Virus record (IMG/VR): IMGVR_UViG_3300048016_000100
Coordinates: 1 to 42,160 of that record
DNA: 42,160 nucleotides
Reading direction: 5' to 3' (one strand)
DNA from: a virus
In this document: in pieces, positions 1 to 42,160 of the stretch
Numbering within the stretch: position 1 is the first letter of the stretch
How the letters are laid out: each line of letters opens with the position of its first letter
The notes under the pieces: model-generated
Databases searched by the model: none
The model's input: only the letters and a program-made list of their open reading frames with translations
What the model was told of the DNA's origin: nothing
Position numbers and translations under genes: made by a program

Positions 1-127
1 TATTTTAGCGAGTACTATATGGACTACATTTTTGTTATAGGTAAGCAGCCTTACTACTTCAGCGAAGGCCCTAAGCTTGACGGCACTATGTGGCTCGTAG
101 AAGTATGGCCTCAACACTTAAAAGATA
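1..127. repeat. terminal direct repeat, copy 1 (circular join)
   Basis: Bases 1-127 are identical to bases 42034-42160. The repeat lies inside coding sequence, with a reading frame open across it. The simplest reading is an assembly overlap of a circular or circularly permuted molecule rather than a biological terminal repeat, because 127 is a common maximum k-mer length in short-read assemblers. The unique genome is then 42,033 bp. A genuine short terminal redundancy cannot be excluded from sequence alone. Confidence 0.95.
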
Positions 128-165
128 AACACGCAGTTACTTATATCTGCACAGTAAAGGATTAG
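1..165 (+). CDS. hypothetical protein, 3' part (gene spans the circular join)
   Basis: The frame is open from base 1 to a TAG at 163-165. Joined across the terminal repeat to the ATG at 42022, it encodes a complete 58-residue protein rich in Tyr and aromatic residues (for example DYIFVIGKQPYYF). It belongs to a run of tightly packed small rightward genes: its start overlaps the preceding stop as ATGA, and the next gene starts 5 bases after its stop. I do not recognise the family. Only the linear cut of the circular contig makes it look truncated. Confidence 0.75.
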   Translation, partial: YFSEYYMDYIFVIGKQPYYFSEGPKLDGTMWLVEVWPQHLKDKHAVTYICTVKD

Positions 166-169
166 AAAT

Positions 170-388
170 ATGCTACAGGTAGACCGCAAAGTATCTTTAA
201 TGACCGACGCAGAGAAGTTAGACGTCGTTAAAACAGTATCGGCCCGTATATTTATTAACTTAACTAAGGAGTACGCAGCTAATACCCCCGAGGGTAACGC
301 TCGTACGGCTATAGCTAAAGCTATAGCGTACTTACGTGAACTAGAAAAACTACAGGCTGCTATTAAAAACAAAGAAGTGACGCTGTGA
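170..388 (+). CDS. hypothetical small helical protein
   Basis: A 72-residue protein starting at ATG 170, with its stop overlapping the next start as GTGA. Most of the chain looks helical and charged, ending in a Lys/Glu-rich stretch. No cysteine, membrane segment or catalytic motif is visible. Codon use (GTA for Val, TTA/CTA for Leu, GCT for Ala) matches neighbouring phage genes, which supports it over the antisense frame covering the same bases. The family is not recognised. Its place among small early-type genes suggests an accessory or regulatory role, which is inference only. Confidence 0.7.
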   Translation: MLQVDRKVSLMTDAEKLDVVKTVSARIFINLTKEYAANTPEGNARTAIAKAIAYLRELEKLQAAIKNKEVTL

Positions 389-579
389 GACCCCACGGTA
401 TCAAGATCACGCCTAAACGCCTACCCGTGAGCGCCACAGTTGACGAAGTGGTCGTTAAGCGTTTAGAAATGTTAGGTATAGATATTAAAGAGTTAATCAA
501 AGCGACATTAACAGAAGCGGCGGGGCACTATGTATGCCCTACCTGCGGGTCTCTATTGAGACCTAAAAGAAAGGTTTAA
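385..579 (+). CDS. small CcdA-like ribbon-helix-helix protein with CxxC tail
   Basis: A 64-residue protein with a GTG start translationally coupled (GTGA) to the previous gene. Residues 14-48 read as a short basic beta strand (LPVSATVD) followed by two helices, the layout of CcdA/MetJ-type ribbon-helix-helix DNA-binding proteins. A Cys-x-x-Cys (CPTCG) and a basic tail follow. Family knowledge says such folds dimerise and bind operators. One CxxC per chain would give a four-cysteine zinc site only in a dimer, which is inference. No toxin gene is adjacent, so a phage regulator is more likely than a toxin-antitoxin module. Confidence 0.65.
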   Translation: MRPHGIKITPKRLPVSATVDEVVVKRLEMLGIDIKELIKATLTEAAGHYVCPTCGSLLRPKRKV

Positions 580-581
580 GT

Positions 582-821
582 ATGTACGACGATACCCCTT
601 ACTACTTTTTTGACTGGACCGACTCAGACGATAGGGACTTAAAAGCTATAGTAAGTTTATGTGGTATACCTATGAGTAAGATTAGAGAGCTAAGAGAAGA
701 GCATTTAAAAAATAACGTAACTTTAAAAGAGCTTACTTTATTAATACCTCGGCCTACCGTATTAGGCACGAGGGTCGAGTTTAGCGACGACATAACGGCG
801 CCTCAAGTAACTAAAAACTAG
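582..821 (+). CDS. hypothetical acidic/aromatic small protein
   Basis: A 79-residue protein starting at ATG 582, two bases after the previous stop. The N terminus is rich in Asp, Tyr and Phe (DDTPYYFFDWTDSDD), followed by a Leu/Lys/Glu helical middle. There are no recognisable domains or membrane segments. Codon use matches the phage. It is the last gene before a tandem-repeat tract and a strong terminator, so it probably ends the small-gene operon that begins near 40.86 kb. Function unknown. Confidence 0.65.
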   Translation: MYDDTPYYFFDWTDSDDRDLKAIVSLCGIPMSKIRELREEHLKNNVTLKELTLLIPRPTVLGTRVEFSDDITAPQVTKN

Positions 822-878
822 ACTATGTAAAGCTTTGTAAAGCTTTGTAAAGAAGCGTAAAGTCCGAAAACTAGACTA
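814..878. repeat. 10-bp tandem repeat flanked by a 12-bp direct repeat
   Basis: GTAAAG recurs at 827, 837, 847 and 857 in strict 10-base steps. The first two units are GTAAAGCTTT and the later ones diverge. The tract is flanked by identical 12-mers AAAACTAGACTA at 814-825 and 867-878. It lies between the last small early gene and the terminator at 884. A 10-bp period matches one DNA helical turn, so a protein-binding array is possible. Replication slippage in a 3' untranslated region is the simpler alternative. Confidence 0.75.
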
Positions 879-883
879 CCCCA

Positions 884-907
884 AAGGCCCGAAAGGGCCT
901 TATTATT
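884..907 (+). terminator. rho-independent terminator with GAAA tetraloop
   Basis: A perfect 7-bp stem AAGGCCC/GGGCCTT closes a GAAA (GNRA) loop and is followed by the U-rich TATTATT. It lies after the small-gene cluster and before the genes leading to packaging, so it probably separates early from late transcription. Confidence 0.8.
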
Positions 908-912
908 AATGT

Positions 913-1131
913 GTGCAGACCGTAACTAAACTTAAAAAACGTAGTCAGGTTAAAACTAATAAAGAGCTTTCAGCTCTAAATGCCCTTCGCGAAAACCAAG
1001 ACATAGCCGACGCTATCGCCTTTTATCTCAGTCAGCCGCACCTCTCAGCGCTTCAAATACACAGACTTCGGGCGGTACTTGCCGTGCTGAGTCATGCGCC
1101 TCTAAATAAAAAACTACTTGCTTCATTGTAA
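913..1131 (+). CDS. hypothetical helical protein, weak start
   Basis: A 72-residue frame with a GTG start directly after the terminator at 884-907 and no Shine-Dalgarno sequence upstream. The protein has a basic N terminus and two or three helices (QDIADAIAFYLSQ, ALQIHRLRAVLAVL), compatible with a small DNA-binding fold. Codon use is less typical than its neighbours, with several CTC, CTG and TTG codons, so it may be a recent acquisition or not a gene. A perfect 15-bp palindrome covers its stop codon. Confidence 0.45.
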   Translation: MQTVTKLKKRSQVKTNKELSALNALRENQDIADAIAFYLSQPHLSALQIHRLRAVLAVLSHAPLNKKLLASL

Positions 1132-1140
1132 TTATTACAA
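1126..1140. promoter_or_regulatory. perfect 15-bp palindrome, candidate operator
   Basis: TTGTAATTATTACAA is a perfect dyad (7-bp arms around one T). It lies about 37 bases upstream of the strongly initiated gene at 1177 and covers the TAA stop of the preceding frame. Its size and symmetry suit a dimeric repressor site. No clear -35/-10 pair was found with it, so the role is inferred. Confidence 0.35.
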
Positions 1141-1176
1141 AACGATAACCTTTAAACAATTTAAAGGAGTCAGACT

Positions 1177-1743
1177 ATGGCTAATGAAAACGTCCAAAGA
1201 CGCCCCCAAGGCGCTCAGGCTATGAATGCTAAAGCCCCTAAAGGCAACACTAAACGTCGAAATTTTACAGGCACTAAAGAGATCATGACCGATCTTTTCA
1301 AGCTTATGCCCGCTGACGTCATTAAACATGACTCAGGCGCTACCGAAAACGCACACCCTACTAGACACGCTAACGAGTTTACACGTTGGCAACATACGCA
1401 CCCATTTCGTACGTACGATAAAAGCGGTAAGAAGCTGACTTATAGCGTACCTATCGGCGGCCACTTTCACGTTATCGAGTGGTCGGCACCCGAAGAGGAC
1501 GGCGATACCCCCGAAATTATCTCAGTAAGTGGCCCTATGGTTATGGGTATGCGCGAAGACCCCGAGACGGGACTTAAAGAGGCAGGCCCCGTACCTGCTA
1601 ATAAGTACGATAAGCATACTCACGAAGTCGAGTACTTACGCTCTTCTAAGATTATCACCTCTACCTCTAACACTGAAGCCGCAGCGGTCGTCGCTATGGT
1701 CGAAGGTAAAATAGCCCCTTTAAGCGGCGTAGTAGAGCGCTAA
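1177..1743 (+). CDS. hypothetical protein, histidine-rich beta protein
   Basis: A 188-residue protein with a strong leader (AAAGGAG seven bases before ATG) of the kind used by the coat and scaffold genes, implying high expression. The N-terminal 35 residues are basic and look disordered. The rest is beta-rich, with repeated His clusters (HTHPF, GGHFHVIEW, DKHTHEVEY) that could bind metal, as in cupin-like barrels. The family is not recognised. It opens the operon leading to terminase. A virion-associated or packaging accessory role is possible but unproven. Confidence 0.75.
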   Translation: MANENVQRRPQGAQAMNAKAPKGNTKRRNFTGTKEIMTDLFKLMPADVIKHDSGATENAHPTRHANEFTRWQHTHPFRTYDKSGKKLTYSVPIGGHFHVIEWSAPEEDGDTPEIISVSGPMVMGMREDPETGLKEAGPVPANKYDKHTHEVEYLRSSKIITSTSNTEAAAVVAMVEGKIAPLSGVVER

Positions 1744-1744
1744 T

Positions 1745-1984
1745 ATGTCAGAAGTAAAAACTACGACTAACCCCCTCGACGTACAAGTCGGGGGCGATCA
1801 CTATAAAAACATGCCTATACAGCCTATCGAGTTTACTCATAAGAATAACCTCAACTTCTGCCAAGGTAATATTATTAAGTACGTTACACGCTACAAAAAT
1901 AAGAACGGCAAAGCAGACCTAGAGAAGGCTCGGCACTATGTCGACCTCTTAATAGAGCTAGAGTACGGGTTAAAAGATGCTTAA
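1745..1984 (+). CDS. DUF3310 (SaV-like) protein
   Basis: A 79-residue protein whose residues 14-73 carry the DUF3310 signature: VGGDHYK, IQPIEF, then GNIIKYVTRYKNK, and a helix ending ARHYVDLLIEL. The family is widespread in phages of many hosts. It is sometimes labelled nucleotide kinase, but no activity is established and no P-loop is visible here. The start is one base after the previous stop, so it is translationally coupled. The length is typical for a single-domain member. Confidence 0.9.
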   Translation: MSEVKTTTNPLDVQVGGDHYKNMPIQPIEFTHKNNLNFCQGNIIKYVTRYKNKNGKADLEKARHYVDLLIELEYGLKDA

Positions 1985-2225
1985 CGAAGACACTATAAGA
2001 ACTTTAACGCCCGCTCAAGTGGCGTCGATTATGCCTTGGGGCAACCTCGAAGGCGTAGTTATATTGTGTTTAGGTAAGCGCGGCGAGCCTAATAACCTTG
2101 TCATGTCTACCGTAACTATCGAAGAGCTAAGCCTACTTACGGCTCAGCTTAACGCTCACTTAAATAGCCTACTTATGGGCTCACTCGTAGAGGACGTGCC
2201 TAATGGACCTAACACTAAAGACTAG
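1977..2225 (+). CDS. hypothetical protein
   Basis: An 82-residue protein overlapping the DUF3310 gene by 8 bases and the next gene by 23 bases. It contains a predicted beta strand (GVVILCLGK) and a helix (IEELSLLTAQLNAHLNSLL). No motif or membrane segment is convincing. Tight overlap on both sides and phage-like codon use support it as real. Function unknown. Confidence 0.65.
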   Translation: MLNEDTIRTLTPAQVASIMPWGNLEGVVILCLGKRGEPNNLVMSTVTIEELSLLTAQLNAHLNSLLMGSLVEDVPNGPNTKD

Positions 2226-2631
2226 AGTACGTACGTGGTTTGACGAGGCAGTAAGGCTCAATGTAGACTGCCCTGCTGACCTTAGAGACCGATTACTTAA
2301 CGTAAACCGCGAAAAGCACGCAAGACTAGACCTTTTCTTAGAGCGTCTTTGCCTTGAGTTCGTAGAGGCAGATAAACTATGTATGCAGCGGGGGCTACGT
2401 CTTAAAGAGAAGACTATGCAGACCACAGCCTACGACATGACCGACTTTTTTATTAAGCTATTGATAAAAGAGGCTAAGGGTATGTACGATAGCGACCTCG
2501 CGAAAGCAGCCGAAAGAGCTAAGGCCGACGCTATAGCTCAGGCCGAGGACTTTTTAAACGGCGGCAAAGATAATGTGTACGCCGAAGAGGGGCTTGTCAG
2601 TGAAGGCGAAGTTAAAATTAAAGAACTCTAA
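2203..2631 (+). CDS. hypothetical helical protein upstream of terminase
   Basis: A 142-residue protein with GAGGACG shortly before ATG 2203. It is strongly helical and charged, with an Ala/Lys/Glu run near residues 100-120 (DLAKAAERAKADAIAQAEDF) suggesting a coiled coil, and an acidic C terminus. It overlaps the small terminase gene by 32 bases. Its position suggests a packaging or early virion-assembly helper, but the family is not recognised. Confidence 0.7.
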   Translation: MDLTLKTRVRTWFDEAVRLNVDCPADLRDRLLNVNREKHARLDLFLERLCLEFVEADKLCMQRGLRLKEKTMQTTAYDMTDFFIKLLIKEAKGMYDSDLAKAAERAKADAIAQAEDFLNGGKDNVYAEEGLVSEGEVKIKEL

Positions 2632-3130
2632 AAAACCTAAAAAGAAGGTTAAGCCCTTAAAGCCTGACCTCGCACCTAATAAAGAAGCGCAAAGCGGCGA
2701 GCTACTAGACCCTGAGCAGCCGCTTTTTTACTATGGACCGCCGCCTGCTTTGAAGGCGCTCTATAAAACTAATACGGGCTTCGACGTTACTTTTCATCCT
2801 GTAGACTTACTCTTACAGCTACAAAACGGCCACAGTCCTGACGAGATAGCGGCCTCTTGGGGCATAAGCTCGAACACATTAACTCAGTGGTGCGATATGT
2901 ACCCCGAGTTAGCCGAAGCGAAAGCCTGCGGCGCTACTGCGTTTTCGGCATATTGGAAGCGTGCGCTACGTATGTCGGCCTTTGGTCAACTAAAAACCGT
3001 TAAAGAAAACTCTCTATTTAAGATATTAGATAATCAAGTAGGCTTTGCAAGTGACGGCGGCGGCCATGAGTTCGCCGATATTCAAGGCGCCGACCTGACT
3101 TTTGTTGACGCTAACGGCGACGAGATATAG
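2600..3130 (+). CDS. terS: terminase small subunit (putative)
   Basis: About 176 residues from GTG 2600, chosen because AGAGGGG lies 7 bases upstream; an ATG at 2573 in the same frame lacks a ribosome site. A basic Lys/Pro N-terminal arm of about 35 residues precedes a helix-turn-helix near residues 80-110 (SPDEIAASWGISSNTLTQWC), as in TerS DNA-binding domains. A helical segment and an acidic C terminus follow. TerS recognises phage DNA at the packaging site and regulates the large subunit. Position directly upstream of terL supports the call. TerS proteins are poorly conserved, so this rests on the HTH and context. Confidence 0.75.
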   Translation: MKAKLKLKNSKKPKKKVKPLKPDLAPNKEAQSGELLDPEQPLFYYGPPPALKALYKTNTGFDVTFHPVDLLLQLQNGHSPDEIAASWGISSNTLTQWCDMYPELAEAKACGATAFSAYWKRALRMSAFGQLKTVKENSLFKILDNQVGFASDGGGHEFADIQGADLTFVDANGDEI

Positions 3131-3146
3131 TTATGTGTTATACGTT

Positions 3147-3205
3147 CACGGTAGCCCTTTTAGTATGTGTAAAATTAAAAATAATCCTACTAAGGCGCTA
3201 CCGTG
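3147..3205 (+). promoter_or_regulatory. hairpin enclosing the terL ribosome site and start
   Basis: CACGGTAGC at 3147 is the exact complement of GCTACCGTG at 3197-3205. Pairing continues inward (CCTTTTAGTA against TACTAAGG) with small bulges, leaving an A/T-rich loop of about 22 bases. The right arm contains the AAGG ribosome site and ends with the GTG start codon of terL. In mRNA this would hide the start, limiting TerL synthesis or coupling it to another factor. A DNA role, such as a packaging recognition element between terS and terL, is an alternative. Confidence 0.6.
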
Positions 3206-4456
3206 CAACACTTTAAGCTTAAGTACGTACCTAATAAGCATCAGGCCGACTTTCATTCAGACAACGTAAGCCGTTTTTTACACCTCTCAACGGGCTTCGG
3301 GGGCGGTAAAACGTACTCTTTAGCTATGAAAATGCTAAAGCTCTCTATACTTAATAAGAACATGGCGGGGGGCTTAGTCGTCGTCGATTACCCCGAGTTT
3401 AAAAAAGATATCTTGCCCGAGTTCGAGAACATTTTAGAGGCTAATCGTATACCCTTTCGCTTTCATCAAACTGAAAAGTGGTTTAAATTTCCTTGGTCAA
3501 GTGCAAAGCTCTACGTCGTAAGTGCTGAGAAGCCCATACGTGGCCCTAACTGGGCGTATTGTGGCTTTAACGAGGTCACTTTAATACCTTTACTACGTTA
3601 TAAAGAAGGCATAGGCCGCGTACGTATCAAGGGCGCAAAGTGCCCGCAGATTATCTCTAGCGGTACGCCCGAGGGCCATATCTCAGAGTACTACGAGTAC
3701 ATGATAGAAAACCCGCCGAAGGGCTTTCGTATTATCTACGGCTCGACCGACGATAACTTACACAACCTAGGCGACTTCTATATAGATAACTTAGAAGCGT
3801 CGTACGACGTTAAAATGCTAGAGGCGTACAGACGTGGCCTATGGGTTAATATGAGCGAGAGTCTATTTTATTACTCATACGACCCGCTTAAAAACCATGA
3901 CGACACTTTAAAACTAAACGACTTTACTCAGTTTCATATCTCTATGGACTTTAACGTAGACCCCTTCTGCGCGACGATATGGGGCTACGACGGCTATAGT
4001 CTCGCGGGCCTTTCAGAGATAGAGCTAAAGGGTAAGCAGGGCTACTCGACTAATAATATGGTAGAGGCTATGCAGGCCCGAGGCTTTTACCCGCATAATA
4101 CGATTATCTACCCCGACCCTGCGGGTAAAGCTCGCTCGACTAAAGGCTTACCCGATATCACAGTATTACGTAATGCAGGGTATGAGACGCGCTTTAGACC
4201 TGCGGCGCCTGACTTTAGAAAGCGTCAGCTTAATGTGAACAACCTGCTCGATAAAGGTATGATTAAGTTTAATTCTTTGACGTGTAAGGGCATAAGAAAA
4301 GACTTTGTAGGGGTAGAGCAAGATAAAATAACCCTAGAAAAGCTCAAAGATAACCCCAACTTGACGCATTACTCTGACGGGTTAGACTATATGTGCGATA
4401 TCTTATTCCCTTTCAGCGGCAACGCTAAAGGCACTTTACAAACTACTATCCGATAA
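3203..4456 (+). CDS. terL: terminase large subunit (packaging ATPase-nuclease)
   Basis: A 417-residue motor that pumps DNA into the prohead and cuts concatemers. The N-terminal ATPase has Walker A GFGGGKT (31-37), a Walker B-like strand ending GFNE with Glu124, and coupling motif SSGTPEG (152-158). The C-terminal RNase H-like nuclease has Asp249 (SMDFNVDP), Asp305 (YPDPAG) and Asp392/Asp395 (SDGLDY). The Walker B carries Asn-Glu in place of Asp-Glu. Length is typical. The GTG start sits at the base of a hairpin. It follows terS and precedes portal, the usual packaging order. Headful or cos packaging cannot be decided from the sequence. Confidence 0.95.
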   Translation: MQHFKLKYVPNKHQADFHSDNVSRFLHLSTGFGGGKTYSLAMKMLKLSILNKNMAGGLVVVDYPEFKKDILPEFENILEANRIPFRFHQTEKWFKFPWSSAKLYVVSAEKPIRGPNWAYCGFNEVTLIPLLRYKEGIGRVRIKGAKCPQIISSGTPEGHISEYYEYMIENPPKGFRIIYGSTDDNLHNLGDFYIDNLEASYDVKMLEAYRRGLWVNMSESLFYYSYDPLKNHDDTLKLNDFTQFHISMDFNVDPFCATIWGYDGYSLAGLSEIELKGKQGYSTNNMVEAMQARGFYPHNTIIYPDPAGKARSTKGLPDITVLRNAGYETRFRPAAPDFRKRQLNVNNLLDKGMIKFNSLTCKGIRKDFVGVEQDKITLEKLKDNPNLTHYSDGLDYMCDILFPFSGNAKGTLQTTIR

Positions 4457-4465
4457 GGGGCTACT

Positions 4466-6235
4466 ATGAAGCTTACACGCGAGTCAGACATTTTAGATAT
4501 TAATAAGCGGGCTAAAATCATTCAAGAGATCGAAGGTCAAGAGAATAGAGCACGTAAGTACGAAGCGTATAAGCGCTATCAGTGCTATAAGGATATGACT
4601 AATCACTACGTACTGAGTTACTTACTTCGTCAGTTCGAGTCTAACACTGTAAACGAAATGCGTTACGCTCTAAGTAACATTAGCTTCGTACGTAAGGTCG
4701 TCGATAAGCTCGCTCGGGTTTACTCTAACGGCGTCGAGCGCATTATCTCAGACGACGAAGAGTCTACTAAAAAACTTAAAGAGATCGAAAAGCTTTTTAA
4801 ATTAACTGAGACAATGAAGACGACTAACCGCTTTCTGAAGCTTCAGAAAAACGTAGACGTTTTCGTAAAACCCTACCCTTGCTACGAGGGTACAAGTACA
4901 GTACCTAAGTATAAAATTAACCTAGAGACGCTACAGCCGTACCTCTATGACGCTATTGAGTCCGAGTACGACCGTACAAAGCCTATCGCTGTAGTCCTAT
5001 CAGATTACACACATCCGAGTACTGACCTAGCTGACCTCGATAGTCGTAACTCTAAAGTGCCACTCGTTACACCTTTAGGCTCAGTACGTGCCGACAATGT
5101 CGACCAGACTATCGCTAACAGCCCCGAAGACAAGGGCGCTAATCAGTCTAATAAGCAGTATGTTTTCTGGTCTAAGTCGTATCACTTCACGACTGACTCA
5201 GGCGGTAACATCTTACCTAACGACAAGGGCGAAAAGCGTAACGATAACGCTCTAAAGTCTTTTAATCATATTAATTTCGCTATCGACCAAGACGGCTCTT
5301 TCTGGGCTAAAGGCGGTAACGACTTAATCGACGGCGCGATCTTACTTAACGCGGTAATTACCCACACGACACACGTAGGAGTTACTCAAGGTTACGGTCA
5401 GTTTTATATGACGGGCGAAAACTTACCTCGCGTAATTAAAGTCGGCGTTACCAAGTCTATACTTGTGGAGTACAAAGGGTCTGAGCAGCAGGCCAAGCCC
5501 GAACTGGGCTTCTTATCGGCTAACCCACAGTTAGACGCTTTAAGATCACTTATCGAAATGTATATCGCTCTTTATCTTACGACTAATAACTTAAGTACGT
5601 CGGGCGTAAGTACGCAGCTTAACGGCTCTCAGAGTATCGCGTCAGGTATCGCGTTACTTTTAGATATGGCTGAGTCATTAGAGGACGTTCACGACCAAAG
5701 ACAAGTCTTTATCGACAATGAAGTACATATTGTGAAGGCCATTAACGAGACGCTAAAAGCCTATGGTAATAACCTAGCAGAGGAGTACAGAGACTTAGTT
5801 TTACCTGACGGCTTTGAAAAGAATTACGTCGTCAAGTTTAACGACGCCACTCCTATTATGACCGAAAAAGAAAAGCTCGAAGTATTAAAAATGCGTAAGG
5901 ACATGGGCCTAGATACTCGTATCGGCATGATTATGCGCGACGACCCAAGTCTTAACGAAGAGCAGGCAGCGGTAAAACTTTTAAAGCTTATCGAACAAGA
6001 GATCGAAGAGACTATGTTATCTATGAAGGCACGTACCGAGGCGGGCTTAGACGTTAATGTGGACGCTGACGGTAACCCTATCGACCCTAACGCCCCGCCT
6101 GAGTTAGACGCTGAAGGTAACCCTATCGACCCGAAAGCTGACCCTAATACGCCCTCGCCCGCGAAAGACCCTAAAGTAGCCCCTAAAGCTAAAAAGGCCC
6201 CTAAAAAAGTACCTAAAAAACCCGTTAAGGAGTAA
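4466..6235 (+). CDS. portal protein
   Basis: A 589-residue protein directly after terL. The N-terminal third is helical and ends in the portal-like VDKLARVYSNGVER. A central alpha/beta region and a long helical stem-like region follow. The last 60 residues are an Asp/Pro then Lys/Pro tail with a repeated NPIDP motif. As a dodecamer it would form the DNA channel and the docking site for TerL and the connectors. The call rests on gene order, length and N-terminal resemblance to SPP1 gp6-type portals. The repetitive tail is probably disordered. Confidence 0.85.
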   Translation: MKLTRESDILDINKRAKIIQEIEGQENRARKYEAYKRYQCYKDMTNHYVLSYLLRQFESNTVNEMRYALSNISFVRKVVDKLARVYSNGVERIISDDEESTKKLKEIEKLFKLTETMKTTNRFLKLQKNVDVFVKPYPCYEGTSTVPKYKINLETLQPYLYDAIESEYDRTKPIAVVLSDYTHPSTDLADLDSRNSKVPLVTPLGSVRADNVDQTIANSPEDKGANQSNKQYVFWSKSYHFTTDSGGNILPNDKGEKRNDNALKSFNHINFAIDQDGSFWAKGGNDLIDGAILLNAVITHTTHVGVTQGYGQFYMTGENLPRVIKVGVTKSILVEYKGSEQQAKPELGFLSANPQLDALRSLIEMYIALYLTTNNLSTSGVSTQLNGSQSIASGIALLLDMAESLEDVHDQRQVFIDNEVHIVKAINETLKAYGNNLAEEYRDLVLPDGFEKNYVVKFNDATPIMTEKEKLEVLKMRKDMGLDTRIGMIMRDDPSLNEEQAAVKLLKLIEQEIEETMLSMKARTEAGLDVNVDADGNPIDPNAPPELDAEGNPIDPKADPNTPSPAKDPKVAPKAKKAPKKVPKKPVKE

Positions 6236-6243
6236 GTACGTAC

Positions 6244-6897
6244 GTGAAAGTATTCAGTAAGACCACAGACAAGAGCGAGACTTCGGTAGATTTAGACCTT
6301 TTCGACGGTCAGAAACTGCCGAAGCGAGTTAAAAAGCTCGTTAACGAAGCCGTAGGCGAGTATCTTGTCGAGCAGACTCTTATCAGTATCGAACAAGAGC
6401 GAAGCCCTGTAGCAGGGCAAGGTAGCTTTGCGCCCCTCTCAGGTACGTATAAGAAGCTAAAAAAGCGCGAGGTAGGTAACTCTAGACCTAATTTAGAGGC
6501 TAACGGCGATATGAAAGATCAACTAGACTTTACTGCTACCGACGTACTTACTATAGGCGTCTTCGGCGACCGAGCAGGCGCCGCCGACGGCCATAATCAT
6601 CTATCGAATAAGACGCCGAGAATACCTAAACGTCAGTTTTTACCCGACGAAGGGCAGCTCTATAAGAGCGGCATAATGACCGAAGTAAAACGCATAAAAG
6701 CCGACATAATCGCCGAAGAGACTAACTTTAAGCCCTCACAATTTAAGAATGTGTATACGCCTACAGACCTCTACGCTACTTTAAGAAATATTTTAGGACT
6801 ACAGACGAGGGCCGAAATTAATTTAGCGGTCATACGTAACGCCGACCTTGAGCAGTTCTTAATCGAGCAGGGTCTATATGACCTATTGAAGTTTTAA
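6244..6897 (+). CDS. virion morphogenesis protein, gpG-like (first of a pair)
   Basis: A 217-residue protein starting at GTG 6244, with AAGGAG about 12 bases upstream. The layout resembles the Mu gpG / phage virion morphogenesis family: a helical N terminus, a central SPV...F..LS.. segment near residue 56, and a PRIPKRQFLP segment near 137-146 (the family's P-R-x-F-L/I region) followed by a long helix. Unlike the next gene, it has about 60 extra C-terminal residues, mostly helical. Such proteins act at head closure or tail attachment. It sits between portal and scaffold, so it may be a virion-internal head protein. Confidence 0.55.
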   Translation: MKVFSKTTDKSETSVDLDLFDGQKLPKRVKKLVNEAVGEYLVEQTLISIEQERSPVAGQGSFAPLSGTYKKLKKREVGNSRPNLEANGDMKDQLDFTATDVLTIGVFGDRAGAADGHNHLSNKTPRIPKRQFLPDEGQLYKSGIMTEVKRIKADIIAEETNFKPSQFKNVYTPTDLYATLRNILGLQTRAEINLAVIRNADLEQFLIEQGLYDLLKF

Positions 6898-6898
6898 T

Positions 6899-7399
6899 AT
6901 GTTTAAATTAAAAGTAAAATTACCCCTTACAGCAGACGTCATGCGAAAACTCAAAGATAACTTAGTCGACGACGAGTTAGTTAACCGCGTACGTACTGAA
7001 GTAATCGAGCAGACTATACTACCTCTTATCGCTTCGGGTACGAGCCCCGTCGATACTAATACGGGCTCTAGACGTTTCACTAAATACAAAGACGCTAAGG
7101 TCTACCCCGCAGATAGAAAGTCTAAGACGCCCGTTAACTTAAACCTCACGGGCGTTATGCTCTCTTGGTACAGGGCCTATGCTATCGGTAAGAATATCTT
7201 ACGCATGGGCATACCCTCGTACGCACCTCAAGCCGTAAAAGACCGCGCCGAAGGTAATAATGTGGGTACTGAAGGCGGCGTACCTGCTAGGCGTTTCATA
7301 CCTTTAAAAGGCGAGAGCTTTAAAATTAGCGTCATGCGTCGATTGAAAAACATTTACGCGGCTAAAATAGCCCGCATACTATCTACTAAAAAACGATAA
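6899..7399 (+). CDS. virion morphogenesis protein, gpG-like (second of a pair)
   Basis: A 166-residue protein, one base after the preceding stop. It shares the arrangement of its upstream neighbour: basic helical N terminus, a SPV segment followed by a Lys/Tyr stretch, an LTGVMLSWYRAY segment, and VPARRFIPL before a C-terminal basic helix. The pair looks like an old tandem duplication, or two family members. The basic C terminus (KNIYAAKIARILSTKKR) could contact DNA. Head-neck or tail-completion function is inferred from family resemblance. Confidence 0.55.
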   Translation: MFKLKVKLPLTADVMRKLKDNLVDDELVNRVRTEVIEQTILPLIASGTSPVDTNTGSRRFTKYKDAKVYPADRKSKTPVNLNLTGVMLSWYRAYAIGKNILRMGIPSYAPQAVKDRAEGNNVGTEGGVPARRFIPLKGESFKISVMRRLKNIYAAKIARILSTKKR

Positions 7400-7421
7400 C
7401 CCATAACTAAGGAGTCAGACT

Positions 7422-8057
7422 ATGGCTAACGAACCTATCACACCTAACGAACCTAATACACCGCCCGTACCGCCGACGCCGCCTGCTGAGCCTATCGCCG
7501 ACGAAGTCGCCGAGGCCCGAAAACAGACGGCTCTTGAGAGACAAAAAAGAGAAAAACTAGAGCGGGACCTTGCCGACGCTAGGGCTCAAGGTCTGAAGTC
7601 GAAAGACGATTGGAAAACTTTAGCCGAAATTAACGAACAAGAGGCGGCCACACTTCGAGCCGAAAACGTACAGATTAAGAAAGCTATCTTAGACGAAGCC
7701 AAGTACAAAGCCCTAACGGCTGAAGCCGTTAAGCTAGGCATTAGTCCCGTTTCAATACCTGATTTAGAGCTACTTGACTTCTCAGAAGTAGTAACCGAGA
7801 CTTTAAGTAACGGTAGGGTAGTAGTCAGCGGCGCAGCCGCAGCTATAGCAAGGCTTAAACAGTCTCGCCCTAACTGGTTTACTGGCGACGTGCCTCACGT
7901 AAACTCTATGACCCCGCAGGGCGGTAGTAACCCCCCTAACGCTAATGTAACCCTAGAAATGGTTATCTCAGCACAAGCGAAGTGGTCTAAAACTAAGTCT
8001 GACTCGGACAAAGCTGCATACGAAGCATTAACACGACAATATAAAGGGCAGGGCTAA
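7422..8057 (+). CDS. capsid scaffolding protein
   Basis: A 211-residue protein with a strong ribosome site (AAGGAG). A Pro/Thr-rich N-terminal 25 residues is followed by a charged coiled-coil region near 27-90 (EARKQTALERQKREKLERD) and a C-terminal region with a helix rich in Lys and Ser. A coiled-coil protein directly before the coat gene is the classic scaffold position, guiding prohead assembly and later lost. Its leader and first codons (GGAGTCAGACTATGGCTAA) nearly duplicate those of the gene at 1177, suggesting a shared strong translation signal. Confidence 0.85.
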   Translation: MANEPITPNEPNTPPVPPTPPAEPIADEVAEARKQTALERQKREKLERDLADARAQGLKSKDDWKTLAEINEQEAATLRAENVQIKKAILDEAKYKALTAEAVKLGISPVSIPDLELLDFSEVVTETLSNGRVVVSGAAAAIARLKQSRPNWFTGDVPHVNSMTPQGGSNPPNANVTLEMVISAQAKWSKTKSDSDKAAYEALTRQYKGQG

Positions 8058-8090
8058 TCCTGACCTACAAACTTTTTAAAGGAGTCCACA

Positions 8091-8939
8091 ATGGCTGACG
8101 CACACATGAGAGCAAGTACTGAGACAAGCGTAATCGTACCCGAAGTATGGTCTAAAAATTACTATGACGTACTTTTAGCTGAGTTACCTTTCGAGTCTTT
8201 AATTTCTAAAGATTATGAAGGCGAAATTTCTGCTTTAGGCGATACTGTTAATATCTCTACTATTCCTGAGTTCGCAGAAGCGGGCGAGTTACCGACTGAA
8301 GAGTCAGCTAACGACGCTGAAGCGGTTACTATTACAGGTCAGCAGCTTGTAATTAATAAGCAGCTAGTAAAAGACTTTATCGTAACAGATAAAGCTAAAT
8401 TACAGTCTTTACCTTTCGTAGAGAAGTTAAAGTCTTTAGCTATCTACTCTATCCAGAAAAAAATTCAGTCATTGATTATCTCTTTGACTATCCCTTCGGC
8501 TGCGGCGCCTGACCACACGTTACTAGCGGTAACTGCGGGTACATACGCATTAGCTGACATCTTGGCTTCTAAAGAGCTTTTAGATACTGCTAAAGTGCCT
8601 ATGTCTGACCGTCATAAAATTTTAGGCGCAGGACCGTTAAACGATATCTTTAATATCACGGGCTTTACGTCTTCTGACTTCGTAGCGTCTGGGTCGCCTT
8701 TAGTTACTGGCGAGTTACCTTCACAGTTAGCGGGTTTTATGCCGCACTTTACAACTGTGGTAGGCTCTACAGTTTATGACTTTCATAAGTCATACTTTAC
8801 TATGGCTTCTCAGAAGGGTATCGAAGTTAAAGAATTTGACCTTGGAGTTATCGGTAAACGTGGCTACCGCGTAAACTGTACTACTTTGTTAGGTATGAAG
8901 CAGTTAGATAATAAGCGCGTAGTAACTACTACAGTTTAA
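8091..8939 (+). CDS. major capsid protein (HK97-fold)
   Basis: A 282-residue protein with the strong leader TTTAAAGGAGT before ATG. It begins with a helix/loop typical of P22- and phage-coat-like proteins (VPEVWSKNYYDVLLAELPFE), followed by EGEISALGDTVNI and a long central helix with KSLAIYSIQKKIQSL. The C-terminal beta segment ends in TTLLGMKQLDNKRVV. Scaffold just upstream and a strong terminator downstream fit the most abundant virion protein. Codons here are more uniform than elsewhere. Length is in the short range for coat proteins, suiting a 42 kb genome. Confidence 0.9.
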   Translation: MADAHMRASTETSVIVPEVWSKNYYDVLLAELPFESLISKDYEGEISALGDTVNISTIPEFAEAGELPTEESANDAEAVTITGQQLVINKQLVKDFIVTDKAKLQSLPFVEKLKSLAIYSIQKKIQSLIISLTIPSAAAPDHTLLAVTAGTYALADILASKELLDTAKVPMSDRHKILGAGPLNDIFNITGFTSSDFVASGSPLVTGELPSQLAGFMPHFTTVVGSTVYDFHKSYFTMASQKGIEVKEFDLGVIGKRGYRVNCTTLLGMKQLDNKRVVTTTV

Positions 8940-8952
8940 TATTAACCAAGAC

Positions 8953-9006
8953 CGCCCCGACTGCGAAAAGCTGAAGGGTAAAGGGGCGCTTAAAAGGCGC
9001 CCTTTT
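8953..9006 (+). terminator. terminator after coat gene with alternative pairing
   Basis: A 10-bp stem (AAAGGGGCGC 8980-8989 with GCGCCCTTTT 8997-9006, one G-T pair) with a 7-base loop and a T-rich end forms a good terminator. CGCCCC at 8953-8958 can instead pair with GGGGCG at 8983-8988, which would break the stem. The region could therefore work as an attenuator setting the ratio of coat to downstream virion proteins. The terminator is well supported; the switch is inference. Confidence 0.8.
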
Positions 9007-9025
9007 CATTTTGAGGAGTTAGATA

Positions 9026-9259
9026 GTGCTACCACAGACGACACGACTTAGATATGTGAAAGCTAAAGACGCCGACGTACTTACGCTCTTCTGTGATACT
9101 TTACCTAACCGTATAGAAATTAAGAGCATTAATAAAGAAGGTCCTTACTGGTTTTTATGGTTTGTACCTGACGATAGTCGTCAGGATATGAAGAGCGGCG
9201 AGATAGCCATAGGTAAAAACTCTAAAGGTCAGAAAGCGATAGGATATGTCAGAAGCTAA
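9026..9259 (+). CDS. hypothetical virion-region protein
   Basis: A 77-residue protein with a GTG start and GAGGAG 7 bases upstream. It is beta-rich with an aromatic cluster (PYWFLWFVPDD) and looks like a small barrel or sandwich. There are no catalytic motifs. It sits just after the coat terminator and overlaps the next gene by 14 bases. A capsid decoration or head-completion role is possible by position. Family not recognised. Confidence 0.65.
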   Translation: MLPQTTRLRYVKAKDADVLTLFCDTLPNRIEIKSINKEGPYWFLWFVPDDSRQDMKSGEIAIGKNSKGQKAIGYVRS

Positions 9260-9500
9260 AACTAAAAAAGAAATGACGCCCTGTGAGCGTTACGAAGCTA
9301 TGAAACTAGAAATGTCTTTTAACGAAATTAAACACGCTTCGCAGCGTATGTTAAAAGCTCAAGTAGAGTCTAAACTGACTTCGCCTGAGTACAAAGAAGC
9401 TTGTCTTATCGAGCTTAAAGGCCGCGAGGCTCTTAGAGAGGCCATGCTAAAGCTTAAAGAAGCTAATAAGCAGGTAGTAGCGCCCGTAGCTGCTGAGTAA
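9246..9500 (+). CDS. hypothetical helical protein
   Basis: An 84-residue, almost entirely helical and charged protein (repeated Lys, Glu and Met), ending in a short Ala/Val tail. It starts within the previous gene, indicating coupled translation. There is no membrane segment and a single Cys near residue 13. Its place in the post-coat block suggests a virion assembly helper. Function unknown. Confidence 0.65.
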   Translation: MSEAKTKKEMTPCERYEAMKLEMSFNEIKHASQRMLKAQVESKLTSPEYKEACLIELKGREALREAMLKLKEANKQVVAPVAAE

Positions 9501-9504
9501 CATT

Positions 9505-9518
9505 TAAGTACGTACTTA
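9505..9518. promoter_or_regulatory. 14-bp palindrome followed by T-rich tract
   Basis: TAAGTACGTACTTA is a perfect palindrome followed by ACTTCTTTTATTTTA, in the 60-base gap between two virion genes. As RNA it could form a weak loopless or small-loop hairpin with a U tract, acting as a partial terminator or processing site. The low GC of the stem makes a strong terminator unlikely. Confidence 0.3.
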
Positions 9519-9560
9519 CTTCTTTTATTTTATGGCCTAACGGCTTAAGGAGTTCATAAA

Positions 9561-9923
9561 ATGCCTAACGTAGACGACCACGGCTTAGAGGTCTTAAAAA
9601 AAGCCGCACGCGACTTGCTCACGGGCGGTAAAGCTAAGAACGACTACGCCCTACAAGTATGGCTAATGAACCCTTCTACAGGGGGCGGCGGCTCAGGCGG
9701 CACGCTCTCACTACAGAAAGTATCGTTTTCTATTTCGGCTTTACAGGTAGGTACTTGGGTGCAAGTGCCTATCGTAGGGTTTACTAATGTGGCAGACGTA
9801 CAAGTCTTCGACGCCGCAGACCTTACACAGCTTTTCGTCGATTGGCGCCTCTCTGCGGGTAACGTAGTAGAAGTGCGCTCGAATACAGCGAACACATATA
9901 CAGTACATATTTTAGGTTACTAA
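9561..9923 (+). CDS. putative virion decoration protein with glycine hinge
   Basis: A 120-residue protein with AAGGAG upstream. A helical N-terminal anchor of about 35 residues (LEVLKKAARDLLTGGKAKN) is joined by a Gly/Ser hinge (STGGGGSGG, residues 39-47) to a beta-rich domain of about 70 residues with repeated V-Q-V patterns. This anchor-hinge-sandwich layout is common in head decoration and fibre proteins. It lies between the coat and connector genes, which favours the head surface. Identity inferred from architecture only. Confidence 0.6.
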   Translation: MPNVDDHGLEVLKKAARDLLTGGKAKNDYALQVWLMNPSTGGGGSGGTLSLQKVSFSISALQVGTWVQVPIVGFTNVADVQVFDAADLTQLFVDWRLSAGNVVEVRSNTANTYTVHILGY

Positions 9924-9950
9924 CAAACAAAACTTTAAAGGAGTTAACAC

Positions 9951-10628
9951 ATGGCTAAATTGTTTCACGTAGACATAGACCTAGACCTAAATCAGTTAAA
10001 AAACGCGGTTTTAGAAAAACTAGCGTCAGACCCCGTAACGCCCGTAGAAGGTCAGATATGGTATAATGATACCACTAACGAAGTAAAATACTACGACGGC
10101 GCAGCGGTAAAAGTTATCGCTACTAAAGATTATGTGATATCAGAAATTAATAAGCTTGAGCGCATACAAGGCTCATTCGACGCTTCGGGCGGCTTATTAC
10201 CTGTAGCGGGCGACAAGATCGCGGGCGACCTTACTCAGATTGTAGCGGGCGACTATTGGATTATCTCAGTCGGCGGCACTATCGCAGGTATCGGCGGCGA
10301 CGACGTTTTAGCTATCGGCGATAAGCTTCAGTACGTAGGCGGCGGCGCGGGTACGGCGGCTAACTGGGTCGGTATTCAGACTAACCTTAATGACTCGAAT
10401 ATCGGTAATGTGAAAGGCGAAAAGCAGACAGTAGCTTTAGTAGCTAATACGCCTCTAAATGTTAATGCCGCGACTATCGCGTCTATTCACTCGGTACAAG
10501 TTTATAACTCTGCGGGCGCAGAAATTATCGTCGATATCGAAAAACTCGGCGGCGCTAATCAGCGTACTTTAACTTCTAAGAAGTCGTTAACGGGCGTAGT
10601 CGTAGAGCTTTTAGGTACGGGCTCTTAA
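9951..10628 (+). CDS. putative head/tail fibre-like virion protein
   Basis: A 225-residue protein with strong leader TTTAAAGGAGT. The N terminus has a hydrophobic strand-helix (HVDIDLDLNQLKNAVLEKL), then GQIWYNDTTNEVKYYDG, a repeat-like beta unit common near the N termini of phage fibre proteins. A Gly/Asp-rich middle and a C-terminal beta domain follow. Family members are surface-exposed virion parts. Position between coat and connector suggests a head fibre, but a tail-side location cannot be excluded. Confidence 0.65.
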   Translation: MAKLFHVDIDLDLNQLKNAVLEKLASDPVTPVEGQIWYNDTTNEVKYYDGAAVKVIATKDYVISEINKLERIQGSFDASGGLLPVAGDKIAGDLTQIVAGDYWIISVGGTIAGIGGDDVLAIGDKLQYVGGGAGTAANWVGIQTNLNDSNIGNVKGEKQTVALVANTPLNVNAATIASIHSVQVYNSAGAEIIVDIEKLGGANQRTLTSKKSLTGVVVELLGTGS

Positions 10629-10631
10629 TAA

Positions 10632-10925
10632 ATGAAAATAGTTAACGTAGATGTAAGCTTAGAGAACGTCGGCCAGATTAAAAACTTGGTCAACGGGGTA
10701 GACCCTCAAGATGCGGCCACAGTGGCGCAGCTTGGCGGCATACCTGAGCTAACCGCTGACCCTGTAGCCCCTGTAGATAATACTGCATGGGTAAAACGTA
10801 CCGATTACTTAGCGGGGTCACCTATCGGGTTACTTTTAAGTTTAACTCAGGCGTCTACGTTCTCTAGATATAAATTAAGCTACAAAACACTAAGCGGCGC
10901 GATAGTACGTACCGACTTAGATTAA
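10632..10925 (+). CDS. small virion protein related to its upstream neighbour
   Basis: A 97-residue protein starting 3 bases after the previous stop. Its first 20 residues (NVDVSLENVGQIKNLVNG) echo the N-terminal strand-helix of the 225-residue protein before it. The C-terminal half has a strand pair (RYKLSYKTLSGAIVRTDL) frequent in phage virion proteins. It probably docks to the same site as its neighbour and may compete or co-assemble with it. No enzyme motif. Confidence 0.6.
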   Translation: MKIVNVDVSLENVGQIKNLVNGVDPQDAATVAQLGGIPELTADPVAPVDNTAWVKRTDYLAGSPIGLLLSLTQASTFSRYKLSYKTLSGAIVRTDLD

Positions 10926-10935
10926 GGATTAACGT

Positions 10936-11370
10936 ATGGCAGATAACATAGCAGTAACAGAAGGCGCGGGTAAAACCATAGCCGCCGACGAGATCGCGTC
11001 AGTACTCTACCAAAGAATTAAACTTGTTCTAGGCGACGACGGGGTTAACGGCGGCGACGTCTCTCCTACTAACCCTATGCCGACTAAGCTTCAGACGGCG
11101 GCGTCTAGTACGTTAGCTACAGCGGCTAACTCGGCGTCGACTTTCGTAGTCCTCGCGGCTAACGCTGCTCGAAAAGGGTTTATGATTTTTAACGACTCTT
11201 CGGTAACAGTGACTTACGCTTTCGCCGCGACGGCTTCTGCTGCCGCTTTCACTTTTAGATTAACCGCAGGGGCCTCTTATATTTATAACTTACCTGTAAT
11301 CTATACGGGCATAGTCAGCGCTATATCGCCTTCGGCTACAGGTAACCAAAGAACAACGGAGTTAACATAA
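10936..11370 (+). CDS. putative virion structural protein (beta-sandwich)
   Basis: A 144-residue protein. The N-terminal segment (ITVTEGAGKTIAADEI-like start, YQRIKLVLG, then DDGVNGGDVSP) resembles a segment seen in many phage virion proteins. The remainder is an Ala/Ser/Thr-rich beta sandwich with alternating hydrophobics (FMIFNDSSVTVTYAF). Its stop overlaps the next start as TAATG. Probably a surface-exposed head or neck protein. No catalytic motif. Confidence 0.6.
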   Translation: MADNIAVTEGAGKTIAADEIASVLYQRIKLVLGDDGVNGGDVSPTNPMPTKLQTAASSTLATAANSASTFVVLAANAARKGFMIFNDSSVTVTYAFAATASAAAFTFRLTAGASYIYNLPVIYTGIVSAISPSATGNQRTTELT

Positions 11371-13115
11371 TGAAGTACGTACTAACACTTTTACTCTTTT
11401 CGGGCGCCCTAATGGCTCAGATATCGAGCCCTAGCTTTGATGTGAATATATCAGGCGGCTCAATTTCTAACTCAAGCTTCGGTATCTCGGGCTCACTACC
11501 CGCAGGTACTAACGCTATAGGCGCGATCACTAATACAGTCTTTGGGGCGACCCAGTCGGGCGTATGGACGACGGGCCGTACGTGGACTCTAGCTTCGAGT
11601 ACTGACTCAACTTCGGCGGTAATTACGTCTATGCCTGCGGTATCGGGCACGGTTACGGCTAATATCGGCACCACTAACGGGCTCGCTTTAGATACCTCTT
11701 TAGGCACTTTAAACACGTCAGTAAACACATTACTAAAGCCCGCGTCTACTCTAGCTGCGGTTACTAATGTGGGGTCTGTTACGTCGATCACTAACCCCGT
11801 AGCCGTAACGGGGTCTTTCTGGCCTAGCGTCCAGACGGTAGACGGTACGGTAAACGTGAGCGGCGAGCTAATGTCGTCGTTTTCGCCCGACCCTTCTAAC
11901 GTAACGACGTCAACTTTTCAGCCTATTCAGTTCGACGCTCGCGGTAGGGTCGAGACTCACTCGACGGTACTTACCGACGAGGGCTCATTTCGCGATAGCT
12001 TCGCGGGCTCAAGCCTTGACGCTTCGTGGACGGCCTCGGGCGCTACTACGGTTACGGGGGGTAATTTAACTGTACCCTCGGGCACCGCCGCAGGCTCTCG
12101 CACAGTATCGCGGGTCGCAGATTACGGCCCTTTTATTATCTCTTCTAAGTTTTCTATATCTCAACGTATAGCTAATCAAACGGTATTCGTAGGCGTCAGA
12201 GATAATTTAACAGCGCCTACAATTAGAAGTGAGTTTAACTTCACGGGTACGGATAATACTCAGGTATCGTGTGTATCTCAGACAAGTGCCGACGCGGGTA
12301 ATACCCAGACTACGACTTTTAGTCTACCTAAAAACCAAACGACGGCGGCGTCTCTAGAGTACTCTATTGAAGTGACCGCGCAGCAGATAAACTTTTTAGT
12401 AGGCGGCGTACTCGTATGTACGCATAAAGACTCAGTGCAAGACCCGTACGGTAACTACGACTTCGTCTACGGCCTTACTAACGCGGCCACAGTGACTAAT
12501 ACCAATATAGTCGCGGCATGGGCTAACTTTTTTAATGTCAACAGGCTTGAAGTCTCTAACATCTTTAAAGGGCAGAAATTAGAAGTAGATAACGTACAGA
12601 TAGACGAAAGTACGCACCCGACATACCGAGCGGCCACTGTAGCTTTAAATACTGCTAATAACGCTACCGACATTTTTACTATTACGGGGTCTGCTACAAA
12701 GACTATACGCATACGTAAGATAGGTATCGAAGGTACTCAAACTACGGCGTCAGTAGCTAACGTGTTAGTAATGAAAAGGTCTACGGCTAACAGCGGGGGC
12801 ACTTCGTCTACGCTAACTAACGTACCTCTGGACTCAGACGACACAGCGGCTACAGCTACAGTAAGGGCGTACACAGCTAACCCTACTTTAGGTACTACGA
12901 TAGGTACTATTATCTCTAAGAAATTAATAGTTAATGTGACTAACGTAGGGTCGAGCGCGGTCGATAACGATACCGTTTTCTACTTAGGTAGCGAGCTATC
13001 TAAAGCAGTAGTTTTAAGGGGTACGAGCGAAGTTTTATCTATTAACTTAAACTCTACGACACTAGCAGGTAATTCGTTCAACATCTGGGTCGAGTGGACA
13101 GAAGAGGACTTATAA
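11370..13115 (+). CDS. large fibre-like virion protein with N-terminal signal peptide
   Basis: A 581-residue protein starting with a textbook Sec signal (MKYVLTLLLFSGALMA then Q, cleavage after Ala16). Residues about 20-165 are short Ser/Thr/Gly beta repeats (VSGTVTANIGTTNGLALD, GSVTSITNPVAVTGSF) typical of phage fibres. About 210-390 look like a concanavalin/LamG-type sandwich starting near GSFRDSFAGSSLDASW. A C-terminal beta domain follows. A signal peptide is unusual for a virion protein. It might be retained as a hydrophobic anchor, or the protein may be exported. The next gene also has a signal. Confidence 0.65.
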   Translation: MKYVLTLLLFSGALMAQISSPSFDVNISGGSISNSSFGISGSLPAGTNAIGAITNTVFGATQSGVWTTGRTWTLASSTDSTSAVITSMPAVSGTVTANIGTTNGLALDTSLGTLNTSVNTLLKPASTLAAVTNVGSVTSITNPVAVTGSFWPSVQTVDGTVNVSGELMSSFSPDPSNVTTSTFQPIQFDARGRVETHSTVLTDEGSFRDSFAGSSLDASWTASGATTVTGGNLTVPSGTAAGSRTVSRVADYGPFIISSKFSISQRIANQTVFVGVRDNLTAPTIRSEFNFTGTDNTQVSCVSQTSADAGNTQTTTFSLPKNQTTAASLEYSIEVTAQQINFLVGGVLVCTHKDSVQDPYGNYDFVYGLTNAATVTNTNIVAAWANFFNVNRLEVSNIFKGQKLEVDNVQIDESTHPTYRAATVALNTANNATDIFTITGSATKTIRIRKIGIEGTQTTASVANVLVMKRSTANSGGTSSTLTNVPLDSDDTAATATVRAYTANPTLGTTIGTIISKKLIVNVTNVGSSAVDNDTVFYLGSELSKAVVLRGTSEVLSINLNSTTLAGNSFNIWVEWTEEDL

Positions 13116-13116
13116 A

Positions 13117-13551
13117 ATGAAATACTTTTTACTATCTTTTTTATTCTCTTTATCTCTTAGCGCTATGACAGGCTCTACTTACGACGCTAAGAGTGTGTTA
13201 GACTTTACTAAGGATAAAGTCCAGTTTAACGGGCAAGGGATATCGGGCGAAGTACCTGCCTCGACGGCTGACTTTAACATAGAGTACGTACTTACTGACG
13301 ACCACTTTATAACAGGGGCTAAGCTTATTATAACTAACCCCTGCCCTGACGATAAAATTAAACTACAAATAGTATCGGGTAATACCGTTGTGAATGAGTT
13401 TATAAACTGGTTTGCCGCCGATATGGACACACAGCTACCCTACCCCGCTAAAATACCCGCAGGGTTAAAGATACGAGCAGTCTATACTAATACCTGTACT
13501 TCAGCCGTTAAAGTTCGAGTTAACCTGCACTTACACAAGATAATGATCTAG
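13117..13551 (+). CDS. predicted secreted small beta protein
   Basis: A 144-residue protein with a Sec signal (KYFLLSFLFSLSLSA, cleavage likely after Ala16). The mature part of about 125 residues is beta-rich with two or more Cys (NPCPDDKIKL, NTCTSAVKV) that could form a disulphide in the periplasm. It starts one base after the upstream signal-bearing fibre gene, so the two are co-expressed. It could be exported to the envelope, modify the host surface, or be a membrane-routed virion part. Family not recognised. Confidence 0.6.
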   Translation: MKYFLLSFLFSLSLSAMTGSTYDAKSVLDFTKDKVQFNGQGISGEVPASTADFNIEYVLTDDHFITGAKLIITNPCPDDKIKLQIVSGNTVVNEFINWFAADMDTQLPYPAKIPAGLKIRAVYTNTCTSAVKVRVNLHLHKIMI

Positions 13552-13558
13552 GGGGCCC

Positions 13559-14242
13559 ATGGGACTAATTAAAAAACTCGTACAGTTCGTAAGTTTTCAC
13601 ATAATTAGCCCTTTTAACTGGACGCGTATTAAGTTTTTACTAACGGGCCGAGAGTACGACATAACCGCTCAAGACCGCGAGTACATACGTAAGAAGTGCG
13701 CCGAGGGCGTATTTATGTGGTTAACACGCAGAGATACGCACCTAACTACGTACTTAATTAACCTATCTGACTGGGCTTTAGGTCTTTTAGCGTATTACCG
13801 TAACGGGCGACAAGGCCCGAGACCCCGCTTAGGTTTTTACTCGCACGCTTTTTTAAACGCAGACGACGACGAGTTTATCGAAGCGGTCGCTAAAGGCGTG
13901 CAAAATAACTACTTCGACAATGTTTTTAATGTCGACGCCGTCGCTGGCCTCCTACCTTCGGGACTTACCGCGCTCGAATGGACTATGTTTTCTAAAAAGT
14001 TTGTAGAAGTGGCGAAGAGTAAAGTCGGCTCAGGCTACGACGCATTTTTTAACTTAAAAGACGAGACTTTAGTATCTTGTATCGAATTACTTAGGGTCTC
14101 GCTTCGTCACTGTATGTCAGACGAAAGATATAACTTGAGGTTTAAAAACTTCGAGGCCCTAATCAAAGAAAGACGTAACTTAACGCCCGACATGCTACGC
14201 GAGTGCCCCGACTTTACCGTAGTTATAGAAATGAGACGATAA
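13559..14242 (+). CDS. permuted papain-like cysteine peptidase/amidase (YiiX-like)
   Basis: A 227-residue protein with all the landmarks of the permuted NlpC/P60 (YiiX/YebB, poxvirus G6) fold. WLTRRDTHLTTYLI (54-67) resembles the family's entry strand. His96 lies in YSHAFLN, followed by FIEAVAKGVQ (106-115) like the family's ViEA..GV. GSGYDAFFNLKDETLVSCIELL (157-178) carries the catalytic Cys174 candidate. Known relatives cleave peptide, amide or ester bonds. It sits between the fibre genes and the head-tail connector, so a virion-borne wall-degrading or maturation enzyme is possible. Substrate unknown. Confidence 0.65.
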   Translation: MGLIKKLVQFVSFHIISPFNWTRIKFLLTGREYDITAQDREYIRKKCAEGVFMWLTRRDTHLTTYLINLSDWALGLLAYYRNGRQGPRPRLGFYSHAFLNADDDEFIEAVAKGVQNNYFDNVFNVDAVAGLLPSGLTALEWTMFSKKFVEVAKSKVGSGYDAFFNLKDETLVSCIELLRVSLRHCMSDERYNLRFKNFEALIKERRNLTPDMLRECPDFTVVIEMRR

Positions 14243-15249
14243 TGATTATACCAATTTTAAAAATTGAGCCCGCAGTACAGACTAATGACCTGACTCGCTT
14301 CGACGCGACGAAAACGATTAAAGCTAAAGGTAGCGCAGCGGGCGAGATAGACTCGGTAACTATTCAAGCGGGACTCGACGGCACGCCCGTAGAGGTCTTT
14401 GACCCAAGCGCAGAGGCTTGGTTTTTAGACTGGGTCTTCAGCGAGCAGACTTTCGACATTGATAATACTAATAATGTGGTTAACTTTAAAGTCGGCGACA
14501 CAAGCTACAGGGCTTTAGTCGCAGGCAACACTTATGCCCTTGCTAATCTACTCACGGCGATAAAAACTACTATCGAAGCTATCGCTTCGCCCTTGACGGT
14601 TACGCTAACGAAAGACGCCGATAACCGTATCTCTATCGCCCCGTCCCTACCTATTAAGCTGCTCTTGAATCGAGAGCCCGCTTGTCTTCTCTCTAAGTTA
14701 AACTTCTACGACGAGAACGTACTTACGTCGCTACCTGTAGAGTACAGTATGAAGGCGATTACTTTAGAAGTGTCAACTTCGGCGCCCGAGTCTACCACAT
14801 TAGTAAAATACATTAAAGTACTTACGCCCGAGTCTGACCGTCTGTTCTCTAGCGACGAAGACTTAGCTATTAAAGAAAGAGATATCTTAAACTGGGCCGC
14901 AGAAGGTCGCGCTAGTTTTCTAGCCGAGCACAGAAAAGCTCAGACCGAAATATTAGACTGGCTATTCAAAGAAGGGTACTACGATAGCGAAGGCCGAGCA
15001 CTTACTAAGTGGTCTATCGTACATACGAAAGAACTTTTAATGTGGGCGACATATAAAACGCTGACGGCTTTAATGTTCTCTTTTAGTAATGCGACTGACG
15101 ACGTATTTATGCAGAAGTCTAAAAAATATAACGAGTACGAGTTAGACGCTCGTAACATTTATAGCGTAACGCTTGATACTGATAACGACGGCGAGGCCGA
15201 CTCTAAGCAAGACGTAGGTACTGCTGAAGGTACTTTGGTGCATAGATGA
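14242..15249 (+). CDS. putative head-tail connector/adaptor protein
   Basis: 335 residues from ATG 14242, which overlaps the previous stop as TAATG; an in-frame ATG 39 bases upstream has no ribosome site. The N-terminal half is beta: a strand-rich segment (NNVVNFKVGDTSYRALVAGN) then YALANLLTAIKTTI and a strand pair. The C-terminal part is helical (ILNWAAEGRASFLAEHRKAQ, then TKELLMWATYKTLTALMF), like phage adaptor proteins of the gp6/DUF1320 type. The neck position between head and tail-terminator genes fits. Function inferred from fold and order. Confidence 0.55.
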   Translation: MIIPILKIEPAVQTNDLTRFDATKTIKAKGSAAGEIDSVTIQAGLDGTPVEVFDPSAEAWFLDWVFSEQTFDIDNTNNVVNFKVGDTSYRALVAGNTYALANLLTAIKTTIEAIASPLTVTLTKDADNRISIAPSLPIKLLLNREPACLLSKLNFYDENVLTSLPVEYSMKAITLEVSTSAPESTTLVKYIKVLTPESDRLFSSDEDLAIKERDILNWAAEGRASFLAEHRKAQTEILDWLFKEGYYDSEGRALTKWSIVHTKELLMWATYKTLTALMFSFSNATDDVFMQKSKKYNEYELDARNIYSVTLDTDNDGEADSKQDVGTAEGTLVHR

Positions 15250-15683
15250 GTTTTTCTACCCTTTTACCTTATTTTAGAGCCCGACTTTCGGTTAGACACC
15301 CCGAGCTTAACGAGTGGACCGACGCCTTTAACGTAGACAATATACCCGCGACGAAGCTCGGCAAAGCTTACCACGTCGAGCTATTACCCGCTAATTATGT
15401 GGGTACAGCACACGTAATTTTAGCTTTTAGGGCTCAGGTCAGGGTTAGGGTTTTCGTCAAGGGGTACGCTAAGCCTGAGCAAGCCGTTGACAAGGCTACT
15501 TCTTACGCCGATAGTATTATTAAAGAGTGCTGTAAAAGCACTAACAGGCTGACTCAGCCTGCCATTAAGAACGTACTACCGATTAGCGTAGACGTTAAAG
15601 CCTTAGCACTTACAAACGATAACGCGGCCTACTTAGACCTGACCTTCGAGTGTAACCTAATGCTTAACCCCGACGCCCCCTAA
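15246..15683 (+). CDS. putative tail terminator protein
   Basis: A 145-residue protein overlapping the previous stop by 4 bases (ATGA). An alpha/beta layout with a strand run (RAQVRVRVFVKGY) and a helix (QAVDKATSYADSIIKECC) is typical of tail terminators (gpU-like), which cap the tail tube and join it to the neck. It sits directly before the major tail tube gene, its usual place. Sequence conservation in this family is low, so the call is mostly contextual. Confidence 0.6.
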   Translation: MSFSTLLPYFRARLSVRHPELNEWTDAFNVDNIPATKLGKAYHVELLPANYVGTAHVILAFRAQVRVRVFVKGYAKPEQAVDKATSYADSIIKECCKSTNRLTQPAIKNVLPISVDVKALALTNDNAAYLDLTFECNLMLNPDAP

Positions 15684-15716
15684 ATAAATTAAACAAACTT
15701 TTAAAGGAGTTTTTAA

Positions 15717-16655
15717 ATGAATGTAGAGAATATTAAAGTCGACCCTATGGTCGTAATCTATGGCGAAAACAAGTTTCAGAAAGAAAAGGTCGTTTTTAGT
15801 CCCGCTCTTGTGAAAGCTGACCTCGCCGCTAAGTACTTTCATACGTACGCGACTAGCGCTCTAGGCGTTATTACAAAGCACGTTTTTTGGTTTAAAACTC
15901 AAGTAGGCGACGTAGCGCCCACATTACCCGACGCTACTTTACACGAAGTAGATATCTCAGCGGGTACGGTCGACACGGTGGCAGAGTTCGCGACTGAGTT
16001 AGCCGCTGAAATGGCTTTAGTCGTAGCAGCGTTTAGCGCAGCGGTAGCGACTAATAACGAAGTGGTTTTTACGCACGCAGTAGCAGGCTACGCGCCCGCA
16101 GCGCACGACGCTAAAAACTCTCTTTTAGTAACTAACTTAGGCTTACAGCTTATCGTACAGGGCGAAGTAGAAGCCGAGATCGGCGCAGTCGAGGGCACTA
16201 TCGCGGTAAAGTTTAAAGAGACTTTTATCGACGTTAAAGCGCATGAGACGGGTACGACTATGATCGCACAACTTAAAACAGGCGTCGAAGGCGTCGAAGT
16301 AAGTTTAGCGATGCTAGAGACGGTTAAAGCGAAGTTGAAAGCCGTACTTTCTAAGTCGAATAACTCTTTTATCCCAGACAACGGTACTGAGCTTTTCGGT
16401 ATGGGTACGTATAAGAACTTCGAGAACATGTTTAAGTACGCTTCTAAGCTTCGCTTACACCCTAAGCGATTGTTAGCGGGCGATAAGTCTGAAGACATTA
16501 ACTTTCCTAAAGCTATGCCTAACTTAGAAGGCATCGACTTTAGCGGCGAAGAGGTCTTAAAGCTGCCTGTTATGTTTAAAGTTTACCCTAACTTAGACAT
16601 AGATAGCCGTATCTGTTACTGGTTTGTAGGCGACGGGTCGCAAACTTTAACTTAA
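15717..16655 (+). CDS. major tail tube protein
   Basis: A 312-residue protein with strong leader TTTTAAAGGAGT. Its position between the tail terminator and the chaperone pair identifies it as the tube. Residues about 60-170 form an Ala/Val-rich inserted domain with the pattern seen in two other proteins here (VDTVAEFATELAAEMALVV then NNEVVFTHAV). The C-terminal part ends with LPVMFKVYPNLDIDSRI. It is followed by a strong terminator, consistent with abundant expression. A sheath is not seen, supporting a non-contractile tail. Confidence 0.75.
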   Translation: MNVENIKVDPMVVIYGENKFQKEKVVFSPALVKADLAAKYFHTYATSALGVITKHVFWFKTQVGDVAPTLPDATLHEVDISAGTVDTVAEFATELAAEMALVVAAFSAAVATNNEVVFTHAVAGYAPAAHDAKNSLLVTNLGLQLIVQGEVEAEIGAVEGTIAVKFKETFIDVKAHETGTTMIAQLKTGVEGVEVSLAMLETVKAKLKAVLSKSNNSFIPDNGTELFGMGTYKNFENMFKYASKLRLHPKRLLAGDKSEDINFPKAMPNLEGIDFSGEEVLKLPVMFKVYPNLDIDSRICYWFVGDGSQTLT

Positions 16656-16688
16656 TCTTTGCCAAGATTATAATAATGTGAATAACTT

Positions 16689-16722
16689 AAAGCCTTGAGG
16701 TAACTCAGGGCTTTATTTATTT
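16689..16722 (+). terminator. rho-independent terminator after tail tube gene
   Basis: An 11-bp stem (AAAGCCTTGAG/CTCAGGGCTTT, one T-G pair) with a GTAA tetraloop, followed by TTTATTTATTT. It should cut transcription between tube and chaperone genes, lowering expression of chaperone and tape measure relative to tube. Confidence 0.85.
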
Positions 16723-16737
16723 AACAAGGGGCAGACT

Positions 16738-17007
16738 ATGTCAGAGATGTACGAAATTGAATTAGAGACACTAAAAGTAAAAATGTTTGGCGAAGTAGTA
16801 GAGTTTAGAGCGCCTACGTCACTCGAAGAGGAGTCAGTACAAGAGGACTTTAAGAATTACGACGCGGCTACTTCTGCGATACACCCTATGCAGATATATA
16901 AAAACTTTTTAACTAATCTCGGGGTATCGAAAGCGCACCTCGATAAAATGTCTACAAAAAATATTATGGACCTTTTCGCCTACTCTATCGGCTCAAAAAA
17001 AAACTAG
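16738..17007 (+). CDS. tail assembly chaperone, short form (gpG-like)
   Basis: An 89-residue protein just after the tail tube terminator and ahead of the tape measure, the standard place of lambda gpG-type chaperones that coat the tape measure. It has an N-terminal strand pair (VKMFGEVVEFRAPTSLEE) and a helical C-terminal half. The last codons read TCA AAA AAA AAC TAG, placing a slippery heptamer A AAA AAC immediately before the stop. Most ribosomes should stop here, giving the short form. Confidence 0.85.
   Translation: MSEMYEIELETLKVKMFGEVVEFRAPTSLEEESVQEDFKNYDAATSAIHPMQIYKNFLTNLGVSKAHLDKMSTKNIMDLFAYSIGSKKN
16998..17004 (+). other. -1 programmed ribosomal frameshift site A AAA AAC
   Basis: The heptamer A AAA AAC is in phase with the upstream frame and directly precedes its TAG stop. 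Slipping back one base moves ribosomes into the frame of the downstream chaperone extension with no intervening stop. This heptamer is a canonical X XXY YYZ site, used in many phage tail-chaperone pairs. It lies within a run of nine A (16995-17003), so transcriptional slippage could also contribute. Confidence 0.9.
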
Positions 17008-17315
17008 ACTTCAAAGAACTATCCGAGGCAAAGCTAATGCGCTTCTACGCGCTACGCCCCTCGGACCTTCGTCGTATGTCTGCCCGCAGAAAGCTAAGCT
17101 TGTGGCAGGCTATCGACCCATTAGAGGCTCAAGAGAGTTTAAGCTTGATTAGGGCCTTTTGTTATACCAATATGAAAGACAAAGACCGTGAAGCCTTCGA
17201 CTCGAAGCTTAAAAGCACGGCGTACCCCCCTCACATCTATTTAACCGAGGCAGGTCCCGCCGTAGACTTAAAAGATAGTTTTCTTTATAAACTAAAGGGG
17301 CGAGTAAGTGGCTGA
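17004..17315 (+). CDS. tail assembly chaperone, frameshift extension (gpGT-like)
   Basis: The -1 frame after the slippery site reads LDFKELSEAKLMRFYALRPS and continues without a stop to 17315, adding 103 residues to the 89-residue short form (about 192 in all). An internal ATG at 17037 exists, but the frame is open back to the slip site. The T-part is helical (RRKLSLWQAIDPLEAQESLS). In lambda and relatives the G-T fusion recruits tail tube subunits to the tape measure. The stop overlaps the tape measure start. Confidence 0.85.
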   Translation, partial: LDFKELSEAKLMRFYALRPSDLRRMSARRKLSLWQAIDPLEAQESLSLIRAFCYTNMKDKDREAFDSKLKSTAYPPHIYLTEAGPAVDLKDSFLYKLKGRVSG

Positions 17316-19692
17316 CGATAATAAGATACAACTTGATTTAGAGATAAGCGATAGGTCGATAGCAGCGTCTTGGGACCTTGTCGACGAAAGAGCGCAGAAG
17401 TCAGCACAAGATAGCGCCGCCGTCTTTGAAGAGGCTTCTAAAAAACAAGAGAGCGCCTTACTTAAAAGTATTGAAAGAGTTACGGGCGTAAGCCGAGAGC
17501 TTGCACGTAAGGGCGCAGCCGAAGCTATGGACGCGCTCAGCTCTAAAGAAGCCGCCGCTAAAAGTGCAGAAATATTCCAACTACGGTTCAAACAAAACTT
17601 AGACAACTCTATAAAACAACTTACAGGGGCCGACCGAGTTAAAAAGTCGGCGGCTGAAAGTGCTTCAGTCTTTGAAGACGCTTTTAGAAAAGAAGCCGCA
17701 GCATGGGCGCCCGTACCTATAGATGTGGGTGCAGCAAGTGGCGCGGGCGGCTTTCAAGCTATTAAGTCATTAGCTGACGTTAACGCTGCGGTACTTCTCG
17801 CACGTCAAGGCGTGGCCTTACTACAGAAAGCTTTTAGCGACACATTAAATTTCGTCTTAGAAGGCGAAAAGATACAAAAAATTGAAACACGTTTTAAGGC
17901 GCTATCTACTCAGGTAGGTATCGCGTCTGAGTCTTTCAGCGTCGATATGAAAAAGGCCCTTAACGGCTTCGTCGACGATACCGACGCCTTAGAGTTCGCC
18001 TCTCAGGCTTTCGTAAAACTCGGTAGCTCGGCTAAAGCGTTACCTCAAGTTATCGAAGCCTCTCGAAAAGCTTACCAAGTTTTCGGCGGAGACATACTTA
18101 CTAACGCAGGTAAAATTATTAACGCCGCTGAGACGGGTAGCTCACGTACTCTACGTGATATCGGTCTTTATATTAATTTAGATAACGTACTAAAAAAGTA
18201 CGCAAAGTCTTTAGGTACTGTACCTGCGTTACTTACAGATACGCAGAAAGAGCAGGCCCGCCTTAACGCTATCTTAGCAGAGGCAGATACTCGCTTCGCA
18301 GGCGTACAGCAGAAAGCGGGCGCTACGAGTGCATACACACAGTTAAAAGTCGCTATGAAAGACCTACAAGACGAGTTCGCTAAAATCGCTAACTCGTCTC
18401 TAGGTAAAACTTTTCAAGGTCTCGCAGAAGGCGCTAAAAAAGTCGTAGATACTATTAGCGAAGGGCTTAGAAAGTCCCGACCTGCTGAGACGGTCGCCGA
18501 AATGACTGAGCGTATTGAAGCCTTACGCGCAAAGCAAAGTAAGTACTCGACTGAGTTAGCTTCTCAAGGTGTGGGCGCGGCTACGAGTTATACGGCGGCA
18601 CTTCGTGGGCAGCTCATCGGTATTAAAGATCAAATAGCTAACTACGAAGAGTTACGTCGTAAAACTTCGCAGTTAGCCTCTGAGCAGTTAGCCGCAGGCA
18701 AACGCGGTCAGCCCGCAGATACAAGCGCCGACGAAGCGAAGCTACGCGCACGACAAGCGGCCACAGATAAGTTAAACGAACTTAACAAAGCTCAGCTTCA
18801 GTCTGAGATTGTGTTATCTCAAGATCGACTCGCTTTAAGTAATACCCAAGCTAATTTAGAGCAGCTCTACGGAGAACAGAAAAAGCAGGCATTAAATAAT
18901 TTTAATCTTGAGTACTCGGCCCTACAAAAAACCTTCGACGAAAACGGGGCGTTTACGGCTGAGCAGAAAAACGTAGCCGTAGAGACTTTAGAGAATACAC
19001 ACTTAAACAATATGTTAAAGCTTCGCGGCGACTATAAGAATAGACTTAAACTTATTACTAACGAAGAGGCGTACGATATTCAAGGTCTCGGCGACGTTTT
19101 TAGTAGCGTCTTAGAGGGTATTAAAAACTCGGCGCTCTTTCAGTTTACAAGTATCAAAGGCTCTCTTAAAGACCTCGGTAAAGCTTTCGTAACTACGTTT
19201 AAGCAGCAGGCGACTAACGCTATCTTTGCTTTCGCACAAGGTAGTAAAAACGCCGAAGAGGCCGCTAACGGTCTCTTTACAGGTATTTTAAATGCTATGG
19301 GCGAAATGCTTATAAGCCAAGGTCTCGGCTTTATAATTCAAGGCGCGGCCTATACGTACGCGGGTATGCCTAACGGTCCCGCTCTAGCAGCAGCGGGCGC
19401 GGGTATGATCGCAGTCGGCGCTACTATGGCCGCTATCTCAGCCGCTAACGGCGGTAAAGTCGGCGCGACGAGTGGCGCAGGCGGCGGCGCTACGGGCGCA
19501 GATACGGGCTCAAGTTTTAATAACAGTAACCCTACGACCCCTATCGTAGATATGAAACCCGAAAACCCTAATACTACGATTAACGTCAACGTCGACAAGG
19601 TTTTTGACCGTAAAGAGACGGGTATGTGGATTACCGATATCTTACAAGATAACTTCGAGCAGAACGGTATCATAGTAAGGAGTAATGTCTAA
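17308..19692 (+). CDS. tail tape measure protein
   Basis: A 794-residue protein with a GTG start overlapping the chaperone stop and AAAGGGG just upstream. It has long Ala/Lys/Glu/Gln helices over most of its length, including coiled-coil runs near residues 395-455 and 480-580. Near 690-735 a hydrophobic Gly/Ala region (MLISQGLGFIIQG, AAAGAGMIAVGATMAAI) could insert into the membrane during DNA ejection. The last 90 residues are Gly/Thr/Asn-rich and then beta. At about 1.5 angstrom per residue the tail should be near 120 nm. This is the clearest marker of a long flexible-tail virion. Confidence 0.9.
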   Translation: MADDNKIQLDLEISDRSIAASWDLVDERAQKSAQDSAAVFEEASKKQESALLKSIERVTGVSRELARKGAAEAMDALSSKEAAAKSAEIFQLRFKQNLDNSIKQLTGADRVKKSAAESASVFEDAFRKEAAAWAPVPIDVGAASGAGGFQAIKSLADVNAAVLLARQGVALLQKAFSDTLNFVLEGEKIQKIETRFKALSTQVGIASESFSVDMKKALNGFVDDTDALEFASQAFVKLGSSAKALPQVIEASRKAYQVFGGDILTNAGKIINAAETGSSRTLRDIGLYINLDNVLKKYAKSLGTVPALLTDTQKEQARLNAILAEADTRFAGVQQKAGATSAYTQLKVAMKDLQDEFAKIANSSLGKTFQGLAEGAKKVVDTISEGLRKSRPAETVAEMTERIEALRAKQSKYSTELASQGVGAATSYTAALRGQLIGIKDQIANYEELRRKTSQLASEQLAAGKRGQPADTSADEAKLRARQAATDKLNELNKAQLQSEIVLSQDRLALSNTQANLEQLYGEQKKQALNNFNLEYSALQKTFDENGAFTAEQKNVAVETLENTHLNNMLKLRGDYKNRLKLITNEEAYDIQGLGDVFSSVLEGIKNSALFQFTSIKGSLKDLGKAFVTTFKQQATNAIFAFAQGSKNAEEAANGLFTGILNAMGEMLISQGLGFIIQGAAYTYAGMPNGPALAAAGAGMIAVGATMAAISAANGGKVGATSGAGGGATGADTGSSFNNSNPTTPIVDMKPENPNTTINVNVDKVFDRKETGMWITDILQDNFEQNGIIVRSNV

Positions 19693-20483
19693 TGGCACTA
19701 GGTACACATAGCGCTTTTTACTACGGGTATGAAGTGACTTCAGATAATCAATATATTAATTTTAAAGAAGGCGCGGGCGCTGAGAAGACGGCTATAGTGC
19801 CTGTAGGTACATACTCACTAACTAAACTCTTACAGGTTATCTCGTCGGCGTTAAACTCGGCAAGTGCGATTGACTGGGCCGCTACGGTTAACCGTAGTAC
19901 GCGCATAGTTACTGTAGTATCGGACTCGACCGCGTCGCTTCTTTTCGGTACGGGCACTAACGCCGCTCAAAGTATCGCGGCCCTTATCGGCCACGCTTCG
20001 GTAGATGTGTTAAACGTAATAAGCTTCGCAGGTACGCTACCAAGCGGTACGGCATATCGCCCACAGTTTAAATTACAGGATTACAAAGACAACACAATGA
20101 CCCGAAAGCTTATTAACCCGACCGTTAACAAGTCGTCGAGTAAGCAGAAGGTATCGGTCCAGTACTTCGGCGTCGAAGAGTTTTTTAAGTTTAACATAAA
20201 ATACATCACTAATAGAAATATAAGCGGCTCGGACTTGCACTATAAAAATAACTCAAGCGCCGTCGAAGAGGTTAAAGCCTTTTTAAACTATATTATCTTA
20301 AAGAATATCGTAGAGTTTATGCCCGACGAAAGTAAACCTGACGTTTTCTTTCGTATGTATTTAGACTCTTCGGCTCAAGACAATGACGGTACGGGCTTCG
20401 ACCTTATCGAGTACGTAGACCGTGGCGCCCCTAACTTTTTTGAAACGGGCTTATTAACTTTTACAGTAGTTACTCAGGAGTAA
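19692..20483 (+). CDS. putative distal tail protein
   Basis: A 263-residue protein whose start overlaps the tape measure stop (TAATG). The first third repeats the domain pattern of the connector and tube proteins: a strand ending YINFKEG, then VGTYSLTKLLQVISSALNSA, then strand-turn NRSTRIVTVVSD. The C-terminal half is alpha/beta with aromatic residues (SVQYFGVEEFFKF). The gene after the tape measure usually encodes the distal tail (Dit-like) ring that links tube to fibres. Assignment is by order. Confidence 0.55.
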   Translation: MALGTHSAFYYGYEVTSDNQYINFKEGAGAEKTAIVPVGTYSLTKLLQVISSALNSASAIDWAATVNRSTRIVTVVSDSTASLLFGTGTNAAQSIAALIGHASVDVLNVISFAGTLPSGTAYRPQFKLQDYKDNTMTRKLINPTVNKSSSKQKVSVQYFGVEEFFKFNIKYITNRNISGSDLHYKNNSSAVEEVKAFLNYIILKNIVEFMPDESKPDVFFRMYLDSSAQDNDGTGFDLIEYVDRGAPNFFETGLLTFTVVTQE

Positions 20484-20487
20484 AAAC

Positions 20488-23232
20488 ATGGTCTTAAATG
20501 GCATGATAGCTAATCAGACGACTTTTAATACGGCCTTCGTATCTCGAACGGCTGCGGCCACTTCGACGGCGGCTATTGTATCTTTAATTAATACGGCCAT
20601 AGCTTCGGGCGCGAGCGTTAACAACGTACAGGCGCTACTTAATAAACTTATCGAAGGTATCGGCACGACGGGCGAGCTTGATACCGCTATTAATGACTAC
20701 GCCTCTAATAATTATGTGGCAGACGGCGAGAGTCGTAAAGAAGCTATCGAGGCTTTAGACGTTCAACTATTCTCTACTCAGTCAGACCTCGAAGCCGCAG
20801 AGGCCGCTATCGTTATCGCTCAGGCGTACATAGCTACTTTACTATCAGACGTTAATACGATTAATAACCTACCCTCGACTTTCGCGGGCGATAAGGTTTT
20901 CACTGACGACGTAACCGTTAACGGTAATATGACGGTTAACGGGACGACGACGACCTTTAACTCGACGACGGTCGACTCGGTGGACCCTAATGTGACTATC
21001 AATAAAACAGGTAACGACGCGACTTCAGAAGGTGCAGGCTTCACGGTAGACCGTACAGGTACGAAGGGCTCTTTAATTTATGGTACGGCCCTTACTTCTA
21101 AATGGGCGCTAGGCGAGTTAGGCTCAGAGGCCGAAGTCGCTACCGTTTCACACACTCAAACTTTTACTAATAAGACTTTAACTTCGCCTATCGTTAACGG
21201 CGGTACTCTTAATACGGTATCACTAGTTACGCCTAACGTAGATATTATTACATCGACCGAGCAGGGCGCGACGCCTGCTACCCCTGCGGCGGGTAAAAGA
21301 AAACTCTACCCGAAAGCTGACGGCTTTTATCAGTTAGACTCTACGGGCCTTGAAACTAAAGTAGGCTCAGGCTCAGGTAGCGGCGGGGCTACAAACTTAA
21401 TCACAGATGGCGACGCCGAGCAGGGCTTTGCGAGTTATGTCGAAGGCTCTTACGCTGCGGCGGCAAGACCTTCGGGCACGTTCACGGCTTCAGCAGGTAC
21501 GGGCGCTCTCGCTATTTCTGCGACGACGACTAACCCTATCAATCTTACAACTTCTTTTTTAATTACGAAGTCAGCGGGTGCCTCAAGACAAGGCCGCGCC
21601 GTCGAGCGTACGATTGTGTTAGACCGTGAGTATCAAACTAAAGTACTTAATATGCGTATTAAGTTTAGCGTAGTCTCGGGTACTTTCGTAGCGGGTACGT
21701 CGACGACCGACTCCTCTATGATATGGTATATAGGCGAGTTTAACGGTACGACGTGGACTTACACTGAGCCAAGCTCGTTTAAGGCTTTATCTAACGGCAC
21801 TCTCGTCGATTACGTCGACGGGACTTTTCAAGTTAACTCAGATACTACGCAGATTAAACTTATCTCATACGTAGCCGAGACCGCTAATAGCGCATGGGCG
21901 TTAATGTGTGAGTTTGAAGTTAGCCCAAGTACGTACGCTCAAGGTACGCCCTCTACTAATATGGTAACTCACGGGGTACTTAACATAACTTCGACGGGTA
22001 CGAGCCCGACTAAAGGGGCCACAAGCGTAGACCGCCTTCAGTATAAACGTATAGCCGACGCCTACTACTACGAAATTCAGTACGCGCACTCTACCGCAGG
22101 CGCGGCGGGTACGGGCGAGTACTTATTAAACTTACCGTTTTCTATCGACCTAGTAAAGCACCCTATCGGTACTAAGATAGGTACTTTAAACATTACAGCC
22201 GTACCGTCAGTTAACTACTCTTTCGTCGGGTACTTTTTAGTATTCTCAGCTACTCAATTAAAAATGGTAGCTATGTATAATAACTCGGCTAACGCGCAGT
22301 CGGTATACACAAATATACAGAGCGTCTTTGGCGAGTTTAGCTTAGCTAATTATAGTCTGAGCGGGTCGGTACTATTATCGTCAGCGGGCCTAGAGTCGGT
22401 TACTCGTATGTCAGACGGTTACGAAGGTCGTAGTATTAACTTTATGGGTTACGTATCTACTAACCAAATATTAGCCGCTACGGTTACTAACTTACCTTTA
22501 ACGGCACGCAGAGACAATACGGGGTCATGGTCGGGCTCTACGTTTATAGTGCCTTCAGCGGGTGACTACTTAGCAGGGGCGTTTTTAACTTACACTACCG
22601 CGAGCAGCGCAGACTTAGCTATCTATAAAAACGGCGTAATCTTTAAAAGGTTATGCGCGGGCGTAACCTACTCGGCGGGGCAGTTCGCTATAGGTAACTC
22701 TACCTTAGAGGACTTAAAGGCAGGCGATGTCTTAAGCATAAGGTCGGCTAACTTCGGGGTAACGGTAGCCGCAGACGCTAGCGGCTTCGTATCTATCACT
22801 AAAATACTAGGGCCGCAGACTATCTCGGCGGGCAGTAAAGAAGTCGTAGCCGCCGTTAATAACTCGGGGCAGTCTTTCACGTCTTTAACTACTCTTACAG
22901 GGTGGACGGTAGAGCAGAATACCCACGGGCTTTTTAACCCTACTACGGGCGTCTGGACTTGTACGCAGGCGGGACCTGTAAGCCTGAGCGCTATGATAAC
23001 TATGAGTACGCCGACGTCGGGCGACGTGCAGGTAGATATATGGAAAAACGCCGCTATGGTACGTCAGTACTTACGTCCTTTTCACGTAGCAGGGTCTAAC
23101 TTACATACGGCTACTTTAGTCTACGAGACGTCTTGTATAGCGGGCGATACTTTATACCTACGGGCAGCGGCTTCGAGCGCTACGGCGCTCTCGGCAAATA
23201 ATAGATGTTCGTTAAATATTACTAGGGGGTAA
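20488..23232 (+). CDS. tail fibre / receptor-binding protein with tandem C1q-like domains
   Basis: A 914-residue protein with CAGGAG upstream. Residues about 1-140 are helical and Ala-rich, with a coiled-coil candidate. Near 140-250 comes the widespread fibre segment (DVTVNGNMTVNGTTTTF, DPNVTINKTGN, TVSHTQTFTNKTL). A central beta region follows. Two C-terminal modules near 660-775 and 785-914 each resemble C1q/TNF-type jelly rolls (FIVPSAGDYLAGAFLTY then YKNG and LKAGDVLSI; a second with QAGPVSLSAMI and WKNA). These trimerising modules are good candidates for the host-recognition tip. Confidence 0.8.
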   Translation: MVLNGMIANQTTFNTAFVSRTAAATSTAAIVSLINTAIASGASVNNVQALLNKLIEGIGTTGELDTAINDYASNNYVADGESRKEAIEALDVQLFSTQSDLEAAEAAIVIAQAYIATLLSDVNTINNLPSTFAGDKVFTDDVTVNGNMTVNGTTTTFNSTTVDSVDPNVTINKTGNDATSEGAGFTVDRTGTKGSLIYGTALTSKWALGELGSEAEVATVSHTQTFTNKTLTSPIVNGGTLNTVSLVTPNVDIITSTEQGATPATPAAGKRKLYPKADGFYQLDSTGLETKVGSGSGSGGATNLITDGDAEQGFASYVEGSYAAAARPSGTFTASAGTGALAISATTTNPINLTTSFLITKSAGASRQGRAVERTIVLDREYQTKVLNMRIKFSVVSGTFVAGTSTTDSSMIWYIGEFNGTTWTYTEPSSFKALSNGTLVDYVDGTFQVNSDTTQIKLISYVAETANSAWALMCEFEVSPSTYAQGTPSTNMVTHGVLNITSTGTSPTKGATSVDRLQYKRIADAYYYEIQYAHSTAGAAGTGEYLLNLPFSIDLVKHPIGTKIGTLNITAVPSVNYSFVGYFLVFSATQLKMVAMYNNSANAQSVYTNIQSVFGEFSLANYSLSGSVLLSSAGLESVTRMSDGYEGRSINFMGYVSTNQILAATVTNLPLTARRDNTGSWSGSTFIVPSAGDYLAGAFLTYTTASSADLAIYKNGVIFKRLCAGVTYSAGQFAIGNSTLEDLKAGDVLSIRSANFGVTVAADASGFVSITKILGPQTISAGSKEVVAAVNNSGQSFTSLTTLTGWTVEQNTHGLFNPTTGVWTCTQAGPVSLSAMITMSTPTSGDVQVDIWKNAAMVRQYLRPFHVAGSNLHTATLVYETSCIAGDTLYLRAAASSATALSANNRCSLNITRG

Positions 23233-23233
23233 T

Positions 23234-23683
23234 GTGTTTAAAATAGAAGTAAAACTTAACGGGGTACTTACTAACTTTAATAAAACTGAGACGGTAGAGC
23301 AGGCTCAGGCGTGGTACGACGACCACGTCGACCTTTTTGCTGACGGCCACACTTACGAAATTACGAGCCTCGCCGAAGAGCTTTTAGAAAAACAACGTGA
23401 CCAAGAGAGCGACGAAGCCGTCGAGCTTGGTACACTTGTGATAAAGCGCATTAGAAAGATTAACCGCCGCAAGTTAAAGCTTGGCTTATGGACTAATACG
23501 CAGTTCAATGCCTTATTAGCAAGTGGTACAGCGGCGCAGATTGAGCGGGCACTTTGGAACGGCTCTCTAGGCACGGCTGCGTACTTACTTACTAATATGT
23601 CTGACTTTTACTCAGACCTTGAAATAGGCCCTATCGTAGACACACTAAACGCGCACGAAGCTAAATGGGCGCACTTAATCTAA
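23234..23683 (+). CDS. hypothetical protein following tail fibre (possible fibre helper)
   Basis: A 149-residue protein with a GTG start two bases after the fibre stop and AGGGGG upstream. An N-terminal strand pair (FKIEVKLNGVLTNF) is followed by charged helices (LAEELLEKQRDQ) and a C-terminal Ala/Leu helix region (TAAQIERALWNGSLGTAAYLL). Genes directly after fibres often encode fibre chaperones, and the charged helical layout agrees. The family is not recognised. Confidence 0.55.
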   Translation: MFKIEVKLNGVLTNFNKTETVEQAQAWYDDHVDLFADGHTYEITSLAEELLEKQRDQESDEAVELGTLVIKRIRKINRRKLKLGLWTNTQFNALLASGTAAQIERALWNGSLGTAAYLLTNMSDFYSDLEIGPIVDTLNAHEAKWAHLI

Positions 23684-23694
23684 GGAGTTAATAC

Positions 23695-23985
23695 ATGAGT
23701 ACTTTTTCTACTAATCTTAAAGTTAGTACAGCGGTAGCAGGGGCCACGTCAGTACCCGCTAACTGCTATGCTATTGTGGAATACTACCGCTCGGGGTATA
23801 TACAAAACAACGCGGGCAGTAACGTAGATTACACCCCTACTATCTTTACAAGGCACTTCGGACCTTTACAGTCTATACCTGCTACTTTTAACCTTGAGTG
23901 CGACCCTGATATTAACAACGCGGGCGCAATCGTACAGACTGTGTACACCCTTTTAGGCGGCGTTATTTTCGCTAACACACAATAG
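23695..23985 (+). CDS. small beta-rich virion protein
   Basis: A 96-residue protein with AAGGAGT before ATG. It is beta-rich with Tyr, Asn and Pro turns (NCYAIVEYYRSGYIQNNAG), ending IFANTQ, and looks like a small jelly roll. It lies between fibre genes and the membrane-protein cluster. It could be a fibre tip or tail-surface component. No domain recognised. Confidence 0.6.
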   Translation: MSTFSTNLKVSTAVAGATSVPANCYAIVEYYRSGYIQNNAGSNVDYTPTIFTRHFGPLQSIPATFNLECDPDINNAGAIVQTVYTLLGGVIFANTQ

Positions 23986-23993
23986 GGGTCGAC

Positions 23994-24227
23994 GTGGAGA
24001 ACGTAGTTTTAAACATAATGCTCGCAGTAGCGGGCTTTTTAGCGACGACTTCAGTAGGGGTATTGTGCTGGTTTTTAGCCGACATAAAAGTAACCTTGAA
24101 AGAAATTAGTCACGAAATGACCTCTCTGAATTTAAAGATTGTAGAAGTTGTGGGCCGTCAAGAGTGGGCCTTTAACTCTATTCAAGATATTCAAGAGCGC
24201 TTAAACAGATTAGAAAACAAAACATAA
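23994..24227 (+). CDS. single-pass membrane protein with coiled coil (inner spanin or holin-like)
   Basis: A 77-residue protein with a GTG start after AGGGG. One transmembrane segment spans residues 4-28 (VVLNIMLAVAGFLATTSVGVL). The rest is a charged heptad-like helix (LKEISHEMTSLNLKIVEVV, IQDIQERLNRLEN). This topology matches inner-membrane spanins, or XhlA-type membrane helpers of lysis. A lipoprotein gene follows within 500 bases, as in spanin pairs. The functional call is inference. Confidence 0.55.
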   Translation: MENVVLNIMLAVAGFLATTSVGVLCWFLADIKVTLKEISHEMTSLNLKIVEVVGRQEWAFNSIQDIQERLNRLENKT

Positions 24228-24266
24228 CCCTACGTACTTACGCGTAGGCATTAAAGGGGTAACACA

Positions 24267-24470
24267 ATGGACGTAGTAGCAGAATTAAAAGCAGCAGTAG
24301 TAGAAGCATTTAAGCCCGTATTAAAGCCTCTAGTTATCAAGATTATGAAAACAATCGTTTTCCCGATCTTAAAAGAAAAAGCTCAAGCGACGGCGACGCC
24401 TATCGACGACTTAGTCTTAGCCTCTATCGAGTCTTCAGCTTTAGACGCTATCGAAAAGTTAGAGTTTTAA
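24267..24470 (+). CDS. small amphipathic/hydrophobic helical protein
   Basis: A 67-residue protein with AAGGGG upstream. It has long amphipathic helices with Val/Leu/Ile and Lys alternation (EAFKPVLKPLVIKIMKTIVF) and an acidic C terminus. It could associate with membranes. It is a neighbour of the putative lysis cluster. A 6-bp hairpin (CCTACG/CGTAGG, about 24230-24249) lies just upstream, possibly an RNA processing element. Function unknown. Confidence 0.5.
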   Translation: MDVVAELKAAVVEAFKPVLKPLVIKIMKTIVFPILKEKAQATATPIDDLVLASIESSALDAIEKLEF

Positions 24471-24474
24471 TTTT

Positions 24475-24813
24475 ATGAAAACAATTCTAGCCGCGTGGCA
24501 AAGCGTACTCGCAAGTCTTAAAAAGTATATCGCTTCTGATTACTTAAAGAAGCTCGTCGTAGGCTACGCGGTTAGAGCTGCGGGTATTACTTCGGGCTTT
24601 GGCGCTTGGCTCGCCACAATTATAGTTAAGAAGCTCTACGACCTTGGGGTCGGGGCAGTTAAAAAAGAGATCATTAAAGAAGAGACTAAACTAGAAAACA
24701 ATAAGGACGACGAAGCTTATGATAAAATCATTAATGACCCTAATGCTACGGCTGACGATATCAAAGATGCTTTGCCTAACTTTCTGGGCGGCGATATTAA
24801 GCCTAAGCCTTAG
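24475..24813 (+). CDS. putative membrane-associated protein of lysis cluster
   Basis: A 112-residue protein four bases after the previous stop. A hydrophobic stretch near residues 28-62 (LVVGYAVRAAGITSGFGAWL then ATIIVKKLYDLGVGAV) may be one or two membrane segments. The C-terminal 45 residues are charged and acidic. The lipoprotein gene starts inside its 3' end in another frame. Holin or spanin partner are both possible. I cannot separate them by sequence. Confidence 0.5.
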   Translation: MKTILAAWQSVLASLKKYIASDYLKKLVVGYAVRAAGITSGFGAWLATIIVKKLYDLGVGAVKKEIIKEETKLENNKDDEAYDKIINDPNATADDIKDALPNFLGGDIKPKP

Positions 24814-25105
24814 CGCGTGCAGTAACTATACTCCGCCGCTTCTGACGTTGACCCAGCTTGATATTAAAAACAACCAAGCTAACGACGTAAAGATTACGAA
24901 ATATAATAAAGAGACTTGCCGTTTAGAGCTTGAGGCGGGGCCTTCGTACCCGATCATGGGCTCGTCTTCGCCTTTGCACGGCGCTATTTGTTTAACTAAA
25001 GACGAGTACGCAAAGCTACGAGACTCTCTAGAGTCTGAATGTAAAAACGCTAACGAAAAACAGAAGGCTAAAGATGTCCACGCCGCTAACAACCGCCGCC
25101 TTTAA
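24719..25105 (+). CDS. lipoprotein, candidate outer-membrane spanin
   Basis: A 128-residue protein beginning inside the upstream membrane-protein gene in a different frame (95-base overlap), as Rz1-type genes often do. A basic N region is followed by a hydrophobic stretch (CLTFWAAILSLSLSAC) with lipobox LSAC (Cys34), predicting cleavage by signal peptidase II and lipid attachment. The mature part of about 95 residues is hydrophilic with three more Cys and a helical end. Starts at 24743 or 24767 are also possible. A lipoprotein of this type implies an outer membrane in the host. Confidence 0.6.
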   Translation: MIKSLMTLMLRLTISKMLCLTFWAAILSLSLSACSNYTPPLLTLTQLDIKNNQANDVKITKYNKETCRLELEAGPSYPIMGSSSPLHGAICLTKDEYAKLRDSLESECKNANEKQKAKDVHAANNRRL

Positions 25106-27806
25106 TAAGGCCGCAGCTCAGAATATACAGCCGCAGCTAGTATGTGAGGTACAAGGCTACCCCTATGTGATCTCATTAGGACCCGTCACTAAGTACATAC
25201 GTATCGGCGACGAAGGTTTACTTATCGGCGACGACTGGGTTATCGGCGGCCTAAATCAGTTACTTAATAATCTAGATATCATTAACTTAAAAAGCTCGTC
25301 TAAAACTATCTCGCAGCAGATTGTACCCGATAAAGGCGGTAGCCCCTCTATACCCTCTTTCGCTTTAAACCTTATCGACGTTAACGAGGCTATGACTCGA
25401 CTTATAAGTCCTAGTATTATCTTAGACGATATCTTAGGCGTACGCGCTGACCTCTATATCGGCTTTCAAGGTACTGCGTACCCCCAAGACTACGTACGTA
25501 TCATAGCGGGCATTATCGACCGTACCGAAAGCGGCTCAGGCGTTACGCTTAATATCGCACACCCTGAGCAAAAAAAGAAGTCAGACCTATTTATAAAGGC
25601 TACGACTGAGTTAACTTCGGCGGCTCGTTACCGCTCTAAAGATATTCAAGGTCTTACTTATATTACTCGTCGGGACGTTGTCACTAACGTAACCGTCACT
25701 TACACAAGTGGCGGCACGGCGGGCGCCGAGCTTGTAACTGTGATAGGCACTAACATTACCGTACAGCTTGCTATCGGTATAAGTACCGCTAACAACATAC
25801 GAGACGCTATCGAAAAGAAGACAGAGGCCCTAGCGCTCGTCGACGTTAATGTTATTACAGACCAAGGGGCTACAACCCAGATAGCCCAAGCTGCGACGAC
25901 GCTCGATACCGATACTACTATTAATGTGTTAGACACGACGGGCTTTTTAACCCCTGTACCTTCTGAAGGTCTACTCTGCTACGTACGTATCGACGACGAG
26001 GTTATGCAGTATACAGGGCTCACGCCTACGAGTTTTACAGGCGTTACTCGCGCCGCTTTAGTTACTGAAGACCCGAGAGCTGAAGGCGTACACCATGACG
26101 CCGAAACTTCAGTCGATAGCTTCTACCGCTTACAGGGCGACGCTACGACTATGGCCTTACGGTTACTTATGAGTAACGGCGGCGCAGCGATCTCTACGGG
26201 GGTCGATATTAAGCACGTAGGTAACGTCGAAGAGACGACGACGCCTAACACAGTCTACTTTGACGGCATAGACGTCGTATCTAAGTACGGCCTTACTATA
26301 GGCGACTTCGTTACTATCGAAGGCGACCCTAACCCTTCTAATAATGTGATTAACGCCGTCGTATCTGACGCGCTCAGAACACAGTACGGCAGCTATATAG
26401 TCCTCGGCAGCGAGACTTTGATAGAGAGCTTAAATACGGCGGCGACCTGTAGCTTTAAATCAAAGTATAACGTCTACACTGAGGGCCTAGGGCTCTCGGG
26501 CGAAGAGGTCGACGTACCGCAGTTCGAGCTTATTAAAGAGCGCTACGCTTCGAGTATCTTAAATTATGACTTTTATTTAAAAGACACTATCGCCGCAGAC
26601 GAGTTTATCAATTCTAAAGTGCTCTACAGTACAGGCATGTACTCAATACCTAGGCTCGGAAAGATATCGGTCTCAAAGAATGTGCCGCCGCTTGGGACTT
26701 CAGACCTTGTACGCCTGACGCCTGACAACACACAAAGCCCGCAGAATAATAAAATAACTCGAAGTATTAATAAGTTTTTTTATAATACTATTGTCTATAA
26801 ATTTAACGAGGCCGTTACTGACGAGCGCTTTCTTTCGGGCGAAGTTGATATAGATACGACAAGCCGTAATAGGATTAAAGTCGGCGTTAAAGCTTTAACG
26901 ATTGAGTGCGGCGGCATACGCCCTACAGTCGATAACCTCGAAGTCATTAACGTACTCAAAGACCAATTTCGTAATAAGTACCGCTTCGGCGCCGAGGTCA
27001 TAGAGGTTACTTCGTTTTACGGTAGCACCTATAATAGTGATGTGGGCGACGTACTTATCTTTGGCGAAGGCTTAAACCTCGTCGATACGAAGACGGGCAC
27101 TAGGGACTTTATACCGAGACTGTGGGACGTACTAAATAAGTCTATGACGCCCGAGACGGGCGACGTAAAAATGACTTTAATGGACTCGGCCTATTCACTC
27201 GCTGACGCCCGCTTCGGCGTTATTAGCCCGTCGAGCCAAGTAGGCGCGGGGTCTACGACGACCGAAATTAAAATTAAAAACTCGTATGACATTGTATCGC
27301 CGCGTACTGAAGACCAGAAATGGCGCTCACTTAAAGGTATTAAGCTTATCGTACACGACGAAGACTTTACTATCTCAGGCGAAACATACTTTCAAGGTAT
27401 CTCTACTGCTAACATATATGTAATGAACGTAGAGCCCGCTTTAGCTTTCGTACCTACTGAAGACATGATAGTCGATATCGCGCCTTACCCTGATAATAAT
27501 AACCCCGAAGACGACTCTATCGCTAAAGGTATTTATGTGTTTACTAACCCGACCGTAGCGATTACGTCAGGCGTAAGTACGACAAGCTTTAACGTCGATA
27601 TCGGCGAAGTACCTTTATTTAAAGAGGGTAAGCCGCTTATAGTTCACGACGAGAACTACACAATATTAAGCCCCGAAGTTAAAGTCTTATCGGTCGCGGG
27701 TACTTTAATTACCGTCAACGCACCGCTGGGCTTCATACCTGCCGCAGGTCAAGAGGTCGAGCTTATCGGCTACAAAGACGACGGCGCACCTTACAGATAC
27801 TTTTAA
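25074..27806 (+). CDS. large tail tip / hub protein
   Basis: A 910-residue protein overlapping the lipoprotein gene by 32 bases. It is beta-rich throughout. The N-terminal 200 residues resemble tail hub or receptor-platform proteins (VCEVQGYPYVISLG, IIAGIIDRTESGSGVTL). Near 280-340 a compact beta unit (TTINVLDTTGFL, LCYVRIDDEVMQYTG, FTGVTRAAL) common in phage tail-tip proteins is seen. C-terminal modules recur with similar strand patterns (LIVHDEDFTI and LIVHDENYTI are near copies about 95 residues apart), suggesting internal duplication. Position after the tape measure and fibre fits a hub that contacts the cell. Confidence 0.65.
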   Translation: MSTPLTTAAFNKAAAQNIQPQLVCEVQGYPYVISLGPVTKYIRIGDEGLLIGDDWVIGGLNQLLNNLDIINLKSSSKTISQQIVPDKGGSPSIPSFALNLIDVNEAMTRLISPSIILDDILGVRADLYIGFQGTAYPQDYVRIIAGIIDRTESGSGVTLNIAHPEQKKKSDLFIKATTELTSAARYRSKDIQGLTYITRRDVVTNVTVTYTSGGTAGAELVTVIGTNITVQLAIGISTANNIRDAIEKKTEALALVDVNVITDQGATTQIAQAATTLDTDTTINVLDTTGFLTPVPSEGLLCYVRIDDEVMQYTGLTPTSFTGVTRAALVTEDPRAEGVHHDAETSVDSFYRLQGDATTMALRLLMSNGGAAISTGVDIKHVGNVEETTTPNTVYFDGIDVVSKYGLTIGDFVTIEGDPNPSNNVINAVVSDALRTQYGSYIVLGSETLIESLNTAATCSFKSKYNVYTEGLGLSGEEVDVPQFELIKERYASSILNYDFYLKDTIAADEFINSKVLYSTGMYSIPRLGKISVSKNVPPLGTSDLVRLTPDNTQSPQNNKITRSINKFFYNTIVYKFNEAVTDERFLSGEVDIDTTSRNRIKVGVKALTIECGGIRPTVDNLEVINVLKDQFRNKYRFGAEVIEVTSFYGSTYNSDVGDVLIFGEGLNLVDTKTGTRDFIPRLWDVLNKSMTPETGDVKMTLMDSAYSLADARFGVISPSSQVGAGSTTTEIKIKNSYDIVSPRTEDQKWRSLKGIKLIVHDEDFTISGETYFQGISTANIYVMNVEPALAFVPTEDMIVDIAPYPDNNNPEDDSIAKGIYVFTNPTVAITSGVSTTSFNVDIGEVPLFKEGKPLIVHDENYTILSPEVKVLSVAGTLITVNAPLGFIPAAGQEVELIGYKDDGAPYRYF

Positions 27807-27818
27807 AGGAGTTTACAC

Positions 27819-28355
27819 ATGGCATTTTTAGCAGACGTTAAGAAATTTATTACAGCCGAAGAGGTTAACCGTAACGCGGGCGTTAACCAAAGTACGTGGC
27901 GCAAGATCGGCGGCATGATTAACTTTATCGGTAATAGAGTGCATGAGGTAAAGCGTTTTACTGTTAACGGTACGTACGGGCAGTTAGGCGGCGGCGCATA
28001 TCCTTTTAACTTCGTCGACGGCGTACATGTGTTTGAGTTCGACGCAGAAATTTTTAATGTATGGGTTTATCAAGCTATACAAGGTACGTCGGGGCAGACT
28101 GAGCTAGACTTAAAAGTCGCGCCTTACGGGTCTAACACATGGTCGTCTATCTTTACGACGACGCCTAAAATACTACCCGCAGCGGCGAGCGGCATACGCT
28201 TTAAGATCGGCGACGTACAGGCGGGTATTGTGGCCCCTGTAATGACGGGCGCTACTGTTAACGTCAACGCGGGCGACGCTATACGTATGGACCTTATTAC
28301 TGCTATGGTTAACCCTAATCAAGCGGGCCTTATAATTCATTTTAGACCGAGATAG
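27819..28355 (+). CDS. putative tail-tip jelly-roll protein
   Basis: A 178-residue protein with strong leader TTTTAAAGGAGT. A helical N-terminal anchor (TWRKIGGMINFIGNRVHEVK) is followed by a beta domain of about 120 residues (VFEFDAEIFNVWVYQAI, LDLKVAPYG, GDAIRMDLITA) like a viral jelly roll. It is the last rightward late gene. Its 3' end overlaps the leftward metallopeptidase gene by 19 bases. A receptor-binding or capping role at the tail tip is likely but unproven. Confidence 0.6.
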   Translation: MAFLADVKKFITAEEVNRNAGVNQSTWRKIGGMINFIGNRVHEVKRFTVNGTYGQLGGGAYPFNFVDGVHVFEFDAEIFNVWVYQAIQGTSGQTELDLKVAPYGSNTWSSIFTTTPKILPAAASGIRFKIGDVQAGIVAPVMTGATVNVNAGDAIRMDLITAMVNPNQAGLIIHFRPR

Positions 28356-28708
28356 AGGTACTTAACGAGGGCGGCTACAGTATAGCTGTACGCCTCTTGG
28401 TCGCAGTCGAAAGTAAAGCCCCTCATGTGCAGGGCGTACGCCGAAGCGTGTACCGCCTCATGGGTAAAGGTCGATATATCTTTAGGGTCTTTCACATAAA
28501 TAAATATACCGTGGCCGCCTTCAGCGCTTCGTACGTCCCAAGTCTTGCCAAGATATGAAGGCAGGTCTTCGCTTTCGGGCATGATACCGAAGTTATTAAA
28601 GATACCGTGACGTATCTCTTCTACAGTGAAGGCAGGCATATAGTAATAATTCTGACCTATAACGTAGTCAAAAAAGTGCAGGGGCTTACGTAATTTCTTT
28701 TTAGCCAT
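28337..28708 (-). CDS. small HExxH zinc metallopeptidase-like protein
   Basis: A 123-residue leftward gene. Residues 82-90 read THEAVHASA, a classic HExxH zinc motif (His83, Glu84, His87), with Glu105 in DQEAYSYTV as the likely third ligand. An aromatic N-terminal half precedes it. The N terminus is basic with no signal peptide. Small stand-alone HExxH proteins occur in several phages without known substrate. It lies beyond a terminator downstream of the endolysin, and its 3' end overlaps the last tail gene convergently. A role in cutting host wall or protein, or virion maturation, is open. Confidence 0.65.
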   Translation of the reverse strand: MAKKKLRKPLHFFDYVIGQNYYYMPAFTVEEIRHGIFNNFGIMPESEDLPSYLGKTWDVRSAEGGHGIFIYVKDPKDISTFTHEAVHASAYALHMRGFTFDCDQEAYSYTVAALVKYLYLGLK

Positions 28709-28723
28709 AGACTCCTCTAGATA

Positions 28724-28748
28724 ATAAAAAAGCCCCGTATAGGGGCCT
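28724..28748 (-). terminator. leftward rho-independent terminator after endolysin
   Basis: On the minus strand GCCCC-TATAC-GGGGC forms a hairpin followed by a T run (the A-rich tract at 28723-28731 on the plus strand). It lies between the endolysin stop and the metallopeptidase start. Confidence 0.8.
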
Positions 28749-28783
28749 GGCCGTTATTTAAGATAGTGGCTTAGGCTATTAAA

Positions 28784-29569
28784 TTAACTATAACGCTTTT
28801 TATACTCAGCTTTCAAGTACTCTCTAAACTCAGGCATAGACATACTTAACGCGCCTGACGGGTCGTTTTTACGTGTGGGCGCTACTTCGTCATGGCCCAG
28901 TACAAAGTCGAAGTTAAACACAGTCGGGTTATTAGCTTTAAGCCATATTAAAAGCTCGACTAATGACTTCTCTTGTGCCTCTGTGTACTTATGATAAGAG
29001 CCCGCTTGTATGTTATCGCGAGACTTTACCGTACGTACTAACTCTTTAGGTATCTCGGTATTAAACCAAGACATAAACTTATCACCTTCTACAGTTAATC
29101 GCCCCGCGCAGCATATCTCGATACCGACTAATTTACTTGAAACGCTTGAGCCTAACTCGGGCCACACGCTTGCGCCCGCGTGGTAGCCCCAGTCGCTTAG
29201 GGGGCACGACTGTACGACCTGACCGTCAGCGGCCATACTCATATAGTTATAACCCTGCTTTAAACCCCAAGACATAGTATCTAAAGCACTTTGTAGACCC
29301 TTCTCAAAACGCCCCGCCGTAAAGTGGACGATAGCGCCTACAGGATAATAATCTTTGTACTTACCTTTAGAAGGCATAGCGAAATTTTTAGGTATGTGCG
29401 CTAAAGGATACCATAGCGACTTAGTCGCAGGCGCCGAAGCTGACGGCCTCTCAGGCTCGGGCGCTACCGTAGGATTAGGCTTAACCTCTTCGGGCGCCGC
29501 AGGCTCTACAGGTTTAACCGCAGGTGTACACCCGCAGAAGCTCGCTTTAATTTTATCTAAAATACCCAT
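28784..29569 (-). CDS. N-acetylmuramoyl-L-alanine amidase endolysin (Amidase_2)
   Basis: A 261-residue protein with GGAG before ATG. Residues 15-50 form a Pro/Ala/Glu linker. From about 75 the Amidase_2/PGRP fold follows: AIVHFTAG (His82), GYNYMSMAADGQVVQ, WGYHAG, LVGIEICCAGR, then VLGHDEVAPTRKNDPSG with His226 and Asp236 as zinc ligands. It hydrolyses the amide between N-acetylmuramic acid and L-Ala of peptidoglycan, releasing progeny. The first residues (MGILDKIKASFCGC) are short and amphipathic, without a clear signal peptide, so export would need a holin. A 32-residue membrane peptide is encoded directly upstream. Confidence 0.9.
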   Translation of the reverse strand: MGILDKIKASFCGCTPAVKPVEPAAPEEVKPNPTVAPEPERPSASAPATKSLWYPLAHIPKNFAMPSKGKYKDYYPVGAIVHFTAGRFEKGLQSALDTMSWGLKQGYNYMSMAADGQVVQSCPLSDWGYHAGASVWPELGSSVSSKLVGIEICCAGRLTVEGDKFMSWFNTEIPKELVRTVKSRDNIQAGSYHKYTEAQEKSLVELLIWLKANNPTVFNFDFVLGHDEVAPTRKNDPSGALSMSMPEFREYLKAEYKKRYS

Positions 29570-29579
29570 GTGTTAACTC

Positions 29580-29678
29580 CTATTGTATGTGGGGCTGTAT
29601 GAAGTATACCGCCGTTAGTATTGCGAACATTGTCACCACATACCCTAATACATGTCTAGTCTTTATCTCTTCTAACAT
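29580..29678 (-). CDS. 32-residue single-pass membrane peptide (candidate holin)
   Basis: A 32-residue frame between the DNA polymerase and the endolysin. It starts 5 bases after the polymerase stop, with AGTAGGCAG just upstream. A charged N terminus (LEEIKTRH) is followed by a membrane span of about 18 residues (VLGYVVTMFAILTAVYFI) and a short tail. The endolysin ribosome site follows its stop immediately. Size, topology and position suit a small holin or pinholin-like peptide. No homology is claimed, and chance cannot be excluded for so short a frame. Confidence 0.5.
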   Translation of the reverse strand: MLEEIKTRHVLGYVVTMFAILTAVYFIQPHIQ

Positions 29679-29683
29679 ACTGC

Positions 29684-31843
29684 CTACTTTCTATAACGGT
29701 CACTTTGCCAAGCGCCGACTTTTAAAGGTATATCTAAGCCCCAAGCGGGCGGCGTAGCCATTATGCGCTTAAAGGTCTCTAGGTCTTTCGTCGTCTCGGT
29801 AATAACTTCGTCGTGTACGGTTAATGTGATATCATACCCCGCACTTTCTAAAGCTATCATAGAGTTAGTCATACAGTCCCTAGAGATAGCCTGTACGATA
29901 TTCTCTACGAGCTTACCCCCGTAATTAGAAGAGTAAGTCCACTGTTTAGTCTTCGAGTTAGTCGCCCAGTGATATAGCTTATGCTGCTGAGCGCCCCAAG
30001 GCGTCTTCTCTGAGACGACCTCGGGCTTATAATACCATAGTCTACGGCCTGACGGTAGTATGCACGTTAAAAAGTCTCGTTTCACTACGTACTTACAGCG
30101 GCCCGCCGTAAAGACTGAGCCTTCATATAGTACCGCCTTAATAGCTGCGGCTTCGGCCCTTCGCCATAACTCGGGTACAAGCGGGTACTTATCTCGAAAA
30201 GCTTTATGTGCGGCGGCTATTACGCTCTCAGGTAAAAAGATACCGTCGTCGTGTAAAGTAGACGTGAATTTCTTTAAGCCCATGCCATATCCACAAGCGA
30301 GTATTACCCGCTTACCTACCTGACGCTCGTCCGAGTTACCCGTAGCTATGTAGTCTTCGTATATCTCTCTATAAGTTTTCTTATAAACTGTAGCAGCCAT
30401 ACTACAATATGCGTCCATACCCGTAGCGTACTCGGCGAGACCTTCAGTATCGCCCGCGCACCACAAGAGGACCCGAGCCTCGATACTACTAAAGTCGCCC
30501 ACACATAAACTCTTTCCTTTTTCGGCCACAATGCAGCCGCGTAGCATACTCGATAATGTGGGCGTCAGATTAGGGTAGAAGACCCTCGCGTAGTCGGCGT
30601 GGTCCATAGGGGTATCATTAATAACTTGAGTAACCTCGTCGCCGTTTTCGTCAGTCCCTAAAACCGTCTCACGTATGTACTTATTAGGGTCTACGTACGT
30701 CTCGTTAACGGTCGCTATATGCTTAAAGTCTGAAAAGAAGTTTTCTTTTACTTTAACTGTACCCCTCGGAAAGTTTTGAGGCTGTACTCCTGTACCCGCC
30801 CAGCGGCCCGTCTGCGCCCCACAATAGATCAAATTATCGCGTACTCTAAAGTCTTTACGGTCGGCCCTTTGGTAAAAGGCTTCGTACTTACTCGTAGAGC
30901 TTAGACCTAACTGCTCGCGTATACTAAGGACGTCTATCAGTTCTTTATCGCGCTCATGGCCTTGTTCGCGTAGCTCATGTAATAATTTAGCGACGGTAGT
31001 TTTCTGTACGTTAGGCACGTCGTGCCCTTGCATAGATATAAACTTCTTTAAAGACGCGGTCGACTTCGCAGTCTTTACCATATATAGAGTCTTTTCTAAA
31101 AGCTGCTTATTAAGTACCTTTTCGTTACTCATTAAAAGGTCGCGAGCGGCTACGATAAAGTCGAAGTCAACTTTAAAACCCCTCTGATTAATTCTTTGGT
31201 CAAGTACCCAAGTGTAACGCTCTCGCGCCGTCCACGGCTCATAAGATTGTGTGAAACTAAAAAGCGCCTCTTCGACGTCTAAGTCGACTTTGCAATACTG
31301 ATAAAGGCGCTGTAGGTTTTCGTCGCCTAAGACCCATTCGACCCAGTCTGATATCTCTGTACGTCGTGTAATGTTCTTTCTAGGCTTACACATTTTAAGC
31401 ATGAGCCTACGGCCTTCGACGTCTTTATGAAAAGGTAAAGCGATAGCTTTCGCGACCTTCTCTAAGGACCGAGGTAGTCCCATGACCGCAGCCGAGGCCG
31501 CCGTACATATAAACTTCTGCGGCGGTAAGTACGTAAGCTTTTCGCCCATAGGGGTATTTTTTAACATTGTGTGGTTATAGATAGCCTGCTCGAAGGGCGC
31601 GTTATGTGCGACCACATAGTCGGCGTGCTTTAGCGCGTAGTAAAACTCTTTAGTTTCGCTCGCGTCGTCTGTATAGATAGCAGGGTAAGAAAGTAATTTA
31701 TTATCGGTAGAGCCGATAATCTTATAGCCTGCGCAAAGTATCTCTGTACTTGCGTCTTTAGCGTAAGGGTGCTGACCTGCTGCTGCGAGGTCGATACGGC
31801 TACGGGTCTCATAATCTAAGAGTAGGTACGTTTTAGTATTCAT
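29684..31843 (-). CDS. polA: DNA polymerase I-like (family A) with 3'-5' exonuclease
   Basis: 719 residues from ATG 31843; a GTG at 31882 would put the terminator hairpin inside the gene. The exonuclease domain has DYETRS (Asp10, Glu12), VVAHNAPFEQ and a YCKVDLD region. The polymerase domain has TGRWAGTGVQPQN, motif A VGDFSSIEARVLLW, motif B KRVILACGYGMG and motif C LTVHDEVITE. There is no 5' nuclease domain, as in T7-type replicative enzymes. It would be the main replicase, working with the SSB, SNF2 helicase and PrimPol/VirE protein. No ribosome site precedes the ATG, which sits after a terminator hairpin. Confidence 0.95.
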   Translation of the reverse strand: MNTKTYLLLDYETRSRIDLAAAGQHPYAKDASTEILCAGYKIIGSTDNKLLSYPAIYTDDASETKEFYYALKHADYVVAHNAPFEQAIYNHTMLKNTPMGEKLTYLPPQKFICTAASAAVMGLPRSLEKVAKAIALPFHKDVEGRRLMLKMCKPRKNITRRTEISDWVEWVLGDENLQRLYQYCKVDLDVEEALFSFTQSYEPWTARERYTWVLDQRINQRGFKVDFDFIVAARDLLMSNEKVLNKQLLEKTLYMVKTAKSTASLKKFISMQGHDVPNVQKTTVAKLLHELREQGHERDKELIDVLSIREQLGLSSTSKYEAFYQRADRKDFRVRDNLIYCGAQTGRWAGTGVQPQNFPRGTVKVKENFFSDFKHIATVNETYVDPNKYIRETVLGTDENGDEVTQVINDTPMDHADYARVFYPNLTPTLSSMLRGCIVAEKGKSLCVGDFSSIEARVLLWCAGDTEGLAEYATGMDAYCSMAATVYKKTYREIYEDYIATGNSDERQVGKRVILACGYGMGLKKFTSTLHDDGIFLPESVIAAAHKAFRDKYPLVPELWRRAEAAAIKAVLYEGSVFTAGRCKYVVKRDFLTCILPSGRRLWYYKPEVVSEKTPWGAQQHKLYHWATNSKTKQWTYSSNYGGKLVENIVQAISRDCMTNSMIALESAGYDITLTVHDEVITETTKDLETFKRIMATPPAWGLDIPLKVGAWQSDRYRK

Positions 31844-31846
31844 AAT

Positions 31847-31879
31847 TAAAAAGCCCCGTTCGCGCACGCAGTACGGGGC
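31847..31879 (-). terminator. terminator/attenuator abutting the polymerase start
   Basis: On the minus strand GCCCCGT and ACGGGGC form a 7-bp stem with a 13-base loop, followed by TTTTTAATT and then immediately the polymerase ATG. It may end most transcripts of the upstream replication genes, or act as an attenuator limiting polymerase expression. The loop can form a small inner GCG/CGC pair. Confidence 0.7.
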
Positions 31880-31943
31880 CACACTGTTAAGTTACTTCGA
31901 TCTAGAAAACCGAGGGTGTGCTAGTATAAGATAAAACCATTGT

Positions 31944-32267
31944 TTAGAAAGTGTCTAAATAATCTACGTCGTCGACGTCTGAGTCTTCGTAGTCGCCTAT
32001 CTGACCTTGGGGTAAGTCCTCGGCCTCGGGTAATACTTCAGACGGCGATAGAGCCGCTTGCGCACCACTCAGGGTTAGGGCCGACTCTAAGGCAGCCGTG
32101 GGCTTCGCAGCCTTTGGGGTCGAGGCACGCTTTTTTAGCGTACCCTTCGCAGGCTTTTTTTTAGCAGGCGCCGACTTTTTTACTACTTTAGACTTTTTTT
32201 TTGAAGCGGTCTTAGTATCTTTTTTTACTGTTTTCTTTACAGCTTTTTTAATTGCTTTTTTAGCCAT
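31944..32267 (-). CDS. histone H1-like lysine-rich protein with acidic aromatic tail
   Basis: A 107-residue protein with a strong ribosome site (GGAGTAATGTC before ATG). Residues 1-55 are Lys/Ala/Pro/Ser-rich and resemble histone H1 tails (AKKAIKKAVKKTVKKD). The last 20 residues are acidic and end DDVDYLDTF, like the C-terminal tip of ssDNA-binding proteins that recruits partners. It lies directly downstream of the SSB gene. It may coat phage DNA and, through the tip, compete with or mimic SSB. Codon use matches. Function inferred. Confidence 0.65.
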   Translation of the reverse strand: MAKKAIKKAVKKTVKKDTKTASKKKSKVVKKSAPAKKKPAKGTLKKRASTPKAAKPTAALESALTLSGAQAALSPSEVLPEAEDLPQGQIGDYEDSDVDDVDYLDTF

Positions 32268-32281
32268 GACATTACTCCTTT

Positions 32282-32887
32282 CTATAATCCAAATTCAGAT
32301 AAGTCTAAAGCGTCTGAGCCCGACTCGTCTGTGTAGTTTGAGGCGTCGTCTGAGCCTTCGTTAGCGAAGTCTTCAGCAGCGTTAGTACGTGTACTAAACG
32401 GCTCGCCGTCTCTTGTTTTCATAAATGCACGTAATAATAAGCGTACATACCTACTCATTACTTTACCCGTCTTCGGGTCTTTGTACTCTTCAGCGCTCAC
32501 AAGTACAGATACCTTACCGTAGCAGCCTGCGTACACGTCCTCTTCTGTGAGGTCGTTACGGTCTTTATCTATCACCGCTACGTTAAAAGTACTCTTCGCA
32601 TGAGCGTAGTAGTGGCCTTCGTACTGAGCCGCAGCGTCGCCGCCCTTTTCGTCGCCGTCTAAGATCGGCATTTTAACGCCTTTAACTGTACCAAATTTTT
32701 TCATAGCTTCAGACTCGATAAGTCCTCGTAACGCTTTGAGGTCGGTCTTCTTATTAAATAACATAGTAATTTCGTAGCGCTCAGTCTTACCCTCTTCAAA
32801 GGCACGTTTTTTAAATAGCGCGGGAAAACTTAAGCGGCACTCGGGCGTAATAATCTGCGGTTTTTTGTTCTTTGCTTGTGCGGTCAT
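32282..32887 (-). CDS. ssb: ssDNA-binding protein, DUF2815 / Enc34 type
   Basis: A 201-residue protein with AAAGGAG upstream. It has DUF2815 features: an N-terminal RLSFPALFKKRAFEEGK segment, YEITMLFNKKTDL, a central DGDEKGG and GCYGKVSVLV strand, and a C-terminal acidic tail with SDALDLSEFGL. The family is an OB-fold SSB typified by Enterobacter phage Enc34 and is usually linked to a DUF2800 nuclease and SNF2 helicase, as here. It would protect single-stranded DNA at the fork and recruit replication partners through its tail. Confidence 0.85.
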   Translation of the reverse strand: MTAQAKNKKPQIITPECRLSFPALFKKRAFEEGKTERYEITMLFNKKTDLKALRGLIESEAMKKFGTVKGVKMPILDGDEKGGDAAAQYEGHYYAHAKSTFNVAVIDKDRNDLTEEDVYAGCYGKVSVLVSAEEYKDPKTGKVMSRYVRLLLRAFMKTRDGEPFSTRTNAAEDFANEGSDDASNYTDESGSDALDLSEFGL

Positions 32888-32914
32888 GTGTAGACTCCTT
32901 TAGTCTTTTTTTAG

Positions 32915-34030
32915 TTATGACTCGACGTCATTGTCGAAGTCAGACGCGGTCTCAGTCTGGTTACTGAGTTTAAAGCCGCTTGATAATTTAATAGTGTTTT
33001 GACTTAAAAACTTTTCTAACTGTGTGTCACTATATTTCTTACTTAAATTCTTTCGCGCCGTAGCAGGGCTTACAAGCTCGACGGTCTGTAAGTAGTGGCC
33101 TAGCTTTTTAGCTTCGATAAGTTTTAAGATAGCCTTTTCGTCGCGCCACTTAGTCGTAGGCCGAGTAGGCTGTAAGCTATAGCCTTCTATCTTTTTACCC
33201 TTCGTAAGCTCGTCAGTAGCAAAGGCTTCGACTTCAGCTAACCACAATTTTAGATACCATGCCTTATCGAGCATAGCTTTTAAATTGTCTTTAGATAAAG
33301 ATAACGGCTCAGGTTGGGTATCGTTATCAAAGTCTAGCTTTGCTTCAGCTATCGCCTTTCGAGTTATCTCAGGGCAGATAAGCTTTGCGGGGCAGAAATG
33401 ACAATGATTACCCTTTACGAGCGGCGCCTTACTGCTTTCTGCTAAGTCTATACCTCTTTTAAGTTCGCTCTCAAAGTCTTTTAATTCTTTTTTAGAAGTA
33501 TGATACGTACGCATAGCCGTACCCTTATACCTAGGTTGATAGATACTCGTCTGATAGTCTGCAAAGTCGAAGTTATAAAGATGTGCGATACCTAATAAGT
33601 ACGTCATTAACTGCGGGTTACGCTTCTCAGATACAAAACCTCGCCCATACTTAAAGTCGATAACGTGTAAGTAGTCGTAAAGGTTTACGATAGACACGTC
33701 AGCCGTACCGTATAGCTCAGGGTGTACGTGCGATAAGTCTACCTTAGTCTCTACTAAAAGCTCGCTCGTAGGGACTCGGTACTTATTAAGATCACTTACG
33801 AAGTTAATAGCGTCGGCGTGCATATAATCGGGGTACTTACTAAGTTCAAACTTCTTTTTAAGAAGCTTTAACTCTACTAGCTCATGCGCTAGAGTGCCCT
33901 CTTCGGCTGCGGCGCTCGTACGTGACGGTATGCCTTCGGATAACTTCACACTACCCGCGCACGCGAGCACGCGGTAGATACTGCTAGGACTGTATTTAGC
34001 GTGCTTCTTAGGCGCGGCGGTAGTCGTCAT
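32915..34030 (-). CDS. PD-(D/E)XK nuclease, DUF2800, probable Fe-S protein
   Basis: A 371-residue protein with RecB/Cas4-type motifs: GTLAHELVE (His49), GTADVSIV (Asp111), HVIDFKYGRG (Asp125, Lys127), and PQLMTYLLG (Gln140). One early Cys (Cys24 in VLACAGS) plus three late Cys (210, 213, 219 in HCHFCPAKLIC) match the 1+3 pattern that binds a 4Fe-4S cluster in AddB and Cas4. DUF2800 proteins sit with SSB, polymerase and SNF2 helicase in phage replication modules. It probably processes DNA ends in recombination or replication. Confidence 0.85.
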   Translation of the reverse strand: MTTTAAPKKHAKYSPSSIYRVLACAGSVKLSEGIPSRTSAAAEEGTLAHELVELKLLKKKFELSKYPDYMHADAINFVSDLNKYRVPTSELLVETKVDLSHVHPELYGTADVSIVNLYDYLHVIDFKYGRGFVSEKRNPQLMTYLLGIAHLYNFDFADYQTSIYQPRYKGTAMRTYHTSKKELKDFESELKRGIDLAESSKAPLVKGNHCHFCPAKLICPEITRKAIAEAKLDFDNDTQPEPLSLSKDNLKAMLDKAWYLKLWLAEVEAFATDELTKGKKIEGYSLQPTRPTTKWRDEKAILKLIEAKKLGHYLQTVELVSPATARKNLSKKYSDTQLEKFLSQNTIKLSSGFKLSNQTETASDFDNDVES

Positions 34031-34034
34031 GTGG

Positions 34035-34475
34035 TTACTTCTTTTTAGCTTTTAAAGTAGACTCGATAGTCGCAAGTACTTGCTCGTAGTCCTTTTCTTT
34101 GATCTCTTGAATAGACTTCGCTTTAAACTTTTTAAGTAAAGCAGCTACGTACGGCTTACCCATTTTAACCGCTAAGCCTTGAATAGCTTTAATAACGTCT
34201 TGCTCAGATACGCCGTTACTCTCGTCAGCTTCAGGGTCTAAAGCGTCTTCGGTAGTCTCTTCGACCTCAAGGTCTAAACTCTCTTCAGTCTCTTCGACTT
34301 CTACTTTTTTAGTCGCGGCCTTTTTAACCGAAGACTTGTTAGCAGGCGCAGGCGCTAAGTCAGCTTCTTTCGTCGTGCCTGCTGCGGGCGTAATGCTCGC
34401 GATAAGGTCTTGCAACGTAGCTACTTCAGCTTGTGCGCTTGACAACTTATATAATAAGTATTTTTTTAGGTCCAT
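34035..34475 (-). CDS. conserved phage replication-module protein of unknown function
   Basis: A 146-residue protein, 4 bases ahead of the nuclease gene. An N-terminal helix (MDLKKYLLYKLSSAQAEVA) precedes an Ala/Pro/Lys stretch, a strongly acidic stretch (VEETEESLDLEVEE, residues 59-90), and a C-terminal globular segment (VIKAIQGLAVKMGKPYVAAL, then KSIQEIKEKDYEQVLATI) ending KAKKK. The pattern of acidic hinge and terminal domain suggests a partner-binding adaptor. Function not established. Confidence 0.65.
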   Translation of the reverse strand: MDLKKYLLYKLSSAQAEVATLQDLIASITPAAGTTKEADLAPAPANKSSVKKAATKKVEVEETEESLDLEVEETTEDALDPEADESNGVSEQDVIKAIQGLAVKMGKPYVAALLKKFKAKSIQEIKEKDYEQVLATIESTLKAKKK

Positions 34476-34480
34476 TTTAG

Positions 34481-34510
34481 TACTCCTTTGTTAGTGCCTT
34501 AATCGGCGGT
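34481..34510 (-). repeat. duplicated translation leader, copy 1
   Basis: On the minus strand GGCACTAACAAAGGAGTA precedes the gene at 34475. The preceding bases (GCCGATTAAGGC) form a small hairpin. It is a near copy of the leader at 34699-34730. Confidence 0.7.
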
Positions 34511-34693
34511 TTAATCTTTTAAATTATCATGTAACATAACAGTCATAGCTATAGCGCTGATGACATAGACCGCTACTAATACCCAGAAAGCTACGCCTTG
34601 ACCATAGAAATCTTGGTCTTTTATCCACGTAATTACGTACGGCATAGCTAGGTAGATCATCATTAACTGAACTGAGTTTATAATTCTCATCAT
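34511..34693 (-). CDS. small two-segment membrane protein
   Basis: A 60-residue protein with two hydrophobic segments, residues 4-23 (INSVQLMMIYLAMPYVITWI) and about 34-54 (VAFWVLVAVYVISAIAMTVML), separated by a short charged loop (KDQDFYGQG). AAAGGAG precedes the first of two adjacent ATG codons. It lies between the helicase and adaptor genes, and its leader is duplicated. Size and topology allow a holin or antiholin role, or a membrane anchor for replication. No family recognised. Confidence 0.6.
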   Translation of the reverse strand: MMRIINSVQLMMIYLAMPYVITWIKDQDFYGQGVAFWVLVAVYVISAIAMTVMLHDNLKD

Positions 34694-34697
34694 AAAG

Positions 34698-36347
34698 TTA
34701 CTCCTTTGTTAGTGCGGCGTTAATCGCCGCTTTGTTTTTAGTTTTCTTTTTTAGTACGCCTAGCATTAGATGTGCAAGACTATTTTTAAATATAAAGTAA
34801 TACGGCTCGACGACTCTCGTCTGACCTTTGCGTCGTAGCCTACGTACACACTGGTCGTTATTACCTTCGACCCAGTCAAACTCTACAAAGTAAGCTTTAC
34901 ACGACCGAGTCAAAGTGTATCCGAGACCGCCCGCCACAATATTAATGATAATGACGTCGCTATCGCCGCGCTGAAAGGCGTCTATGATAAGCTGCCTATC
35001 TTTCATTACTGTAGAGCCGTTAATAACTAAAGGGTTTAAGTCTTTTAAGCCCTCTCGTAGCTTATCTATAACAGACTTATGCCACGCAAAGACGACAACG
35101 GGCTCGCCGCCTGTACGTACAGTGTCTTTTAGTATCGGTATCGCCTCGTCTGCGGCCTGCTCGCCTGAGAGTTTTCTAAGCTCAGCTATGAAGTCTTTAG
35201 GGCTTACGGTCTTTAATGACGACTTAACTTTAACTCTCATATCGAGCGCCTCGGACTGACCGCGAGCGATACGCAGTATCTCTTCTAATGTGAAAGACTT
35301 TAAGAGCGTCTCTTCGGCTTCTTTCGTTTTCTTACCGAGCTTCGTCGGGTTTAAATAGACGATAGAGTCGTCAGCCTGCGGCGGTACGTCGCCCTCTCTA
35401 AGCTCTTGATGTATCATATAGCCCGACGTTTTAAGTTTAGATATAAGCTCGTCCTCGTTTTCACTACCGCCGTAAGAGATACCGTACTCGTCTTCGACGC
35501 TCTCACAGTATTTAAAGCCGTACTCGGGCTTACTCATAAAGCCGATAGCCTGCGGGGCGAAGGCGTTAACTATGGGCCATAACTCTACGGGCTTATAGTT
35601 AGGCATAGGCGTACCGCTCATTAAGCAGACCCTAGCCGCGTTACGCCCTATAAAGGTATGCTCTAAGCCCTTTCGAGCCGTTAAGCACTTCGTACGCGCT
35701 GACGTATCGTTTTTAAACCTATGCGCCTCGTCGACTATAACGAGACCTATATTGTACGTTGCGATAGTACCCATAAAGCCCGCTATCAGACTATCAGGTA
35801 TTATAATGACGTCGGCAGGTCGCAGTCGGTCTTTAGCTGAGCTTATCGTAAGTACGTCTAAAAACGCATGGCTCTTATCGTCTATCTCTTCGCGCCAAGT
35901 GTATTTAAGGGACGACGGGCAGATAACGACCGTAGTCTTACGCTCTTGTACGACGACGTACTCAAGGGCCATGCTCGCGGTAAAGGTCTTGCCTGTACCC
36001 GCTTCGTACCATAGATAGGTGTACTTATTAGTAAGTATGTGTAAGGCACCTCGTATCTGATAGTCTACGGGTACATACCGAGGCGAGTACTGAAGCTTAA
36101 AGCTTACGTCGTCGCCTTCGTCTTTATAGCCTAGCCATGATTTAAAACGGTCTTTTAGTTTATGAGTTAAGTTAGGCTCGCAGTACGTCAGTAACCTAAA
36201 GGCCACTTCGGGTCTGTTCGTATGCCATACAGGACGCTCGTCGCTCGCAGTTTTAGAGAACTGAAAGCCCGCCTTTTCGGGTATGTGTCTATCGTCGAAG
36301 CGAGTAACGCATATATAGCGCCCCGATACTTCGTATACGTATGGCAT
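34698..36347 (-). CDS. SNF2-family DNA helicase/translocase
   Basis: A 549-residue protein with SF2/SNF2 motifs: Walker A EAGTGKT (115-121), motif Ia VVICPSSL, DEAH box VIVDEAHR (206-209), SGTP (244-247), then a C-terminal helicase lobe with FAWHKSVIDKL, INGSTVM, and AGGLGYTLT followed by QCVRRLRRKGQ (motif VI). The N-terminal 90 residues have no recognised domain. Such SMARCAL1-like phage enzymes translocate on double-stranded DNA and remodel forks. It is the first gene of the leftward replication operon. Confidence 0.92.
   Translation of the reverse strand: MPYVYEVSGRYICVTRFDDRHIPEKAGFQFSKTASDERPVWHTNRPEVAFRLLTYCEPNLTHKLKDRFKSWLGYKDEGDDVSFKLQYSPRYVPVDYQIRGALHILTNKYTYLWYEAGTGKTFTASMALEYVVVQERKTTVVICPSSLKYTWREEIDDKSHAFLDVLTISSAKDRLRPADVIIIPDSLIAGFMGTIATYNIGLVIVDEAHRFKNDTSARTKCLTARKGLEHTFIGRNAARVCLMSGTPMPNYKPVELWPIVNAFAPQAIGFMSKPEYGFKYCESVEDEYGISYGGSENEDELISKLKTSGYMIHQELREGDVPPQADDSIVYLNPTKLGKKTKEAEETLLKSFTLEEILRIARGQSEALDMRVKVKSSLKTVSPKDFIAELRKLSGEQAADEAIPILKDTVRTGGEPVVVFAWHKSVIDKLREGLKDLNPLVINGSTVMKDRQLIIDAFQRGDSDVIIINIVAGGLGYTLTRSCKAYFVEFDWVEGNNDQCVRRLRRKGQTRVVEPYYFIFKNSLAHLMLGVLKKKTKNKAAINAALTKE
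34699..34730 (-). repeat. duplicated translation leader, copy 2, with hairpin
   Basis: On the minus strand a GCGGCG-ATTAA-CGCCGC hairpin, inside the 3' end of the helicase gene, is followed by GCACTAACAAAGGAGTAA, the ribosome site of the membrane-protein gene. It matches the leader at 34481-34510 over about 20 bases. Each copy has a different stem with conserved loop ATTAA or GATTAA, suggesting structure is maintained. Confidence 0.7.
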
Positions 36348-36459
36348 AACTTAACCGCCCCTTGTTAAATAAAATAGCTTGATACGGGTAAAGAAGTATT
36401 TTAGCGTAGCGACCTAGTCAACACAATTTTATTAAGATCAATTATATAGGGGGTATGAT
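36348..36459. promoter_or_regulatory. divergent promoter/operator region
   Basis: 112 bases between the leftward helicase operon and the rightward regulator gene. It is AT-rich. TTGATA occurs on the plus strand near 36378 and TTGACT on the minus strand near 36418, but no consensus -10 at proper spacing was found. AGGGGG (36448-36453) provides the ribosome site of the rightward gene. Position argues for divergent promoters controlled by the adjacent Cro-like protein. Exact sites are not identified. Confidence 0.45.
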
Positions 36460-36720
36460 ATGAAAGGCGTTACTTTAAAGCAATATATAGACACTAGAGG
36501 CGTAGGCGCGGTCGCAGCACTTTGCCGAGTTACTAACGCGACGGTTTACGGCTGGGCTCGCTCGAAGTTTGCGCCTAACCCTTTACACGCTCATTTAATG
36601 ATAGACGACTCTATGGGTATGCTATCTTATAACTCAATCTATACGACGTACATACTTGAAAACTTCGAGCTAGTCGTTAACCATAGAGCTAAGAACTTTA
36701 CGACCGACGTCGAAGGTTAG
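36460..36720 (+). CDS. Cro-like HTH transcription regulator
   Basis: An 86-residue protein. Residues 6-40 (LKQYIDTRG then GAVAALCRVTNATVYGWARS) form a helix-turn-helix of the Cro/YdaS type, followed by a helical, aromatic C-terminal part. It is divergently placed from the helicase operon and 3 bases ahead of the primase gene, so it probably regulates the shared intergenic promoters and itself. No partner CI-like repressor or integrase is visible, so lysogeny is not supported by this gene alone. Confidence 0.7.
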   Translation: MKGVTLKQYIDTRGVGAVAALCRVTNATVYGWARSKFAPNPLHAHLMIDDSMGMLSYNSIYTTYILENFELVVNHRAKNFTTDVEG

Positions 36721-36723
36721 TCT

Positions 36724-39021
36724 ATGGATAAGCTTAAATACTTGCGTAGGTTTTACGACCTAGGCTTTGCCGTGATATGGCTCTACCCACAGAGTAAGCG
36801 CCCTATCGGTCTCGATTGGCAGACGGGCGACCGTAAACACTTCGATACTTTAGAGAAGACTTATAAAGAAGCCTATAACGTGGGCGTGCGCCTTGGCTCA
36901 GCGTCTCAGTTAGACGACGATACGTACTTGTGCGTACTAGATTGTGACGTAAAGTCTAGCGAGCCCCACTACTTAAAAGAAATGGAATTAGCTCTTAAAG
37001 GCTTTGCGCCTTCTGTAGAGTACGCCCCTCGGGTCCTCTCGGGCCGTGGCGGCGGCTCTTGTCATGTCTACTTTAGGACGAAGACGCCGCAGCAGAGTTT
37101 TAAAGCCCTACGCTCTAACCATAAAACCAAAGTCCTCATGCCTTCGACGCCGCCGACTGACGCCGATAAGATATCAGGACTTACAGAGAATGAACTTAAC
37201 GACGGCTACCGTATGCGCTTAGCGTGGGAAATAGACGTGTACGGCGAGGGTAAGCAGGTCGTAATGCCGCCGTCCATACACCCCGATACGTACCGAGCTT
37301 ATGAGTGGGATACCGAGCCTAAAGAAATAGAGCAAATACCTTTAGTCGCTAACTTCGGACTCGAAGGCCGAAAGCTTTTAAAGACGACCGACGCCATAGT
37401 CGAAGTCGATTACGACTACACATTAGCAGATTGTTATACCCTCTCTAAAGAAAACTATCACTTAATCGTTTACGGCGAAAAGTTCGACGAAAGATATAAG
37501 TCGCGCTCTGAGGCTGTCATGGGTTGTCTGAGCCTATTAGCCTACGCAGGACTTAAAGACTCAGAGATATACGCGGTCATGACTGATAGTGATAACTTTA
37601 TCTCTGAGAAGCCCCTAGAGGCAGGTAAAGGCGATAGAGATAAGGCGGCTCAGTGGCTCTCTAAGCAGCTTGCCAAGGTACGCGCCGACATGAGTAACGC
37701 GAAAGACTTTAACGGTCTCGAAGCTGACGACGTCGACGTCTTACTCTCTGAAGCTGAAGCCTTAGAGCAAGAAGAGGACTTAGTCCCTTGGGTCTCAAAG
37801 CTCAAAGGTAAAGAGGGCGCCTATAAAAGTACGTCCTATAACTTAGCGTTAATACTTCGTCACGGCTTCAGAGAAGCGCGGCTTTTCGGCTACAACGCCT
37901 TTACTCAGAGTATGATCTACTTAGCTCAGCCGCCTTGGGGCGAGCCTTCAGACGTAGGCCGAGAGCTTGTCGACTCTGACGATACTCAGGCTAAGATATG
38001 GCTCTCAAGATATTATGGGGTAGAGACAAGTACGCACGCAGTTAATGAGATAATCACAGTATTAGCTAATGAGAATACCTTTCACCCTGTTAAGACTTAC
38101 TTAGACGCCCTTGAGTGGGACGGCGTCGAGCGCTTAGATACTTGGTTGAGTCAGTACTTAGAAGCTGAAGGCGACCCCGAGTACTTAGCAGACGTAGGTA
38201 GAAAGACTCTAGCCGCTGCGGTTAATCGGGTATACCGCGCAGGTTGTGAGTTTCACCATATGTTAATTTTAGAAGGTACTCAAGGCTGTGGTAAGAGTTC
38301 TACGGTTAAGATACTAGCGAGCCCCGCGTGGTTTTCGGACTCACTCGGCGACGTCACTAATAAAGATATTATCGAAGTCATGCGCGGTAAGTGGCTTATA
38401 GAGGTCGGCGAGCTTGCGGCTATGAACCGCTCTAGCGCTAACGATATGAAAGACTTTATAACTAAAAACGCAGACACACATAGAAAAGCCTTCGCTCGGC
38501 GTGCGGTCACTGTACCACGTCAGAGTATCTTAATCGGTACGACTAACGACCAAGAGTACTTAAAAGACCCTACAGGCGGGCGCCGCTTCTGGCCCGTACG
38601 TGTAGGTCAAGTCGACTTTAAAGCTTTAATTAGAGACCGAGACCAATTATGGGCTGAAGCTAAGATGTGCTATCAGTTAGGCGAGCTTCTGTACTTAGAT
38701 AACCCTAAAGTTAAAGCCATAGCCGAGAGCGAACAATACGACCGCGCCATAGTGGACGAGTTAGAGACTAAGATACTCAATATAATAGAAGACCAAGGCA
38801 TGACCGAAGAGGTCGACTTCGATAAGTTCTTTACTGAGCTATGCTTTAAACATAACCTTAAAGAGACTGACTACGTGCTACAGGTACGCTGTAAAAAGAT
38901 TTTTACTAAGCTACAGTATAAAAAGATACGGGTACGTAAAGAGGGCGTCAGGCGCTATAAATGGGTTAAATATAATACAGTACATAAGTCGTACAATGGG
39001 GTGCATGATGAATGGAGTTAA
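36724..39021 (+). CDS. bifunctional primase-helicase (PrimPol + VirE/VapE ATPase)
   Basis: A 765-residue protein. The N-terminal PrimPol domain has GVRLG, VLDCDVK (Asp73, Asp75) and LSGRGGGSCHVYF (His114) as catalytic landmarks. The C-terminal VirE-type P-loop ATPase has GTQGCGKSST (about 518-527), KWLIEVGELAAMNR (Walker B region) and TNDQEYLKDPTGGRRFW, an arginine-containing motif. A short basic C terminus follows. It would synthesise primers and unwind DNA at origin or fork. It acts with the polymerase and SSB of the leftward arm. Confidence 0.93.
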   Translation: MDKLKYLRRFYDLGFAVIWLYPQSKRPIGLDWQTGDRKHFDTLEKTYKEAYNVGVRLGSASQLDDDTYLCVLDCDVKSSEPHYLKEMELALKGFAPSVEYAPRVLSGRGGGSCHVYFRTKTPQQSFKALRSNHKTKVLMPSTPPTDADKISGLTENELNDGYRMRLAWEIDVYGEGKQVVMPPSIHPDTYRAYEWDTEPKEIEQIPLVANFGLEGRKLLKTTDAIVEVDYDYTLADCYTLSKENYHLIVYGEKFDERYKSRSEAVMGCLSLLAYAGLKDSEIYAVMTDSDNFISEKPLEAGKGDRDKAAQWLSKQLAKVRADMSNAKDFNGLEADDVDVLLSEAEALEQEEDLVPWVSKLKGKEGAYKSTSYNLALILRHGFREARLFGYNAFTQSMIYLAQPPWGEPSDVGRELVDSDDTQAKIWLSRYYGVETSTHAVNEIITVLANENTFHPVKTYLDALEWDGVERLDTWLSQYLEAEGDPEYLADVGRKTLAAAVNRVYRAGCEFHHMLILEGTQGCGKSSTVKILASPAWFSDSLGDVTNKDIIEVMRGKWLIEVGELAAMNRSSANDMKDFITKNADTHRKAFARRAVTVPRQSILIGTTNDQEYLKDPTGGRRFWPVRVGQVDFKALIRDRDQLWAEAKMCYQLGELLYLDNPKVKAIAESEQYDRAIVDELETKILNIIEDQGMTEEVDFDKFFTELCFKHNLKETDYVLQVRCKKIFTKLQYKKIRVRKEGVRRYKWVKYNTVHKSYNGVHDEWS

Positions 39022-39307
39022 GTTAGCCGATAAATTTAAAGAGATATGTACCGAGTTTAAGAAGGTCCATAAATACAATATGCTCATGCGCTATAGTTTT
39101 AGCGCTAAGGGTATTCTGAGACCCGAAGACCAAGCGGCCTTAGAAGAGCTTAAAGAGTACTACGGTTACGCACATACGGCGCAGGTCTCGGTACAGTTCG
39201 CAGATAAGCTACTCTTAGAGTACGAGGCCCTCGTCGAAGAGAATGAGAAGCTCAGAGATATACTTAGTACGGTCAGTAAGCGTAAGCGCTTTTTAGGGGT
39301 CTTCTAA
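39008..39307 (+). CDS. hypothetical coiled-coil protein
   Basis: About 99 residues from ATG 39008, with GGGG 6 bases upstream; ATGs at 38996 and 39005 are in frame. The start lies inside the primase 3' end. It is helical throughout, with a C-terminal coiled coil (LLLEYEALVEENEKLRDILS) and basic end. Position after the primase suggests a replication accessory. Function unknown. Confidence 0.6.
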   Translation: MNGVKLADKFKEICTEFKKVHKYNMLMRYSFSAKGILRPEDQAALEELKEYYGYAHTAQVSVQFADKLLLEYEALVEENEKLRDILSTVSKRKRFLGVF

Positions 39308-39456
39308 TGATAGACTTACAGTATGTCGCAGTCGTCAGCTTCGGTACGAGTTTTCTAATGTGTCTCTTTCAGAGTGGCGGTATGTGGGGCCTGAGTTTAT
39401 GCTTCGCGGCCTTTACGTGTATGGTATGTACGGGCTTAGCTTCGGCAGTCATGTAA
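39307..39456 (+). CDS. 49-residue membrane protein, stop-start overlap
   Basis: A 49-residue frame whose ATG overlaps the previous stop (TAATG), so it is translationally coupled. Two hydrophobic segments (VAVVSFGTSFLMCLF and MWGLSLCFAAFTCMVCTGLA) with a short Gly loop suggest a hairpin membrane protein. It contains four Cys. Codon use matches the phage. It could be a holin, antiholin or superinfection factor. It ends just before a convergent terminator. Confidence 0.5.
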   Translation: MIDLQYVAVVSFGTSFLMCLFQSGGMWGLSLCFAAFTCMVCTGLASAVM

Positions 39457-39480
39457 TAAAAAAGGCCCCTTTCGGGGCCT
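39457..39480 (-). terminator. leftward rho-independent terminator, GAAA loop
   Basis: On the minus strand AGGCCCC-GAAA-GGGGCCT is followed by TTTTTTATTA. The stem is a perfect 7 bp. It separates the convergent transcription units meeting here. Confidence 0.85.
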
Positions 39481-39499
39481 CTAGGGTAGGGCTTGGGTC

Positions 39500-39796
39500 T
39501 TACTTCGTTTTCTTTTTATAAGGGCCGCGCTTAGTCTTCGTAGCGGCCTTTACTTTCTTAGCTTTTACAGTCTTAACCGCTAACCTCTTAGCCGCCACTT
39601 TAACGATTAAAGGCTTTGCGGCAAGCTTCGGACGCTCGGCTTTCTTAGGCGGGACCGCTAGGGCCACGCCTGTATACTTAGATAACTTCATATTGATAAT
39701 CGTCTGATAACCCATGCCTGTAGCTTTCGCTTCGGCTTTAATGGCGTTTAAGACTTTAGTATCGACTCTCATAGTAACGGGGCTCGTAGTAATCAT
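39500..39796 (-). CDS. ribbon-helix-helix protein with lysine-rich tail
   Basis: A 98-residue protein with AAAAGGAG upstream. Residues 5-45 (SPVTMRVDTKVLNAIKAEAK then TGMGYQTIINMKLSKY) read as a ribbon-helix-helix DNA-binding fold of BrnA/Arc type. The last 45 residues are a Lys/Ala/Val tail ending GPYKKKTK, like histone H1. Specific N-terminal binding plus a nonspecific basic tail suggests a regulator that also compacts DNA. It is a leftward gene near the mirrored array, so may bind there. Confidence 0.65.
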   Translation of the reverse strand: MITTSPVTMRVDTKVLNAIKAEAKATGMGYQTIINMKLSKYTGVALAVPPKKAERPKLAAKPLIVKVAAKRLAVKTVKAKKVKAATKTKRGPYKKKTK

Positions 39797-39834
39797 GTAT
39801 GTACTCCTTTTAGGTTTAAGTTATAGATAGGTAC

Positions 39835-40290
39835 TTACTTAGGGGTCAAGGCTTTTTTAAGCTTAGAGAGCCCCGAGGGGCCGAGTTTTCGTATCTCGCG
39901 CCGCCTACAGCCGCAGGACTTTGTACGCCCGAGACGAAGTAGAGTACCTGCGTACAGACATTGATTACCACATTCACACTGACATAAGAAGACGGCTTCT
40001 CTAGTGCCTGCGCCGTTACGTCGGTATCTGACGCCCGAAAAGCTTAACACAGTAAGCTTACCGTACCGATTACCTACCTCGTTTTTAAAGGTCGGCGCCC
40101 GCTCTCGTATGTTAAGAGAGGGGTCGGCTTTCTTTAAGGCATTGTAGACGCCTTGCCTGTTCATAGAAAGATGGGCGGCGATAGTGGTCGGCTTATAGCC
40201 TTTAAGGTAGAGACTATAAATGTGAGCTATTAAGGTCGGTGTAAGCCTGACTCGGACGGTATTAGTGGGCGGTTTAAATTGTGCGTACAT
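39835..40290 (-). CDS. HTH plus zinc-ribbon protein (HNH-accessory-like)
   Basis: A 151-residue protein. The N-terminal HTH near residues 20-50 (AHIYSLYLKGYKPTTIAAHL then SMNRQGVYNAL) precedes a zinc-ribbon-like domain (YGKLTVLSF, FLCQCECGNQ, then TKSCGC) found in phage homing-endonuclease and DNA-binding proteins. No HNH core is seen. It borders the mirrored CTGTCC array, so it may recognise it. No Shine-Dalgarno is visible at its ATG; TGATATATT (extended -10-like) lies about a dozen bases upstream, so translation may be leaderless. Confidence 0.65.
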   Translation of the reverse strand: MYAQFKPPTNTVRVRLTPTLIAHIYSLYLKGYKPTTIAAHLSMNRQGVYNALKKADPSLNIRERAPTFKNEVGNRYGKLTVLSFSGVRYRRNGAGTREAVFLCQCECGNQCLYAGTLLRLGRTKSCGCRRREIRKLGPSGLSKLKKALTPK

Positions 40291-40677
40291 ACGTGAGAGA
40301 ATATATCAAGGCTGCTTAAAAGTAAAGCTAAAAGCCCTTGGGGCCGAAATGAGCGGTTTTAGTGCTGTCCTAGGTCTGTCCCAAGAGTGCCCAAGTGAAA
40401 ACGCGTACGGGCGTGGCAGCGATTACTTAAAGATATCACATACTTATTATATAATGCCTATCTGTCCTATGTAATATTATATACTTTACCTATTAGTATA
40501 TTTAAAAGCTATATATACGTTTATAGTTTACCCCATATATGCCGTATACATATATAGCCGACATAGGTATTTTACATGGGACAGCGGGACCGCGCCGTAA
40601 TTATGTGTAATCATTAGAGAATACTTAAAACGTCACTTGGGACAGCTTGGGCCGCTGCCTAGGCCACGGGACAGAGC
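40291..40677. other. gene-poor region with mirrored CTGTCC array (origin/operator candidate)
   Basis: 387 bases without a supported gene. CTGTCC at 40365, 40376 and 40462 faces right. The reverse complement GGACAG, read leftward from 40584, 40645 and 40674, faces left. Pairs match in mirror order: CTGTCCTATGTAA with CTGTCCCATGTAA, CTGTCCCAAG with CTGTCCCAAGTG, and outer CTGTCCTAGG with CTGTCCCGTGG. Extra GCCCAAGTG and CTTGGGC elements mirror too. The core (about 40475-40572) is AT-rich with ATATAT and GTATAC. This resembles replication origins with paired initiator sites, or a divergent operator. Confidence 0.6.
40427..40482. promoter_or_regulatory. facing candidate -10 boxes around an operator
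   Basis: TATAAT at 40450-40455 (plus strand) and TATAAT at 40481-40476 (minus strand) face each other, with the CTGTCCTATGTAA site between them at the expected start points. The -35 elements are weak (TTAAAG at 40427 for the rightward one). A protein at the site could block both. Promoter activity is inferred from sequence only. Confidence 0.35.
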
Positions 40678-40932
40678 CTAAAAAAACTTAAATTGTCTTA
40701 AATTAGCCCTTTTTACGGTACGTACGCAGTACTTTTCGGCTCTTTTAGTGTCTACGTACATACCGAAGTTAGGCCCCGAAGCCCGTTTAGGGTCGCCGCA
40801 GTACTTTTTAGGCTTGATTAGATATAAGTATGTGGGGTACTGATTAGGTAAAGGGGTAATTATGTCGTGTAAGTGTAAGTACTGCGTTATAGCGAAGTCG
40901 GGGCTATACGCTATTAGCTTCAGTGGTAACAT
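40678..40932 (-). CDS. hypothetical protein, 5' end overlapping the HNH gene
   Basis: An 84-residue frame. Residues 27-84 have phage-typical codons and a plausible sequence (YLYLIKPKKYCGDPKRASGP then FGMYVDTKRAEKYCVRTVKR), but the first 24 residues overlap the start of the rightward HNH gene and use less typical codons. No good ribosome site was found. It may be a real gene with an unseen start, or the remnant of one whose 5' end was replaced when the HNH gene arrived. Confidence 0.4.
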   Translation of the reverse strand: MLPLKLIAYSPDFAITQYLHLHDIITPLPNQYPTYLYLIKPKKYCGDPKRASGPNFGMYVDTKRAEKYCVRTVKRANLRQFKFF

Positions 40933-41368
40933 AATGTCGAATAGATACGGCGGTAAGTCTATGAAGCTTTACAAGAGGTCTAACGGCTACCTAAAAGTTA
41001 ACTGCTACGTAGGCGGCGTCGTCTATACCGTCTTCGCGCACCGATTAGTTTATACATACTTAAAAGGCTGCGCGGGCGATAAGGTTATTAATCATATAGA
41101 CTTTAATAAAGCTAATAACCGTATAGGTAATCTAGAGGCCGTAACTCATTTAGAAAACGTACGGCACGCTGCTAAGGCAGGTAAGCTAGACGGCTCTAAG
41201 AACGTAGGCGAAAACAATATAAAAGCTAAGCTTACGGTTGACCAAGTTAGAGATATACGTAGTATGTACGGCGAGGGCGTACCTCGGCGGTCACTTCGAG
41301 AAATGTTTAACGTCGGTCAGACGTGTATAGCCGACATAGTAACTAATAAGAAATGGAGTAATATATGA
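40862..41368 (+). CDS. HNH homing endonuclease-like protein
   Basis: A 168-residue protein with AAGGGG before ATG. HNH_3-type core: FAHRLVY (His60), VINHIDFNKANNRIGNLE (His78, Asp80, Asn85, Asn86, Asn90) and HLENVRHAAKAG (Asn99, His102). The C terminus (KLTVDQVRDIRSMYGEGVP then SLREMFNVGQTCIADIV) is an HTH/NUMOD-type DNA-binding repeat. Members are selfish free-standing endonucleases. Two Cys-rich residue pairs at the N terminus may bind zinc. It lies next to the mirrored array. Confidence 0.85.
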   Translation: MSCKCKYCVIAKSGLYAISFSGNIMSNRYGGKSMKLYKRSNGYLKVNCYVGGVVYTVFAHRLVYTYLKGCAGDKVINHIDFNKANNRIGNLEAVTHLENVRHAAKAGKLDGSKNVGENNIKAKLTVDQVRDIRSMYGEGVPRRSLREMFNVGQTCIADIVTNKKWSNI

Positions 41369-41772
41369 TTAACGTCAGACGAAAAGGCTTAGCTTTCGAG
41401 CGCTACATAGCAGCCGCTATGCGTATGATAGGCTACAGTAAAGCCCATAGACAACTTGAGTTTCAAATAAATAACGCTTTAGGTATCGACCTCGCCGAGA
41501 CGGGGCGGTACAAGATACAATGTAAAAAGACTAAGAGGTATGTACCTATGAATACGATTAACGAGGTTAAGGCTAAGCCTAACGAGATACCTGTACTTAT
41601 AGCCGCAGGCGACGGCGAGCCGCCACTGGTTACTATGCACCTCTCACACTGGTTACACCTCGTAAGTAATGACCTTTATAATAACGATACAATTATTAGA
41701 AGCGTAGACTATATAGAGACGGCTCTATATGACCTTAAAAACGGGGGCAAGTGTGGCAAAGAAGAGAGTTAA
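41365..41772 (+). CDS. PD-(D/E)XK Holliday-resolvase-like nuclease
   Basis: A 135-residue protein overlapping the HNH stop by 4 bases (ATGA). RRKGLAFERYIAAAM (Glu12), GIDLAET (Asp42) and YKIQCKKTKR (Gln52, Lys54) give the E-D-QxK pattern of archaeal-Hjc-like or phage resolvase nucleases. The C-terminal half is helical with VTMHLSHW. It may resolve branched replication intermediates before packaging. Confidence 0.75.
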   Translation: MINVRRKGLAFERYIAAAMRMIGYSKAHRQLEFQINNALGIDLAETGRYKIQCKKTKRYVPMNTINEVKAKPNEIPVLIAAGDGEPPLVTMHLSHWLHLVSNDLYNNDTIIRSVDYIETALYDLKNGGKCGKEES

Positions 41773-42025
41773 GGCCCGCGTACTTACGTTCACTGAGACT
41801 ATAGTAAAAACTTACGAGTGGTCTACAGACGCTGAGACCGAAGACGTAGCCCTAGACGAGTATGTGAATAGCTCGGGCGTATGGCCTAAGCGGTTATCTG
41901 TAGAGACGTCCCGCGAAATTGTAAGCTTTGAGACCCGTAAAAAAGTATGTTGGGACGTCGTCGAACAAGAGTCAGTACGGGGTATCGTTAGAGACGGTCG
42001 CATAGTGGACCCGAGTGCTGTATGA
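41753..42025 (+). CDS. hypothetical protein
   Basis: About 90 residues from GTG 41753, with GGGGG five bases upstream; an ATG at 41729 is in frame but lies further into the previous gene. Basic N terminus (AKKRVKARVLTF), acidic middle (STDAETEDVALDEY) and beta C-terminal part. No motif recognised. Its stop overlaps the next start as ATGA. Function unknown. Confidence 0.6.
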   Translation: MAKKRVKARVLTFTETIVKTYEWSTDAETEDVALDEYVNSSGVWPKRLSVETSREIVSFETRKKVCWDVVEQESVRGIVRDGRIVDPSAV

Positions 42026-42160
42026 TTAAGATATATTTTAGCGAGTACTATATGGACTACATTTTTGTTATAGGTAAGCAGCCTTACTACTTCAGCGAAG
42101 GCCCTAAGCTTGACGGCACTATGTGGCTCGTAGAAGTATGGCCTCAACACTTAAAAGATA
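42022..42160 (+). CDS. hypothetical protein, 5' part (continues at base 1)
   Basis: ATG 42022 overlaps the preceding stop (ATGA). The frame runs to the window end and continues exactly in frame from base 1 (equivalent to 42034) to 165, giving 58 residues. Only 12 bases are unique to this end; the rest lie in the terminal repeat. See the entry at 1-165 for content. Confidence 0.75.
   Translation, partial: MIKIYFSEYYMDYIFVIGKQPYYFSEGPKLDGTMWLVEVWPQHLKD
42034..42160. repeat. terminal direct repeat, copy 2 (circular join)
   Basis: Identical to bases 1-127. It supports a circular or circularly permuted genome with a unique length of 42,033 bp. Confidence 0.95.

Follow-up and report, generated by a model that had tools for sequence, protein, structure and literature searches.

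Repeats and genes at the locus

The window analysed here is a 42,160-nt stretch of viral DNA, taken whole. Its genes, which include a terminase gene and a DNA replication module, look like those of a tailed phage. The hexamer CTGTCC occurs seven times in the window, with six copies within 40365-40674 and the other one at 13096. The six clustered sites, here called iterons and identified by a CTGTCC census and a weight matrix, are ordered as three rightward (+) and then three leftward (-) copies flanking an AT-rich core. The features of the locus are as follows:

36724-39021, + strand: fused PrimPol/VapE-type helicase with a C-terminal winged helix, the presumed iteron-binding initiator
39500-39796, - strand: ribbon-helix-helix (RHH, CopG-like) protein, a neighbour, outside the putative origin in our reading
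39835-40290, - strand: HTH/zinc-ribbon-like protein, a neighbour, likewise read as outside the putative origin
40365-40370, + strand: iteron L1, outer left, CTGTCCTAGG
40376-40381, + strand: iteron L2, middle left, CTGTCCCAAG
40420-40446, - strand: weaker left-side mirror copy of the 40602-40621 block, TAAGTATGTGATATCTTTAAGTAATCG on the minus strand
40462-40467, + strand: iteron L3, inner left, CTGTCCTATGTAA
40468-40578, no strand: AT-rich core (75% AT), the presumed DNA unwinding element
40579-40584, - strand: iteron R3, inner right, CTGTCCCATGTAA
40602-40621, + strand: TATGTGTAATCATTAGAGAA block between the inner and middle right sites, conserved in the relative L003
40640-40645, - strand: iteron R2, middle right, CTGTCCCAAGTG
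40669-40674, - strand: iteron R1, outer right, CTGTCCCGTGG
40862-41368, + strand: HNH endonuclease, read as outside the putative origin; missing at this place in L003

The six sites, with their positions and strands, and the flanking genes (leftward RHH and HTH/zinc, rightward HNH) had been recognised in the initial annotation, and all are present. The nested pairing that it described was also recovered, with 12/13 identical positions in the inner pair, 10/10 in the middle pair and a weak match in the outer pair. Abundance of CTGTCC elsewhere had been named as grounds for doubt, and the copy at 13096 is the only one outside the array. The total of seven does not exceed the chance expectation of nine, so the remarkable aspect is the clustering and order of the sites. 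CTGTCC is the sole 6-mer in the window with a run of three forward and three reverse copies inside 350 nt. Among 200 locally block-shuffled windows, 25 contained such a run, nearly all of them AAAAAA, and only one match had at least three G/C in the 6-mer. A weight matrix built from the array sites ranked these six at the top across the whole window, the same six sites having served to train it.

The inner hexamers enclose a core of 111 nt, or of 97 nt without the 13-nt extended sites, the latter being the AT-rich core reported initially. The core has an AT content of 75%, compared with 54% window-wide. No other 111-nt stretch of the window is as AT-rich as the one starting at 40420, which overlaps the core. 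A cumulative GC-skew minimum, suggested earlier as a sign of an origin, was not found at the array. The minimum falls at about 35.5-36 kb, where gene direction switches, and its absence from the array counts against an origin.

Conservation of the array in a diverged relative

Searches with the primase and neighbouring genes retrieved a near-identical contig (L004/L005/L023) and a diverged relative, L003, whose primase is 77-78% identical to that of the window. No match was obtained in a nucleotide search of 39800-41800 against phage records, and no relative in a genome-collection scan with the window's primase. L003 is the sole diverged relative found with the same motif, which we count against the origin reading. 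The L003 contig (40,768 nt) runs on at its tail into the first primase codons and is thus a complete circular map. The gene order in L003 suggests that the ends of the window (1 and 42160) join, and the window contig is therefore probably a circularly permuted complete genome.

The motif CTGKCCCWAG occurs exactly six times in L003, all at the homologous place (4428+, 4438+, 4514+, 4655-, 4715- and 4727-). L003 therefore keeps the three-against-three sites around an AT-rich core, as anticipated if the array is conserved. Two of its sites carry a T-to-G change, with the rest of each site unchanged. A single dyad centre at 4587-4589 is common to the three main mirror arms and the inner site pair. 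The surroundings of the two arrays are only partly alignable, indicating that the sites, their order and the AT-rich core are kept while the spacers drift. That the array arose by chance is excluded by this conservation together with the shuffled-window test. A folded RNA or DNA hairpin element can be envisaged, as the inverted repeats could pair in principle; in the window the arms are separated by one to three hundred bases and unevenly spaced, making such long-range pairing unlikely. Taken together, chance or a hairpin has a negligible probability of explaining the array.

Additional repeated elements were noticed in both genomes. The block TATGTGTAATCATTARAGAA (window 40602-40621; L003 4668-4691) belongs to the most strongly conserved parts of this region, and a weaker mirrored version of it lies at 4484-4507 in L003; the L003 counterpart of the 40420-40446 mirror copy is the inverted-repeat pair I4. 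The element GTATGTACGC is found in L003 at 4350, 4394, 4781 and 4816, which are the four copies in 15.3 kb and all flank the array. Their order, two forward then two reverse, makes them a further mirrored element on the outside of the array. GTATGTACGC is unmirrored in the window (12414, 32440 and 40282).

The array neighbours kept in L003 are the leftward HTH/zinc gene and a rightward RusA-like gene. The RHH gene is also retained left of the array, at a greater distance. The HNH gene is not kept beside the L003 array, and it was on this ground ruled out as an origin part. The HTH/zinc protein was also considered as the partner of the array and was rejected, since the loci found through it show no comparable array. 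The RHH, HTH/zinc and HNH genes are thus probably not parts of the origin. The array begins 1344 nt (1.3 kb) past the stop of the helicase gene in the window and lies 2.4 kb from that gene in L003, where two more genes stand between them, one phosphoesterase-like and one HNH-like according to translations read by eye.

The PrimPol-VapE helicase and convergent arrays in other phages

The gene at 36724-39021 encodes a PrimPol domain (PF09250) and a VapE-like helicase domain (PF05272, E 1e-72). The PF05272 match of 244 bits, compared with a curated cut-off of 25, places the protein in the VapE-like helicase family. ATPases of this VirE family (PF05272) fused to primases have been predicted as replicative helicases of mobile elements (PMC5862659). 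The closest solved relative is 7PDS, with an E-value of 1e-47 that improves to 2.5e-103 with a 13-sequence profile. The entry is titled 'The structure of PriRep1 with dsDNA', and we take it on that basis to be the SaPI1 replication helicase.

An AlphaFold model covering residues 325-765 has a mean pLDDT of 68.8, at which its details are untrustworthy. The model matches 7PDS with Z 27.3 and rmsd 10.8 over 378 residues (model residues 30-428), the large rmsd being as expected if domains are displaced. The next structural matches are far below this, namely NrS-1 (Z 12.3) and the SaPI5 helicase (Z 10.7); papillomavirus E1 chains match at Z about 8, their AAA+ fold being related. The 7PDS match takes in the C-terminal winged-helix domain, and the last domain of the model, at about residues 677-765 of the protein, has the helix-helix-helix-strand-strand order of a winged helix with a local pLDDT of about 80. 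Judged by homology and predicted fold, the genome that carries the array also encodes a cognate Rep/Pri-Rep-type helicase with a C-terminal DNA-binding domain. PrimPol-VapE is the only replicative helicase/initiator recognised among the window genes. Other replication genes encode a family-A polymerase, an Enc34-type ssDNA-binding protein, a DUF2800/PD-(D/E)XK protein and a SNF2-like helicase.

An array that serves as the origin of a VapE helicase should have counterparts in other VapE phages, as convergent arrays of their own iterons near the helicase gene. VapE phages were sampled along the hit list, and ±7 kb around each VapE stop was scanned, blind to location, for exact 6- and 7-mers in convergent order. 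Nine diverse VapE proteins proved too divergent for their alignment to be used in scanning. The detector tolerates some discordant sites, as requiring perfect mirror order missed known arrays. Arrays scoring at least 9, a score reached by 1.35% of shuffled loci, were called strong. In the first set, on which both the threshold and the zone were chosen, 11 strong arrays were found in the 27.7 kb at -50 to +700 nt of the VapE stop, compared with four in 333 kb elsewhere, the window's own at +1344 among them. A second set of loci fetched later gave six arrays in 10.4 kb versus one in 125 kb; it is made up of Lederberg and RcAqua relatives and is therefore not fully independent. After dereplication of the VapE proteins at 70%, 10 of 15 strong arrays fell in 8% of the DNA (binomial P 2e-8), and dereplication at 50% identity gave P 6e-7. 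The exact-word scan gave no strong array in over half of the VapE loci left after dereplication, which counts against the origin reading; some of these loci show degenerate arrays by eye (for example, L145). In 15 of the 16 arrays examined there is a 40-nt stretch whose AT content reaches at least the 98.8th percentile of its locus; the exception is Jacinda, where this stretch is just beside the array.

The iteron words differ among phages, as in the following examples:

Pseudomonas phage LPPA36: TGTCCCA, a sequence common to the window array
Marinobacter phage PS3: TCACCCC
Corynebacterium phage Lederberg: GTTGTCC
Rhodobacter phage RcAqua: TCACCCT
Paenibacillus phage Jacinda: TGCAACA
Streptococcal satellite Javan748: GTGTAG
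APSE-7: TACCAAC

Javan562 also has a convergent array 3' of VapE, and one of the two streptococcal satellite records scanned was positive (Javan748) and the other negative (Javan162). The array of one further locus (L122) lies at about +1.8 kb. No strong convergent array was detected by the scan in four Bacteroidales phages with VapE (L029, L037, L125 and L126), which may have more degenerate sites or another origin type.

Several individual loci are described here in their own right. In the APSE-7 record, a putative origin is marked upstream of the VirE gene (stop 4550), but the 3' end of the gene carries a TACCAAC array of four against three sites, which may be the real origin there. Glutamicibacter phage Montesquieu has a very strong convergent array at 238-626, with AGCATG four against five, about 5 kb upstream of the primase stop and adjoining VRR-NUC and HNH genes. 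In Burkholderia phage Bcep1, a TCTGTCA array with an AT-rich core (about 1675-1892) precedes the VapE-type primase gene, lying in the gap upstream and not 3' of it.

The initial annotation had left open whether the array is an origin, a two-promoter operator or a partition-like site, and had pointed to the RHH and HTH/zinc proteins. An operator would have the RHH or HTH/zinc protein repress leftward and rightward early transcription through the mirrored sites. The array is indeed bordered by the leftward HTH/zinc gene on one side and by rightward genes on the other, both the RHH and the HTH/zinc gene stand to its left in L003 too, and a sigma-70-like match on the minus strand (40475-40446) overlaps iteron L3. 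This is the only match of the promoter scan and is at chance level (1.6 expected). The array sites recur nowhere else in the genome despite another divergent gene start at 36347-36460, the loci of HTH/zinc relatives have no such array, and equivalent arrays are present in VapE phages that have no RHH or HTH/zinc gene annotated next to the array. An operator is thus improbable, and the emphasis on these two proteins is not upheld. Still less probable is a partition (centromere-like) site bound by the RHH protein in the manner of ParG or Omega proteins. An RHH gene does lie close by, and short repeats are among the targets that RHH proteins can bind; a ParA-type ATPase was not recognised among the ORFs profiled or read, which are a part of the window's ORFs, and the arrays of VapE phages adjoin the helicase gene instead. 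Of the three earlier suggestions, the origin is the one favoured by helicase homology, conservation and VapE association.

A dual use, in which the iterons of an origin also let the helicase or a neighbouring protein control the leftward promoter, is possible and somewhat doubtful. It is compatible with the origin reading, and our confidences in the two therefore overlap. The overlap of L3 with the only promoter-like match and the extra mirrored elements that flank the array (GTATGTACGC, four times in L003, and the TATGTGTAATCATTA block) are in its favour, against which stand the chance level of that match and the unmirrored outer GTATGTACGC elements of the window.

Comparison with known origins and proposed mechanism

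In lambda-type origins, the O iterons adjoin an AT-rich stretch. These iterons are direct repeats bound by a separate O protein; the window sites are mirrored, and no O-like protein was found among the proteins profiled, so the array does not conform to this type. The initial annotation could name no standard phage origin of this kind, yet the layout is that of SaPI/PICI origins, which always have two iteron sets around an AT-rich region (PMC6092414); the comparison is one of layout, as given in the papers. The SaPI Rep recognises its origin iterons via the C-terminal domain, apparently as two hexamers, and the origin lies directly downstream of rep (PMC7581432). The window helicase is homologous, being VapE-type with a C-terminal DNA-binding domain, and such helicases are in places primase-fused (PMC6092414; PMC7581432). 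Unlike SaPI/PICI origins, the array resides in a 42-kb phage rather than a satellite island, keeps a strict three-against-three order, and lies 1.3-2.4 kb downstream of the helicase gene (window and L003) with small genes between. It is on the 3' side without being adjacent, and we therefore regard it as a variant, not a member, of the SaPI/PICI origin. As SaPI/PICI origins are immediately 3' of the gene, this distance counts against the origin reading; insertion of small genes may have displaced the array.

The arrays of the other VapE phages are likewise convergent short repeats near the VapE gene, mostly around or beside an AT-rich stretch; they differ from the window array in lying within about 700 nt of the VapE stop, in mostly other iteron sequences and in more irregular spacing. 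The putative origin of SCCmec Cch2 also has short repeats downstream of the helicase gene, bound by the self-loading initiator helicase which that gene encodes (PMC7581432); it differs in having a single set of three direct repeats and a helicase from the SaPI5/D5 branch. SV40 T antigen and papillomavirus E1 are also hexameric initiator helicases with short sites beside an AT-rich region, a likeness of layout; their DNA-binding domain is N-terminal (PMC7581432).

From sequence comparison and homology, we propose with a probability of roughly 0.84 that the array is a phage replication origin of the SaPI/PICI type, with helicase-bound iterons and a double-hexamer mechanism. The reading is based on the uniqueness and mirrored order of the sites, the three-against-three arrangement in L003, the AT-rich core, the homology of the helicase to the SaPI1 replication helicase and the enrichment of arrays 3' of VapE genes. 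The decisive partner is probably the PrimPol-VapE helicase encoded 1.3 kb upstream, not the RHH, HTH/zinc or HNH protein. In the proposed mechanism, the C-terminal winged helix of PrimPol-VapE would bind the CTG(T/G)CCC(A/T)AG iterons, and the two opposed sets of three sites would position two helicase assemblies face to face on either side of the AT-rich core. Melting of this core would follow, with one hexamer loaded per strand. Replication would be bidirectional, with the fused primase domain priming and the family-A polymerase extending.

Convergent-iteron origins may well be general to VapE-helicase phages across bacterial phyla, with each winged helix reading its own iteron of 6-10 nt; we lean towards this view with modest confidence. 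No description of such origins as general for VapE phages was found in the literature searched, coverage of which was incomplete. The shared layout appears common to the window phage and many other VapE-helicase phages. An origin type supposedly specific to PICIs would thereby be extended to phages, linking phage and satellite replication, and the mechanism would be an ordinary one if the PICI model holds. The finding is relevant to the question of whether a satellite could compete for a phage's origin, or a phage for a satellite's. It would also supply a large set of natural helicase/iteron pairs and make origins predictable in many phages without a mapped origin. If the general type is true, sequence could be used to predict origins, and the many natural pairs could yield a protein-DNA recognition code.
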